A stretch of DNA of 54,523 bases, from NCBI GenBank assembly GCA_011389865.1, contig JAABTL010000019.1:1-54523 (forward strand), in the 5' to 3' direction. The notes beneath the pieces were generated by a model. It ran no database searches. It worked only from the letters and a program-made list of their open reading frames with translations, and was not told the DNA's origin. Origin of the DNA: Trueperaceae bacterium (GTDB taxonomy: Bacteria > Deinococcota > Deinococci > Deinococcales > Trueperaceae). This document shows, in pieces, positions 1 to 54,523 of this stretch. Positions within the stretch are counted from its first letter, which is position 1, and every line of letters begins with the position of its first letter. A program made the translations under genes and the position numbers.

Positions 1-167
1 ACCGGCACGCTCAGCCACAGGGTCCAGACGAACAGGTCTCTCTGCGCCTGCGCCACCGGTCCCACGGGATCGAGCGCGCTCTGCGGTCCGGAGAACTCGC
101 AGGCGGCGATCAGCGGTACCGATGCCGCGATGGCCAAGCCCCGTTGGAGCCATCGTCTCACGTGCAC
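1..167 (-). CDS. coxB: Cytochrome c oxidase subunit II, N-terminal part (cut by window edge)
   Basis: Only the first 55 codons lie in the window; the gene runs off the left edge. The product would be the CuA-carrying subunit of a haem-copper oxidase, anchored in the membrane and receiving electrons from cytochrome c. Seen: GTG start at 167 with AGGAGG about 9 nt upstream, a basic N-terminus (MHVRRWLQRG), a hydrophobic stretch ending in a lipobox-like LIAAC with Cys at residue 23, then GPQSALDPVGPVAQAQRD followed by the start of a transmembrane segment (LFVWTLWLSVPV). The QSALDP..G..A...L pattern is typical of the mature N-terminus of subunit II. A second GTG at 161 is possible but is worse spaced. 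The CuA motif lies outside the window, so the call rests on the N-terminus alone. Confidence 0.72.
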   Translation of the reverse strand, partial: MHVRRWLQRGLAIAASVPLIAACEFSGPQSALDPVGPVAQAQRDLFVWTLWLSVP

Positions 168-219
168 GTCGTCGTCCCTCCTAGGGTCGTTCGTTGGGGT
201 TCCCCCGCGCAGTCGCGCA

Positions 220-225
220 AGGCTA
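220..225 (-). promoter_or_regulatory. Candidate -10 (TAGCCT) of the coxB transcript
   Basis: TAGCCT reads on the minus strand about 46 nt upstream of the coxB GTG. The expected transcription start is near 213, giving a leader that includes the AGGAGG. There is only a weak -35 (TTCGCA, 17 nt upstream). The rest of 168-411 holds no gene I can support. Confidence 0.4.
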
Positions 226-387
226 GCACGCGACCCGGGTCATGCGAAAAGGCGCCGGCGCACCTTCGTGCCTCCCGGCGCTACCACTCGTACCCAGGGA
301 ATGTACACCGTGGGCAGGGACATTTGCACCTGACACGATTGGGGAGTTGATGATACCGAGGTCGTCTCAGCGGATCGGTCGCCAGCG

Positions 388-413
388 GAGGCGCGCGCCG
401 CTCCGCGCGCCTC
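388..413 (-). terminator. GC-rich hairpin at the yifB stop
   Basis: A perfect 9-bp stem (GAGGCGCGC, 8-nt loop, GCGCGCCTC) overlaps the yifB stop codon at 412-414. No T-tract follows on the minus strand, so it may only slow or protect the 3' end of the yifB message. Confidence 0.3.
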
Positions 414-1938
414 AAGTCCCCTCCCCGGTCGCGGCCGGCCCGCCGAACGGCTCGGCCCGGTACGCCAGCGCCTCCGCCAGGTGCCCGCTCGCGACCCGCT
501 CGGCGCCCGCGAGGTCGGCCAGCGTCCGGGCCACCCGCCGCAGCCGATCGGCGCCGCGGGCCGAGACGCGGCCGGTCGCCGCCGCCACCGCCAGCAGCCG
601 CAGCCCGGGGGCGTCGAGTTCCGTGTGACGCCGCAGGAGCGGGCCGCTCAGCAGCGCGTTCGCGTGACCCTGGCGGGCCATCGCCGCGGCCCGCGCCCGG
701 GCGACGCGCGCCGCGACGTCGGCCGAGGGCTCGCCGGTGGTCGCGCTCACGAGCTCGTCGGGGGTCAGCCGTGCCAGCCGCACCCGCAGGTCGAAGCGGT
801 CGAGCAGCGGGCCGCTGATGCGCCCCTGGTAGCGCCGCCGGTCGGCCGGATGGCAGCGGCAGGGCACGCCGTCGTCGCCGGCGTGGCCACACGGGCAGGG
901 GTTCATCGCGGCCACCAGGGCGAAGCGGGCGGGGAAGCGCCGCCGACCCTGCGCCCGTACGAGTTCCACGACCCCCTCCTCGAGCGGGCCGCGCAGCCCC
1001 TCCAGCGCGCGCCGCGACCACTCCGGCAACTCGTCGAGGAACAGGACCCCGCCGTGCGCCCGGGTGAGCTCGCCGGGGCGCAGGCCGGGGCCGCCGCCGA
1101 GCAGCCCAGCCTCCGATCCGCCGTGGTGCGGCGCGCGGAACGGTGGGCGCCGCTCCAGCCCCGCGACCGGCTCCCCCAGCGCCGAGCGCACCAGGGTGGC
1201 GGTCCAGGCGGTGTCGTCGTCGAGGGCAGGGAGCAACCCGGGGAGCCGCCGCGCCAGCATCGACTTCCCGCAGCCGGGCGGTCCGACGAGCAGCAGCGCG
1301 TGGCCGCCCGCGGCGGCCACCTCCAACGCGCGCCGCGCCAGCGCCTGGCCACGCACGTCGGCCAGGTCGGGTTCGGGCGACGGCGCGGGCGCCGATGCAC
1401 GCCCTGCGTCCGACGACGCCGGCATTGGCGCGCCTCGCGCCCAGGCGATCGCGCCGGCCAGATCGTCCGGCGCCACCACCTCGATGCCGTCGACCAGGGC
1501 GGCCTCGGCGGCGTTGGCTGGCGGGACCACCACCGCGCCGAGACCGCTGCGGCGCGCGAGCCACGCTGCCGCGAGCGCGCCGGGGACCGCCCGCAGCGTC
1601 CCGTCGAGCGCCAACTCGCCCATCACGACGGCGCACGCCAGGCGCGCCGCGGGCACCTTGCGCTGGGCGGCCAGGATCGCGAGCGCGATCGGCAGGTCGT
1701 AGGCCGGCCCCACCTTGCGCAGGTCCGCCGGCGCCAGGTTGACCGTGACACGTGACGGCGGCAGTGCGTTCCCCAGGTGCTTGAGCGCCGCGCGCACGCG
1801 CTCCTTGGCCTCCATCACCGCGGCGTCGCCAAGCCCCACCACGTGCAGTCCGGGCAGGCCCCCGGCGACGAAGGCCTCCACGGTGACCGCCACCGGCTCG
1901 AGACCGACGAGCGCGCAGGTGGTGGTCGTCGCGTGCAT
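412..1938 (-). CDS. yifB: YifB/ComM family Mg-chelatase-like AAA+ ATPase
   Basis: 508 residues, the usual length of the ComM/YifB family, whose members act as branch-migration helicases that help integrate incoming DNA during natural transformation. The order is right: an N-terminal S5-like domain (CALVGLEPVAVTVEAF..GLPGLHVVGLGDAAVMEAKERVRAA, shown in pieces), Walker A GPPGCGKS near residue 218, Walker B FLDELPEW, then the CPCGH segment and SGPLLDRFDL sensor region, and a C-terminal Mg-chelatase domain. The ATG at 1938 fits the family start (residues CALVGLE close to the N-terminus). No Shine-Dalgarno is visible; a weak CATGCT sits 5 nt upstream, possibly a leaderless -10. It stands alone between coxB and a divergent lipoprotein. 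Confidence 0.93.
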   Translation of the reverse strand: MHATTTTCALVGLEPVAVTVEAFVAGGLPGLHVVGLGDAAVMEAKERVRAALKHLGNALPPSRVTVNLAPADLRKVGPAYDLPIALAILAAQRKVPAARLACAVVMGELALDGTLRAVPGALAAAWLARRSGLGAVVVPPANAAEAALVDGIEVVAPDDLAGAIAWARGAPMPASSDAGRASAPAPSPEPDLADVRGQALARRALEVAAAGGHALLLVGPPGCGKSMLARRLPGLLPALDDDTAWTATLVRSALGEPVAGLERRPPFRAPHHGGSEAGLLGGGPGLRPGELTRAHGGVLFLDELPEWSRRALEGLRGPLEEGVVELVRAQGRRRFPARFALVAAMNPCPCGHAGDDGVPCRCHPADRRRYQGRISGPLLDRFDLRVRLARLTPDELVSATTGEPSADVAARVARARAAAMARQGHANALLSGPLLRRHTELDAPGLRLLAVAAATGRVSARGADRLRRVARTLADLAGAERVASGHLAEALAYRAEPFGGPAATGEGT

Positions 1939-1976
1939 GGTTCAGCATGGGTGGGCGGACGGGCGTGGGCGGCGGG

Positions 1977-2000
1977 CGCTGGGCCGTTGCCGGCCCAGCG
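1977..2000. repeat. Perfect 10-bp inverted repeat
   Basis: CGCTGGGCCG, loop TTGC, CGGCCCAGCG, in the 228-nt region between the divergent yifB and lipoprotein genes. It could be an operator or a leader hairpin; no further evidence. Confidence 0.35.
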
Positions 2001-2112
2001 TGGGCAGCGGGGCGCTGCGATCGCCGCAGCCCCCGCGCCTCGCGCCGGCGCTCGCCAGGACCATGGCGACCGGCTGTGAAGCGTGTGGCACGGGCCCCGG
2101 AGCGGTGCGTGC

Positions 2113-2118
2113 TACCGT
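2113..2118 (+). promoter_or_regulatory. Candidate -10 (TACCGT) of the lipoprotein gene
   Basis: TACCGT 49 nt before the ATG; the start would be near 2125, leaving a ~42-nt leader that contains AGGAGG at 2156-2161. No clear -35. Confidence 0.4.
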
Positions 2119-2166
2119 CAGGGTGAACACGCAACCGAGAGATTCCGGTCGCAGAAGGAGGACGAC

Positions 2167-2850
2167 ATGAAACGCATGCGAGCAGGAGTGTTGGGGGCGG
2201 CGGTCGCGGTCGTGGTCCTGGCGGGTGCGTGCAGCAACCTGATCCCGCCGGTGGAGGTCAACAACCTCTTCGGGATCGATGGCGTCCCCATCGACCTCAC
2301 CGCAGCCAGCGTCGGGGTTGGCGCCTCGGCCTTGCCGAACGGGACGTCGTTCGAGGGCACGGTCTCGGGTTCCGTCGTGAGCGAGGGCTTCGACCTGCCC
2401 GCGTTCATCAACGCGAGCCTGCTGGAGGAATCGGTCGTCATCGGCGCGGACGTGCAGGTCACCGTGCCCGGCGAGGACGCGCGGGGCGTGCTGACGGACT
2501 TCGCCATGGAGGCGGGCCAGCTCTCGCTGCAGGTTCGGGTCGACGGCACGCTGATCGCCACGGCATCCGGCGTGGGCGCCTTCGACGCGCCGCTCGCCTT
2601 GACGCGCGGAGCGTGCTCCTTCGTGGTCGACACCGTCTGCAGCTACGCGGCAGCGGTCTCGCTCGAGGACCACGCCATCGTCGTGACGGTGACCGCCGCG
2701 TCGGCGAACGCGGTGTTCGAGGCCATGCAGGAGGGCGCGACGCTGGAGATGACGGGAACCTACGGCGTCACGCTGTCCGACCCCGGCCTCACCGAGAGCG
2801 CCGTCGTCCGCGTGACGCTCGAAACCTCGGGCGGCTCCATCAGCTTCTGA
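2167..2850 (+). CDS. Predicted lipoprotein of unknown function
   Basis: 227 residues. The start at 2167 is set by AGGAGG five bases upstream (AGGAGGACGAC-ATG) and by the signal peptide it gives: MKRMRAG, a hydrophobic core, and a lipobox LAGAC with the lipidated Cys near residue 21. The mature part is rich in Val, Ser and Gly with alternating hydrophobic residues, has two further Cys (in ARGACSFVVDTVCSYA) that could form a disulphide, and ends ETSGGSISF, suggesting a beta-sandwich-like secreted domain. I recognise no family. It is monocistronic, divergent from yifB and convergent with degV. Confidence 0.8.
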   Translation: MKRMRAGVLGAAVAVVVLAGACSNLIPPVEVNNLFGIDGVPIDLTAASVGVGASALPNGTSFEGTVSGSVVSEGFDLPAFINASLLEESVVIGADVQVTVPGEDARGVLTDFAMEAGQLSLQVRVDGTLIATASGVGAFDAPLALTRGACSFVVDTVCSYAAAVSLEDHAIVVTVTAASANAVFEAMQEGATLEMTGTYGVTLSDPGLTESAVVRVTLETSGGSISF

Positions 2851-2876
2851 CGCCTCACCACCTCACGATCGAGCGA

Positions 2877-2909
2877 AGCGCCCCCCGAGCCGAACGGCCG
2901 GGGGGCGCT
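2877..2909. terminator. Bidirectional hairpin terminator
   Basis: A perfect 11-bp stem AGCGCCCCCCG / CGGGGGGCGCT with an 11-nt loop lies between the convergent lipoprotein and degV stops. There is no T-run on either side, as is common at this GC content. Confidence 0.65.
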
Positions 2910-2929
2910 CCCATGGGGAGGGCGGAGGG

Positions 2930-3781
2930 TTACGCCGGCTTGACGTGGGCGTACACGCCGAAGGTGCCGGGGCCGACGTGGGCCGCGATGACGGCACCGA
3001 TCTCGTACAGGCTGCCGTCTTCGAACTCGACGCCGGCCTCGCGGATGGCTTTCCGCAGGTTCTCGGCCAGGCTGGCGTCCTGGATGTGCAGGAAGTCGAG
3101 TACCAACTCGCCGTGGTGCTGCGCGGCGTGGGCCTTGATGCGCTCCACGATCTCGGCGATGGCCTTCTTGGTGCCGCGCGCCTTGGCCGCCGGGGCGATC
3201 TTGCCGTCATCCAGCGTCAGGATCGGGCGGACGTTGAGGATGCCCCCGAGGAACGCCTGGGCCCGGCCGATGCGACCGCCCTTCTGGAGGAACTCGAGCG
3301 TGCCGACAGAGAAGAGCACCAGCATGTGGCGCTTCATGCTCTCCAGCATGTCGACGATCGCCTCGCGCGATGCGCCCGCGTCGCGCATCCTCGCCGCCTG
3401 CCGCACCAGGATGGCGATGCCGCCCGAGGCGTTCTGGCTGTCGACGATCGAGACCGGGACCGACGCCTCCTTGGCGGCCAGGTTGGCCGACTGGAAGGTG
3501 CCCGAGATGCCGCTGCTGATCGTGATCGTCAGGATCTCCGTGGCGCCATCGGCCACGGCACCGGCGTAGGCCTTGGCGAAGTCCTCGGGGCTCGGTTGGC
3601 TGGTGGACGGGAGGTCCGCACCCGCCTGCACGCCGGCGATGATCTTCGCCGGGTCGATGTCGACCCAGTCGCGGTGGACCTTGCCCTGGAAGTTGACGTA
3701 CAGCGGGACGCTGCGCACCTTCAGCGCCTCCAGTTCGTCGGCGCGGAGATCGCAGGTCGAGTCGGTGATGATGGCCAGCAT
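2930..3781 (-). CDS. DegV family fatty-acid-binding protein
   Basis: 283 residues, full length for DegV. In bacteria with FakA kinase these proteins present fatty acids for phosphorylation; no fakA-like gene is in this window. Seen: N-terminal ITDSTCDL (residues 5-12), TSQPSPEDF near residue 60 whose Thr/Ser binds the acyl carboxylate, TITISSGISGTFQSA, and the C-terminal HVGPGTFGVY. The ATG at 3781 has AAGGAG 7 nt upstream. Its -10 is interlocked with that of the divergent DUF218 gene. Function as a lipid binder is known for the family; the physiological acyl substrate cannot be told. Confidence 0.9.
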   Translation of the reverse strand: MLAIITDSTCDLRADELEALKVRSVPLYVNFQGKVHRDWVDIDPAKIIAGVQAGADLPSTSQPSPEDFAKAYAGAVADGATEILTITISSGISGTFQSANLAAKEASVPVSIVDSQNASGGIAILVRQAARMRDAGASREAIVDMLESMKRHMLVLFSVGTLEFLQKGGRIGRAQAFLGGILNVRPILTLDDGKIAPAAKARGTKKAIAEIVERIKAHAAQHHGELVLDFLHIQDASLAENLRKAIREAGVEFEDGSLYEIGAVIAAHVGPGTFGVYAHVKPA

Positions 3782-3846
3782 GGGTTCTCCTTCGTTCCGA
3801 CGGGAGAGGGCCGGTGCGCGCTCAGGATCCGTGGAATCGTTGGCGT

Positions 3847-3853
3847 TAGGTTA
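3847..3853. promoter_or_regulatory. Interlocked bidirectional -10 elements
   Basis: The sequence TTAGGTTA contains TAGGTT on the plus strand (3847-3852) and TAACCT on the minus strand (3853-3848). Each fits TAnnnT and each is a plausible distance (leaders of about 33 and 63 nt) from a divergent gene with a Shine-Dalgarno. Confidence 0.45.
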
Positions 3854-3891
3854 GCAGAGGCGGTCATCGTCGCCGAAGGGGGTGGAGACCC

Positions 3892-4656
3892 GTGAACGAG
3901 ATCCTGTGGACGCTCCTGCAGCCGAGCGCGGTGCTCGTCCTGCTGGTGGCGTTGGCGCTGGTCGCCACCTGGCTGCGGTGGCATGCGATCGCCGCGACGC
4001 TGCTCACCGTCTTCCTGCTCGCGGTCGCGGTCGTGGTGCTGCTGCCGGTGGACGAGTGGCTGGGGTCGCCGCTCGAGACGCGCGTGGCCGCCGCCACCTT
4101 GCCCGCCAGCGTCGACGGCATCGTGGTGCTGGGCGGGGCGGTCGACTGGCAGGTGACCCGTGAGCGCGGCCAGCTCTCGCTGAACGCCGCCGGCGAGCGC
4201 ATCGCGGCCGCCGCCGCGCTGGCGCAGCGCTACCCCGAGGCCCGCCTGATCGTGACCGGCAGCTTCGCCGACGCCTTCGCCGACGACCTGCGGCCCGTCC
4301 CGAGCGACGCCTCCCTGTTCTTCGGGCCGCATTTCGCCGGGCGCACCGTCAGCTACCTCGGCGCGTCGCGCAGCACCTACGAGGACGCCCTGCTGACGCT
4401 GGCCGAGGCCGAGCCGCGGCAGGGCGAGACGTGGCTCCTCGTCACCAGCGCGTGGCACATGCCGCGCGCGCTCGGCACCTTCCGCGCCGCCGGTTGGACC
4501 CTCGCCCCGGTGCCGGTGGACTACCGCACGACCGGCGAGCTGCGCGTCGCGCCCGACTGGGACGTCGCGGCCACGCTGGCCGACCTCGACCGGCTGGTGC
4601 GGGAGTGGGGGGCGATCGCCGTCTACCGGAGCGAGGGGCGGATGGTGGTGGATTGA
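3892..4656 (+). CDS. YdcF/SanA-type DUF218 membrane protein
   Basis: 254 residues. Two transmembrane segments at about residues 9-27 and 30-50 are followed by a DUF218 (YdcF/ElyC/SanA) domain: GIVVLGGAVDW near residue 77, RLIVTGSFAD, SRSTYEDALLTL, and LVTSAWHMPRAL with the family-typical Ser...His. Members affect cell-envelope integrity and peptidoglycan precursor supply, but the reaction is not settled. Start GTG at 3892 follows the purine-rich GAAGGGGGTGGAG. Divergent from degV with a shared promoter core. Confidence 0.85.
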   Translation: MNEILWTLLQPSAVLVLLVALALVATWLRWHAIAATLLTVFLLAVAVVVLLPVDEWLGSPLETRVAAATLPASVDGIVVLGGAVDWQVTRERGQLSLNAAGERIAAAAALAQRYPEARLIVTGSFADAFADDLRPVPSDASLFFGPHFAGRTVSYLGASRSTYEDALLTLAEAEPRQGETWLLVTSAWHMPRALGTFRAAGWTLAPVPVDYRTTGELRVAPDWDVAATLADLDRLVREWGAIAVYRSEGRMVVD

Positions 4657-4715
4657 GGGCGTCGGGGCGGTAGGTCCTGACGCACCGGGGCCGGCGGCCC
4701 CACCGGGCGTCAGCC

Positions 4716-5702
4716 CTACAGCCGCTCGGCGATCTGCACCGCGTTGAGGGCGGCGCCCTTGCGGATCTGGTCGCCGGCCAGGAACAGCGCGATGGCGCCC
4801 GGCAGGCTGGCGTCCTCGCGCACGCGGCCGACGAGCACCTCGTCGCGGCCGCTGGCGTCGAGCGGCATGGGGAAGCGGTTGCCCTCGCGGTCGTCGACCA
4901 TCAGCACGCCGGGCGCCTCGGCCAGGGCCGCCCGCGCCTCGGTCTCGCTCACCGGGCGCTCGAACTCGGCGTGGATCGCCTCGGCGTGCGCCCGCGCCAC
5001 CGGCACCCGGACGCAGGTGGCCGAGATGCGCAGCGCCGGCAGGCCCAGGATCTTGCGCGACTCCAGCAGCAGCTTGCGCTCCTCGAGGTTGTAGCCGTCG
5101 ACGCCGACCTCGGAGTCGTGGCTGAACAGGTTGAACGCGATCGGGTGGGGGAACTTCGCGGGGCGCGCCGGCACGCCATCCAGGACCTCGCGCGTCTGGT
5201 CGAGGAGCTCGCCGATCGCCGCCTGGCCGGCCCCCGACACCGCCTGGTAGGTCGCCACCGTCGCGCGCGTCAGGCCGAAGGCCCGGTGCAGGGGCGCGAG
5301 CGCCAGCAGCGCGAGGATCGTCGAGCAGTTGGGGTTGGCGATGACGCCTCGGTGCTCGGCGATCGCGCCCGGGTTGACCTCGGGCACCACCAGCGGCACC
5401 CGCGGGTCGAGGCGCCAGGCGCTGGTGTTGTCGACCACCACCGCGCCGTGGCTCGCCCACGCCCAGGCGTGCGCCCGCGAGACCCCGCCGCCCGCCGACG
5501 AGAAGACCACGTCCGCGCCCAGGTCGCCATCCTCGGGCAGGGGCTCGACCGGCACGGGCTCTCCCCGGAAGGCGACGGTGCGGCCCGCGGAGCGCGCCGA
5601 GGCGAAGGCCCGCAGCGACGTCAGCGGGAAGCCCCGCTCGGCGAGCAGCTCGAGCAGTTCCTGGCCGACGGCCCCGGTGGCGCCTACGATGGCGATTCTC
5701 AT
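4716..5702 (-). CDS. asd: Aspartate-semialdehyde dehydrogenase
   Basis: 328 residues. Reduces aspartyl phosphate to aspartate semialdehyde with NADPH, the branch point for lysine/diaminopimelate, threonine and methionine. Seen: N-terminal Rossmann motif RIAIVGATGAVGQELLELL, SSAGGGVSRA, catalytic Cys in NPNCSTI, PHPIAFNLFSHD, and RISATCVRVPVARAHAEAI with the catalytic His. The ATG at 5702 is chosen because the Rossmann strand starts at residue 2 and because a TAGGCT lies 8 nt upstream with no Shine-Dalgarno (leaderless type). Divergent from proB. Confidence 0.95.
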   Translation of the reverse strand: MRIAIVGATGAVGQELLELLAERGFPLTSLRAFASARSAGRTVAFRGEPVPVEPLPEDGDLGADVVFSSAGGGVSRAHAWAWASHGAVVVDNTSAWRLDPRVPLVVPEVNPGAIAEHRGVIANPNCSTILALLALAPLHRAFGLTRATVATYQAVSGAGQAAIGELLDQTREVLDGVPARPAKFPHPIAFNLFSHDSEVGVDGYNLEERKLLLESRKILGLPALRISATCVRVPVARAHAEAIHAEFERPVSETEARAALAEAPGVLMVDDREGNRFPMPLDASGRDEVLVGRVREDASLPGAIALFLAGDQIRKGAALNAVQIAERL

Positions 5703-5710
5703 GGAGCGCG

Positions 5711-5716
5711 AGCCTA
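5711..5716 (-). promoter_or_regulatory. Leaderless-type -10 (TAGGCT) of asd
   Basis: TAGGCT on the minus strand, 8 nt before the asd ATG; transcription would begin at or within 2 nt of the start codon. Confidence 0.6.
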
Positions 5717-5811
5717 GCACGGGGCGTGGGACGGGTCGCGGCGCGGGTCGCGCTGGGTCCGGGTGGCGGCGCCTCGCGTCCGTCGCTGCCGCAGCGGTGG
5801 CGAGAGCACCG

Positions 5812-5817
5812 TAGACT
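5812..5817 (+). promoter_or_regulatory. Leaderless-type -10 (TAGACT) of proB
   Basis: TAGACT, 7 nt, then the GTG of proB at 5825. No Shine-Dalgarno between. Confidence 0.65.
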
Positions 5818-5824
5818 GGCGCGC

Positions 5825-6955
5825 GTGAACGCCGCCCCCCGCCCGGACCGCCGCTGGCGCCGCATGGTCGTCAAGATCGGCAGCAGTTCCCTCACCGATG
5901 CCGTCGGGGCCGTCGATCCGCCGTCGATGTGGGCCGTCGCGCGTGGCGTCCAGGTGCTGGCCGAGACGACCGGCGCCCAGCCCGTGCTCGTCTCCTCGGG
6001 CGCCGGCGCCGCCGGCCGTGCGCGCCTGGGCCTGCGTCCGCCGCTGACGCTGCCCGAGAAGCAGGCCGCCGCGGCCGTCGGGCAGCCGCTGCTGATGCTC
6101 GATTGGGCGCGGGCGCTCGCTCCGCTGCCGGTCGCGCAGCTCCTGCTGTCGGCCGGCGACGTGCAGGAGCGGGAGCGCTACGTCAACGCCAAGAACGCCC
6201 TGGAGGCGCTGCTGCGCCTCGGCGTCGTGCCGATCGTCAACGAGAACGACTCGGTGGCCACCGCGGAGATCAAGCTGGGCGACAACGACACCCTGTCGGC
6301 CTGGACCGCCTACCTGGTCGATGCCGACGTCCTGGTGCTCCTGACCGACGTCGACGGGCTGCACGACCGCGACCCGCACCGCCACGCCGACGCCCGGCGG
6401 ATCGAGGTGGTCGACGACCTCGACGCGGTGGAGCGCCTGGCGGGCGCCAGCGGGGACCCGCGCGGCACCGGCGGCATGGCGACCAAGCTGCGCGCCGCGC
6501 GCATCGCCCAGCGCGCCGGTATCGAGACGCTGATCGTCGGCGGTGGCGGGCGGGGCCTCGAGGCGCTGGCTCGCGGCGAGTTGCGCGGGACCCGCGTCGC
6601 GGCGCGGCGCAGCGCGTCGGCGCGCAAGGCGTGGATCGCCGGGCAGGCGGTTCGTGGCCGCCTCGAGGTCGACGACGGCGCCGCCCGGGCCCTGGCGGGC
6701 GGGCGCAGCCTCCTGCCGTCGGGGGTGGTCGGCGTCGAGGGCGCGTTCGCCTTCGGCGACGCGGTCGACGTCGTCCACGCCGGCGCCGTCGTCGGCCGCG
6801 GCCTGGTGAACTACGCGAGCGACGCCGTCGCGCGCATCCGCGGGCGCCACACGCGCGAGATCGAGGCCCTGCTCGGCGGCAAGGACTTCGACGAGGTCAT
6901 CCACCGCGACCAACTCGTGTGGTGGGGGGCCTCTGGTACCATGCCCGCGACATGA
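5825..6955 (+). CDS. proB: Glutamate 5-kinase with PUA domain
   Basis: 376 residues. Phosphorylates glutamate to gamma-glutamyl phosphate, the first step of proline synthesis. Seen: N-terminal VVKIGSSSLTD of the amino-acid kinase fold, LVSSGAGAAGRARLGL, NENDSVATAEIKLGDNDTLS (glutamate/Mg site), LTDVDGLHDRDP, GTGGMATKLRAA, and a C-terminal PUA domain (about residues 270-370). The GTG at 5825 is favoured over upstream frames by the TAGACT 7 nt before it. The partner proA is not in the window; instead the stop overlaps the next gene as ATGA. Confidence 0.95.
   Translation: MNAAPRPDRRWRRMVVKIGSSSLTDAVGAVDPPSMWAVARGVQVLAETTGAQPVLVSSGAGAAGRARLGLRPPLTLPEKQAAAAVGQPLLMLDWARALAPLPVAQLLLSAGDVQERERYVNAKNALEALLRLGVVPIVNENDSVATAEIKLGDNDTLSAWTAYLVDADVLVLLTDVDGLHDRDPHRHADARRIEVVDDLDAVERLAGASGDPRGTGGMATKLRAARIAQRAGIETLIVGGGGRGLEALARGELRGTRVAARRSASARKAWIAGQAVRGRLEVDDGAARALAGGRSLLPSGVVGVEGAFAFGDAVDVVHAGAVVGRGLVNYASDAVARIRGRHTREIEALLGGKDFDEVIHRDQLVWWGASGTMPAT
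6937..6942 (+). promoter_or_regulatory. Possible internal -10 (TACCAT) before the DUF4345 gene
   Basis: TACCAT inside the end of proB, 9 nt before the ATG at 6952. It may let the downstream genes be transcribed without proB, but it could be chance. Confidence 0.35.
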
Positions 6956-7458
6956 CGACCCGCACCCAGCTCGCCTACGCAGCCGCCGGCGTCGTTCTCC
7001 TGCTCGGACTGCTCAGCCTCTTCAACCCGGTCCTGGCGACGCGCCTGCTCGGTCTCGAGATCGCCGCGCCGCGCGGCCTGTCGGAGGTGCGCGCCACCTA
7101 CGGCGCCCTGTTCGTCACGATGGCCGCGCTGCTCTTGTGGGCGCTGCCGCAGCGCCCGCGGGGCGCGATCGTGGTGCGCGCGATGGGCATCCTGTGGGCC
7201 GGCGTCGCCGCCGGTCGGATCGCCAGCATGGCGATCGATGACGGCACCCTCACCGTCGGCAACGTCGCGAGCCTGGCGGTCGCGGCGGTCGTCGCCGTCC
7301 TCCTCCTGTGGGGCAGCCTCGAGACGCCGCCGACGGCGGCAGAAGCCGCCTCCCGGCGCGAGGCCGCGGCCGCCCGCCGCGCGGCCGGTCGCGCCAAGCG
7401 CGAGTCTGCGGCCGCGCGGGCGCGCCTCGCCAAGCGAGAGGGCGCCGGGGACGCGTGA
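6952..7458 (+). CDS. DUF4345-like small membrane protein
   Basis: 168 residues with four predicted membrane helices (about 8-25, 48-65, 72-92, 101-120), the third containing AGVAAGRIASM and followed by DDGTL, and an EVRATYGALFV motif before helix two; this order matches the DUF4345 family. The last ~45 residues are a charged Ala/Arg/Glu tail (REAAAARRAAGRAKRESAAA) likely helical and cytoplasmic. ATGA overlap with proB and GTGA overlap with hisZ make it part of a translationally coupled run. Function unknown. Confidence 0.75.
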   Translation: MTTRTQLAYAAAGVVLLLGLLSLFNPVLATRLLGLEIAAPRGLSEVRATYGALFVTMAALLLWALPQRPRGAIVVRAMGILWAGVAAGRIASMAIDDGTLTVGNVASLAVAAVVAVLLLWGSLETPPTAAEAASRREAAAARRAAGRAKRESAAARARLAKREGAGDA

Positions 7459-8675
7459 GCTTCAACCCGCCCGACGGCACCCGCTACGTCCTGCCCGACG
7501 CGGCAGCCCGCCGCGCACTGGTGGTCGGGACGCTGCGCGACCTGTACCGCGCCTGGGGCTACGACATGGTCGAGGTCCCGGCGCTGGAGCGCTACGACGC
7601 CAGCCACCCGCGGCAGGCGCAGTCGTTCAAGCTCAGCGACCGCGACAGCGGCGTCCTGGCGCTGCGCAGCGACTTCACGCCGGCGTTGGCGCAGTTGGTG
7701 CGGGCGGAGCATCCGGCCGTCGCCAACGGCGCCCGACGGCCGCTCCGCTGGCAGTACTCGGGCACCGTGTGGCACGCGATCGACCCCGAACTGGCCCGCA
7801 CCCGCGAGTTCAGCCAGATCGGCCTCGAGCTCATCGGCGTGTCGAACGCACGCGCCGACGCCGAGATCCTCCACCTCGCCCGCGAGTCGGTGCGGGCCGT
7901 CGGGCTGCAGCCGCGGCTCGAGGTCGGCAACCCCGGCTTCGTCCGTGCGCTGCTCGATGCCGCCGCCGTGCCCGACGACCGCCGTGACGGGCTCGCCGAC
8001 GCGATCGACCGCAAGGACCGACGCGACCTGGCCGACCTGCTCTCCGCGACGCCGGGCGGCGCGACGCCCGACGCCGAGCGCGCGCGCCAGTCGCTGCTCG
8101 CCGTTCCCGACCTCTACGGCGGCATCGAGGTGCTCGAACACGCCCGCGCGGTGGCCCCCTGGTCCGCCGCGCAGCGAGAGATCGATCGCCTCGCCGGCGT
8201 GCTCGCGGAGTTCGAGGACGCCAGCGAGCTGATGCTCGACCTGGCGATGGCCCGGCGCCTGTCGTACTACACCGGGGTCACCTTCCGCGCGTACACCCCG
8301 GACTACGGCCAACCGCTGCTCGGCGGCGGCCGCTACGACGGCGCCCTGCTGCCGGCGGCCGCGGGCTTCTCGATCGGCGTCGAGCGGCTGTTGCAGGCGA
8401 CGCTCGCGCGCGCCGCGGCGCCCGAGCCCGCCCCGCGGGTCCTCGCCCTCGACGATCCCGCCGCCCGCGTCCTGCGCGACGCCGGCGTGCGCGTCGTGCG
8501 CGCGCTGCACACCACCACCGAGGAGGCGCTCGCCGAGGCGCGCGATCTCCGCGTGCCCTTCCTGCTCGTCGCGGGCGCGCTCGCCCGGGTGGAGGGCGTG
8601 GCGGCCGACGACGACGAGCGCGTGGCCCTCACCGCCCTGCTGCTGGGCGCCGACGCCGCCGGGGGCGCCGCGTGA
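7455..8675 (+). CDS. hisZ: ATP phosphoribosyltransferase regulatory subunit
   Basis: 406 residues, class II aminoacyl-tRNA synthetase fold without tRNA charging. It pairs with short-form HisG to start histidine synthesis and carries feedback inhibition. Seen: N-terminal [41 protein letters not shown] (motif 2-like region, shown in part), [12 protein letters not shown], and [22 protein letters not shown], followed by a shortened C-terminal part. The GTG at 7455 overlaps the previous stop (GTGA), and the stop overlaps hisG in the same way, fitting a HisZ-HisG complex made in fixed ratio. Confidence 0.92.
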
Positions 8676-9295
8676 GCGCGCCGCCGCGGCTGACGCTGGC
8701 GCTGCCCAAGGGGCGCGTCATGGAGCAGAGCCTCGAGGTCCTGCGGGCCGCCGGCCTGCGGCTGGACACCGGCGGTGGCGCCCGCGCGCTGCGCTACGAC
8801 GCCGGCGACGCGACGATCATCGAGATGCGCAACGCGGACGTCCCCACCTACGTCGAACTCGGCGTGGCGGACGCCGGCGTGGTCGGCAAGGACGTGCTGC
8901 TGGAGTCCGGCTCGCAGCTGGTGGAGCCGGTCGACCTCGGCTTCGCCGCCTGCCGCCTGTCGCTGATCCGGCCGCGCGGCGCGACCGGCACCGTCCAGCG
9001 CGTCGCCTCGAAGTACCCCCGGCTGACCGGCGACTACCTCCGCCGCGTCGGCTCGGGCGCCGAGGTCGTCAAGTTGAGCGGCAACGTCGAGCTCGCCTGC
9101 GTGAGCGGCCTGGCCGACGCGGTCGTCGACGTGGTGCAGACCGGCGCGACGCTCGTCGCCAACGACCTCGAGGAGGTCGACGTCCTGCTGCGTTCCAGCG
9201 CCCGCTTCGTGGTCAACCGGGCCGCCCTGAAGCTCAAGCACGAGACGCTGCGCCCGCTGATCGAGGCGCTGCGCGGTCTGCCCGGCAGCTTCTAG
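8672..9295 (+). CDS. hisG: ATP phosphoribosyltransferase, short form
   Basis: 207 residues, so the short HisG that lacks the C-terminal regulatory domain and needs HisZ. It condenses ATP with PRPP, the first committed step to histidine. Seen: [17 protein letters not shown] at the N-terminus, [21 protein letters not shown], and the PRPP loop region [18 protein letters not shown] start overlaps the hisZ stop. No other his genes are in the window. Confidence 0.94.
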
Positions 9296-9324
9296 ACGCC
9301 GGGCGCCGCGGCGTCTCCCGCGCC

Positions 9325-9789
9325 TCAACCCTCCGGCGGGTCGAGCTCCGCCATGTCGACGCTGTAGTAGCGGCGCGGCGGCACGGGGTCGCCTGCCAGT
9401 CGGCGCAGGGTGAGCAGTTGGCCGACGTGCGTCAGCGCATCGAGCAGCGGTCCCTGCAGGACCTTGGCGGCCGTGGTCTGGCCCGTGGGTGCGGGCATGG
9501 CGCGCAGCAGCGCGTCGAGCGACCGCAACTCGGCCCGGAAGGCGGCCACCTCGGCTTCCCAGTTGCCGGGCTCCACGGAGGCCGCCTCGCTCCCGCTCCA
9601 CAACGCGCCGGCGAAGCGCATGAGGCCGTGCATGTGGCGCACGATCTCCACCGGTCGGCGCGTCTCGCGGCCGGCGTCGAAGTCACCGAAGCCGCGGGGG
9701 ACCCCCGCCACGGCGTGCTCGAAGCGATCGCCCAGTGCCACCAACAGGTGGCGAAGGGCGTCCTGGACCGTGGCGAGATCTTCCGGCAT
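9325..9789 (-). CDS. DinB-family four-helix protein
   Basis: 154 residues, all-helical pattern with the DinB/YfiT-like landmarks: a first His in IVRHMHGLMRFA, and a last helix LLDALTHVGQLLTLRRLAGDPV whose HVGQ..LRR matches the conserved metal-site helix of the family. Members are thiol-transferase-like or stress-induced proteins. ATG at 9789 lies 11 nt after the corA stop, so it is probably the last gene of the DUF432-mscS-corA operon. Convergent with hisG. Substrate unknown. Confidence 0.75.
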   Translation of the reverse strand: MPEDLATVQDALRHLLVALGDRFEHAVAGVPRGFGDFDAGRETRRPVEIVRHMHGLMRFAGALWSGSEAASVEPGNWEAEVAAFRAELRSLDALLRAMPAPTGQTTAAKVLQGPLLDALTHVGQLLTLRRLAGDPVPPRRYYSVDMAELDPPEG

Positions 9790-9800
9790 CGACGGCCTAC

Positions 9801-10919
9801 CTACAGCCAGCGCCGGCGGCGGAACCACGCGACCGTGCCGACGAACAGGCCGGCCATCACGGCCCACGCGGCGAGGTAGCCCCAGCGCCAGCCGAGCTCG
9901 GGCATGTTCGCGAAGTTCATGCCGTACACGCCCGCGACGAAGGTGATCGGCATGAAGGCGGCGGTGAACAGCGTCAGCACGCGCACCACCTCGTTCGTTC
10001 GCTCCGCGACGGCGGCCGCGTACGTCTGGTGCAGCGTGGTGCCGACCTCGCGCAGGGTGTCGACCGCCTCCTGCACCTGCAGGGCATGGTCGTCGACGTC
10101 GCGCAGCTCGTCGAGCCAGGTGCCGAGCTCGACCGGCGGTTCGCGGCGCAGCGTCGCGGTGAGCTGGCGGGTGGCCGCCGCGACGCGCCGCAGGTGCGCC
10201 AGCTCGCGCTGCAGCTCCGTCAGCTGCGTCAGCACCGCCGGCTCGGGCGCCTCGAGCACCCGCTCCTCCAGCGCCGCGAGCGCCTCGGAGAGCGCCTCGG
10301 TGGCGACGAAGCCCTGGTCGACCAGCAGGTCGAGCAGCGCGTAGGTGAGGTAGGCGGCGCCGCCCTCGCGCACGCGGCCGCGGCCGCGTCCCCAGCGGGC
10401 GCGGAGCGCGTCGATCGCCTCGTGGGGGCGCTCGCGGAAGGTGACCACCAGGTCGCCGCGCAGGACGATGGCCACCTGCTCGTCGCGGAGCGCGGGGGCG
10501 GTGCCGGCGATCGCCGGCCCCACCGTCCAGCTGCGCGCGACCAGCAGGAGGTACCCCTCGTAGGGCTCGACCTTGGGGCGCTGGCCGACGTGCGCGAGGT
10601 CCTCCAGCGTCAGCGGGTGGAGCTGCAGCGCGCGGCCGGCCTCCCGCAGCGCCTCGACGTCGTGGACGCCGACGACGTCGAGCCAGCGGGCGCCCCCGGC
10701 GCCGTCCCCGAGGCCCGCCATCGCCGCCGCGACGCCCTCGGCGAGGCTCAGGTCGGTGCGGCTGCGCATGCTGCTGCCGTCGAACGCGACCAGGTGGGAG
10801 CGGACGTCGTCGTCGCGCGGGGTGCCCGTGTAGCGCAACTCGCCGGGCGGCAGCCCGACCTTGGCGGCGGTGGGCGCCAGGCTGGTCCGGTGCCGGCGCG
10901 GCGGCCGTCGCCGCTTCAT
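9801..10919 (-). CDS. corA: CorA-type Mg2+/Co2+ transporter
   Basis: 372 residues. Homopentameric divalent-cation channel of the inner membrane. Seen: long soluble alpha/beta and helical N-domain (HPLTLEDLAHVGQRPKVEPYEGYLLLV), coiled-coil stalk, first transmembrane helix FTAAFMPITFVAGVYGMNF with the signature YGMNF at its end, a short loop (ANMPELGW) and the second helix. The very basic N-terminus (MKRRRPPRRHR) is unusual in its Arg density. ATGA overlap with mscS upstream. Confidence 0.95.
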   Translation of the reverse strand: MKRRRPPRRHRTSLAPTAAKVGLPPGELRYTGTPRDDDVRSHLVAFDGSSMRSRTDLSLAEGVAAAMAGLGDGAGGARWLDVVGVHDVEALREAGRALQLHPLTLEDLAHVGQRPKVEPYEGYLLLVARSWTVGPAIAGTAPALRDEQVAIVLRGDLVVTFRERPHEAIDALRARWGRGRGRVREGGAAYLTYALLDLLVDQGFVATEALSEALAALEERVLEAPEPAVLTQLTELQRELAHLRRVAAATRQLTATLRREPPVELGTWLDELRDVDDHALQVQEAVDTLREVGTTLHQTYAAAVAERTNEVVRVLTLFTAAFMPITFVAGVYGMNFANMPELGWRWGYLAAWAVMAGLFVGTVAWFRRRRWL

Positions 10920-11884
10920 GACGACCGCGCGCCGGGAGCGCCGGAGGCTCCCGCGGCGGTCCCGCCGTTGGCGGACGCGCCGTTGGCGGGCGCGCCGTCG
11001 CTGCCGTCAGCGCCCGAGGGTGAGGGCGAGTCGTCGCCGGAGGGCGCCACCAACTGCACCGCGAGGGGCGTGACGCCCGGCTGCAGCGTCCGCTGTGGGA
11101 AGGGGATCTCGATGCCGGCCGTGTCGAAGGCCTCCTTGACCTCGCGGGTGATCGTGTTGCGCAGCGTCAGCCACTGCTCGCTCTTCGCCCACACCGCCAG
11201 CATGTAGTCGATCGACGAGTCGCCGAAGCCCATCGAGATCAGCAGGGGGGCGGGCTCGTCGAGGCACAGCGGGTTGCGGGCGGCGACATCGAGCAGCGTC
11301 TGCTGCACCAGGCCCAGGTCGGAGTGGTAGGCCACGCCCACGTTGAGGTCGAAACGCCGGATGGGGTGCCGGTTGAGCGTGACGATCTCGCTCGTGACCA
11401 TCGTCTCGTTCGGGATGCGCACGTGCAGGTTGTCGAAGGTGCGCAGCTTGGTCGACAGCAGGTCGACCGACACGACCTCGCCGGTGCGGCCTCCGATGAT
11501 GACGATCTCGCCCGGGCGCACGGCGCGCTCCAGGACCAGGAAGAGGCCCGAGATCAGGTTGGAGGCGGAGGTCTGCGAGGCGAAGCCGACGGCCACCGTG
11601 AGGATGCCGGCCGCCCCCAGGAGGACGGCGAAGTCGAAGCCGAACTGGCGCAGCGCCGAGATGACGAAGAGGGTCAGGACCGTGTAGCCCGCGATGCGCG
11701 TGAGCAGCATCCGCTGGCCCGCCTCGAGGTGGGTCAACGAACGCTGGACGGCGAAGCGGACCATGCGCGACACGACGACGCCGATGACGAGGTAGAGCAC
11801 CGCGCGGGCGACCGACCACCAGAACGAGGGGTCCGCGAGGGCGGAGAGGAAGGCGAAGCTCTCGGGAACGGCGTCGGCGATCAT
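10916..11884 (-). CDS. mscS: Small-conductance mechanosensitive channel (MscS family)
   Basis: 322 residues. Opens under membrane tension to release solutes on osmotic downshock. Three membrane helices are followed by the pore/beta domain: ILTVAVGFASQTSASNLISG, VRPGEIVIIGGRTGEVVSVD, RIPNETMV, and the C-terminal alpha/beta domain VGVAYHSDLGLVQQTLLDVA. The last ~40 residues are a Gly/Ala/Ser/Asp-rich tail not typical of MscS, encoded by locally repetitive DNA. Start ATG at 11884 overlaps the upstream stop (TGATG) and corA overlaps its own stop. Confidence 0.93.
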   Translation of the reverse strand: MIADAVPESFAFLSALADPSFWWSVARAVLYLVIGVVVSRMVRFAVQRSLTHLEAGQRMLLTRIAGYTVLTLFVISALRQFGFDFAVLLGAAGILTVAVGFASQTSASNLISGLFLVLERAVRPGEIVIIGGRTGEVVSVDLLSTKLRTFDNLHVRIPNETMVTSEIVTLNRHPIRRFDLNVGVAYHSDLGLVQQTLLDVAARNPLCLDEPAPLLISMGFGDSSIDYMLAVWAKSEQWLTLRNTITREVKEAFDTAGIEIPFPQRTLQPGVTPLAVQLVAPSGDDSPSPSGADGSDGAPANGASANGGTAAGASGAPGARSS

Positions 11885-12801
11885 CAGTTCTCCCCCCGCA
11901 GCAGCCGGCTGAAGGTCCTGCTGATCGTCTGGCCGAACGAGCGCGTGTCGCGCGGCTCCGCGAGCCGCTCGCCGCCCGTGGGCGCCCCCGGCGTGACCTT
12001 GACCGAGGTGTCGTCGTCCACCTCGCGGGTGAGCAGCACCGCGTCGGTCCACAGGCGACCGCGGCGATCGAGGTGCAGCGCCAGGAAGGGCATGGGCGCC
12101 TCGATCCGGGTGATCTCCATGAGTGTCGCGGCCCGGTTCTCGATCGTCAGCGGCGTCACCGCCCGGTGCGGACGCAGCGGCAGGTCGGCGGCGTCGGTCC
12201 GCGCCGCCGTGCGCACCGCGTAGCACAGTTCGCCCTCGCGGGTCGACGGACCGAACCAGGTGTCGCTGGGCCGGTAGCTCGGCAGCTCCTTCAGGACGAC
12301 GGGGCTCGGCCCCTTGCTGCCGCGCTTCGGCCGCCGCACCTGCAGCTCGAGCGCCATCCACACGGGGGTACTGGCGTAGAGCGTCACCCGTTCGCCCGGC
12401 GGGATCGACAGCGGCGACTCGGGCCGAACGATGACGGGGCGGTCCGCGAGGACCGGGCTCACCGTGATCGTGTCGGGGGCCACCGCGAAGCTGAAGCGCG
12501 CGCTCGGCGCGGTGTCGGGCGGCTCCTCCTCGACGCGCCGCACGCGCTCCGCCTCCACGGCGTAGGCGTCGGGCTCGGTCTCGTGCCAGACGCGCCAGTC
12601 CGATGCCCGGCGCTGCGCGACGACCGTGCTCGGGCCCGCCCGCCAGCGGGCGACGCCGCCCACCGGCAGGGTCACCGATCCCCACCAGCGCGGATCGAGG
12701 GGCTTCTCGGACGGTTCGGCCGGCGGCGTATCCACCACCGGCGCCTCGTCGGCTGGGCGCTCGAGATGTGGGCCACCGGCGTCGCTCGGCGCTTGGCTCA
12801 T
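11884..12801 (-). CDS. DUF432-like soluble protein linked to MscS
   Basis: 305 residues, no signal peptide or membrane helix. The N-terminal ~40 residues are Pro/Glu-rich. The rest is beta-rich (SFAVAPDTITVSPVLADRPV, IPPGERVTLYASTPVWMALE, LLTREVDDDTSVKVTPG) and ends in a helix. DUF432 proteins are often encoded next to MscS channels; the content and the TGATG overlap with mscS agree, so I think it is one, perhaps modulating the channel. Start ATG at 12801 has TACCCT 7 nt upstream and no Shine-Dalgarno. The family call comes from memory of motif style and context. Confidence 0.6.
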   Translation of the reverse strand: MSQAPSDAGGPHLERPADEAPVVDTPPAEPSEKPLDPRWWGSVTLPVGGVARWRAGPSTVVAQRRASDWRVWHETEPDAYAVEAERVRRVEEEPPDTAPSARFSFAVAPDTITVSPVLADRPVIVRPESPLSIPPGERVTLYASTPVWMALELQVRRPKRGSKGPSPVVLKELPSYRPSDTWFGPSTREGELCYAVRTAARTDAADLPLRPHRAVTPLTIENRAATLMEITRIEAPMPFLALHLDRRGRLWTDAVLLTREVDDDTSVKVTPGAPTGGERLAEPRDTRSFGQTISRTFSRLLRGEN

Positions 12802-12808
12802 GCGACCC

Positions 12809-12814
12809 AGGGTA
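12809..12814 (-). promoter_or_regulatory. Leaderless-type -10 (TACCCT) of the DUF432-mscS-corA operon
   Basis: Minus-strand TACCCT, 7 nt before the ATG at 12801. Confidence 0.6.
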
Positions 12815-12900
12815 GCAGCGGGCGGCGGCGACCGGTGGCGGTCCGCCCCGCGGGCCGGACCCAACCGCGCGGGCCCGCCGGCGCGCGGCCTCCGGCCGCG

Positions 12901-12906
12901 TACGAT
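12901..12906 (+). promoter_or_regulatory. Leaderless-type -10 (TACGAT) of the M24 peptidase gene
   Basis: TACGAT, 7 nt, ATG at 12914; no Shine-Dalgarno. Confidence 0.6.
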
Positions 12907-12913
12907 GCGCCCC

Positions 12914-14077
12914 ATGGACTGGCTCCCGGTCGCCCAAGCGGCCCTGCGCGCGCAGGGCCTCGCCGCCTGGTGGATCTACGACTTCCGCGGCAACAACCCC
13001 GTCGCGGCCCGCTTCATCGACATGCCCGAGGCGCACTTCAGCCGCCGGGTCGTGCTGATGGTCCCCGCCGACGGCACCCCGACGCTGCTGGCGCACGCCA
13101 TCGAGAAGGGCGCGGCCGAGCGCGGACCGTGGCCGGTGCGCACCTACGCCGACCGTCACGCGCTGCGCGCCGCGCTCGCCGAGGCGAACCCCGGCGGCCC
13201 GGTGGCGCTCGAGTACGCCCCCGAGGCCGACCTCCCCTACGTGTCGCACGTGGACGCGGGCACGATCGAGCTGCTGCGCGCTTTGGGCGTCGACGTGCGC
13301 TCCTCGGCCGAGGTGCTGCAGGCCTTCGCGACCTGGACACCCGCGCAGGTCGCGGCCCACGAGCGCGCGGCCGAGGCCGTCATGGCCGTCTGCCACGGCG
13401 CCTTCGACGAGATCCGGCGGCGCCTCGCCGGCGGCGAGACGGTGCGCGAGCACGAGGTCCAGAGCTGGATCGCCGCGCGCTTCGCCGAGCGTGGCCTGGT
13501 GACCGGGCACGACGCCATCGTCGGCTTCGGCCCCAGCGCCGGCGACCCGCACTACGCCCCGCGCGCGGGCGACGACCGTGCGCTGCGCGACGGCGACGTC
13601 GTGCTGATCGACCTGTGGGCCAAGGAGGACCGGGCCGACGCCCCGTTCGCCGACGTCACCTGGATGGGCGTGCGCGGCTCGCCCTCCCCCGAGATCGCAC
13701 GCGCCTGGGCGGCCGTGCGCGACGGCCGCGACCTGGCGGTGCGGCTGATCGCCGAGCGCGCCGCCGCCGGCGACCCGCCGGCCGGCTGGGAGGTCGACCG
13801 CGCCGTGCGCGACCACCTGACCGCCGCCGGCTACGGCGACGCCTTCGTCCACCGCACCGGCCACAGCCTCGGCTGCGGGCCGATCCACGGCGAGGCCGCC
13901 CACCTCGACGATTTCGAGACGCGCGACGTCCGGCGGCTCACGCCCGGCTTCGGGGTGACGGTCGAGCCCGGCGTCTACCTGCCTGCGTTCGGCATCCGCA
14001 GCGAACTCGACGTGCTGCTCGAGGCCGGCGGGCCGCGGGTGACGACGGGCGTGCAGGCCGAACTGGAGCCAGTGTGA
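12914..14077 (+). CDS. M24 family Xaa-Pro-type metallopeptidase
   Basis: 387 residues. Creatinase-like N-domain (about 1-150) followed by the pita-bread catalytic domain. Candidate metal ligands are all visible: Asp in VLIDLWA, Asp in FADVTWMG, His in HRTGHSLGCGP, Glu in VTVEPGVYLP and Glu in IRSELDVLL. It should cleave N-terminal Xaa-Pro bonds, but creatinase-type hydrolases share the fold. The stop overlaps the GTG start of the next gene (GTGA). Confidence 0.88.
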   Translation: MDWLPVAQAALRAQGLAAWWIYDFRGNNPVAARFIDMPEAHFSRRVVLMVPADGTPTLLAHAIEKGAAERGPWPVRTYADRHALRAALAEANPGGPVALEYAPEADLPYVSHVDAGTIELLRALGVDVRSSAEVLQAFATWTPAQVAAHERAAEAVMAVCHGAFDEIRRRLAGGETVREHEVQSWIAARFAERGLVTGHDAIVGFGPSAGDPHYAPRAGDDRALRDGDVVLIDLWAKEDRADAPFADVTWMGVRGSPSPEIARAWAAVRDGRDLAVRLIAERAAAGDPPAGWEVDRAVRDHLTAAGYGDAFVHRTGHSLGCGPIHGEAAHLDDFETRDVRRLTPGFGVTVEPGVYLPAFGIRSELDVLLEAGGPRVTTGVQAELEPV

Positions 14078-14115
14078 GCCCTTCGGGCTCACCCGTGAAT
14101 CCTTCGGATTCACCC
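14072..14115 (+). repeat. Two tandem UUCG-loop hairpins
   Basis: GTGAGCC-CTTCG-GGCTCAC is followed by GTGAATC-CTTCG-GATTCAC, two perfect 7-bp stems closed by C(UUCG)G, which is an unusually stable loop. They start at the M24 stop codon and cover the first codons of the kinase gene. Confidence 0.8.
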
Positions 14116-15129
14116 GGGAGCACGCCGCCCCCGGGCGGCGAGGCCGCGGACTCGGTCCACGCCCGCGAGGGCGAGGGGCTCGACCCGGGCGGTCGGCGAC
14201 CGCTGGTGGTCGTCGGCGACGTCGTGTGGGACGTGCTGATCCGCACCAACACCGCGCTCTTGACCGGCGGCGACACCTATGGCGAGGTCGAGCTGGCACC
14301 GGGTGGCAGCGCGGCCAACGCCGCCGTGTGGGCGCGGCGCTGCGGCCTCCCGACCACCTTCGTCGGGAAGGTCGGACGCGACCGCTTCGGCGCCCTGGCC
14401 GAGGACGACCTGCGCGACGAGGGCGTCGAGGCCTACCTCATCCGCACGGCCGCCCACCTCACCGGTTCGGTGGCGGTGTGGATCGACCACGACGGCCAGC
14501 GCTCGATGGTGTCGGGCAAGGGCGCCGACCACGCGCTGCTGCCGCAGGAGTTGCCGCGGGACCTGCTGGCCGAGGCCCGCCACCTGCACCTGTCCGCCTG
14601 GGCGCTGTTCGCCGACCCACCGCGGGCCGCGGCGTGCGAGTCCGCGCGGGCGGCGAAGGCGGCTGGCGCCAGCGTCTCGCTCGACCCGGGCTCCTTCCAG
14701 ATGATCGAGTCGGTCGGCGTCGACGCGTTCGTGGCGCTGACCGCGGGCCTCGGCGTCGACGTGCTGTTCCCCAACGCCGAGGAGGCCGCGGTGCTCACGG
14801 GCGGCGAGGACGCGCCCGAGGCGATGGCCGCGCGCCTCGCCGAGCTCTATCCGGGCGCGCTCATCGCGCTGAAGCTCGACGCCGACGGCGCGCTGGTGCT
14901 GCCGCAGGGCGGCGCACCGGCCGCCGTCCCGCCGCAGGTCAACCGGCTGATCGACGCCACCGGCGCGGGCGACGCCTTCGCCGGCGCGTTCCTGTCGCGC
15001 TGGCTGCGGGGCGCCGAGCCCGCCGCCGCGGCCCGCTTCGCGGTCGGCGTCTCGGAGTGGGTCATCCAGCAGGTGGGCGCGCGGCCGCCGCTCGACGAGG
15101 AGCTGCGGGGGTACCTGGCCCGGTGGTAG
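14074..15129 (+). CDS. PfkB family carbohydrate kinase
   Basis: 351 residues if started at the GTG at 14074, which overlaps the M24 stop. Ribokinase-like sugar kinase: LVVVGDVVWDVLIRT, ELAPGGSAANAAVWARR (sugar-binding GG), VFPNAEE-like segment VLFPNAEEAAVLTGG, and IDATGAGDAFAGAFLSRWL with the catalytic Asp of GAGD. The first ~44 residues (SPSGSPVNPSDSPGS and a polar stretch) are extra to the family and are encoded by the two UUCG hairpins, so a start further downstream, for example a GTG just before VVVGD near 14205, is possible. Being next to a GH100 invertase, fructose is a reasonable substrate guess. Confidence 0.85.
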   Translation: MSPSGSPVNPSDSPGSTPPPGGEAADSVHAREGEGLDPGGRRPLVVVGDVVWDVLIRTNTALLTGGDTYGEVELAPGGSAANAAVWARRCGLPTTFVGKVGRDRFGALAEDDLRDEGVEAYLIRTAAHLTGSVAVWIDHDGQRSMVSGKGADHALLPQELPRDLLAEARHLHLSAWALFADPPRAAACESARAAKAAGASVSLDPGSFQMIESVGVDAFVALTAGLGVDVLFPNAEEAAVLTGGEDAPEAMAARLAELYPGALIALKLDADGALVLPQGGAPAAVPPQVNRLIDATGAGDAFAGAFLSRWLRGAEPAAAARFAVGVSEWVIQQVGARPPLDEELRGYLARW

Positions 15130-15159
15130 GTCGCGGCCGCTGCTGCGGGCGCCGCGCGT

Positions 15160-15165
15160 TAGGCT
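15160..15165 (+). promoter_or_regulatory. Leaderless-type -10 (TAGGCT) of the invertase gene
   Basis: TAGGCT, 7 nt, ATG at 15173; no Shine-Dalgarno. Confidence 0.65.
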
Positions 15166-15172
15166 CGGTGAC

Positions 15173-16660
15173 ATGATCGATCCGGTGGGACCCAGCGAGA
15201 CGTCGGCTGGTGAGGCCTCGGCCGCCGAGGTGCTGAGCCATGCGCGGCTGCGGTTCGGCGGCGAGGTGGTCGGCACCGTGGCCGCCTGCGATCCCGGCCC
15301 CGTGCTGCTGAACTACCGCGAATGCTTCGTGCGCGACTTCGCGGTGTCGGCCGCGGCGCTCCTGGCCGCCGGCCAGAGCGATAGCGTGCGGGCGTTCATC
15401 GTCACGGTGGCGGGCCTCCAGGCGCGGGCGGGGGCCGATGCCGGCCTGCGCGCCGCGCCCGGCCTCATGCCCGCCAGCTTCGCGGTGGTGCGCGACGCGG
15501 ACGCGGGGGATGGTGCCGGCGAACGCATGGTCGCGGACTTCGGCCAGCGCGCCATCGGCCGCGTCGCGCCGATCGACGCCGCCCTGTGGTGGCTGCTGAT
15601 CCTGCGGGCGTACCGGCGGGCTACTGGCGACGAGGAGCTTCAGCGCGCCCCCGAGGTGCGCGGGGCGATCGAGGGCATCCTCGCGCTCTACCTGCAGCCG
15701 CAGTTCGAGATGCTGCCGTCGCTCCTGGTGCCGGACGGGTCCGCCATGATCGATCGCCGGATGGGCGTGTACGGCCACCCGCTCGACGTGCAGGTGCTCT
15801 TCTGGGCGGGCCTACGGGCGGCTTGCGAGGTGCTGGACGCCGGCGACCCCCTGCGCGATCGGGCGTTCGAGCGCCTCGTGGCGCTCGGCCGCCACCTGCG
15901 CCGCCACTACTGGCTGGACCGCACGCGCATCGAGGTGATCCGACGCTACCCGGTCGAGGAGTTCGGCGACGCCCGGCGGAACCCGTGGAACCTCCATCCG
16001 GACGCGATCCCCACCTGGACCATGGCCTGGCTCTCCGAGGGCGGTGGCTACTACGCAGGCAACCTCGGTCCGGCGCGCCTCGACCCGCGGTTCTTCGCGC
16101 TCGGCAACCTGCTGGCGGTGTCGACCGGGCTGGCGCCGGCCGCGCACGCGGACGGGCTCTTCTCGCTGATCGAGCGGCACGAGCGCGACCTGCTGGGTGA
16201 GACCGGCTTCAAGCTGGCGTACCCGCCGGTCGAGGGCCGCGACTGGGCGCTCCTGACGGGCTCGGACCAGAAGAACGTGCCGTGGTCCTACCACAACGGC
16301 GGCAGCTGGCCGATGCTGCTGTGGCCGCTGGCGTCCGCCGCGCGCGTCGCGGGTCGGGCCGACCTGGCGCGGCACGTTCTGGAGAACGCGGTTCCGCGCC
16401 TCCAGCGCGACGACTGGCCGGAGTACTACGACGGTCCGTACGGCGGCCTGATCGGTCGCCGCGCGCGGCTGCGGCAGACCTGGAGCGCCGCGGCGGCGTT
16501 GGCGGCGACGGCGCTCCTGCGCGACCCCGAGGCGGAGGACCCCTTCGCCTTCGCGCGCGACGAGGCGCTCGAGGCGGCGCTCGAGGGCGCCGGCCCTTCC
16601 GTGGAGGACGACGCATCCGTCGAGGTCAGCGCGCCCGACGTGCCGACCCGCGGGACCTAG
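15173..16660 (+). CDS. GH100 alkaline/neutral invertase
   Basis: 495 residues. Cytosolic hydrolysis of sucrose to glucose and fructose. The GH100 (alpha/alpha)6-barrel landmarks appear in order: [38 protein letters not shown] (here [10 protein letters not shown]; its Asp is the likely general acid), [42 protein letters not shown], and [22 protein letters not shown]100 is best known from plants and cyanobacteria and is patchy elsewhere. No signal peptide. Its TAG stop shares a CTAG with the convergent ribBA stop. Confidence 0.9.
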
Positions 16661-17988
16661 TCGTCGAAGTGCCCCAGTTTCGCCCGCTTCGTCGCCAGGT
16701 ACGCCTCGTTGTAGGGGTTCTCGCCGGCGTGTAGCGGGACGCGCTCGGCGACCTCGATGCCGAAGCCCTCGAGGGCGACCACCTTGCGTGGGTTGTTCGT
16801 CAGGAGCCGCAGGCGGCGGACGCCGAGGTCGAGGAGGATCTGGGCGCCGACGCCGTAGTCCCGCAGGTCGGCGGCGAAGCCCAACAGCTCGTTGGCCTCG
16901 ACGGTGTCGGCCCCCTCGTCCTGCAGCGCGTAGGCGCGCAGCTTGTTGAGCAGGCCGATGCCGCGCCCCTCCTGTCGCAGGTAGACCAGCGCGCCGCGAC
17001 CGGCGTCCGCGATCATCTTCAGCGCGGCGTCGCGCTGGAAGCCGCAGTCGCAGCGCAGGGAGTGCAGCGCGTCGCCGGTCAGGCACTCGGAGTGCATGCG
17101 GACGAGCACGGGCGCCGCGGCGGCGCCCACCGCCGCGGCGCCTGGCTCGGCGACGCCGGGCGCCCCCGAGTCGCCGTCGTCGGCCACCTCCTGCCGCACG
17201 TCCCCGAGCACCATCGCCACGTGCTCCGCGCCGGTCAGCGCGTCGCGGTAGCCGATCACGCGGAACCGCGCCCACGGCGTGGGGAGCTGGGCCTCGGTGA
17301 CCCGCTCCACGAAGCGCTCGCGGGTGACGCGGTGGGCGATGAGGTCGGCGATCGTGCCGATCTTCAGGCCGTGCTCGGCGGCGAAGCGGCGCAGCTCGGG
17401 CAGCCGCATCATGTGGCCGTCGTCGCGCATGACCTCGCTGAGCGCGCCCACCGGCTGCAGGCCCGCGAGGCGCGCGAGGTCGACGGCGGCCTCGGTGTGG
17501 CCCGCGCGGCGCAGCACGCCGCCCTCGCGGGCGCGCAGCGGAAAGACGTGGCCGGGCCGTGCGAAGTCGGCGGCGCCGGCGTGCGGGCGCGCGGCGAGCC
17601 TGATCGTGTGCGCCCGGTCGGCGGCCGAGATGCCGGTGCTGATGCCCTCGGCGGCCTCGATCGAGACCGTGAACGCGGTCTCGCGGCGAGCCGTGTTGCG
17701 TGCCACCATCGGCGGTAGCTCGAGGCGGTCGGCCACCTCGTCGGGCATGGCGACGCAGACGATGCCGCCGGTGTGGCGGATGGTGAAGGCGAGCAGCTCG
17801 GTGGTGGCGTGCTCGGCGGCGAACACCAGGTCGCCCTCGTTCTCGCGGTCCTCGTCGTCGACCACGATGACCGGGCGGCCGGCGCGCAGCTCGGCGAGCA
17901 GCTCGGGCACGGTCGCGAGCGGCGCGGCTGGCGCGCCGTCGGTCGCTTCCGGCGCCACCGCGGCGTCGGCGCGGCCCTCAGGCGCCAT
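16657..17988 (-). CDS. ribBA: Bifunctional DHBP synthase / GTP cyclohydrolase II
   Basis: 443 residues. RibB part (about 27-230) makes 3,4-dihydroxy-2-butanone 4-phosphate: [20 protein letters not shown], and [28 protein letters not shown] in pieces. RibA part (about 235-440) opens GTP: Zn ligands in [37 protein letters not shown], and LLTNNPRKV. Between RibA strands, after VRQEVADD, there is a ~25-residue Gly/Ala/Pro-rich insert before VLVRMHSEC. The start overlaps the ribE end by 11 nt, making ribD-ribE-ribBA one unit behind the FMN riboswitch. Confidence 0.95.
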
Positions 17989-18625
17989 CGGGCACCGCTC
18001 CGAGCGCCAGCAGCCGCTCCACGTGGCGCGCGAGCGCGTCCGGCTCGAGGTTGACGCGGTCGCCCACGCGCAGCTCGCCGAGCGTGGTGACGGCCAGCGT
18101 GTGCGGGATGAGCCACAGGGTGAAGGTGGCGGCGTCGAGGTCGTCGCTGCTGCCGGCGGGGCCGCCGACGTCGACGACGGTCAGTGAGACGCCGTCGACG
18201 GTGAGGCTCCCCTTGGGGACCAGGTAGCGGGCGAAGGCCTCGGGCCCGCGCACGGTGACGATGTGGGCGCCGGGTTGGACGAGGATCGCCAGCACCTCGC
18301 CGGTGCCGCCGACGTGGCCGGTGACCACGTGCCCGCCGAAGCGGTCGCTCGCGCGCATGGCGCGCTCGAGGTTGACGGTGGCGCCGGCCGACCAGCGCGG
18401 CGCGGTCTTGGCGATCGTCTCCTTGGAGAGCTCGACCTCGAAGCCCGTCGCGTCGTGCGCGACCACGGTGAGGCAGCAGCCGGACACGGCGATCGACGCG
18501 CCGACGGCCAGGTCGTCCAGCACGCCGTTCGCCTCGATGCGCACGCGCACGTCGCCGCCGGCGGCGCCGCCCGTCTCGCGGGCCCAGGCCACGCGCCCGA
18601 CTTCCTCAATGATGCCTGTGAACAT
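17978..18625 (-). CDS. ribE: Riboflavin synthase alpha chain
   Basis: 215 residues. Dismutates two 6,7-dimethyl-8-ribityllumazines to riboflavin. Two lumazine-binding halves are seen: [10 protein letters not shown] at the N-terminus with [12 protein letters not shown], and the second half [15 protein letters not shown] with [15 protein letters not shown] at 18625 overlaps the ribD stop (TGATG). The enzyme that makes its substrate, RibH, is encoded 22 kb away. Confidence 0.95.
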
Positions 18626-19842
18626 CAGCGTTCCTCCCCGGCGGCGTCCGCCGCCGTCTCTTCGGTCGTCTGCAACGGCCGTGGCGCCAGGTCGCCCTCG
18701 ATCAGCAGGTCGTCGCCGACGCGCCGCACCCGGCTGCTCTGCAGCGCGTGGGCCTCCTCCATGCCGGCGACGCCGAGGCCCGCCAGCGGGCTGGCGCCGC
18801 GCCCGCCGACCAGCTTGGGCGCCACGAACCAGGCGACGCGGTCGATGGCGCCGGCCGCCAGGAAGCTCCAGGCCAGCGTGCCGCCCCCCTCGAGCAGCAG
18901 CTCGACGACCGGGTCCTCGCCGCCGGCCAGCGCCCCGAGGGCGACGGCCACGTCGGGCCGCCCCTGCAGCGCCGGCACGCGCAGCACCTGTGCGCCGCGC
19001 GCCTCGAGCGCCGTGGTGCGGGCGGCGGGCGCGTCGGGGCCGATGACGATCGTGACGCGCGCCGGCGCGCCGTCGGGGCCGTCGTCGAAGACGCGGGCGG
19101 TCACCGGCGTGCGCGCGATCGCGTCGAACACGACCTTGCGGGCGGTGCGGCCGGGGGCGTCGTCGCCCTCGAGCCGCGTCGTCAGCGCCGGGTCGTCCTG
19201 CAGCAGGGTGTTGATGCCGACGGCGACGGCGTCGGCCTGGTGGCGCCAGCGGTGCACCATGGCGCGCGCCGCGGGGCCGGTGATCCAGCGCGAGCGCCCC
19301 GTGCGGGTGGCGATCTTGCCGTCGAGCGTCATCGCGGTCTTGTAGCGCACCCAGGGCCGGCCGAGGCGGCGGTGGGTGAGGTAGGCGGCGTTGAGGGCGT
19401 CGGCCTCGTCGCGCAGGGCGCCGGCCACGACCTCGACGCCGGCGGCCCGCAGGCGCGCCTCGCCGGCGCCGGCCACGCGCGGGTCGGGGTCGGGGGAGGC
19501 GAAGACGACGCGGGCCACGCCCGCGGCGATGAGCGCGTCGGCGCAGGGCGGCGTGCGGCCGTGGTGGGCGCAGGGTTCGAGGGTGACGTAGGCGGTGGCG
19601 CCGCGGGCGGCCTGGCCGGCGGCGGCGAGCGCGGCGGCCTCGGCGTGGGGGCCGCCCGCGCGCTCGTGCCAGCCCTCGGCGACGGTTTCGACGCCGCGGG
19701 CGATCACGCAACCGACCATCGGGTTGGGGTGGGTCGTGCCGCGGCCCCGCTCGGCCAGCGCCAGCGCGCGCCGCAGGTGGCGCACGTCGATGTCGGTCGT
19801 GCCCGCGGGCGCGGGGGATGGGTTCGCCCGGGGCCCCGTCAC
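18625..19842 (-). CDS. ribD: Bifunctional pyrimidine deaminase/reductase
   Basis: 405 residues. N-terminal deaminase (about 20-165): RGTTHPNPMVGCVIARG, Zn ligand in ERAGGPHAEAAAL, and CAHHGRTPPCADALI. C-terminal DHFR-like reductase: RPWVRYKTAMTLDGKIATRTG, GINTLLQDDPALTTRL, VVELLLEGGGTLAWSFL. GTG start at 19842 carries GGAGG 6 nt upstream and overlaps the stop of a 13-codon ORF (GTGA). A later in-frame GTG at residue 20 lacks a Shine-Dalgarno. Expression should fall when FMN is plentiful. Confidence 0.95.
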   Translation of the reverse strand: MTGPRANPSPAPAGTTDIDVRHLRRALALAERGRGTTHPNPMVGCVIARGVETVAEGWHERAGGPHAEAAALAAAGQAARGATAYVTLEPCAHHGRTPPCADALIAAGVARVVFASPDPDPRVAGAGEARLRAAGVEVVAGALRDEADALNAAYLTHRRLGRPWVRYKTAMTLDGKIATRTGRSRWITGPAARAMVHRWRHQADAVAVGINTLLQDDPALTTRLEGDDAPGRTARKVVFDAIARTPVTARVFDDGPDGAPARVTIVIGPDAPAARTTALEARGAQVLRVPALQGRPDVAVALGALAGGEDPVVELLLEGGGTLAWSFLAAGAIDRVAWFVAPKLVGGRGASPLAGLGVAGMEEAHALQSSRVRRVGDDLLIEGDLAPRPLQTTEETAADAAGEER

Positions 19843-19880
19843 GCGGGACCTCCGGCACGCGCCTCTGCGCGCTCGATCAT
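19839..19880 (-). CDS. 13-codon ORF between riboswitch and ribD
   Basis: ATG at 19880 has AAGGAGG placed by the end of the FMN aptamer; it encodes MIERAEARAGGPA and stops at TGA overlapping the ribD GTG. It contains the GGAGG used by ribD. It may serve to pass riboswitch control to ribD by translational coupling rather than make a useful peptide. Confidence 0.55.
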   Translation of the reverse strand: MIERAEARAGGPA

Positions 19881-19884
19881 GACG

Positions 19885-20099
19885 CCTCCTTCTCTCATCC
19901 GGACTGTCACCGTCGGCACCCGGTTCTCACGGGTTCGGGCCCTGGCGGGCTTCGCAGGCTGGGTGTGGCGAACGTTCGTGGCACCCTCGCCGTGGTCGTT
20001 GTGGACGCACGGGGAGTTGCGCGAAGCGCAACTCCGGGTGTCGAGCTCCGCTCGACACACACACTGCCGGTCGGGAATCTCACCCTGCCCTGAAGGGGG
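19885..20099 (-). promoter_or_regulatory. FMN riboswitch (RFN element)
   Basis: On the minus strand the conserved RFN blocks are present: AGGGCAGGGTGAGATTCCCG at the 5' side, GACCGGCAGT, then GCCGACGGTGACAGTCCGGA and TGAGAGAAGGAGG at the 3' side. P1 pairs CCCCCUUC (20099-20092) with GAAGGAGG (19892-19885) with one A-C mismatch. The variable region holds two extra perfect hairpins at 20013-20035 (10 bp, loop GAA) and 20038-20058 (9 bp, loop TCC). No T-tract terminator follows; since P1 contains the Shine-Dalgarno of the next ORF, control is probably on translation initiation. Confidence 0.93.
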
Positions 20100-20192
20100 C
20101 TGTAGCTGCGGCGGCGGGGCCGCAACCGGCTTCGGTTGTCGGGCGACGGGGCGGCATTCGTGCGCGCGCGTTCCGCCCTCGTCGTCCAAGCA

Positions 20193-20198
20193 CGAGTC
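20193..20198 (-). promoter_or_regulatory. Candidate -10 (TAGACT) of the rib operon leader
   Basis: Minus-strand TAGACT; start near 20186, about 90 nt before the aptamer. No -35. The stretch 20199-20334 holds only a hairpin GCGACC-TTC-GGTCGC at about 20229-20243. Confidence 0.35.
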
Positions 20199-20334
20199 TA
20201 CCGCCGCGCCTGGCGGGGGCGGAGGGACGAAGCGACCTTCGGTCGCTCGTGCCTGGCGTACCGGTCGGGCGCCCGACGGACCTGCCGGCGCGGCTCGTGC
20301 ACCACCGCCGACCCGAGTCCCTGACCGCGCTCGG

Positions 20335-20340
20335 TACACT
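20335..20340 (+). promoter_or_regulatory. Leaderless-type -10 (TACACT) of the M29 aminopeptidase gene
   Basis: TACACT, 8 nt, ATG at 20349; no Shine-Dalgarno. Confidence 0.6.
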
Positions 20341-20348
20341 TCTGGGCG

Positions 20349-21584
20349 ATGCTCACCTTCGACCAGAAGCTCGACAACCTCGCCACCCTCGCGCTGCGCG
20401 TGGGGGTCAACCTGCAGCCCGGTCAGCGCCTGGTGCTCGGCGGTCCCGTCGAGGCGCTCGACCTCATGCGCCGCATCGTCGAGCAGGCGTACGACCTCGG
20501 CGCCGCTCACGTCGCCGTCGACATCAACGACGAGCGGATGGGCCTGATCCGCGCCCTGCACGCCGGCGACGACACGCTCGACGTCGCCGACGAGGAGCGC
20601 GTCGCGATGACCAAGGCCAAGCTCGAGCGCGGCGACGCCCTGCTGCGGATCGCGGGCAGCGACCCCGACCTGATGGCGCCGGCCGACCCGACCCGCGTGG
20701 CGCGCATGACCCGGGCCGCCAGCGTGGCCCACCGGCCGGTCGGCGACCTCGTCCAGCGCGCGTTCATGCAGTGGTCGATCATCGCGTTCGCCACCCCGGC
20801 GTGGGCGCGCAAGGCGTTCCCCGACGTGCCCGAGGACGAGGCGGTCGCGAAGCTGTGGGACGCGATCTTCGCCGCCACCCGGGCGGACCTGGACGACCCC
20901 GTCGGCGCCTGGCAGGCGCACCTCGCCACGCTGCGCCAGGCGAACGACCACCTCAACGCCCGCGCCTACCGCGCGCTGCACCTGCGCGCGCCGGGCACCG
21001 ACCTGCGCCTCGGCCTCGCCGACTCGCACGTGTGGGAGTCCGGCGGCACGGTGGCCGAGAGCAACGGCGTGGGCTTCGTCGCCAACATGCCGACCGAGGA
21101 GGTCTTCACGGCCCCGCACGCGCGGCGCGTCGACGGCGTCATCGCCAGCTCCAAGCCGCTGTCGTACCAGGGGCAGCTGATCGACCGCTTCCAGCTGACC
21201 TTCGAGGGCGGCGCCGTGGTCGCCGCCAAGGCGGAGCGCGGCCAGGCGGCCCTCGACAAGCTGTTGGAGATCGACGAGGGCGCGCGGCGGCTCGGCGAGA
21301 TCGCGCTCGTGCCGCACGAGAGCCCGATCAGCCAGAGCGGCCTGCTCTTCTACAACACGCTGTTCGACGAGAACGCCGCCTGCCACGTGGCGCTGGGTCG
21401 TGCGTACGAGGTGACGATGCGTGATGGCGCGAAGCGGCCGCTCGAGGAGCTGCAGCGCGACGGCTTCAACCAGAGCTTCACCCACGTCGACTTCATGTTC
21501 GGCAGCGGCGAGCTCGACGTCGACGGCGAGCTGCCCGACGGCACGCTCGAGCCGGTGATGCGGGGAGGCGCCTGGGCCTTCTGA
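20349..21584 (+). CDS. M29 family aminopeptidase (aminopeptidase T-like)
   Basis: 411 residues, full length for this thermophile-type two-metal aminopeptidase known from Thermus (AmpT). Releases N-terminal residues with broad specificity in the cytoplasm. Seen: N-terminal FDQKLDNLATLALRVGVNLQ, DLRLGLADSHVWESGG, the metal-ligand region NMPTEEVFTAP, LGEIALVPHESPIS (Glu and His ligands expected here), and the C-terminal THVDFMFGS with His and Asp ligands. Leaderless-type start. Confidence 0.9.
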   Translation: MLTFDQKLDNLATLALRVGVNLQPGQRLVLGGPVEALDLMRRIVEQAYDLGAAHVAVDINDERMGLIRALHAGDDTLDVADEERVAMTKAKLERGDALLRIAGSDPDLMAPADPTRVARMTRAASVAHRPVGDLVQRAFMQWSIIAFATPAWARKAFPDVPEDEAVAKLWDAIFAATRADLDDPVGAWQAHLATLRQANDHLNARAYRALHLRAPGTDLRLGLADSHVWESGGTVAESNGVGFVANMPTEEVFTAPHARRVDGVIASSKPLSYQGQLIDRFQLTFEGGAVVAAKAERGQAALDKLLEIDEGARRLGEIALVPHESPISQSGLLFYNTLFDENAACHVALGRAYEVTMRDGAKRPLEELQRDGFNQSFTHVDFMFGSGELDVDGELPDGTLEPVMRGGAWAF

Positions 21585-21628
21585 CGAAAGGGCGAGCCCG
21601 CCGGCCGCGGTCGCCCCCCGACGGTTGG

Positions 21629-21634
21629 TACCCT
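21629..21634 (+). promoter_or_regulatory. Leaderless-type -10 (TACCCT) of recQ
   Basis: TACCCT, 7 nt, ATG at 21642; no Shine-Dalgarno. Confidence 0.6.
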
Positions 21635-21641
21635 CGCCCCG

Positions 21642-23537
<1,896 letters not shown>

Positions 23538-23544
23538 TGCGCGC

Positions 23545-24597
23545 TCAGCGCGGTGGCTCGCCCCCGCCCGGCGGTTTGCCGCCGCCCGGCGGCGTGCCGC
23601 CGACGGGGTCGAGCGTGGAGATCCCCGCCGCGCGGCGGGCGCTCTTGGCGCGGTACATCGCCGCGTCCGCCGCGGAGAGGAGCGCCTGCGCGTCGCTGCC
23701 GTCCTCGGGCGCGCTGGCCACGCCGAGCGAGGCCTCGATCCGGATGGTCGCCGAGTGGACCTCGTAGAGCGGCCCGAGCGCGTGCCGCAGGCGCGCGACG
23801 ACCGGGTCGGCCGAGGCGTGGTCGAGACCCACCAGGGCCACGGCGAACTCGTCGCCGCCCATGCGGCCGAGGGCATCGCCGTCGCGCAGCACCCGGCTCA
23901 GGCGGGCGGTGGTCTCGATGAGCACGGCGTCGCCCGTGGCGTGGCCGAAGAAGTCGTTGATGTCCTTGAAGCCGTCGAGGTCGAGGTAGGCGAGGGTGAC
24001 GCGGGCGTCTGGCTCGGCGAGGGCCTGCGCCAGCAGGGCGTCGAAGGCGCGGCGGTTGAGCGCCCCCGTGAGCGGGTCGCGGTCGGCTTGGTAGCGCAGC
24101 CGCTTCTCCCTGGCGCGCTCGGCGCGCACGTCGCGCAGGATCACCGTCCGGCCGATGCGCCCCTCCCGGCGGTCGAGCAGCGTCTCGATCGTCGCGGCCC
24201 ATCCGTCCAGCGCGCCGTCGAGCAGCACCCCAGCGCGGTCGTGGGGGCCGCCCAGCACCGCCGCCAGGTCGGGGAGGGCGTCGGCGACCGCGCGGCCGAG
24301 GGCCGGGTGGCGAGCCCGTCGGCTGCGGCTGGCGCCGTCTTGCGCGGCGTCGCCGGTGGTGCGACGCACGGCCGCATCGGTCACCGTCGTCGTCTCGGGG
24401 GCTTCGCTCGGCGGCGCCGCGACGATCGCGTCGGCGAGCCGCCGCATGAAGGCCGGGTTGACGTCGACGACATGGTCGCGCGCGTCGAGCAGCACCACCG
24501 GATCGCGCATCAGGCCGAAGACGCTGGCGCGCCCGATCTTGCGTCCGAAGGTGCGGTCGAGCAAGTCCCGCAGCCGCGCGCTGATCGACGCCTTCAC
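23545..24597 (-). CDS. Diguanylate cyclase with PAS-like sensor region
   Basis: 350 residues, no membrane helix. N-terminal PAS-like part (about 25-60: DPVVLLDARDHVVDVNPAFM), a linker, then a GGDEF domain (about 170-325). The active site is intact (GRMGGDEFAVAL) and the product-inhibition I-site RDGD lies five residues before it, so it should make cyclic di-GMP with feedback control. The C-terminus has three PPGGG-like repeats (GGTPPGGGKPPGGGEPP) from a short tandem DNA repeat. GTG start at 24597 has only a weak GGGTGAT upstream and follows a putative 40-codon ORF by 4 nt, which could couple their translation. Confidence 0.9.
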   Translation of the reverse strand: MKASISARLRDLLDRTFGRKIGRASVFGLMRDPVVLLDARDHVVDVNPAFMRRLADAIVAAPPSEAPETTTVTDAAVRRTTGDAAQDGASRSRRARHPALGRAVADALPDLAAVLGGPHDRAGVLLDGALDGWAATIETLLDRREGRIGRTVILRDVRAERAREKRLRYQADRDPLTGALNRRAFDALLAQALAEPDARVTLAYLDLDGFKDINDFFGHATGDAVLIETTARLSRVLRDGDALGRMGGDEFAVALVGLDHASADPVVARLRHALGPLYEVHSATIRIEASLGVASAPEDGSDAQALLSAADAAMYRAKSARRAAGISTLDPVGGTPPGGGKPPGGGEPPR

Positions 24598-24601
24598 GAC
24601 A

Positions 24602-24724
24602 TCACCCGCCCCGGCTCACGGGGTCGGGCGGAGGGGTCGTGCGCGCCCGGGGCATGCAGGCGAACGGCGTCCGCCACCCCACCGCGCCCAGGGTGAAGCG
24701 GATCGTGGCGAGGCCAGGTGTCAC
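24602..24724 (-). CDS. Putative leaderless 40-codon ORF before the GGDEF gene
   Basis: A minus-strand TAGACT (24738-24733) lies 8 nt before a GTG at 24724. The ORF encodes 40 residues beginning MTPGLATIRFTLGAVGWRTP and stops 4 nt before the GGDEF start. There is no homology I recognise; the support is the promoter geometry and the close spacing. Confidence 0.35.
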   Translation of the reverse strand: MTPGLATIRFTLGAVGWRTPFACMPRARTTPPPDPVSRGG

Positions 24725-24732
24725 GTCACCGT

Positions 24733-24738
24733 AGTCTA
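24733..24738 (-). promoter_or_regulatory. Candidate -10 (TAGACT) of the GGDEF transcript
   Basis: Minus-strand TAGACT 8 nt before the GTG of the 40-codon ORF and about 135 nt before the GGDEF gene. The bases 24740-24805 are a cluster of GC-rich inverted repeats after the metG stop. Confidence 0.4.
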
Positions 24739-24805
24739 TGCCGCCGGCCAGCCGGCGGCCCCGCCCGAGGGTGGGCGGGCCCGCCCGTTGGCCGGCGGAG
24801 CCGGC

Positions 24806-26725
24806 TCAGCGCACCTCGGCGCCGTCGGGCATGTCGCGGTCGAGCGTCGCCACCGCCAGGTTCCCGTCGGCGTCCTCGGCCGCGAGGATCATCCCCTGCG
24901 ACTCGACGCCCCGCAACTTCACGGGCTTGAGGTTGGCGACGATCACGACCCTCTTGCCGATCAACTGCTCGGGCGTGTAGTGCTGCTTGATGCCGGACAC
25001 GATCGTGCGCGTCTCGGGACCCACCCTGACCGTCAGCACCAGCAGCTTGTCGGCCTTGGGGTGCGGCTCGACGTGCTGCACGTGCGCGACGCGGAACTCC
25101 AGCTTGGCGAAGTCGTCGATCGTCACCTCGTCCTTGTGCTCGAGCGGTGGCGCGGCCGGCTCCGCCATCGCGGCGGCCAGCGCCTCGAGGTCGACGCGCG
25201 GGAAGAGCGGCTCGCCGGGGCGGGTGGCGGTGCCCTCGGGCGCGCCGTCCCAGCGGCGGGCGTCGTCCAGCGTGGCGGGCGCGTCCGCGAGGCCGAGCTG
25301 CGCGCGGAGCTCGCGCGCCTTCGTCGGCATCACGGGTTCGAGCAGCACCGAGGCCACCCGCAGCGCCTCGACGACCGAGCGCAGCACGGTGCCGAGCTTC
25401 GCGGCCTGGGCCGGGTCCTTGGCCAGCGCCCATGGCTGCTGGTCGGCGACGTACTTGTTCGCCTTGCGCACGGCGACCATCACGTCCTCGATCGCCCGGT
25501 CGAACTGGAGCTCGTCGAAGCGCCGGCTGACCGCGTCGGCGAGACCGAGGAAGGCGTCGCGCAGCGCCTCGTCGTCGGGGCCGAGCTCGCCGAAGGCGGG
25601 GATGACGCCGCCGGTGTAGCGCCCGAGCATCCCCAGCGTGCGGTGCAGCAGGTTGCCGAGGTCGTTGGCCAGGTCGGAGTTGACGCGCTCGGCGATGCCG
25701 GCCTCGTGGAAGCTGGCGTCGAGCCCGAAGCTCATGTCGCGCAGCAGGAAGTAGCGGAAGGCGTCGTGACCGTACTTCTCCTGCAGGTCGAGCGGCTTGA
25801 TGGCGTTGCCGAGCGACTTGCTCATCTTGCGCTCGTCGGCCAGCCAGTAGCCGTGCACGTTCAGGTGCGCGTAGAGCGGGATGCCGGCGGCCTTGAGCAT
25901 CGTCGGCCAGAAGACCCCGTGCGGCTTGACGATGTCCTTGGCGATGAAGTGGTTGACCGCCGGCCAGTAGCGCCGTTCGAGCCCCTCCGTGACGAGGTGC
26001 GACCAGTAGTTGATCAGCGCGTCGAACCAGACGTAGGTGACGTGCTCCTCGTCCCACGGGAGCGGGATGCCCCAGGGCACGCGGGCGCGCGGGCGGCTGA
26101 TCGACAGGTCGCCGATCGGCTCGCGCAGCATCGCCAGCACCTCGTTGCGGTAGCGCTCCGGCCGGATGAGGTCGGGGTTCGCCTCGATCGTCTCGCGCAG
26201 CCACGGCCGGTACTTCTCCATGCGGAAGAAGTAGTTGGCCTCGACGCGCAGCTCGGGCGGGTCGTCGGAGTCGGGGCAGCAGCCGTCGACGAGTTCCTTC
26301 TCGGTGACGAAGCGTTCGGCGCCCACGCAGTAGAGGCCCGAGTACTCGCCGTAGAAGATGTCGCCGCTGTCGTACACGCGCTGCAGCACGTCCTGGACGA
26401 CCTTCTTGTGGGCCGGGTCGGTGGTGCGGATGAAGCCGTCGTAGGCGATCCCCATGGAGTCCCAGGTGCTGCGGAACTGCCCGGTGACCCGGTCGACGTA
26501 CGTCTGCGGATCGACGCCGGCCGCCGCGGCGGCCTTGGCCACCTTCTCGCCGTGCTCGTCGGTCCCGGTCAGGAAGTACGTGTCGTCGCCCCTGAGGCGG
26601 TGGAAGCGGGTGACGACGTCCACCAGGATCGTCGTGTACGCGTGGCCGATGTGCGGCGCGGCGTTGACGTAGAAGATCGGCGTGGTGGCGTAATAGCTGC
26701 CGCGTGCGTCGCTGGGGTCGGGCAT
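24806..26725 (-). CDS. metG: Methionyl-tRNA synthetase
   Basis: 639 residues. Seen: class I HIGH-type motif in NAAPHIGHAYTTIL, FLTGTDEHGEKVA, a single-knuckle Zn site region (GLYCVGAERFV..CCPDSDD), KMSKS in ADERKMSKSLGN, the anticodon-binding helices, and a C-terminal tRNA-binding OB domain (DFAKLEFRVAHVQHVEPHPK) that promotes dimerisation. ATG at 26725 has GGAGG 9 nt upstream (GGAGGACCCCCGAG-ATG) and precedes the catalytic core by the usual few residues. The leader is about 180 nt and contains a Met-codon ORF and a terminator. Confidence 0.96.
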   Translation of the reverse strand: MPDPSDARGSYYATTPIFYVNAAPHIGHAYTTILVDVVTRFHRLRGDDTYFLTGTDEHGEKVAKAAAAAGVDPQTYVDRVTGQFRSTWDSMGIAYDGFIRTTDPAHKKVVQDVLQRVYDSGDIFYGEYSGLYCVGAERFVTEKELVDGCCPDSDDPPELRVEANYFFRMEKYRPWLRETIEANPDLIRPERYRNEVLAMLREPIGDLSISRPRARVPWGIPLPWDEEHVTYVWFDALINYWSHLVTEGLERRYWPAVNHFIAKDIVKPHGVFWPTMLKAAGIPLYAHLNVHGYWLADERKMSKSLGNAIKPLDLQEKYGHDAFRYFLLRDMSFGLDASFHEAGIAERVNSDLANDLGNLLHRTLGMLGRYTGGVIPAFGELGPDDEALRDAFLGLADAVSRRFDELQFDRAIEDVMVAVRKANKYVADQQPWALAKDPAQAAKLGTVLRSVVEALRVASVLLEPVMPTKARELRAQLGLADAPATLDDARRWDGAPEGTATRPGEPLFPRVDLEALAAAMAEPAAPPLEHKDEVTIDDFAKLEFRVAHVQHVEPHPKADKLLVLTVRVGPETRTIVSGIKQHYTPEQLIGKRVVIVANLKPVKLRGVESQGMILAAEDADGNLAVATLDRDMPDGAEVR

Positions 26726-26814
26726 CTCGGGGGTCCTCCGGGGTTGGCCCGCCGGGCGGGCTCGTGGGATCGGGTGGCTGGCGGCGGTCGCAGAGGTCGC
26801 GTCCGGGGGCGCCC

Positions 26815-26842
26815 AAGAAAACGGCGCCGCCTGCGCGACGCC
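26815..26842 (-). terminator. Intrinsic terminator in the metG leader
   Basis: Minus-strand stem GGCGTCGC / GCGGCGCC (one G-U pair, loop GCAG) followed by GTTTTCTT. It lies 90 nt before the metG ATG and 28 nt after the stop of an 11-codon ORF. The next bases (GGGCGCC) can pair with the 3' arm, offering an alternative fold. This looks like an attenuator. Confidence 0.65.
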
Positions 26843-26870
26843 CTGGCCCGTCCCGACGCGGCGTGGCGCG

Positions 26871-26906
26871 TCAGGCGGTCGCAGGGCTCCGGGGCATCTG
26901 GCGCAT
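26871..26906 (-). CDS. 11-codon leader ORF with two Met codons, upstream of metG
   Basis: MRQMPRSPATA, starting at the ATG that sits 7 nt after TACAAT, so the message would begin at or within 1 nt of the start codon. Met codons at positions 1 and 4. Placed between a strong promoter and the leader terminator. Likely regulatory; no sign of a conserved peptide function. Confidence 0.5.
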   Translation of the reverse strand: MRQMPRSPATA

Positions 26907-26913
26907 GCGCTGG

Positions 26914-26922
26914 ATTGTAGCA
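26914..26922 (-). promoter_or_regulatory. Extended -10 promoter (TGC TACAAT) of metG
   Basis: TACAAT (26919-26914) matches the consensus in five of six bases and is preceded by TGC, an extended -10. No -35. Start expected near 26907. Confidence 0.65.
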
Positions 26923-26993
26923 GGGGCGGGCGCCCGGCCATCGTCGGGGCGGGGCGACGTGCGGCGTACTGAGCCCGACCGCGCGGTCGGCGC

Positions 26994-26999
26994 TACCAT
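26994..26999 (+). promoter_or_regulatory. Leaderless-type -10 (TACCAT) of the stress-protein fusion
   Basis: TACCAT, 6 nt, GTG at 27006; no Shine-Dalgarno. Confidence 0.6.
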
Positions 27000-27005
27000 G
27001 CGCTC

Positions 27006-28691
27006 GTGACGATGGGATCTGCTGCGGCCGCCGAGGCCGCCTTGGACTTCAAGCGCGCCCGCCGCCGCGCCGACCTGCGCGAGGCGCTCTCCGCGCTCGG
27101 CGCGCGCTCGGCGCCGTTGCTCTCCTACGACGACGTCCGCCGGCGGCTGCACGCCGTCGAGAGCCCGGCCCACCACCTCGAGGACGTCCCGCTCGACGCG
27201 ATCGTCGGCAGCGTCGGCCGCACCGTCGACTTCACCCGCGAGTTCCTGCCGCGCACCGACGCCGACAAGGCGCGCTGGGTCGGCGTGAAGGTCGCGATGA
27301 CCGGGCTGACGGGGACGCCGCCCGTCGAGCTCTACCGCATCGGCGACGCATACTTCGTGCGCGACGGCAACCACCGCGTGTCGGTGGCGCGCCAGCTCGG
27401 CGCCCGCTTCATCCAGGCGTACGTCACCCCCGTGCACGCCCGGGTGCCGCTCTCCGCCGACGTCTCACCCGACGACCTGATCATCGCCGAGGAGCACGCG
27501 CGCTTCCTCGAGGCCACCGCGCTGGACGAGCTGCGGCCCGGCGCCGACCTGCGCGTCACCACGGCGGGCGCCTTCGAGCGGCTGCTCGACCACATCTCGG
27601 TCCACCGCTACTACATGGGCATCGACGAGGACCGCGAGGTCGCGTACCCGGAGGCGGTGGCGCACTGGTACGACACGGTCTACGTGCCCGTGCGCGAGGC
27701 GATCCGTTCGGGCGGCATCCTGCGGGACTTCCGGGGGCGAACGGAGACCGACCTGTACCTGTGGCTCTCCGAGCACCGCGGCCGGTTGGAGCGCGAGCTC
27801 GGCTTCACGCTGCCGAGCGAGTCGATCGCCGAGTCGCTCGGGTCCGGCGTCGCCGCCGAGCGCCGCGGCCCCAAGGAGCGCGACGACCTGCTGCAGCAGG
27901 TCCGCGGGCGCGACGAGGACCAACGGTCGGACGGGGCCGCGATCGCGGACGACCTGCTGGTGGCGCTCCCCGACCTGGAGCTGGGCATCCCAGCCCTGGA
28001 CCAGGCGTTGGTGCTCGCCGGCCGCGAGCGCGCGCGGGTGTACGCGCTGCACGTGGCCGCCAACCAGGATGCGGCCACGGGCGCGGAGGTCGACGCGTTG
28101 CGCGGCGCGGCGATGGCGGCGGCCGAGCGCGCGGGGGTCGAGCTGCAGTTCGCCGTCGCCGTCGGCAACCCCTTGCAGGAGCTGCGCGAACGCGCCGCCT
28201 GGGTGGACCTGCTGGTCGCCCCGATCGTCGTGCCGGACGCCAAGGGCTGGCGCCTGGCGCCGCGGCACCAGGGGCTGCTGCGGCGCACCCCCTGCCCGGT
28301 CCTGGTGACCGTCGGCCCGGTCAGCCCGCTGAAGCGCGCGCTGGTGGCGTACGACGGGGGCGCGCGCGCCGACGAGGCGCTGTTCGTGGCGGCCTACGCG
28401 GCCGCGAAGTGGCACACGGAGGTGGTGGTGGCGACGGTGGCCGAGACGTCCCGCGGGGCGACCGTCATCCTCGACAAGGCGCGCTCGTACCTCGAGCCCT
28501 ACGGCGTGCGCGCCGACTACGTCGAGCGCCAGGGGCCGGTGGCCGAGACGCTGGTGGCCGTGGCCGACGAGCGTGGCTGCGACGTGATCCTGATGGGCAG
28601 CTACCGCTACTCGCGCTGGCTGGAGTCGCTGCTCGGCGGCGTGCTGGAGCGCACGCTGCGCGCCGCCGGGCGGCCGGTGATGGTGCTCTGA
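27006..28691 (+). CDS. ParB-like domain fused to tandem universal stress protein domains
   Basis: 561 residues. N-terminal third contains a ParB/sulfiredoxin-like motif, ELYRIGDAYFVRDGNHRVSVA, with GNHR in the place of the ParB nucleotide-binding box, preceded by a helical region (ALDFKRARRRADLREALSAL). A middle helical region includes HRYYMGIDEDREVAYPEAVA. The C-terminal ~280 residues hold two Usp-like halves; the second ends with [37 protein letters not shown] (shown whole only by its ends: DVILMGSYRYSRW and RPVMVL), matching the G-2x-G-9x-G ATP loop of Usp proteins. Role unknown, probably nucleotide sensing. Confidence 0.8.
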   Translation: MTMGSAAAAEAALDFKRARRRADLREALSALGARSAPLLSYDDVRRRLHAVESPAHHLEDVPLDAIVGSVGRTVDFTREFLPRTDADKARWVGVKVAMTGLTGTPPVELYRIGDAYFVRDGNHRVSVARQLGARFIQAYVTPVHARVPLSADVSPDDLIIAEEHARFLEATALDELRPGADLRVTTAGAFERLLDHISVHRYYMGIDEDREVAYPEAVAHWYDTVYVPVREAIRSGGILRDFRGRTETDLYLWLSEHRGRLERELGFTLPSESIAESLGSGVAAERRGPKERDDLLQQVRGRDEDQRSDGAAIADDLLVALPDLELGIPALDQALVLAGRERARVYALHVAANQDAATGAEVDALRGAAMAAAERAGVELQFAVAVGNPLQELRERAAWVDLLVAPIVVPDAKGWRLAPRHQGLLRRTPCPVLVTVGPVSPLKRALVAYDGGARADEALFVAAYAAAKWHTEVVVATVAETSRGATVILDKARSYLEPYGVRADYVERQGPVAETLVAVADERGCDVILMGSYRYSRWLESLLGGVLERTLRAAGRPVMVL

Positions 28692-29227
28692 CCGAAGGGG
28701 CGTGGCGTGGCGTCGGCCGACGCCACGCCAGCGGCTGCGGCGTTGCCGCGCCCCGCGCCGCGCCGCGCCGCGCCGTGGCGCGCTGCCCAGGGCACGCCGC
28801 AGGCGCCGTCAGCGCAGCCGTCGTCGGTCCGGCCGGCGATCGCGTAGCGGCGGGCGGCCACGGCGGCGTAGGCGCGGTCCGCCAACCAGCGGACGCCCGG
28901 CAGGTGGTACGCGAGCGCCAGCAGGCCGAGCACAGGGCGCGTCAGGCGCAGCAGGCGCACGACGGCGGCGGCGCCCGCGTACACGCGCCCGTCGCGGTCG
29001 ACGAGCTGCAGGGCCTTGACGGCCTCCTCGGGATCGACCCAGGGCACGTCGGCGAGCGCCGTCTGCAGCGGCGCGACCCGCAGCCGTCCGCCGGAGAGCC
29101 GCCGGGCCCGCTCGGCCTGGGCGGTGCAGAAGACGCAGTCGCCGTCGTAGAGCGCGAGCGGGAGCTGCGGTGCGGCGGCCGCGAGCTCGGCGGGGGTCGG
29201 TGCACGGGAGGTGCGGGGGCGGACCAT
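28607..29227 (-). CDS. DCC-family thiol-disulfide oxidoreductase (DUF393)
   Basis: 206 residues as read. The family hallmark YDGDCVFC near residue 28-35 gives the DCC and CxxC-like active site, followed by VAPLQTALADVPWVDPEEA and YHLPGVRWLADRAYAAVAARRY. A normal DCC protein ends soon after the CADGAC seen near residue 140; here the frame continues about 65 residues more, through a (GCGCC)4 repeat at 28755-28774 and 85 nt into the opposite-strand stress gene. The extra tail may be a frame change in the repeat. Start ATG at 29227 has TATGCT 6 nt upstream. Confidence 0.75.
   Translation of the reverse strand: MVRPRTSRAPTPAELAAAAPQLPLALYDGDCVFCTAQAERARRLSGGRLRVAPLQTALADVPWVDPEEAVKALQLVDRDGRVYAGAAAVVRLLRLTRPVLGLLALAYHLPGVRWLADRAYAAVAARRYAIAGRTDDGCADGACGVPWAARHGAARRGAGRGNAAAAGVASADATPRPFGQSTITGRPAARSVRSSTPPSSDSSQRE
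28755..28774. repeat. Pentanucleotide repeat GCGCC x4
   Basis: Four perfect GCGCC copies with one imperfect copy just before, inside the C-terminal part of the DCC gene. A change by one unit would shift the frame. Confidence 0.8.
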
Positions 29228-29233
29228 GGCACC

Positions 29234-29239
29234 AGCATA
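29234..29239 (-). promoter_or_regulatory. Leaderless-type -10 (TATGCT) of the DCC gene
   Basis: Minus-strand TATGCT, 6 nt before the ATG at 29227. Confidence 0.6.
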
Positions 29240-29366
29240 GGAGCGCCTCCCGGGCGTGAAGCGGGCCGGGGTCACGTTGGCGCCGCCCCGACGAGAGGGC
29301 GGTGCCCTACCCGACGGCGCCGGCGCCCCGCGGGGGGGCGCCGGCGGATGAGGCACGATCGCGCGA

Positions 29367-30236
29367 TCAGCGGAACAGCGTGGACGGACCCGTCCGCAAG
29401 GACGCCCCGGAGAGCGAGCCGACCGGAATCATGCCCGGCGGCAGCGCCTGGCCGATGATCCCGGCCTCGGCGATCTCCTCGAGGGTCAACGAGACGAGCT
29501 CGTCGGCGTAGGCCGTGTCGACGCCGTCGAAGGTCGTCACGGAGGTGTAGCGGAGGAACTGCCAGCCGGCGTCGATGGCGACGTCGACGGTCAGGGTGGC
29601 GTTCGGTTCCTCGTCGGGTACGCATGCGCCGTCGGTCGCGGCGCTCCAGGCGCTCTGCGACGCCACGGGTACGTAGCCGACGAAGGTCTCGGTGAACGCG
29701 CCGCCCGCGCCGTCGACCCGCTCGAAGCTCTCGAAGTGGACGATGGCGTCGACGTCCGGTTCGTCGCCGACGAAGGACTCGCCGTCCCACACGGCCATGT
29801 ACGGCAGCGGCGCGAGGGCCGCTTCGGCGGCGTTGGTCGCCGTCATGGGGCACCCCTCGGGTGGGAAGAAGAGCAGCCAGCCGAACTCGAGGCCGAGGGC
29901 CTCGTTGATGCGTGGGAAGTCGTAGACGGAGATCAGCGACCCGGTCGCGAGGCCGTCCGCGTCGAGCGCCGCGTCGATCGTGGCGTAGACGAAGCCCTCG
30001 ACGTCGGCGGCGGCGGGCGCCAGCGCGCGCCCACCGAACATCGGGTTGGGCTCGAACGGCGTGAGCATGACGCCGAAGAGCGGTCCTGCGACCTCGTCGG
30101 GGTTGGCGAGCTCGAACGAGAAGGCGACGGGCTCGCTGAGCGGGTCGACCTGTTCCGGGCCTGGGCCGCAGGCGCCGAGGGCGAACACCAGGGCGGCCAG
30201 GGCGAGCGCGCACGCGAGGCGGTGGGATGGGCGCAT
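29367..30236 (-). CDS. Predicted lipoprotein of unknown function
   Basis: 289 residues. Signal peptide MRPSHRLACALALAALVFALGAC with lipobox FALGAC, Cys at about residue 23. The mature part starts GPGPEQVDPLSEPVAFSFEL and contains four Cys-bearing or acidic loops (PPEGCPMTATN, TDGACVPDEEPN), fitting a folded extracytoplasmic domain with a possible disulphide. ATG at 30236 has GGAG about 11 nt upstream. Divergent from proS; upstream of the convergent-end DCC gene on the same strand. No family recognised. Confidence 0.75.
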   Translation of the reverse strand: MRPSHRLACALALAALVFALGACGPGPEQVDPLSEPVAFSFELANPDEVAGPLFGVMLTPFEPNPMFGGRALAPAAADVEGFVYATIDAALDADGLATGSLISVYDFPRINEALGLEFGWLLFFPPEGCPMTATNAAEAALAPLPYMAVWDGESFVGDEPDVDAIVHFESFERVDGAGGAFTETFVGYVPVASQSAWSAATDGACVPDEEPNATLTVDVAIDAGWQFLRYTSVTTFDGVDTAYADELVSLTLEEIAEAGIIGQALPPGMIPVGSLSGASLRTGPSTLFR

Positions 30237-30341
30237 GGGGTCGTACTCCGATCCGGCAGCCGGAGGGTGGAGAGGGCGTCGCCGGCGATGCCGGCGCGAC
30301 TTCGCATGCCCTTCCACCTTCCCAAACGGCGCCGCGCGGGG

Positions 30342-30359
30342 TCGTGAAGCAGATCACGA
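30342..30359. promoter_or_regulatory. CRP/FNR-like dyad TCGTGA-N6-TCACGA
   Basis: A perfect 6-bp dyad with the GTGA-N6-TCAC core, in the 187-nt region between the divergent lipoprotein and proS genes. Its centre is about 71.5 bp upstream of the proS start predicted from its -10. Confidence 0.4.
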
Positions 30360-30409
30360 GATGGCGGGGTGCCCGCCGAGCGTGGCGTCGCCGACGGCCG
30401 TCCACCTGC

Positions 30410-30415
30410 TACCCT
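30410..30415 (+). promoter_or_regulatory. Leaderless-type -10 (TACCCT) of proS
   Basis: TACCCT, 8 nt, ATG at 30424; no Shine-Dalgarno. Confidence 0.6.
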
Positions 30416-30417
30416 GA

Positions 30418-31869
<1,452 letters not shown>

Positions 31870-31875
31870 TCCGCG

Positions 31876-32214
31876 ATGAGCGAGCGCCACGTTCCCCCCA
31901 TCGCGACCGGTCTTGCGGCCGAGGTGCAGCGCGCGGTGCGCGAGCGTGCCAAGCGGCGGGGGCTGCACGTCGCCTTCGGCGAGGGCCGGCGGTCGTCGGA
32001 CGTGACCCTGGTGGTCGTCAAGGGCGACCGCGTGGACGTGCTACGGCACGCGCCCGCGCTCTTCGAGGGCCTCGGGGTCGACCAGGAGGCCGTGCGCTCG
32101 AGCCAGATGGCGGAGTCGTTCGAGCTGGTCGTCGCGCTCATGCTCCCGCGCGAGCGGCGCAGGCACCGCGACGGTGGCGAGCGCCGGGCCAGCGAGTTGA
32201 CCGACGAGGATTGA
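31876..32214 (+). CDS. Small conserved-looking protein of unknown function
   Basis: 112 residues starting 6 nt after the proS stop, so probably co-transcribed. Contains an amphipathic N-terminal helix (AAEVQRAVRERAKRRG), a short beta segment (DVTLVVVKGDRVDVLRH), a helix ending SFELVVALMLPRERRR, and a charged tail (RRRHRDGGERRASELTDED). No membrane helix or Cys. I recognise no family; a nucleic-acid binding role is only suggested by the basic patches. Confidence 0.6.
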   Translation: MSERHVPPIATGLAAEVQRAVRERAKRRGLHVAFGEGRRSSDVTLVVVKGDRVDVLRHAPALFEGLGVDQEAVRSSQMAESFELVVALMLPRERRRHRDGGERRASELTDED

Positions 32215-32320
32215 GAGCTTCGGCGGCACGTCGGCAGTGGCGCCCGTGCCGTTCTCCGCTGCCCGCCCGGCGCGTGACGCGTGCTTCGTGTTCCCCCGGC
32301 CCATGCATGCGGATACCCAC

Positions 32321-32349
32321 TTGCATAGCCGGCATGGACCTGCTAGGAT
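32321..32349 (+). promoter_or_regulatory. Complete -35/-10 promoter (TTGCAT-N17-TAGGAT)
   Basis: TTGCAT (32321-32326), a 17-nt spacer and TAGGAT (32344-32349). One of only two good two-part promoters in the window. Transcription should begin near 32356. Confidence 0.65.
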
Positions 32350-32410
32350 CGCACGTCGCCCTTGGATCGCTCGCGGTCCCACAGCGCCGGCGACGAAGGG
32401 GAGGTGACGG

Positions 32411-32506
32411 ATGGTGAGATCGACCCGATGCGCATGCCCGCTCGTGGCCGGCGATGACCGCCCGTCGCGCACGAGCCTCCGCGCCGCCGAAGAGCCCGCG
32501 ACCTAG
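32411..32506 (+). CDS. 31-codon ORF with a perfect Shine-Dalgarno
   Basis: GGGGAGGTGACGG precedes the ATG, containing GGAGGTGA, the full anti-SD complement, the best in the window. The peptide starts MVRSTRCACPLVAGDDRP and has Cys at positions 7 and 9. It ends 43 nt before an intrinsic terminator. Either a leader peptide or a very small protein; no homologue known to me. Confidence 0.5.
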   Translation: MVRSTRCACPLVAGDDRPSRTSLRAAEEPAT

Positions 32507-32549
32507 CGCGAGGCGAGCCATGCGCTCGCCGACGACCGCCGGTCAGCCG

Positions 32550-32581
32550 CCCTCGGCCCGCACGCGATGCCGAGGGTTTTT
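32550..32581 (+). terminator. Intrinsic terminator with T5
   Basis: Perfect 8-bp stem CCCTCGGC / GCCGAGGG (11-nt loop) followed directly by TTTTT. It ends the ~226-nt transcript from 32356 or attenuates the gene at 32640. Confidence 0.8.
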
Positions 32582-32639
32582 CCTTGGCCCCACCTCCACC
32601 CTCCCGACGACGCCTCCCCGTGGCGACCGAGGTACCACC

Positions 32640-32903
32640 ATGTTGTTGCTCAGCGATACCCTCATCTTGCATCACGCCGCCGCCCATTCCGAGCGACTCC
32701 GTGCCGAGGCGGCCCTGCGGGGCGACGTCGTCGCCGCACGTCGGGTCGAGGCGGCCGCCGCGGGGCGCAGCCGCTCCCTCTCGACCACGCGCCTGCGGAC
32801 GCGGCTCGCGCGGACCCTCTCCGCCCTCGCGGAACGGCTCGAGCCGCGGTCTTCGGCCCCCAGGCTCGATCGCGGCAACGGTTCGGCCGCCGCCCGCGGC
32901 TGA
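32640..32903 (+). CDS. Small Ala/Arg-rich helical protein
   Basis: 87 residues from ATG at 32640, with GAGGT 8 nt upstream. N-terminus MLLLSDTLILHHAAAHSERL, then RRVEAAAAGRSRSLSTTRLR; strongly helical and basic with no membrane segment. It sits between the T5 terminator upstream and a 12-bp hairpin terminator downstream, so it may be expressed by read-through from 32356. Function unknown. Confidence 0.5.
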   Translation: MLLLSDTLILHHAAAHSERLRAEAALRGDVVAARRVEAAAAGRSRSLSTTRLRTRLARTLSALAERLEPRSSAPRLDRGNGSAAARG

Positions 32904-32987
32904 GTGCCCGCCGCGTGGCGGCGGGGCCCCCGCCGAGTGGCGGGGCCCGCCCGCAGCCGCCCCGTGGCTCCACCGGCACCCGATCGT

Positions 32988-33014
32988 CGCACCCCCGGCA
33001 CCGCCGGGGGTGCG
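32988..33014 (+). terminator. 12-bp hairpin terminator
   Basis: CGCACCCCCGGC, loop ACC, GCCGGGGGTGCG, followed by CTTCTT. Insulates the ABC operon promoter that begins 18 nt later. Confidence 0.7.
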
Positions 33015-33032
33015 CTTCTTGGTAAGCAGCTG

Positions 33033-33062
33033 TTGACGAATTGTAAAATAGAGGTTTACAAT
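33033..33062 (+). promoter_or_regulatory. Consensus promoter overlapping an ATTGTAAA-N7-TTTACAAT operator
   Basis: TTGACG (33033-33038), 18-nt spacer, TACAAT (33057-33062). A perfect 8-bp dyad ATTGTAAA-N7-TTTACAAT (33040-33062) fills the spacer and the -10. This AT-rich patch stands out sharply from its surroundings. Bound repressor would block RNA polymerase. Confidence 0.8.
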
Positions 33063-33099
33063 CCCTACAGGCGCCCGCCGGCGTCACGAGAGGAGAGCC

Positions 33100-34149
33100 G
33101 TGCCGGGAGCATCCAACCCCCCCACTGCGCTGCTTGTGCACGACCTGCGGAAGGCCTACCCTCGGCGCGGCCGTGAACCGCTGGTGGCCGTCGACGGCGT
33201 CGGCTTCGCCGCCGAGCCGGGGCAGGTGGTCGGCCTGCTGGGCCCCAACGGCGCCGGCAAGACGACGACGATCAAGATGGTCTGCGGCCTGGTCCGGCCC
33301 GACACCGGGACGATCGAGGTGTGCGGCGTCGACGCGCGCCGTCGCCCACGGGACGCCACGCGCCACCTCGCGGCCGTCCTGGAGGGCAACCGCAACCTCT
33401 ACTGGCGGCTGACCGCGCGCGAGAACCTGCTCTACTTCATGGGCAACCGCGGCCGCTCGCCGCGGGCGGTAGGGCCAGCGGCCGACGCCCTGCTCGAGCG
33501 CTTCGACCTGGCCGACAAGCGCGATGCGCTGGTCGCGGACCTCTCGCGCGGGATGCAGCAGAAGCTCGCCATCGCGGTCGCCGTGCTCGCCGGGACCCAG
33601 GTCCTGCTGCTCGACGAGCCGACGCTCGGCCTCGACGTCCAGACCGGCGACGAGGTCCGCAGCCTCGTGCGCGAACTGGCGGCCGAGGGGCGCACCGTGC
33701 TCCTCTCCAGCCACGACATGGCGGTCGTCCAGGACGTCTGCGAGCGCGTCGTCGTCATCGCGCACGGGCGGTTGGTCGCCGACGAGCGGGTGGCGACGCT
33801 GCTGGGTCTCTTCGCGACCCGGGCCTACGACGCCCGGCTCGGTGCGCCGCTCACCCCGGCGCAGGCGGCAGACCTGCGCCGTGCGTTCCCGCTGGTCAGC
33901 GTCAGCGACGACGGGTTGCACGTGCGGGTCGACCTCGAGCGGGGCGACGACGTCTACCGCTTCATCGACGTGCTGCGGCGCGAGCGGACGCCGATGGAGT
34001 CGCTCGACCGCGTCGCGGTCCGCTTCGAGGAGGTCTTCCGCCACCTGGTGAACGGCGACGGGCCCGCGCGTCGGGCGGAGCCCGACGCTGTGGCGTGGCA
34101 CGCCCACGACGCCGGCGTCGACCGCGAGGAGGTCGCCCATGTGGGCTAA
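33100..34149 (+). CDS. ABC-2 type transporter, ATP-binding protein
   Basis: 349 residues. Walker A GPNGAGKTTTIKMVCGL near residue 50, Q-loop region AVLEGNRNLYWRLTARENLL, ABC signature in DLSRGMQQKLAIAVAVL (a degenerate LSRGM form, as in many ABC-2 exporters), Walker B VLLLDEPTLGLD and H-loop SSHDM. GTG at 33100 has AGGAGAG 5 nt upstream. The C-terminal ~100 residues after the nucleotide-binding domain are an added regulatory-like region. The end overlaps the permease gene by 11 nt. Probably drug or lipid export. Confidence 0.93.
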   Translation: MPGASNPPTALLVHDLRKAYPRRGREPLVAVDGVGFAAEPGQVVGLLGPNGAGKTTTIKMVCGLVRPDTGTIEVCGVDARRRPRDATRHLAAVLEGNRNLYWRLTARENLLYFMGNRGRSPRAVGPAADALLERFDLADKRDALVADLSRGMQQKLAIAVAVLAGTQVLLLDEPTLGLDVQTGDEVRSLVRELAAEGRTVLLSSHDMAVVQDVCERVVVIAHGRLVADERVATLLGLFATRAYDARLGAPLTPAQAADLRRAFPLVSVSDDGLHVRVDLERGDDVYRFIDVLRRERTPMESLDRVAVRFEEVFRHLVNGDGPARRAEPDAVAWHAHDAGVDREEVAHVG

Positions 34150-34909
34150 CGTGCTGCGCGCCAACGTCGGCAAGGTCCTCATCGAGATGCGGCGCTACCT
34201 GCCGAACACCATCAGCCTGGTCATCACCTTCTACGTGATCTTCCTCGCGATGTTCCTCGGCGTCACGGTGGTCGGCGACCCGGCGGCGGCGGAGACGAAC
34301 GTCCGCTTCCTGCTGGTGGGGAACGCCGTGTGGTTCCTGCTGCTGGTCGGCATCAACTCCATCGGCTGGGAGATCACCACCGAGGCGACCCGCGGCACGC
34401 TCGAGCAGCTGCACATGTCGCCCGTCTCGCCGCGCTGGATCCTCTTGGCGCGGCTGGTCGGCCACCTCGGCACGCACGTGCTGATCGTGGCGCTCATGCT
34501 GATCGCCTCGATGGCCACCGTCGGCACCTGGCTCGCCGTCGACCTGCCCCTGATCGCCGCGGTGCTGCTCCCGATGCTGCTGGGCGTCACCGGCCTCGCG
34601 TTCGCCGTCGCCGGCCTGGCGATCGTCTACAAGCAGATCCAGGCGATGCTGCAGGTCTCGCAGTTCGTGTTCCTGGGCATGGCCTTCGTGCCCCTCTCGG
34701 TCGCGCCCTGGCTGGAACTGGCGCCGATCGTCAAGGGCGTCGACATGCTGCGCGCCAGCCTCGTCCACGGCGTCGGCTTCGCCGGCCTCGCGGCGGCCGA
34801 CTGGCTCTCGCTGGTGGCCAACGGTGCCGCGTACTTCGCGCTCGGCCTGCTCGCCTATGGCGCCGCCGAGCGCCGTGCGATCGCCCGCGGCCTGCTCGGT
34901 CGCTACTGA
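34139..34909 (+). CDS. ABC-2 type transporter, permease
   Basis: 256 residues with about six membrane helices (near residues 23-43, 56-75, 100-125, 138-160, 172-192, 225-245) and the ABC-2 coupling feature EITTEATRGTLEQLHMSPVS between helices two and three. Partner of the overlapping ATP-binding gene; together they form a homodimeric or heterodimeric exporter. Substrate unknown. The stop overlaps that of the convergent HpaI aldolase gene by 7 nt. Confidence 0.9.
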   Translation: MWANVLRANVGKVLIEMRRYLPNTISLVITFYVIFLAMFLGVTVVGDPAAAETNVRFLLVGNAVWFLLLVGINSIGWEITTEATRGTLEQLHMSPVSPRWILLARLVGHLGTHVLIVALMLIASMATVGTWLAVDLPLIAAVLLPMLLGVTGLAFAVAGLAIVYKQIQAMLQVSQFVFLGMAFVPLSVAPWLELAPIVKGVDMLRASLVHGVGFAGLAAADWLSLVANGAAYFALGLLAYGAAERRAIARGLLGRY

Positions 34910-35676
34910 GCCTCGGGGTCCCGCATCGCCGCCAGTTGGGCGCGCGTGCCCGCCACCAGCAGCGGCAGGTCGCTCGCCACCACCACCCAGTCGACGCCGT
35001 CGGCCAGCGCCGCCCGCTGCGCGGCCGCAGCGACCCCGTGGAGGCCGACGCTGAGCCCGTGGGCGTGGGCGGCCGCCACCACCCGGCGCCGGGCGGCGAG
35101 GTAGGTCGGGTCGTCGCCGTCGGTCTGCGGCCCCACCCCGAGGGCCAGCCCCAGGTCCGCCGGACCGACGAACAGCCCACCGAGGCCGGGTACCGCCGCG
35201 ATCGCCTCGACGGACCCCAGCGCGTTCGCCGTCTCGATCATCGCGATCACCAGCGCGTGCTCCGCCACCCGCTCGCGGTAGCCGGGCCCGTGCCGCACGG
35301 CGGCGCGCAGCGGCCCGTAGGAGCGCGCGCCCGCCGGCGGGTAGAGCGCCGCGGCGACGGCCTCGCGCGCGTCGTCCACGGAGTCGACGAGCGGCACGAC
35401 GACGCCGTCGGCGCCGAGGTCGAGAACGCGGGTGACCGCCGCCGGTGCGACCGAAGGCAGGCGCACCAGCGCGGGCACGAAGGGTTGCACCGCCTGCAGC
35501 AGGCCGATCAGATCGCCGGTCTCGATGGCGCCGTGCTGCTGGTCGAACACGATCAGGTCGACGCCGCTGCGGGCGATCGCCTCGGCGGCGAGCGGGTCGC
35601 GCAGGGCGAGCCAGGCGGCGTGACGGAGCTCGCCGCGGCGCAGGCGTTCGTGCAGGGTGGCGTGGGTCGTGGGCAT
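34903..35676 (-). CDS. HpcH/HpaI family aldolase
   Basis: 257 residues. Class II, metal-dependent retro-aldol cleavage of 2-keto-3-deoxy acids to pyruvate plus an aldehyde. Seen: IVFDQQHGAIE with the catalytic His, LGADGVVVPLVDSVDDAREAV, GARSYGPLRAA, the metal ligand Glu in MIETANALGSVEAI and Asp in FVGPADLGLALG. ATG at 35676 with TAGCTT 6 nt upstream. Which keto acid is used cannot be told. Confidence 0.88.
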   Translation of the reverse strand: MPTTHATLHERLRRGELRHAAWLALRDPLAAEAIARSGVDLIVFDQQHGAIETGDLIGLLQAVQPFVPALVRLPSVAPAAVTRVLDLGADGVVVPLVDSVDDAREAVAAALYPPAGARSYGPLRAAVRHGPGYRERVAEHALVIAMIETANALGSVEAIAAVPGLGGLFVGPADLGLALGVGPQTDGDDPTYLAARRRVVAAAHAHGLSVGLHGVAAAAQRAALADGVDWVVVASDLPLLVAGTRAQLAAMRDPEAQ

Positions 35677-35682
35677 GCGCCG

Positions 35683-35688
35683 AAGCTA
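35683..35688 (-). promoter_or_regulatory. Leaderless-type -10 (TAGCTT) of the aldolase gene
   Basis: Minus-strand TAGCTT, 6 nt before the ATG at 35676, inside the 31-nt gap to the next minus-strand ORF. Confidence 0.55.
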
Positions 35689-35707
35689 CCGCGTCGGCGC
35701 GGTCGGT

Positions 35708-35971
35708 TCAGTCGCCATCGGCGGCGTACATCAGCCGCGAAAGGTGCATCGTCCGGAAGGGGAAGGCCCGGAAGGGGTTGAGCACGCGCTCGCGCGCGCG
35801 GCGCGGCGGCCACGGCGAGGCGGGCCGCAGCGGTACCACGCGGATGCCCACGGGGTCGGGCCCCGGCACGCTGGGCGCGACCGGCTCGACCACGAGCGCC
35901 GCCGGCTCTACGGTCGGCGGGGTGGTCGCATCGTTCCACGGGCGGATCCGGAAGGGGACGTGTCCGAGCAT
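35708..35971 (-). CDS. Small Pro/Arg-rich protein of unknown function
   Basis: 87 residues, MLGHVPFRIRPWNDATTPPT at the N-terminus, a Pro/Val-rich middle, and RARERVLNPFRAFPFRTMHL near the end. No Cys, signal or membrane segment. Support for a real gene is the TACCTT only 5 nt before the ATG and the low overlap with anything else. No family recognised. Confidence 0.5.
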   Translation of the reverse strand: MLGHVPFRIRPWNDATTPPTVEPAALVVEPVAPSVPGPDPVGIRVVPLRPASPWPPRRARERVLNPFRAFPFRTMHLSRLMYAADGD

Positions 35972-35976
35972 GCCGC

Positions 35977-35982
35977 AAGGTA
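35977..35982 (-). promoter_or_regulatory. Leaderless-type -10 (TACCTT) of the small Pro/Arg-rich protein
   Basis: Minus-strand TACCTT, 5 nt before the ATG at 35971. Confidence 0.5.
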
Positions 35983-36082
35983 CGCGGCCACCGCTCTCGG
36001 AACTCTCACGCGAGGCAGGGCGGGACGCGCGCCGTCACCGACACCGGCGACGGCGGGCACGAGCCGGCACCGGCACGCGCGC

Positions 36083-36088
36083 TACCCT
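36083..36088 (+). promoter_or_regulatory. Leaderless-type -10 (TACCCT) of the MOSC gene
   Basis: TACCCT, 6 nt, ATG at 36095; no Shine-Dalgarno. Confidence 0.6.
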
Positions 36089-36094
36089 GGTCGC

Positions 36095-36649
36095 ATGCTC
36101 ACCTTCGTCGTGCTGGAGTTGCGCGTCGGCGCCGTCGGTCGCATCGGAGCGGCGGGTCACGCCGAGCCGTCCGCGATCGCCAAGGAGCGCGTGGGGGGCC
36201 CGCTGGCCTTGGGGTCCGCAGGCCTGGTCGGCGACGCCGTGGCCGATCGTCGTCACCACGGTGGCCCCGAGAAGGCCGTGTGCGTCTACCCGGCCGCTCG
36301 CTACGCGGCGTGGGCCGCGCGCTATGGCCGCCCGCTGCCTCGGCCGGCGTTCGGCGAGAACCTGCTGGTCGACGGCGTCACCGAGGACGTCGTGCGCGTC
36401 GGCGACGTCTTCGCGCTCGGCGGTGCCGAGGTCGAGGTCAGCCAGCCCCGGATCCCATGTGCCAAGCCCGCCGCCTTCACCGGCGAGGCGCGGCTCACGC
36501 GTGACCTGGTCGAGACCGGGTGGACGGGCTGGTACCTGCGCGTGCTGCGGCCCGGGCCGGTCGCCGAGGGCGACGTGGGGCGTCTGCTGCGCCGGCGCGA
36601 CGGCGCCGCGACCGTCGCCGAGCTCAACGCCGCGCGCCGCGCGCGCTGA
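36095..36649 (+). CDS. MOSC domain protein (YiiM-like)
   Basis: 184 residues, a stand-alone MOSC domain. Seen: GLVGDAVADRRHHGGPEKAVCVYP (in parts GDAVADRRHHGGPEKA), FGENLLVDGVTEDVVRVGDVF, and the conserved Cys in SQPRIPCAKPA that would bind the sulfur of the molybdenum cofactor. Members reduce N-hydroxylated or thiol-linked substrates using Moco. No Moco synthesis genes lie nearby. Convergent with the EamA transporter. Confidence 0.88.
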   Translation: MLTFVVLELRVGAVGRIGAAGHAEPSAIAKERVGGPLALGSAGLVGDAVADRRHHGGPEKAVCVYPAARYAAWAARYGRPLPRPAFGENLLVDGVTEDVVRVGDVFALGGAEVEVSQPRIPCAKPAAFTGEARLTRDLVETGWTGWYLRVLRPGPVAEGDVGRLLRRRDGAATVAELNAARRAR

Positions 36650-36660
36650 CGGTCCCGCGA

Positions 36661-36721
36661 CCCGCGCGCGCTGGATGCCGCGCGACCCGCGCGCGCCGGA
36701 TGCCGCGCGACCCGCGCGCGC
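36661..36721. repeat. 25-bp tandem repeat, two and a half copies
   Basis: The unit CCCGCGCGCG-C(T/C)GGATGCCGCGCGA occurs at 36661-36685 and 36686-36710 with one change, then a half copy. It fills the space between the convergent MOSC and EamA genes. Internal GCGCGC stretches allow hairpins, so it may end transcription from both sides. Confidence 0.8.
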
Positions 36722-36722
36722 C

Positions 36723-37598
36723 TCAGCCACGGCTGAGCAGCACCACGCCCGCCACCATCGCGGCCGCCGCGATCAGCCGCCGCACGCGCTGCCCCTCGCC
36801 GAGCAGCGACACCCCCAGCCACGCGCCGATCAGGACGCTGATCTCGCGGATGGGCGCCACCAGGCTCACCGGCGCCAGGGTGAAGGCGGTCAGCACCAGC
36901 AGGTAGGCGAACGGGCTGAGCAGCGCGACGGCGAACACCGCGCCGCGGTGCGCGCGCCACACCTGACGCAGGTCGGCGGGGCGTGACAGCGCGAGCGGCG
37001 CCAGCAGGACCACGCGCAGCAGCTCCGACCACCACAGGTAGAGCAGCGGCGGAACGCCCACCAGGGCGACGGCGCGCGCGTCCCACAGCGTGTACGACCC
37101 GATGAACGCCGCGGTGACGGCGCCCCACGCCAGCCCCGGGGCCAGCCGGCCCAGCGAACCGGCGACCCGCGAGCGCCCCGACGCCAGGGTGATGGTCGCC
37201 ACCACCACCAGCGCGGTACCGGTCAGCGCCAGCCCGCTCGGGCGCTCCCCCAGCCAGACGATCGCGCCCAGCGTCGCCAGCAGCGGCCCGCCGCCGCGGG
37301 CGAGCGGGTACACCAGCGACAGGTCGCCGACGCGGTAGCCACGTTGCAGCGAGAGGAAGTAGCCGATGTGCAGGACCGCGCTGCCGACCACCGCCACTCC
37401 GCCGGCGAGTCCGACCTGGGCGAACGCCAGCCCCCCCTGGGAGATGGCCAGCGGGGCGTAGAGCAGCGCCGTCAGGGCGGAGAACGAGAACACGAAGGCC
37501 GGCCCGCGCGTGGTGGCGCCCGCGCGCTTGGCGAACAGGTTCCAGGTGGCGTGCAGGCTCGCCGACGCGAGCACCAGCGCCAGGGCGAGGGGGCTCAT
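36723..37598 (-). CDS. EamA/DMT family membrane transporter
   Basis: 291 residues with ten predicted membrane helices in two EamA halves: the first starts SPLALALVLASASLHATWNLFAKRAG (HATWN is typical), with LPLARGGGPLLATLGAIVWLGERPS (as YPLARGGGPLLATLGAIVWL); the second has the matching AWGAVTAAFIGSYTLWDA and APIREISVLIGAWLG. Exporters of metabolites or drugs; the substrate is unknown. No clear Shine-Dalgarno or TAnnnT before the ATG at 37598; ilvE ends 57 nt upstream on the same strand, so read-through is likely. Confidence 0.88.
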   Translation of the reverse strand: MSPLALALVLASASLHATWNLFAKRAGATTRGPAFVFSFSALTALLYAPLAISQGGLAFAQVGLAGGVAVVGSAVLHIGYFLSLQRGYRVGDLSLVYPLARGGGPLLATLGAIVWLGERPSGLALTGTALVVVATITLASGRSRVAGSLGRLAPGLAWGAVTAAFIGSYTLWDARAVALVGVPPLLYLWWSELLRVVLLAPLALSRPADLRQVWRAHRGAVFAVALLSPFAYLLVLTAFTLAPVSLVAPIREISVLIGAWLGVSLLGEGQRVRRLIAAAAMVAGVVLLSRG

Positions 37599-37655
37599 GG
37601 GCGCGCTGCCCGGCGGGGCTGGCGACGATCACCCCGCTCGGCGAACGGGCCTCCG

Positions 37656-38612
37656 TCAGCCGCCGACGTAGGTGAGCCAGCGGTCGTACTCGGGCAGCTT
37701 GCCCGTGGTGACCTGCAGGTAGCGCTCGCGCATCGCCAGCGAGTACGGGCCGGCGACGCCCGCGCCGATGGGGCGGCGGTCGATCGACGCGATCGGTGTG
37801 ACCTCCGCGGCGGTGCCGACCATGAACACCTCGTCGGCGGTGTAGAGCTCGTCGCGCACGGCCATCGTGTTCTCGACGCGGGTGCCCATGTCCTTCGCCA
37901 GCTGGATCACCGTGTCGCGGGTGATGCCGCGCAGGTTGACCGAGTGCGCGATCGCGTACAGCGTGCCGTCCTTGAGGAAGAACACGTTCTCGCCCGAGCC
38001 CTCGGCGACGAAGCCCTCCTTGTCGAGCAGCAGCGCCTCGTCGAAGCCGTTCTCGCGCGCCTCCTGGTTGGCCAGCACGGAGTTGACGTAGTTGCCGCCG
38101 GCCTTCGCCTTGGTCGGCAGGATGTCACCCGAGGAGCGGCGCCACGACGAGGTCATCAGCTTGGCGCCCTTGCGCACGGCCTCCTCGCCGAGGTAGACGC
38201 CCCACGGCAGCGTCGCGACCATGAAGTGCAGCAGGTTCTTCGTCGGGTTGATGCCCAGCGACTCCGGCCCGTACCACAGCAGCGGCCGGATGTAGCAGCT
38301 CTTCCGCTCGTTGGCCGCGATCGTCTCGACGATCGCCGCGTCGATCTCCTCGACCGCGATCGTCGGCCGCATGCCGAGGATCTTGGCCGAGTCGAGCAAG
38401 CGCTGGCTGTGCTCGCGCAAGCGGAAGACCGCCGCGCCACGCTCCGTCTCGTAGGCGCGGATGCCCTCGAAGACGCTCGTGCCGTAGTGCATCGCGTGCG
38501 TCAGCACCGACACGGTCGCCTGCTCGTGCGGGACGAGCGAGCCGTCGAGCCAGATGAGGCCGGCATCGAGCGCGCTGGTGGTGGTGGTGTTCGGGCTGGG
38601 GGTCGTCGCCAT
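37656..38612 (-). CDS. ilvE: Branched-chain amino acid aminotransferase
   Basis: 318 residues, fold type IV PLP enzyme. Last step in leucine, isoleucine and valine synthesis. Seen: LTHAMHYGTSVFEGIRAYET, YIRPLLWYG, the PLP lysine in TKAKAGGNYVNSVLA, FVAEGSGENVFFLKDG, GITRDTVIQLA, and VFMVGTAAEVTPI. ATG at 38612 has GGAGGA 8 nt upstream and a TACTGT about 22 nt upstream. The Thr/Ser-rich first 15 residues are extra. Divergent from galE; no T-box or leader ORF is seen. Confidence 0.95.
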   Translation of the reverse strand: MATTPSPNTTTTSALDAGLIWLDGSLVPHEQATVSVLTHAMHYGTSVFEGIRAYETERGAAVFRLREHSQRLLDSAKILGMRPTIAVEEIDAAIVETIAANERKSCYIRPLLWYGPESLGINPTKNLLHFMVATLPWGVYLGEEAVRKGAKLMTSSWRRSSGDILPTKAKAGGNYVNSVLANQEARENGFDEALLLDKEGFVAEGSGENVFFLKDGTLYAIAHSVNLRGITRDTVIQLAKDMGTRVENTMAVRDELYTADEVFMVGTAAEVTPIASIDRRPIGAGVAGPYSLAMRERYLQVTTGKLPEYDRWLTYVGG

Positions 38613-38633
38613 CGAGTGTTCCTCCGATGCCCC

Positions 38634-38639
38634 ACAGTA
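38634..38639 (-). promoter_or_regulatory. Candidate -10 (TACTGT) of ilvE
   Basis: Minus-strand TACTGT; start near 38627, leaving a 15-nt leader with GGAGGA. Confidence 0.45.
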
Positions 38640-38706
38640 TGTCAGGGCCGCGGCCGCTGGGCATCGTCTGGCGTGTGGCGGTCGTGGCGGGCGCCGGCAG
38701 GCGCGG

Positions 38707-38712
38707 TAGCAT
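38707..38712 (+). promoter_or_regulatory. Candidate -10 (TAGCAT) of galE
   Basis: TAGCAT 50 nt before the galE ATG; the leader contains GGGGGAGG. Confidence 0.4.
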
Positions 38713-38762
38713 CGCTGGGCCGCGCGCCTCCCCGCCCGGAGCGCCGCGCGGGGGAGGTCACG

Positions 38763-39743
38763 ATGAACGTCCTCGTCACCGGCGGCGCCGGCTACGTCGG
38801 CTCGATCACCAGCGAGGCGCTCCTGGCGCGGGGCCATCGGGTGGTGGTGGTCGACGACCTGCGCACGGGCCACCGCGACGCCGTGCCCGAGGGCGCCGCC
38901 TTCGTGCTGGCGGACGTGGCGGACGCCGAGCTCGTCGGCTACGCCCTCGAGGAGCACCGGGTGGAGGCGATCCTCCACTTCGCGGCCTCCTCGCTGGTCG
39001 GCGAGTCGATGGCCGCACCGCTCGACTACTTCGACAACAACGTCAGCGGCGCCCTGAGGCTGTGGCGCACGGCCCTGCGGCACGGCGTCCGGCGCGTGGT
39101 GGTGTCGTCGACGGCCGCCCTCTACGGCACCCCCGACGAGGTGCCCATCCCGGAGACCGCCCGGCTCGCGCCGGAGAGCGTGTACGGGGAGACGAAGCTG
39201 CAGCTCGAGCGCGCGCTGCAGTGGCTGGCGACCACCGCCGGGGTCGGCTCGGTGGCGCTGCGCTACTTCAACGCCGCCGGCGCCTCGCCCACCCGCGGCG
39301 AGGACCACCGGCCCGAGACCCACCTCATCCCCATCGTGCTGGAGGCGGCCGCGGGCCGGCGGCCGAAGGTCGCCGTGTTCGGCGACGACTACCCCACGCC
39401 GGACGGCACCGCCGTGCGCGACTACGTCCACGTCGAGGACCTCGCCGCCGCCCACGTGCGGGCGCTGGAGATCCTCGAGCCCGGGGTGGCGCGCGCCTTC
39501 AACCTCGGCAACGGCCAGGGCTACTCGGTCCGCCAGGTGATCGACGTCGCCCGCGAGGTCACGGGTCGCGACATCGTCGCCGAGACCTCGCCGCGGCGCG
39601 CCGGGGACCCGCCCGTGCTCGTGGCGGACGCCGCCGCGGCCCGCCGCGACCTCGACTGGACGCCCCGCCACCCCGACCTGCGCGACATCGTCGCGACCGC
39701 CTGGGACTGGCACCGGGCGAACCCCGAGGGCTACGGCGCCTGA
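38763..39743 (+). CDS. galE: UDP-glucose 4-epimerase
   Basis: 326 residues, extended SDR. NAD-binding GGAGYVGS at residues 7-14, ILHFAASSLVGESMAAPLDYF, Ser in VVSSTAALYGTP, catalytic YGETK (SVYGETKLQLE), NAAGASPTRGEDHRPETHL, and NLGNGQGYSVRQV. Interconverts UDP-glucose and UDP-galactose for cell-surface sugars. ATG at 38763 has GGGGAGG 7 nt upstream. No other sugar-nucleotide genes are adjacent. Confidence 0.93.
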   Translation: MNVLVTGGAGYVGSITSEALLARGHRVVVVDDLRTGHRDAVPEGAAFVLADVADAELVGYALEEHRVEAILHFAASSLVGESMAAPLDYFDNNVSGALRLWRTALRHGVRRVVVSSTAALYGTPDEVPIPETARLAPESVYGETKLQLERALQWLATTAGVGSVALRYFNAAGASPTRGEDHRPETHLIPIVLEAAAGRRPKVAVFGDDYPTPDGTAVRDYVHVEDLAAAHVRALEILEPGVARAFNLGNGQGYSVRQVIDVAREVTGRDIVAETSPRRAGDPPVLVADAAAARRDLDWTPRHPDLRDIVATAWDWHRANPEGYGA

Positions 39744-39755
39744 GGACGGGGCCCG

Positions 39756-39772
39756 GCGGCGCTCTGCGCCGC
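39756..39772 (+). terminator. Short GC hairpin after galE
   Basis: GCGGCGC-TCT-GCGCCGC, 13 nt after the galE stop, without a T-tract. A second hairpin, GCGACCC-TCATGC-GGGTCGC, lies at about 39953-39972. The 279-nt gap 39744-40022 holds nothing else apart from the next promoter. Confidence 0.35.
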
Positions 39773-39995
39773 ACCGGCGGGGAGCGCCCGCCGGCGGCCA
39801 GCCGCATCCCGCACGCGGTTTCTCTCATGTTGCGCCGTGGTACACGTCTTTCGTTCGGCGCGGTCCGCCGCCTGCGCCCCGCCGTCCGCTTCATGCGCGT
39901 GCGTCCGCTCCGCGCGTGCGCCCGCTGCGCACGCTGCGCGCGCGTCGTGAAGCGACCCTCATGCGGGTCGCATCGGCCACCCACGGTGCCCGTGC

Positions 39996-40001
39996 TACCT
40001 T
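39996..40001 (+). promoter_or_regulatory. Candidate -10 (TACCTT) of the exported protein gene
   Basis: TACCTT; start near 40008, leaving a 15-nt leader with GGAG before the ATG at 40023. Confidence 0.45.
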
Positions 40002-40022
40002 GAGCCCACCTTGGAGAGCCCC

Positions 40023-40682
40023 ATGCTTCGACCTCGTCCAGCCTTCGCCCTCACGCTGCTGCTCGCGATCGTCGCGGCCGCGTTCGCCGGGGCCGCCGCC
40101 GCGCAGCAGCAGGTCCGCATCACCGGCGTCCACGTCGACGAGCTGGGCGACCTGCCCGGCGACATGCGCCTCGGCGCCTTCGCGGTCGAGCGCGGCATCG
40201 CCGCCGAGGAGGAGATCACCTCGGTGCGCATGGTGGCCGGCACGTTCGACCTGGCGATCACCGACGCCGTGCCCGACGACCGCTACCTCCGACCCCTGCT
40301 CAGCGGCTCTTTCCCGCTCGCGTTCATGATCGGCAACGAGTTCGTGGTCGACCGCGAGGGCGTGCGCTACGCCGTCGCCGTGTTGCACCCCTACCAGGAT
40401 CGCTGCGGCAGCGACGCGTTCGATCCGCTGCGCGACGTGCGTTACGCCAGCACGATCCCCGAGCTCCCCGACTTCGCCGGCTTCTACAACCTCGTCTACG
40501 TCAGCGATGCGATCGTGCTGCAAGCGACCGCCGCCGAGTTCCCACTGCAGCGCGGCTGGAACCTGGTGCTCAGCCGCTTCGACGGCGGGCGCCTGGTGTA
40601 CGAGGTCGCGACGACCGTCGAGCTCGTCGTCGTCACGACGGGACCGACGAGCAACGTGCAAGACCTCCTGCCCTGCCCGTGA
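40023..40682 (+). CDS. Predicted secreted protein of unknown function
   Basis: 219 residues. Signal peptide MLRPRPAFALTLLLAIVAAA followed by FAGAAAAQQ, with a probable cleavage after AAA near residue 26. The mature part is beta-rich (QQVRITGVHVDELGDLPGDM) with two Cys (in YQDRCGSDAF and the C-terminal LLPCP). The ATG at 40023 has GGAG 7 nt upstream, preferred to a TTG at 40011. I recognise no family. Confidence 0.7.
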   Translation: MLRPRPAFALTLLLAIVAAAFAGAAAAQQQVRITGVHVDELGDLPGDMRLGAFAVERGIAAEEEITSVRMVAGTFDLAITDAVPDDRYLRPLLSGSFPLAFMIGNEFVVDREGVRYAVAVLHPYQDRCGSDAFDPLRDVRYASTIPELPDFAGFYNLVYVSDAIVLQATAAEFPLQRGWNLVLSRFDGGRLVYEVATTVELVVVTTGPTSNVQDLLPCP

Positions 40683-40748
40683 GCACCAAGGCGGCCCGGC
40701 GTCGGCCGTGAAGGACGGCGGCCTCGGCGGCCGTGGCATCATGGCGAC

Positions 40749-41222
40749 ATGGAACGCATCGATGGCCGCGCAGACGGCGCCGGACTCCGCGTCGGGCTGG
40801 TCGCGGCCCGCTTCAACGACCTGATCGTCGACCGCCTCCTCGAGGGCGCCTTGGGCGCCCTGCGGCAACACGCCGTGGACGACGACGACATCGTCGTCGT
40901 GCGCGTGCCCGGTGCGGTCGAGGTGCCGCTGCTGGCGCAGGTGCTGGCGGACCGCGACGACATCGACGCCGTGGTGGCGCTCGGTTGCGTCATCCGCGGC
41001 AGCACCAGCCACTACGACTACGTGTGCTCGATGGTGGCCAGCGGCATCACCCGCGTCACCCTCGACGCCTCCAAGCCCGTGATCTTCGGGGTGCTCACGA
41101 CCGAGAACCTCGAGCAGGCCTTCGATCGCGCCGGCGGCAAGCTCGGCAACAAGGGGGCGGAGGCCGCGGCGGCCGCCATCCTGACCACCACGGCGTTGCG
41201 CGCCGCGCGCGCGCACGCCTGA
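40749..41222 (+). CDS. ribH: 6,7-dimethyl-8-ribityllumazine synthase
   Basis: 157 residues. Condenses DHBP with the ribitylaminopyrimidine, supplying RibE. Seen: VGLVAARFNDLIVDRLLEGA, VPGAVEVPLLAQVLA, ALGCVIRGSTSHYDYVCSM (with catalytic His), PVIFGVLTTENLEQAFDRAG and the closing GNKGAEAAAAAI. Found 22 kb from ribD-ribE-ribBA and with no RFN element; a CATCAT lies 6 nt before the ATG, so it may be leaderless and outside FMN control. Confidence 0.94.
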   Translation: MERIDGRADGAGLRVGLVAARFNDLIVDRLLEGALGALRQHAVDDDDIVVVRVPGAVEVPLLAQVLADRDDIDAVVALGCVIRGSTSHYDYVCSMVASGITRVTLDASKPVIFGVLTTENLEQAFDRAGGKLGNKGAEAAAAAILTTTALRAARAHA

Positions 41223-41249
41223 CCGGCGCCGTCCGACCTTAGGAGTCCC

Positions 41250-42029
41250 ATGCGTCCTTGGCAATGGCTCGTCCCCGTCACCACCTTCGCGACGATCGCC
41301 GTGAACGGCCTGGCGAACGCGCTCCCGATCGCGGGGCGGCTCACCGGCGAGATCTCCGATTCGTTCCCGGTCGTGATCACGCCCGCGGGTTACGTCTTCG
41401 CCATCTGGGGCGTCATCTACCTCGGGCTGGCCGCGTACGCCGTGTGGCAGGCGCTGCCCGCCCAGGCGTCCAACCGTCGCGCGCGGGCGATCGCCGTGCC
41501 GGTGGCGATCGGCAACCTCGCGAACCTGGTGTGGATCCTGCTGTGGCACCACCTCTGGATCGGCACCAGCCTCGTCGCGATGCTCGTGCTGCTGGTCACG
41601 CTGATGCTCGTCTATCTCCGCCTGCGCCCGCTGCCGGGCACCGGCGCCGCCGTCGGCGAGGTCACGCGGGCCGAGCGCCTTCTCGCCCGCGGCACCTTCT
41701 CCGTCTACCTCGGCTGGATCACCGTCGCCACCGTCGCCAACGTGACCATCACGCTGTGGGACGCCGGCGCCCAGCAGCGCCTGCTCGGTCTCCCACCCCA
41801 GGTCTGGGGCGTCGTCACCCTGCTGGTCGCCACCGCCATCGGGGCCCGCATGCTGCTGCGCTACCGCGACCTGGCGTACGCGGCGGTGCTGGTGTGGGCG
41901 TTCGTCGGCATCGTGATCGCGCAGTCGTCGTCGGTGTTCGTCGCGGCGACCGCCGTCGTCGGCGCGCTGGTGCTGGTCTTCCTCGCGCTCCCCCTGCTGC
42001 AGCGTCCGAAGGGGGCCGCCACGGCGTGA
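41250..42029 (+). CDS. Tryptophan-rich sensory protein / TspO-like membrane protein
   Basis: 259 residues with seven or so membrane helices. The N-terminal part matches the long TspO/MBR-related family: GLANALPIAGRLTGEISDSF and TPAGYVFAIWGVIYLGLAAY (APAGYxFxIWxxIY pattern), with many Trp at helix ends (LVWILLWHHLWIG). May bind tetrapyrroles or lipids. ATG at 41250 has TTAGGAG 5 nt upstream. The stop overlaps the next GTG (GTGA). Confidence 0.8.
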   Translation: MRPWQWLVPVTTFATIAVNGLANALPIAGRLTGEISDSFPVVITPAGYVFAIWGVIYLGLAAYAVWQALPAQASNRRARAIAVPVAIGNLANLVWILLWHHLWIGTSLVAMLVLLVTLMLVYLRLRPLPGTGAAVGEVTRAERLLARGTFSVYLGWITVATVANVTITLWDAGAQQRLLGLPPQVWGVVTLLVATAIGARMLLRYRDLAYAAVLVWAFVGIVIAQSSSVFVAATAVVGALVLVFLALPLLQRPKGAATA

Positions 42030-42415
42030 GCGACGAACCACGACGCTCGTACACCGGCCGGGAGATCGTCCTCGAGTTCTTTCCCGCCACCTCCGACCGG
42101 TTGATCCCCAAGTCCAGCGCCTACACCGTCGAGCGGGATTCCGAGGACGCGGGCGTGGTGGTGCGCGAGCGCGGCAATGGCCGCGAGTTGCTGCGGCTCG
42201 CTCCGGTCGAGCGCCACAACCGGCGTTCCCTGCAACTCTGCTGCGATCTGTGCCACTGGTCGGGCAACTCGCGCGACCTCCGCTTCCTGCGGGCCGAGGT
42301 GCCGGGCGCCGAGGGCCGGCGCTGGCGCTACCTCACCGCCTGCGTCGACGTCGAGGCCTGCGACGCCCGGCGGCTGGACGACGCCCGCATCGACCGGCTC
42401 CTGACGCATGACTGA
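42026..42415 (+). CDS. FBP-like treble-clef zinc-finger protein
   Basis: 129 residues. The segment RHNRRSLQLCCDLCHWSG resembles the FusB/FBP C-terminal Zn-finger (RHNR..QLCDxCH), and further Cys in LTACVDVEACDARRLDD would complete a four-Cys site. FusB proteins bind EF-G and rescue it from fusidic acid; actinobacterial FBP proteins are stand-alone relatives. The N-terminal part is short, so it is a reduced version. GTG overlaps the TspO-like stop, and the 3' end overlaps the SDR start by 8 nt. Confidence 0.55.
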   Translation: MSDEPRRSYTGREIVLEFFPATSDRLIPKSSAYTVERDSEDAGVVVRERGNGRELLRLAPVERHNRRSLQLCCDLCHWSGNSRDLRFLRAEVPGAEGRRWRYLTACVDVEACDARRLDDARIDRLLTHD

Positions 42416-43178
42416 CCCCGCCCACGTCACCCTCGTGGCCGGCGGTGCGCAAGGCATCGGCCGGGCCGTCACCGCAGAGCGGCTGGTGGCGGGCGGCGCG
42501 GTCGTCGCGCTGGACGTGGACCCGCTGGCGCTCGACGACCTGGCGGCGTGGGCCGCCGAGACGGACCGCGGCGACCGGCTCGCCACGGTCGCCGGCGACG
42601 TCGCCGACGAGGGCGACGTCGGCCGCAGCGTGGCGCGCGCGATCGAGGGCTTCGGGCGCCTCGACGCCGTCGTCGCCGTGGCCGGGATCTCCGCGTTCGT
42701 CCCGCTGAGCGACCTCGAGCCCGCCACCTGGCGGCGCGTGCTCGACGTCAACCTGACCGGCACCTACCTGCTGGCGCGGGCGGCGGCGCCGCATCTCGCG
42801 GCGGCGCGCGGCGCGATCGTCACGATCGGCAGCACCCGCGCGCATCAGAGCGAGCCGCACGGCGAGGCGTACGCGGCCTCCAAGGGCGGCCTGCTCGCGC
42901 TGACCCACGCCCTGGCCGTCAGCCTCGGCCCCGCCGTGCGCGTCAACGCCGTCAGCCCCGGCTGGATCGAGGTGCGCGATCGGCGCCGGCGCGGCGCCGA
43001 GCAGGCCGTCGTGCACAGCGACGCCGACCGCGATCAGCATCCCGTGGGGCGCGTCGGCGTCCCCGAGGACGTGGCGGCGGCGGTCGCCTACCTGCTGTCG
43101 CCCGCGGCCGGCTTCGTGACCGGTCAGGAGATCGTCGTCGACGGCGGCATGAGCGTGCGCATGCGCTACGTGCCGTGA
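42408..43178 (+). CDS. Short-chain dehydrogenase/reductase
   Basis: 256 residues, classical SDR. Cofactor motif GGAQGIG at residues 12-18 (the first Gly of the usual TGxxxGxG is preceded by Ala, AGGAQGIG), AVAGISAF in place of NNAG, LDVNLTGTYLLARAAAPHL with the catalytic Asn, TIGSTRAHQSEPHGEAYAAS with Ser and Tyr of the YxxxK motif, SPGWIEV, and the closing TGQEIVVDGGMS. Substrate unknown. Overlaps the zinc-finger gene by 8 nt, so in the same operon. Confidence 0.9.
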   Translation: MTDPAHVTLVAGGAQGIGRAVTAERLVAGGAVVALDVDPLALDDLAAWAAETDRGDRLATVAGDVADEGDVGRSVARAIEGFGRLDAVVAVAGISAFVPLSDLEPATWRRVLDVNLTGTYLLARAAAPHLAAARGAIVTIGSTRAHQSEPHGEAYAASKGGLLALTHALAVSLGPAVRVNAVSPGWIEVRDRRRRGAEQAVVHSDADRDQHPVGRVGVPEDVAAAVAYLLSPAAGFVTGQEIVVDGGMSVRMRYVP

Positions 43179-43228
43179 GGCCCTTCGTTCGCGCCGGGTC
43201 GGCCGGCCGCCCCGCGCCGGCACCGCGA

Positions 43229-43234
43229 TAGGCT
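43229..43234 (+). promoter_or_regulatory. Leaderless-type -10 (TAGGCT) of the DUF6483-like gene
   Basis: TAGGCT, 5 nt, ATG at 43240; no Shine-Dalgarno. Confidence 0.6.
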
Positions 43235-43239
43235 GGCGC

Positions 43240-43938
43240 ATGCCGATCGAAGACGACCTGGTCCAGCGCACGCTCGCCGAGCTGTCGGCCGCCCTGGTGC
43301 GGCTCGAGCGGCGGCCCGAACCCGCGGCCGTCGACGCGGCGCGCGAGCTGCTCGACCGCGCCTACCGCCGGCACCTCGGGGTGGCCGGCGAGGTCGTGCG
43401 CCGGCTCCCTAGCGACCAGCTCCTGGCGGTCATCTCCACCACCGGACGCGTCGACGGCGAGCGCGCGTTCCTCACCGCCGCGCTGATCGAGGTCGATGCG
43501 GCGATGCCGGGCGGCGGGACTGGGCCGGTCGCCGAGGCCTCACCGGCGGTCCTCGACGGCGGCCCTACGCGGGCGGCGCTGCTGCGGCTGCGGGCCCTCG
43601 ACCTCTACACGGAGGCGGGTGCCGCCAGGGTCGGGGTCGCCGACCTGCCCGAACGCGTTCGGCGCCTGCGCGCCGCCCTGCTCGAGCACGTGCTGCCCGA
43701 GGCCAGCTACGGGCGCCTGTTGCGCTTCTTCGTGCACGAGGGACGCTTCGCGGCCGCCGAGGACCTGCTGTTCGAGTGGCTCGAGGAGCACGGCGCCACC
43801 GCCGATCTGCGCGCGGCCGGCGAGGGCCTCTACGACGATCTCGAGGCCGAGTCGGACGAGCGCCTGCTCGCGGGGGAGTTGCCGCGCGACGAGCTCGCCG
43901 AGGGGCGCGCGATGTTCCGGCGCAGCTGCGCCGGCTGA
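43240..43938 (+). CDS. DUF6483-like helical protein
   Basis: 232 residues, all-helical. The N-terminal EDDLVQRTLAELSAALVRLE and the repeat-like YGRLLRFFVHEGRFAAAEDL match what I recall of DUF6483, whose members carry a YxxLxxYY...G...AEDxLFELLE motif resembling a TPR pair; here AEDLLFEWLEEHG follows. No catalytic motif, signal or membrane helix. Its own leaderless-type promoter and the next gene's promoter (gap 15 nt) suggest separate transcripts. Confidence 0.55.
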   Translation: MPIEDDLVQRTLAELSAALVRLERRPEPAAVDAARELLDRAYRRHLGVAGEVVRRLPSDQLLAVISTTGRVDGERAFLTAALIEVDAAMPGGGTGPVAEASPAVLDGGPTRAALLRLRALDLYTEAGAARVGVADLPERVRRLRAALLEHVLPEASYGRLLRFFVHEGRFAAAEDLLFEWLEEHGATADLRAAGEGLYDDLEAESDERLLAGELPRDELAEGRAMFRRSCAG

Positions 43939-43942
43939 GCGG

Positions 43943-43948
43943 TAGGCT
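43943..43948 (+). promoter_or_regulatory. Leaderless-type -10 (TAGGCT) of the aminotransferase gene
   Basis: TAGGCT, 5 nt, ATG at 43954, squeezed into the 15-nt gap after the previous stop. Confidence 0.65.
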
Positions 43949-43953
43949 CGGGC

Positions 43954-45303
43954 ATGGCCAGCGAGCCGCGCCCCGCACCGGCGGCCGACGCCGGGTCCGA
44001 TCCGCTCGCGGCGCGCGACGCGGAGCTCGCGCGCCCGCGCGACGCGGAGCTCGCGCGCCCGCGCGACGCGGAGCTCGCGCGCCCGCGCATCACCTCCGTG
44101 CCCGTGCGCTTCACCTCGGCGCGCACCCGCGCGATGCCCGAGAGCGTGTTCGCGCACATGGATGCCGCCAAGGCCGCCGCGCGGGCGGCCGGGCGTGACG
44201 TCATCGACCTGTCGATCGGCTCCTCCGATCTGGCGCCGCCCCCCGAGGCGCTCGCCGCGCTGCGCGACGCGACCGCCGACCCCGCCACCTACGGCTACTG
44301 CCTGGCGAGCGGGTCGCGGCCGCTGCGGGAGGCCGCCGTACGCTGGCACCGCGAGCGCTTCGGCGATCCGCCGGGAGGCCCGCTCGACCCGGACGCGCAT
44401 GCGCTGCAGCTCATCGGTTCGCAGGAGGGCCTCGCCCACCTGCTGTGGGCGGTCGCCGACGCCGGCGACGCCGTCCTGCTGCCCGACCCCGCCTACCCCT
44501 CGTACTTCGGGGCCGTCGCGGTCGCCGGGCTCGAGGCGATCGCCCTGCCGCTGCTCCAGCAGAACGGTTTCCTGCCCGACCTCGACGCCGTCGATCCTCG
44601 CGCCGCCGACCGGGCCCGCGCGCTGGTGCTCAACTACCCCAACAACCCCACGGCCGGCGTCGCGGACGAGGCCTTCTTCGACCGCGCCGTCGCCTTCTGC
44701 CGGCGCCACGGCCTGCTGCTGGTCCACGACTTCCCCTACGTCGACACGGTCGACGGCGAGGCCTGCGCGCCCTCGGTGTTGAGCCGGCCCGGCGCGCTCG
44801 AGGTGGCCATCGAGCTCTACTCCGCGAGCAAGAGCTTCCACATGGGTGGCTTCCGGATCGGTTGGGCGCTCGGGCACCCCGAGGCGATCGCCGCGCTGGC
44901 GCGCGTCAAGGGCGCCGTCGACTTCAACGCCTACCTGGGCATCCAGCGTGCCGCCGTGGCGGCCCTCGCGCGGCCCCGCAGTGCCGCCCGGCGCGACGCC
45001 CTGGTGTTCGCCGCCCGCCGCGCCGCCCTGGCGGCCGCCCTCGCCGAGGTCGGCTGGCCGCTCTCCGCGCCGCCCGCGGGCATGTACCTGTGGGCGCGCA
45101 TCCCCACCGTGGCTGGCGCCCTCGCCGCCGACTCGCTGGCCTTCTGCGACGCGCTGGTGCGCGACACCGGCGTCGCCCTCGCGCCCGGCCGCGGCTTCGG
45201 CCCCAACGGCGAGGGCTACGTCCGCTTCGCGCTGGTGCGCGACGCCGACCCGTTGCGCGAGGCGGCGCGGCGCGTGGGCGCGTTCCTCACGCGGCAGGGG
45301 TGA
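43954..45303 (+). CDS. Class I/II aminotransferase with repeat-bearing N-terminus
   Basis: 449 residues. Fold type I PLP enzyme related to LL-diaminopimelate and alanine/aspartate aminotransferases: IDLSIGSSDLAPP, YCLASGSRPLREAAVRWHRE, GSQEGLAHLLWAVADAGDAV, LNYPNNPTAGVAD, PLP lysine in YSASKSFHMGGFRIGWALGH, and the C-terminal FALVRD with the carboxylate-binding Arg nearby. The first ~45 residues are extra and contain three exact copies of RDAELARP. The substrate cannot be told from sequence alone. Leaderless-type start. Confidence 0.87.
   Translation: MASEPRPAPAADAGSDPLAARDAELARPRDAELARPRDAELARPRITSVPVRFTSARTRAMPESVFAHMDAAKAAARAAGRDVIDLSIGSSDLAPPPEALAALRDATADPATYGYCLASGSRPLREAAVRWHRERFGDPPGGPLDPDAHALQLIGSQEGLAHLLWAVADAGDAVLLPDPAYPSYFGAVAVAGLEAIALPLLQQNGFLPDLDAVDPRAADRARALVLNYPNNPTAGVADEAFFDRAVAFCRRHGLLLVHDFPYVDTVDGEACAPSVLSRPGALEVAIELYSASKSFHMGGFRIGWALGHPEAIAALARVKGAVDFNAYLGIQRAAVAALARPRSAARRDALVFAARRAALAAALAEVGWPLSAPPAGMYLWARIPTVAGALAADSLAFCDALVRDTGVALAPGRGFGPNGEGYVRFALVRDADPLREAARRVGAFLTRQG
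44014..44085 (+). repeat. 24-bp in-frame tandem repeat, three exact copies
   Basis: Unit CGCGACGCGGAGCTCGCGCG + CCCG, encoding RDAELARP, at 44014-44037, 44038-44061 and 44062-44085. No base differs between copies, suggesting recent expansion. Copy-number change keeps the frame. Confidence 0.95.
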
Positions 45304-45337
45304 GCCGCCGGCGCGCCGTCGGTCGCGGTGGCGCAGC

Positions 45338-46849
45338 TCAACGCCCGGCCTGCAGCCGCTCCGCGTACGCCAGCGCCTCCTCGCGCGTGCTCACGTCGCC
45401 CAGCGCCCGCGCCTCGGCGATCGCCGCGAGCAGCTCCCCGACACGCGGTCCCGGCGGGAGGCCCAGCGCCGCCATCAGCGCGTGCCCGTCGACGAGCGGC
45501 GCGGGCGGGGGCGGCTCCTCCAGCGCGGCCAACACCAGGCCGACGCGCTCGCGGTAGCGCCGGCGGGCGGCCGCCGAGGCGGCGCGACCGCGCGCGGCCT
45601 CGCGGTCGGCGAGCATGAGGCGCAGCAGATCGGGGAGCAGCGGCCGGAGCCGGTGGGCGAAGCGCCGGGCGCCGCGCTCGTCATCGGGCAGCGGCCGCAT
45701 GTGGGCGGCGACCAGGTCCTGGACGCGCGCGACGGTGGCCCGCGGACGCCGCAGCCGCCGCAGCGCCGCCGCCGCCAGCTCGGCCCCGACCGCGTCGTGG
45801 CCGTGGAAGCGGTCGCGCAACACCAGGCCGTCCTCGGTCACGCCGCCCGGCGTCCGCGTCGGCGCCTTGCCGACGTCGTGCAGCAGCGTGGCCCAGCGCA
45901 GGGCGAGGTCGGCCTCGGGGAAGGCGTCGGCCAGTTGCTGCAGCGCCTCGAGCTGGTGCCGCAGGACGTCGAGGTGGTGCAGGCCGCCCTGGGCGACGCC
46001 GCGGCCGTCGGTCAGCTCGGGGAGGACCGGCGCCAGCAGGCCGAGGTCATCGAGCGCCGCGAAGGCGCGGCCGGCCACAGGCGTGGCGATCGTGTCGTCG
46101 AGCTCGGCGCCCAGGCGCTCCGGCGCGGGGAGGGCGACGGCGTCGTGCGGCGGCGCGCCCGCGCGTGCGGGGTCCGCGGCGAGCGTGCGCGCGAGCTCCT
46201 GCGCCCAGCCGCGCGTGCGCCGCTCGACGCGGAAGCCGAGCTGGGCCGCGAAGCGCACCACCCGCCACGCGCGCAGCGGGTCGGCCCACAGGTTCTCGCG
46301 CGCGACGGCGCGCACCAACCCGCGGCGCAGGTCGGCGAGGCCACGCGTCGGGTCGACGAACTCGCCGGTGTCGGGCCTGAACGCCAGCGCGTTGATCGTG
46401 AGGTCGCGCCGCCGCAGGTCGGCGCCGATCACCGACGGGTCGCGCGGGTCGCCGGGCGGTTCGGGTGCCGCGAGGTCCCACGTGACGGGGGAGGGACGGC
46501 CCGGCGCGGCGGAAGGCGCGGCCGTCGAGGGAGCGGCGGCGTCGTGTTCTCCGGCGGCCAGGTCGTCGTCCCCCGCACCCCACACCACCCGCCAGTAGCC
46601 GCGATCGGGGTCGAGCGCCACCAGCACGCCGCCCGTGGCTTCGGCCAGGGCGCGCGCGGCGGCCTCCGGATCGCGCACCAGCCAGTCGACGTCGCGCGGC
46701 GGCAGCCCCAGGTGCGCGTCGCGCACCGCGCCGCCCACCACCACGGCGCCGGCCAACGGATCGCGGCCGGCGAGACCGGGCGGAGGCGCCGTACACTGCC
46801 GCATGAGCGCGAGCACGGCCGACGGCGAAGGGCGGGCGCGGCGGTCCAC
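45338..46849 (-). CDS. CCA tRNA nucleotidyltransferase / poly(A) polymerase family protein
   Basis: 503 residues, class II nucleotidyltransferase. VVVGGAVRDAHLG and PPRDVDWLV give the GG/DxD catalytic site, DLRRRDLTINALAF the next motif, DPLRAWRVVRFAAQLGF the third, and an HD domain follows (RWATLLHDVGKAP). A low-complexity Ala/Pro/Ser insert (AAPSTAAPSAAPGRP) breaks the head domain. In Deinococcus, CC- and A-adding are split between two enzymes, so it may do only one. GTG start at 46849 has TAGCCT 6 nt upstream. The first 47 bp overlap coaE head to head. Confidence 0.85.
   Translation of the reverse strand: MDRRARPSPSAVLALMRQCTAPPPGLAGRDPLAGAVVVGGAVRDAHLGLPPRDVDWLVRDPEAAARALAEATGGVLVALDPDRGYWRVVWGAGDDDLAAGEHDAAAPSTAAPSAAPGRPSPVTWDLAAPEPPGDPRDPSVIGADLRRRDLTINALAFRPDTGEFVDPTRGLADLRRGLVRAVARENLWADPLRAWRVVRFAAQLGFRVERRTRGWAQELARTLAADPARAGAPPHDAVALPAPERLGAELDDTIATPVAGRAFAALDDLGLLAPVLPELTDGRGVAQGGLHHLDVLRHQLEALQQLADAFPEADLALRWATLLHDVGKAPTRTPGGVTEDGLVLRDRFHGHDAVGAELAAAALRRLRRPRATVARVQDLVAAHMRPLPDDERGARRFAHRLRPLLPDLLRLMLADREAARGRAASAAARRRYRERVGLVLAALEEPPPPAPLVDGHALMAALGLPPGPRVGELLAAIAEARALGDVSTREEALAYAERLQAGR
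46792..46797 (+). promoter_or_regulatory. Leaderless-type -10 (TACACT) of coaE, inside the CCA gene
   Basis: TACACT, 5 nt, ATG at 46803; the site lies in the CCA-type gene's coding sequence on the other strand. Confidence 0.6.
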
Positions 46850-47474
46850 GGCCCCAGGCTACCCGCCCAGGATCGGCCTCACCGGCAGCGTCGGCGCGGG
46901 CAAGTCCAGCGTCGCCCGGCGCCTCGCCGAGCGCGGCGCGCTGGTCATCGACGCGGACGCGCTGGCGCGCCGCGCCACCGAGGACCCCGAGGTGCTCGCC
47001 CGCATCGCGGCGGAGGTCGGCCCCGACCTGGTGGTGGACGGGCGCCTGGACCGCGCCGCCACCGCCCGGCGGGTGTTCGACGACCCCGCGGCGCGGAGTC
47101 GCCTCGAGGCGATCGTGCACCCCTGGGTGCGGCGGGCGGCCGCCGCGATCGAGGCCGCCGCCATGGCGGCGGCCACGCCGCCGCCCCTGGTCGTGCACGA
47201 CGTCCCGCTCCTGTTCGAGAACGGCCTCGAGGCCGGCATGGACGCCACCGTCGTCGTCGCTGCGCCGTTCGCGCAGCGGGCCGCGCGGCTCGCGGCCCGC
47301 TCCGGGATGGACGAGGCGGCCGTCCGCGCGCGTGACGCCGCGCAACTCGACCCCGTCGAGAAGGCGCGGCGGGCGACGTTCGTGATCGACAACGGCGGCG
47401 ACGAGGAGGACCTCGACGCCGCCGTGGCGGAGCTGTGGCCGCGGCTGCTGGGGATGGCGGGCGAACGGCCCTGA
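46803..47474 (+). CDS. coaE: Dephospho-CoA kinase
   Basis: 223 residues. Last step of coenzyme A synthesis. P-loop in IGLTGSVGAGKSSVARRL, LVIDADALARRATEDPEVLA, RSRLEAIVHPWVRRAAAAI, the lid VHDVPLLFENGLEAGMD, and the C-terminal FVIDNGGDEEDLDAAV. Family members begin at the P-loop strand; here 22 polar residues precede it. No ATG, GTG or TTG in frame lies between 46803 and the P-loop, so the early start, inside the opposite gene, is forced. Confidence 0.93.
   Translation: MSASTADGEGRARRSTAPGYPPRIGLTGSVGAGKSSVARRLAERGALVIDADALARRATEDPEVLARIAAEVGPDLVVDGRLDRAATARRVFDDPAARSRLEAIVHPWVRRAAAAIEAAAMAAATPPPLVVHDVPLLFENGLEAGMDATVVVAAPFAQRAARLAARSGMDEAAVRARDAAQLDPVEKARRATFVIDNGGDEEDLDAAVAELWPRLLGMAGERP
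46856..46861 (-). promoter_or_regulatory. Leaderless-type -10 (TAGCCT) of the CCA gene, inside coaE
   Basis: Minus-strand TAGCCT, 6 nt before the GTG at 46849; it lies in coaE codons. Confidence 0.6.
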
Positions 47475-47522
47475 CGGCCGGCGGGTCGACCCCTCGCCGT
47501 GACCCGCCCGGGCGCCCCCTGC

Positions 47523-47528
47523 TACGCT
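47523..47528 (+). promoter_or_regulatory. Candidate -10 (TACGCT) of the hydrolase gene
   Basis: TACGCT; start near 47535, leaving a 46-nt leader with GGGAGGAG before the ATG. Confidence 0.45.
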
Positions 47529-47580
47529 AGGGCGCAACCCAGAAACCCAGCGGCTCGGACGGGCCGTGGGAGGAGCGACC

Positions 47581-49344
47581 ATGGACCGAGGCACCGGACG
47601 CAGCACGTTCCTTCTCGTCGTCGCGCTCTTGCTCGTCTTCGGCGGTGGCCTGATCGCCACCCTGGTGCAGAGCGACTTCGGCGCGGTCCGGGTGACGGAG
47701 GTCCGCTTCGCGGTCGACGACGGCCGGATGGTCCACGGCAAGCTGTTCGTGCCCGGCAACGCGTCCGCGAGCGCGCCGGCGCCCGGGGTCGTCGCCATCC
47801 ACGGGTACATCAACAGCCACGAGACGCAGTCGCCCTACACGATCGAGCTGGCTCGCCGCGGCTACGTGGTGCTCGCGATCGACCAGCCGGGTCACGGCTA
47901 CTCGGACCCGCCCGCCTTCGCCGGCGGTTTCGGCGGCATCGACGCGCTCGGCTACCTGCGCTCGCTGCCCTTCGTCGACACCGATCAGATCGTGCTCTCG
48001 GGGCACTCGATGGGTGGCTGGGCCTCGCTGATCGCGGCCGCCGTCGACCCCGACGGCTACACCTCGATCGTCGTGTCGGGCTCCTCGACGGGCACGCTCG
48101 GGGCGCCCGACGGCACGCCCGAGTACCCGCGCAACCTCGGCCTGGTGTTCGCCCAGTACGACGAGTTCTCCGAGCTGATGTGGCTCACGCCCACCGGGGC
48201 CGAGGCGAGGGCGGGCGAGAAGATGCGCACGCTGTTCGGCACCGACGAGCCCGTCGAGATCGGGCGGCTGTACGGCAGCATCGAGGACGGCACCGCCCGC
48301 ATGCTCTACAGCCCGGCCGTCACCCACCCCGGGAACCACATCACCACCGCCGGCGTGGCGCCGGTGATCGACTGGGTGCAGCGCACGACCCAGGCGCCGT
48401 TCGCGCTGCCGCCCAGCGACCAGGTGTGGCCGTGGAAGGAGGGCGGCACCGCCGTCGCCCTGCTCGGGTTCATCCTCGGACTCTTCGCGTTCGCCGGCCT
48501 GCTGCTCGAGTCGCGCGCCTTCGCGCCGCTGGCGCAGCGCTCCGCGCCCGCCGCCGGCCTGTCCGGGTTCGGCTGGTGGATCGGTGCCCTGATCGCGGCG
48601 GCCGTGCCCGCCGTCACCTACTTCCGGGTGAACGATGAGACGGCGAACTACATCGCCACCGGACCCTGGTTCCCGCAGAGCATCACCACGGGCCTGATGG
48701 GCTGGGCGCTGTTCAACGGGGCGATCTCGCTCGTGCTCCTGCTGCTGTGGTACCTCGTGAGCGGCCGCCGCAGCGGGGCCGGCCTCGACACGCTCGGCCT
48801 GCGCGTGGGCGGCTTCCTGCGGGCGATCGGCTTCGCCGTGCTGGTCGTCGGCGCCGGCTACGCCCTGCTGGCGCTCTCGCAGGGCCTCTTCCAGACCGAC
48901 TTCCGCTTCTGGGTCCTCGCCGTCAAGCTGCTGAGCGCCGAGCAGGCGCGCGTCGCGCTCGTCTACCTGCTCCCGTTCACGGCCTTCTTCCTCGTCTTCG
49001 GCATGGTGCTGCACGGGCAGCTGCGGCCCAAGGGCTCCACCCACGAGGGCGCCGACGCGATGATCGCCAACGCGCTGATCGCCGGCGGCGGCTTCGTCGT
49101 GCTGCTGCTGGTCCAGTACCTGGCGCTCTTCTCGGGGCAACCGTTGGTGTTCGCCGAGTGGCCGCTGCTGACGATCGTCGCCTTCCAGGTCGTGTTCCTG
49201 CTGCCCGTGGCGGCGCTGCTGTCGACCTACCTGTTCGAGCGCACCGGCAGCGTGTGGCCGGGCGCGTGGGTCAACGGCCTGCTGGTCACCTGGTACATCG
49301 TCGCGGGGCAGGCCACCCAGGCGGTGCCCTGGAGCCTCTTCTAG
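47581..49344 (+). CDS. Alpha/beta hydrolase fused to a polytopic membrane domain
   Basis: 587 residues. An N-terminal membrane anchor (about 10-30) leads to an alpha/beta hydrolase domain (about 40-270): oxyanion region VVAIHGYINSHETQSP, AIDQPGHGYSD, nucleophile elbow LSGHSMGGWAS, and a His near PAVTHPGNHIT. The second half (about 285-587) has eight or so membrane helices. ATG at 47581 has GGGAGGAG 7 nt upstream. The catalytic domain should face outside if the anchor is N-in. Such fusions are uncommon; the substrate is unknown. Confidence 0.82.
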   Translation: MDRGTGRSTFLLVVALLLVFGGGLIATLVQSDFGAVRVTEVRFAVDDGRMVHGKLFVPGNASASAPAPGVVAIHGYINSHETQSPYTIELARRGYVVLAIDQPGHGYSDPPAFAGGFGGIDALGYLRSLPFVDTDQIVLSGHSMGGWASLIAAAVDPDGYTSIVVSGSSTGTLGAPDGTPEYPRNLGLVFAQYDEFSELMWLTPTGAEARAGEKMRTLFGTDEPVEIGRLYGSIEDGTARMLYSPAVTHPGNHITTAGVAPVIDWVQRTTQAPFALPPSDQVWPWKEGGTAVALLGFILGLFAFAGLLLESRAFAPLAQRSAPAAGLSGFGWWIGALIAAAVPAVTYFRVNDETANYIATGPWFPQSITTGLMGWALFNGAISLVLLLLWYLVSGRRSGAGLDTLGLRVGGFLRAIGFAVLVVGAGYALLALSQGLFQTDFRFWVLAVKLLSAEQARVALVYLLPFTAFFLVFGMVLHGQLRPKGSTHEGADAMIANALIAGGGFVVLLLVQYLALFSGQPLVFAEWPLLTIVAFQVVFLLPVAALLSTYLFERTGSVWPGAWVNGLLVTWYIVAGQATQAVPWSLF

Positions 49345-49356
49345 TCGATCACGCGC

Positions 49357-49418
49357 CCCCCGCGTGTGCGGGGGCCCGCGAGGGCGCGGCCCGGCACCTC
49401 ATGGGTGGCCGGGCCGCG
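49357..49418. terminator. Pair of strong GC hairpins between convergent genes
   Basis: CCCCCGC-GTGT-GCGGGGG at 49357-49374, and an 11-bp stem CGCGGCCCGGC / GCCGGGCCGCG at 49385-49418. They lie between the hydrolase stop and the stop of the minus-strand exported protein. No T-tract. Confidence 0.55.
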
Positions 49419-49449
49419 TCGTCACTCGGTGGAAAGTCGCCTCGCGGCG

Positions 49450-51264
49450 TCAGCGCAGGTCGATGAACGCCCGCTCGTCGCTGCGGAGCTGGCCCTCGCC
49501 GCCGTGGCTGCTCCACGACGCGGTGCCGCCGAAGCGCGGCGCGATCGCCTCGAGGTAGGCCTCGAGGGCGTCGGTGGCGCGCTCGACCGCGTCGAAGTCG
49601 ATGCCGCCGCCGGCGAAGCCCGCCAGCAGCTGCACCTGCTGCTTCAGCGAGTCGCCGGTGGCCGCCAGGCTCGCCCGGTCGTCCGCCAGGGTGAAGGCGG
49701 TGGCGTCCGCGGGGACGAGATCGGCGAGCTCCGCGAACGGCGCGGGCAGCGGGGCGCCGCCGATCCCGGCGAGCAGGACGCGTTCGAGCCCCTCCTCGTG
49801 GGTGGCGATCCACGCCACGCCGTCCGCGACGGCCGTGACCAGGGTCAGGCCGGGCAGCACGTCGTAGGCGCGAGCGCTCACGCCGGCCAGCGTCAGCTCG
49901 CGCACCACCACCACGGCGTTGCCGCCGGGCTCCGCGAACGGGTCGGCGAACAGCGCCACCCGCTGCGTCAGCTCGTCGAACAGCCGGCGCAGGCCCGCGT
50001 CGGCGGCGGCGTCGTCGGACGTCCGCAGACCGATCACGGTCTCACCCAGCAGGTCGCTGGCCGGGGCCCCGAGGGCCGCGGTCTCGCCCAGGCCCGTCTG
50101 CACGACGACCAGGCCGGGGGCGGTCCAGCCGACCAGATCGCGCGCGATGTCGACGCCGAGGACGTCGCCGAGGGTGCGGTTGAGGTCGGCGACGCCGAGC
50201 TCGCGCAGTCCGGCCACCAGGTCGCCGAGGTAGCGCCACCAGGCCTGCAGATCGAGCGCACTCACCTGTACCGAGAGCGCGCCCTCGGGCAGCCAGCCGA
50301 GCAGCTCGCGCGGCGCCGCTACGGGCGCGTCGAGCAGGGCCCGCAGGGCGGCGTCGCCACCGGTGGGCTGCAGCTGCCGCAGGCTGGTGGTGACGGTGCC
50401 GGTCTCGCTCAGGCGGGTCACGCCGGCGACCGGCCCCAGCGTCTCGAACAGCGCCAGGAGCCGCTCGACGCTGGTGTCGAAGCCGAGCCCGGCGGCGAGG
50501 GGTGCGAGCGAGCTGGCGAGCGGCCCGAGGTCGAGGAAGCCGTGGAGCTGCCCCTCGCCCAGGGCGCCCAGCGTGGCGGCCGCGCGCGGCGCGTCGCCGA
50601 AGGAGGGCTCCGTGCTGCCCTGGCGCTGCCGCAGGACGCCCCGCAGGACGTCCGGGTTGGATGACAGCGCGAGCAGGTCGCCGTCGCGCGCGGCTGCGAG
50701 CGGGAAGCCGCCGCCGTCGATCTCCACGACGATGAAGCCGATCGCGCCCTCGTCGAGCCCGAGGGCGCCGGCGGCGAGTTCGCGGGCGAACAGCCCGTCG
50801 AAGCGCGCGCCGGTCTCGCCGTCGATGCGGGCCAGCAGCGTCACGGCCGGCAGCGGGTTGAAGGGGCTGACGGACACGCCGAGCCAGGCCTCGCGGCCGA
50901 GCAGGTCCCAGATCTCGAGGCCCTCGAGCTCGGGCGGCAGGTCGAGCTCGCCGTCGAGGTCGTCGGCGTCGAGCGGCACGCCCATCAGGCCGGCGGCGTC
51001 GATGCCGCCCAGGGCGTCGGCGAGCGCCTCGCCCACGCCGAGCTCGACCCAGGGGTCGACGAAGGGCGCGATCGAGTCGCGGGCGCCGTCCAGGTCGTGC
51101 AGCCCGAGGGCGAGGGCGGTGTCGGCCGGCAGCAGGCGCTGGAGGTCCTGCGCGCGGGCGGTGGGGGCGAACGCGGCCAGCAGCAGGGCGCTCGCCAGGG
51201 CGATGGCTAGGACGGGCGCCGGTCGGGCGGCGCACGTGCGGGTCGCAGTGGAGGATGGCGTCAT
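49450..51264 (-). CDS. DUF3352-like secreted or periplasmic protein
   Basis: 604 residues from the ATG at 51264 (an ATG at 51276 is also possible). Signal peptide with core VLAIALASALLLAAFA and a probable cleavage after ARA. The mature protein alternates short repeats typical of DUF3352: LQRLLPADTALALGLHDLDG near the start, LLGREAWLGVSVSPFNPLPA, GDLLALSSNPDVLRGVLRQR, and ADLVPADATAFTLADDR, resembling two related halves. Function unknown; such proteins are often envelope-associated. Monocistronic. Confidence 0.65.
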   Translation of the reverse strand: MTPSSTATRTCAARPAPVLAIALASALLLAAFAPTARAQDLQRLLPADTALALGLHDLDGARDSIAPFVDPWVELGVGEALADALGGIDAAGLMGVPLDADDLDGELDLPPELEGLEIWDLLGREAWLGVSVSPFNPLPAVTLLARIDGETGARFDGLFARELAAGALGLDEGAIGFIVVEIDGGGFPLAAARDGDLLALSSNPDVLRGVLRQRQGSTEPSFGDAPRAAATLGALGEGQLHGFLDLGPLASSLAPLAAGLGFDTSVERLLALFETLGPVAGVTRLSETGTVTTSLRQLQPTGGDAALRALLDAPVAAPRELLGWLPEGALSVQVSALDLQAWWRYLGDLVAGLRELGVADLNRTLGDVLGVDIARDLVGWTAPGLVVVQTGLGETAALGAPASDLLGETVIGLRTSDDAAADAGLRRLFDELTQRVALFADPFAEPGGNAVVVVRELTLAGVSARAYDVLPGLTLVTAVADGVAWIATHEEGLERVLLAGIGGAPLPAPFAELADLVPADATAFTLADDRASLAATGDSLKQQVQLLAGFAGGGIDFDAVERATDALEAYLEAIAPRFGGTASWSSHGGEGQLRSDERAFIDLR

Positions 51265-51408
51265 GCGCTCCATCATGCGCGCTGGGCCTGGCACCCCCGT
51301 GAGAGCGGCGTCACGCGACGTTGGGCGTGCGGCGCGTGGGCGCCACCCGCCGGTCGACCGCGTCCGCCCGCAGCGGGCCGAACGCGGCCGCGGGGGGTGC
51401 CGTGGGCG

Positions 51409-53412
51409 TCAGCCGCGCGCGCGTGCCAGCGAGCGCCGCGCGGCTTCCGCGACGTTCTCGGGCGTGAAGCCGAATGCCTCCATCACCTTCGCGCCGGGGG
51501 CGGAGGCGCCGAAGCGATCGATGCCGACCACCTCGCCGTGCTCGCCGGCGACGCCGTGCCAGCCGAAGGTCGCGCCCGCCTCGATGACCACGCGCGCCCG
51601 TAGGGCGCGGGGCAGCACGGACTCGCGGTACGCCTCGTCCTGCCGCGCGAAGCGTTCGCGCGACGGGAGGCTGACCACGCGGGCGCGCACGCCGTCGCCG
51701 GCGAGCAGCTCGCGGGCGGTGAGCGCCAGGGCGACCTCGGAGCCGGTGGCGACGAGCAGCACGTCGGCGTCCTCGTCGGCGCCGGCGAGCACGTAACCAC
51801 CGCGCGCGACGACGCCGGCCGGGACCGCGAGGGTCGGCACGTTCTGGCGCGTCAGGGCCAGCACGGTGGGGCCGTCGCGCCGCTCCAGCGCGGCCACCCA
51901 CGCCTGGGCGGTCTCGCGGGCGTCGGCGGGCCGGAAGACCTCGAGGCCCGGCATCGCGCGCAGCGACGCCAGCGTCTCGATCGGCTGGTGGGTCGGGCCG
52001 TCGCCGCCGAGGCCGATCGAGTCGTGGGTCAACACGTAGATCACCGGCTGGCCCATCAACGCGGACAGCCGCAGCGCCGGCCTCAGGTAGTCCGCGAACA
52101 CCAGGAAGGTCGACACGAACGGGCGCACGCCCCCGTGCAGGGCCATGCCGTTACCGATCGCGGCCATGGCGTGCTCGCGGATGCCGAAGTGGATGACGCG
52201 CCCGGCATGGTCGCCGGCGGCCATCGCGCGCTCGTCCGGCAGGTCGGTGAGGTTGGAACCGGCGAGGTCGGCGCTGCCGCCGACGAGCTCCGGCGCCCTT
52301 CGCGCCAGCGCGTGCAGCGCGGCCTGGGAGGCCTTGCGGGTGGCGATGCTCGTGCCTTCCTCCCAGGTCGGCAGGTCGTCGGCGACGTCGTCGGGCAGCT
52401 CGCCGTGCATGACGCGCGCGAACTCGGTCGCCACCTCGGGGTAGGCGGCCTCGTACGCCGACCAGGTGGCGCGCCACGCCGCGTGCGCCTCGGCGCCCTC
52501 GACGGCGGCTTGCCGGTAGTGGCCGAGCACGTCGTCGGGCACCGTGAACGCCGGCCAGTCGATGCCCAGCGCCTCCTTGGTGGCGGCCGCCTCGTCCGCG
52601 CCGAGCGGCGAGCCGTGGACCTTGCTGCTGCCGGCCCGCTTCGGCGAGCCGTAGCCGATGGTCGTGCGCACGGCGATCAGCGAGGGCCGGTCGCCCGCCG
52701 CCTTCGCCTGCGCGATCGCGTGCCGCAAGGCGTCGATGTCGTTGCCGTCGGCGACGGACTGCACGTGCCAGCCGTAGGCGCGGTAGCGCGCGGGCACGTC
52801 CTCGCTGAAGGTGATCGAGGTCGGGCCGTCGATGCTGATGCCGTTGTCGTCGTACAGGACGATCAGCTTGCCGAGCCCCAGATGGCCGGCCAGGCTGCTC
52901 GCCTCGCTCGAGACGCCCTCCATGAGGTCGCCGTCGGAGGCGATGACGTAGGTGAAGTGGTCGACCACGCGCAGGTCGTCGCGGTTGTAGCGCGCGGCGA
53001 GGTGGGCCTCGGCCAGCGCCATGCCGACGGCGGTGGAGATGCCCTGGCCGAGCGGCCCGGTGGTCGTCTCGATGCCCGGCGTGTGGCCGTACTCCGGGTG
53101 GCCGGGCGTGCGGGAGCCCCACTGCCGGTACCCGCGCAGGTCGTCCATCGACAGGTCGTAACCGGTGAGGTGCAGGAGGGCGTACTGCAGCATCGAGCCG
53201 TGGCCCGCGGACTGGACGTAGCGGTCGCGGTTCCACCAGCCCGGCGCGCCGGGGTCGTGGACCATCGCGTGGCGGAACAGCGTGTAACCCATCGCCGCCG
53301 CGCCCATCGGCATGCCCGGGTGGCCGTCGCCGGACTCCTGGGTGGCGTCGATCGTCAGTGCGCGGACGGTGTTGACGGCGCGGGTCTGCAGCGTTCGTTC
53401 GGGGGTGCTCAT
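51409..53412 (-). CDS. tkt: Transketolase
   Basis: 667 residues. TPP enzyme of the pentose phosphate pathway. Seen: [50 protein letters not shown], the TPP-Mg motif [20 protein letters not shown] with GDL...N in [20 protein letters not shown], the catalytic region [36 protein letters not shown] and [16 protein letters not shown] at 53412 has GGAGG 4 nt upstream and overlaps the thioesterase stop (ATGA), so the two are translated together. Confidence 0.96.
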
Positions 53413-53969
53413 GCGTCCTCCAGGGGGTCGTGGACGCGCCGCAGCTGGATGTGCTCGCGGACGCGCCCACCGATGGCGTGGTGGTGGCGCTGCTCGGCGG
53501 TCTCGACGAGCAGCGGGGGGACGGGAACGGGACGGCCGTCGTCGTCGAGCGCGACGAAGCTGATGTGCCCGACGGTGGCCAGGCGCCGCTCGCCGCTGCG
53601 TGGGTCCTCACCGACCAACTCGCCGCGCACGATCATGCTGGTGCGGCCCGTCCACACGACGCGGCTGCGGACCTCCACGATCTCGCCCACGTGCACCGGG
53701 GCACGGAAGTCGATCGCTTCGGTGGACGCCGTCACGACCGTCCGGCGCGCGAAGCGGTAGCAGGCGATGGCGGCGTTGATGTCGAGCAGTTCCAGCGCCC
53801 GGCCGCCGAACAGCGTGCCCATCGTGTTCGCGTGGTGCGGGAACACGATGTCGGTCGTCATGACCCAGCCGGCCTCGCGGGGGCGGGTGGGGTCGACGCC
53901 GCGGGGCGGTTGCGGGTGCGGCGTGGCCGGCGGCCCGGCCGCGTCGCCGGCGTCTGGGGCGGCGTGCAT
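53409..53969 (-). CDS. Acyl-CoA thioesterase, hotdog fold
   Basis: 186 residues. Hydrolyses acyl-CoA to free acid and CoA. The hotdog landmarks are [20 protein letters not shown] (conserved N..G.LFGG helix), [20 protein letters not shown] and a C-terminal tail [15 protein letters not shown]. The first ~35 residues are a Pro-rich extension. ATG at 53969 has TATGCT 6 nt upstream and no Shine-Dalgarno. First gene of the pair with tkt. Confidence 0.9.
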
Positions 53970-53975
53970 GGACGC

Positions 53976-53981
53976 AGCATA
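53976..53981 (-). promoter_or_regulatory. Leaderless-type -10 (TATGCT) of the thioesterase-tkt operon
   Basis: Minus-strand TATGCT, 6 nt before the ATG at 53969. Confidence 0.6.
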
Positions 53982-54084
53982 GCGCGCGGTGTACCTTGGC
54001 GGCCGCCCCGCCCGCGCGCACTGAGCCCGTACGGCCGGCCGCGGCCGGCCGCCATCGCGGTTCGCGCCGCCCCCCGAATGCCAC

Positions 54085-54120
54085 GAAGAACGGCGCCCCG
54101 AGCACATGCTCGGGGCGCCG
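54085..54120 (-). terminator. Strong intrinsic terminator of the candidate RNA
   Basis: Arms CGGCGCCCCGAGCA and TGCTCGGGGCGCCG (54091-54120) pair perfectly; on the minus strand TTCTTC follows. It ends the transcript predicted from 54244. Confidence 0.75.
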
Positions 54121-54244
54121 CGGTTACCCGTCTCGAAGTGAGGGATCCGGTCCCGGATCCATCGGAGGCCGGGTCGTTACCCTCGACGGGTACCTCCACG
54201 GGTCTCTGTACGTCGATTGATGCAGACCACCTCCTCTCTGTGGT
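54085..54244 (-). ncRNA. Candidate structured RNA (~160 nt)
   Basis: Between a TATCTT -10 and an intrinsic terminator, the minus strand can fold into a 5' hairpin ACCAC-AGAGAGGAG-GTGGT, a second stem CGACG(UAC)...GUACCCGUCG with a GUGGAG loop, and GGATCCG-GGAC-CGGATCC. Purine-rich GGA motifs fall in the loops. GGAGGTG could also start translation (GTG at 54230, 17 codons), so it may instead be a leader with a small ORF for the downstream thioesterase-tkt operon. Confidence 0.45.
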
Positions 54245-54250
54245 GCCACG

Positions 54251-54256
54251 AAGATA
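54251..54256 (-). promoter_or_regulatory. -10 (TATCTT) of the candidate RNA
   Basis: Minus-strand TATCTT with no -35 hexamer; start predicted at 54244 (an A). Confidence 0.5.
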
Positions 54257-54279
54257 AAGCCCACGGCGGCGCGGCGGAT

Positions 54280-54293
54280 GTGAGCTAGTTCAC
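54280..54293. promoter_or_regulatory. CRP/FNR-like dyad GTGA-N6-TCAC
   Basis: GTGAGCTAGTTCAC, centred about 42.5 bp upstream of the start predicted from TATCTT, close to the class II activator position (-41.5). Confidence 0.45.
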
Positions 54294-54404
54294 CGTATCG
54301 AGTGACCCGGGGGGTCACGGGATTCGCGGGGTCGTGCGACACGGTGGTCGCACGGCACGCCGGGGCACACCACACGCCGGGTCGCCCGCCCCGCTGCGCC
54401 CCGG

Positions 54405-54410
54405 TAGGAT
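54405..54410 (+). promoter_or_regulatory. Candidate -10 (TAGGAT) of the right-edge gene
   Basis: TAGGAT; start near 54417, leaving a 23-nt leader with GGGAGGA before the GTG at 54440. Confidence 0.45.
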
Positions 54411-54439
54411 GCCGCCAGACCCCGCCCGGGAGGACCGCC

Positions 54440-54523
54440 GTGCTGAGTACGCCCGAGAAGCTGCTGTTCCTGGTGCTCGCCGCCGTGGCGCTGACCTTCG
54501 CCGCCACCGGCTTCGGGCGCGTG
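54440..54523 (+). CDS. N-terminal part of a membrane protein (cut by window edge)
   Basis: Only 28 codons are present: MLSTPEKLLFLVLAAVALTF and then AATGFGRV. GTG at 54440 has GGGAGGA 5-6 nt upstream. The first 20 residues form a membrane helix starting close to the N-terminus without a signal cleavage site. The pattern recalls the first helix of Fe-S oxidoreductases of the heterodisulfide-reductase type in this phylum, but this is only a guess. Confidence 0.5.
   Translation, partial: MLSTPEKLLFLVLAAVALTFAATGFGRV

Follow-up and report, generated by a model that had tools for sequence, protein, structure and literature searches.

Putative face-to-face leaderless promoters at the overlapping 5' ends of coaE and cca in Trueperaceae

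Leaderless promoters and opposed gene pairs

Leaderless '-10-motif' genes of Deinococcus-Thermus were reportedly described by Zheng in 2011 and by de Groot in 2014. In D. radiodurans, a TANNNT sequence 6–7 bp before ORFs is a leaderless promoter that mutation and FRET tests identified as a true sigma-A -10 element; its bases 1, 2 and 6 are essential, TACACT is its commonest form, and a motif too close to the start disturbs expression (PMC12340547). The motif, which lies about 6 nt before the start and needs neither an RBS nor a -35 element, is present in every Deinococcus-Thermus species examined (Zhong 2025, PMC12340547). The coaE–cca locus analysed here belongs to the same phylum, but differs from these known leaderless genes in that the motif is antisense inside the coding sequence of a neighbour and in that two such units face each other. 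Divergent pairs and Truepera are not mentioned in the text of PMC12340547, and our literature search found no paper on 5'-overlapping leaderless gene pairs, an absence that is weak evidence.

Divergent overlaps account for about 1% of annotated overlapping CDS in prokaryotes, and all 75 of those longer than 60 bp that were checked were judged to be start-site misannotations (Palleja 2008, PMC2478687). The coaE–cca overlap is of the same orientation class, but its starts are supported by promoter signals that several species conserve. Excludon loci, known in Listeria and Staphylococcus, act by collision and RNase III, and the 5' parts of their mRNAs are complementary, each being an antisense RNA of the other (PMC7154746). 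The mRNAs of coaE and cca would have this last property if both start where predicted; excludons, however, usually have a long 5' UTR running over the neighbour, whereas the overlap here is 38–74 nt, no UTR is predicted and the coding sequences themselves overlap. Opposed promoters tens of bp apart are also known from the temperate coliphage 186 (pR/pL) and from IS10 (RNA-IN/RNA-OUT), where ribosomes can be kept off the mRNAs when their 5' ends pair. Unlike these, coaE and cca are two housekeeping protein genes with leaderless-type mRNAs and no known regulator.

The overlapping starts of coaE and cca

The window, that is the whole stretch of 54,523 nucleotides that was analysed, lies in contig C10 of a 3.05-Mb assembly (G000) whose named relatives are Trueperaceae MAGs. 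An ATG on the + strand opens coaE, which reads rightwards and encodes a 223-residue CoaE with a domain match that begins at residue 24 (Pfam PF01121, 3e-44). A GTG on the - strand opens a cca-type gene encoding a 503-residue class II tRNA nucleotidyltransferase with PolyA_pol and HD domain matches. The sequence-only reading of this DNA had proposed a 47-bp 5'-5' overlap of the two genes, with a TAnnnT -10 at 5–6 nt from each start inside the code of the other gene; the coordinates of the overlap are exact, and both hexamers are where that reading had placed them, TACACT 5 nt before ATG 46803 and TAGCCT 6 nt before GTG 46849 (Table 1).

Table 1. Features of the coaE–cca junction (positions in the window)
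Feature	Coordinates	Strand	Remarks
coaE -10 hexamer TACACT	46792..46797	+	Inside cca codons CAG TGT ACG (Gln-Cys-Thr); leaderless-type; TAnACT in relatives
coaE (dephospho-CoA kinase)	46803..47474	+	Leaderless-type ATG; 23-residue N-terminal extension ahead of IGLTG; Pfam/NCBIfam
5'-5' overlap coaE/cca, 47 bp	46803..46849	both	Wobble positions of the two frames coincide
cca-type (possibly CC-adding) tRNA nucleotidyltransferase	45338..46849	-	Leaderless-type GTG; Pfam PolyA_pol/HD; start conserved
cca -10 hexamer TAGCCT	46856..46861 (read 46861-46856)	-	Inside coaE codons (CC)A GGC TA(C); leaderless-type

Both starts behave as expected of a genuine divergent overlap. Between 46803 and the P-loop, the coaE frame contains no ATG, GTG or TTG in the window genome, nor in its congeners G001 and G002, so that the coaE start is forced, as had been claimed. 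For cca, the alternative was the internal ATG at 46804; this codon is not preceded by a TAnnnT, and the distal GTG together with TAGCCT is invariant in five of five congeners. On the + strand (46580-46799), the coaE frame stays open for about 56 codons upstream of its ATG (ORF 46635-47474), as antisense frames that share wobble positions do at this GC content, and automatic annotation could wrongly extend coaE into this region. We rejected this open frame as evidence of coaE coding upstream, since shared wobble positions and GC content predict long antisense ORFs, and for the same sharing of wobble positions the substitution patterns among G000, G001 and G002 within the overlap are uninformative as proof that both frames code. 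The window genome also carries, at positions 1-1731 of contig C29, a second nucleotidyltransferase (L120) with CBS domains, which runs off the contig end and whose best NCBIfam match is an A-adding tRNA nucleotidyltransferase (4e-75, below the cut-off). Given this second, A-adding-like enzyme, the cca gene of the window probably encodes the CC-adding member of a split pair like that of Deinococcus.

Both junction hexamers carry T1, A2 and T6 of the Deinococcus-Thermus leaderless promoter. The leaderless signal was counted, with crude gene calling, in 455 kb of G000 and in 400 kb of the Truepera-like genome G017 (a single contig of 3,260,398 bp). In G000, TAnnnT precedes the candidate starts of 13, 24 and 10 genes at gaps of 5, 6 and 7 nt, against about 3 at other gaps (273 genes), and in G017 the corresponding figures are 15, 40 and 29 against about 8 (284 genes). 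By chance, TAnnnT is found at a gap of 5–7 nt before 17 of the 2679 RTG triplets in the window (0.63%). The genome-wide peak is at 6 nt, and a gap of 5 nt is enriched but at the short end of the range. Compared with the published 6–7 bp, the cca spacing is 6 nt, whereas the coaE spacing of 5 nt is one below the mode; this counts against reading the coaE hexamer as a -10, although the same gap is also enriched in G000. Among ORFs of at least 100 amino acids in the 855 kb of the two genomes, nine head-to-head leaderless pairs were found, of which eight are 33–117 bp apart and only coaE–cca of the window overlaps.

Quite probably, two conserved leaderless promoters that are poor in -35 elements face each other at the junction. 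At TACACT, RNA polymerase would begin the coaE mRNA on the A of ATG 46803 or beside it; at TAGCCT, it would begin the cca mRNA on the G of GTG 46849 or beside it. If 70S ribosomes load on these bare 5' start codons, neither gene needs a leader or a Shine–Dalgarno sequence, and for this reason the starts could lie inside each other. It follows from the geometry that, if both promoters fire, each polymerase must cross the promoter of the other gene, and with transcription start sites at the two RTGs the two mRNAs would be complementary at their 5' ends for 47 nt. Judging from usual footprints, putative start sites 47 nt apart would leave just enough room for two initiation complexes.

Conservation of the junction and selection on the coaE -10

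Most Trueperaceae with readable contigs, and three sister-family genomes, have coaE and cca in a head-to-head arrangement. The sequence-only reading had called for an alignment of the junction in related genomes, and in this alignment the junction is conserved, also beyond the window genus (g1). Two blocks, CGCCGTACACTGCCGCATG and CCCCAGGCTACCCGCCC, are invariant across all five species of the window genus and coincide exactly with the two -10 regions; CCCCAGGCTACCCGCCC is the 17-bp block at the cca -10, identical in the five congeners, and the stretch between the two blocks has received a 27-bp insertion in G003 and G004, in which the overlap is 74 bp. The coaE hexamer, as TAnACT followed by an RTG, is found inside cca in 8 of 12 Trueperaceae genera, the TAnACT-N5-RTG arrangement being present at 19 coaE-linked loci in seven genera and at one cca locus in an eighth. 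On a tree built from both proteins, the TAnACT motif falls at the base of the family, with few losses (4 changes); the coaE promoter would already have been embedded in cca in the Trueperaceae ancestor.

The cca hexamer is less widespread. A TAnnnT lies 6–7 nt before the distal cca start in g1, g12, g13 and g14, with an overlap of 38–74 nt to the coaE RTG, and no clear case at 5–7 nt was found in g8, g16 and g17, which indicates that a fully leaderless mutual arrangement is not universal. Face-to-face leaderless-type promoters are thus documented, as predicted features, in four genera, and eight genera have the buried coaE promoter. The cca hexamer of the window genus imposes a CCA proline codon on coaE in five of five species, whereas only 1 of 53 proline codons further downstream in the same coaE genes is CCA.

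As this region codes on the opposite strand, the coaE hexamer and its RTG might be by-products of the conservation of the cca protein (D-M-x-Q-F-T-P), in which case coaE would use another start or an unseen promoter. In favour of this, an x-F-x-P pattern is conserved in the N-terminal tail of cca, and the Phe is kept in genera without the motif. The coaE hexamer reads antisense to the cca codons CAG-TNT-ANG, and its second base, -11A, is the wobble base of the TNT codon. The -11A is the base of the -10 element that sigma must flip. In 20 genomes of eight genera, this cca codon is TGT (9), TTT (9) or TCT (2) and never ends in C, so that the wobble T is present in 20 of 20, but the residues vary (Phe, Cys or Ser at the second position of the tripeptide; Thr, Lys or Met at the third). 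In the rest of cca, such codons have a third-base T in only 1 of 47 cases in g1, 0 of 96 in g8, 3 of 45 in g12, 0 of 15 in g16 and 0 of 12 in g15, and the product of these chances over the eight genera is about 1e-8 when genera are treated as independent. Full independence of the genera cannot be assumed, but with branches of 0.2–0.5 amino-acid changes per column a synonymous site is unlikely to stay identical by inheritance. In 16 GC-rich genomes, with a GC3 of about 95%, the TNT codon is the sole always-A/T-ending column among 439 codon columns (AT3 of 1.00, against 0.44 for the next column and a mean of 0.064). Among the genera without the motif, six of seven genomes have TTC as the homologous Phe codon, and the Gln is gone. 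Similarly, the coaE-strand start codon is kept as RTG although the cca residue opposite varies between Met, Thr and Ile. Residues thus vary wherever the hexamer leaves them free, and the wobble base is frozen against the codon usage of the gene. Moreover, g1 (G000–G002) and g8 (L043, L044 and L047) have no other ATG, GTG or TTG before the P-loop, so that the RTG is their only available coaE start. The wobble test led us to reject cca protein conservation as the cause of TAnACT, and a by-product origin of the hexamer and RTG is highly improbable. A wobble T that is frozen while the residues vary shows that selection acts on the coaE-strand DNA, at the -10, and not on the cca peptide. The coaE–cca overlap has a molecular mark of its own in this wobble base, frozen at a -10 against a GC3 of about 95%, and a single synonymous change in cca (TTT to TTC) should switch off coaE.

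What the coaE-strand RTG opens

Downstream of the conserved hexamer, the RTG has different fates. It is in the coaE frame in g1 (five genomes), g8 (five genomes) and two of the four g12 genomes, where it would serve coaE directly through a fused N-terminal extension of 17–36 residues; in G003 and G004, coaE also has a later in-frame ATG. Between the two species groups of the window genus, the extension is not conserved as a protein, apart from the parts whose sequence is set by the promoter blocks. In the remaining two g12 genomes, as well as in g13, g16 and g17, the RTG opens an ORF of 21–64 codons whose TGA overlaps the coaE start (ATGA or GTGA), so that coaE might be reached by reinitiation from a short leaderless uORF. 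This ATGA-type overlap with coaE is present in the relatives L006, L045, L008, L011 and L014 and not in the window. Truepera (g14) would use two such steps: the stop of an initial short ORF overlaps a second ATG (ATGA), and the second ORF ends on the coaE GTG (GTGA) in L009, but this last step does not close in L048, and neither g14 locus is directly linked. Since this RTG opens a short uORF and not coaE in these other genera, the coaE promoter appears to be older than the coaE-frame overlap, and the coding overlap of the window would be one result among several of a promoter that has long been part of cca.

Short ORFs that hand ribosomes to a main start by a stop-start overlap are known from ATGA translational coupling (PMC6728339), and in a Corynebacterium bicistronic design the short first ORF is leaderless (PMC10367133), as predicted for the Trueperaceae uORFs. 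The coupling predicted here differs in being natural, conserved and antisense to a neighbouring gene. In a control with other reading starts near the RTG, chance linkage to coaE was 0–54% depending on the genome, or about 0.4 per genus, and linkage in six of seven genera then corresponds to p about 0.01–0.06. After this control, we downgraded the stop-start overlaps as strong proof; that the linkage goes beyond chance is suggestive only. In L014, a 64-codon leaderless-type ORF (1340-1534) is antisense to the cca 5' end and ends in ATGA on coaE; it could be a small protein gene.

A first ORF that is short and is not coaE, as in part of g12 and in g13, g14, g16 and g17, would also be compatible with TAnACT driving an antisense or small-peptide RNA directed against cca. 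However, coaE is co-directional downstream at every readable locus, and coaE of g1 and g8 has no start other than the RTG, so that a promoter unrelated to coaE is very hard to credit.

The coaE and cca promoters may be real and their overlap nevertheless neutral, a gene compaction without regulation that is kept because moving either promoter has a cost. This explanation has a somewhat better than even chance of being correct. The overlap is dispensable, four genera having a non-overlapping compact divergent arrangement instead (loci L015, L017, L018 and L049), its length drifts between 38 and 74 nt, and the predicted RNA fold at either 5' end is unremarkable, being less structured than shuffled sequences (z +1.7 and +1.5) with no sign of a riboswitch-like leader. 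The long retention of the embedded promoter in eight genera, despite compact alternatives nearby, is a weak argument against neutrality. Alternatively, polymerase collision, including sitting-duck interference, and/or pairing of the mRNA 5' ends might balance the two genes and make their expression reciprocal, in line with the mutual exclusion or antisense control that the sequence-only reading had suggested. The two putative start sites are opposed at a distance of 47 nt, both start codons are within the complementary stretch, so that pairing would hide both leaderless starts, and excludons do act by collision and RNase III (PMC7154746). On the other hand, both genes are housekeeping genes, it is not obvious why CoA synthesis and tRNA maturation should exclude each other, and leaderless promoters that lack a good -35 should be weak, which would make collisions rare. 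Mutual regulation is a speculative and rather doubtful proposal. It is unlikely that the strongest version holds, in which an antisense promoter selected throughout the family both dictates Gln-[FCS]-[TKM] in the cca tail and makes coaE and cca reciprocal through collision and masking of both starts.

Whether or not the overlap has regulatory consequences, face-to-face promoters at coaE–cca would illustrate how leaderless initiation lets promoters settle inside neighbouring genes. The arrangements met in the family form a series, from compact divergent through uORF-coupled to fused starts, which may be a path by which leaderless genes gain N-terminal extensions.

Two kinds of compact junction were observed among the relatives. 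In L011 (about 1485-1500) and L017 (about 1474-1486), the junctions are of the ATTATATGA type, with an overlap between the cca -10 (TATAAT, - strand) and the start codon of coaE. Symmetry-driven bidirectional promoters have been described for E. coli, and a compact symmetric bidirectional leaderless-type promoter that resembles them, GGGTAGTATAGTCCC, is found in the sister family f3 (L025 and L030, locus positions about 1531-1549), where the hexamers TAGTAT and TATACT share 5 bp and a GTG start lies 6 nt from each of them.
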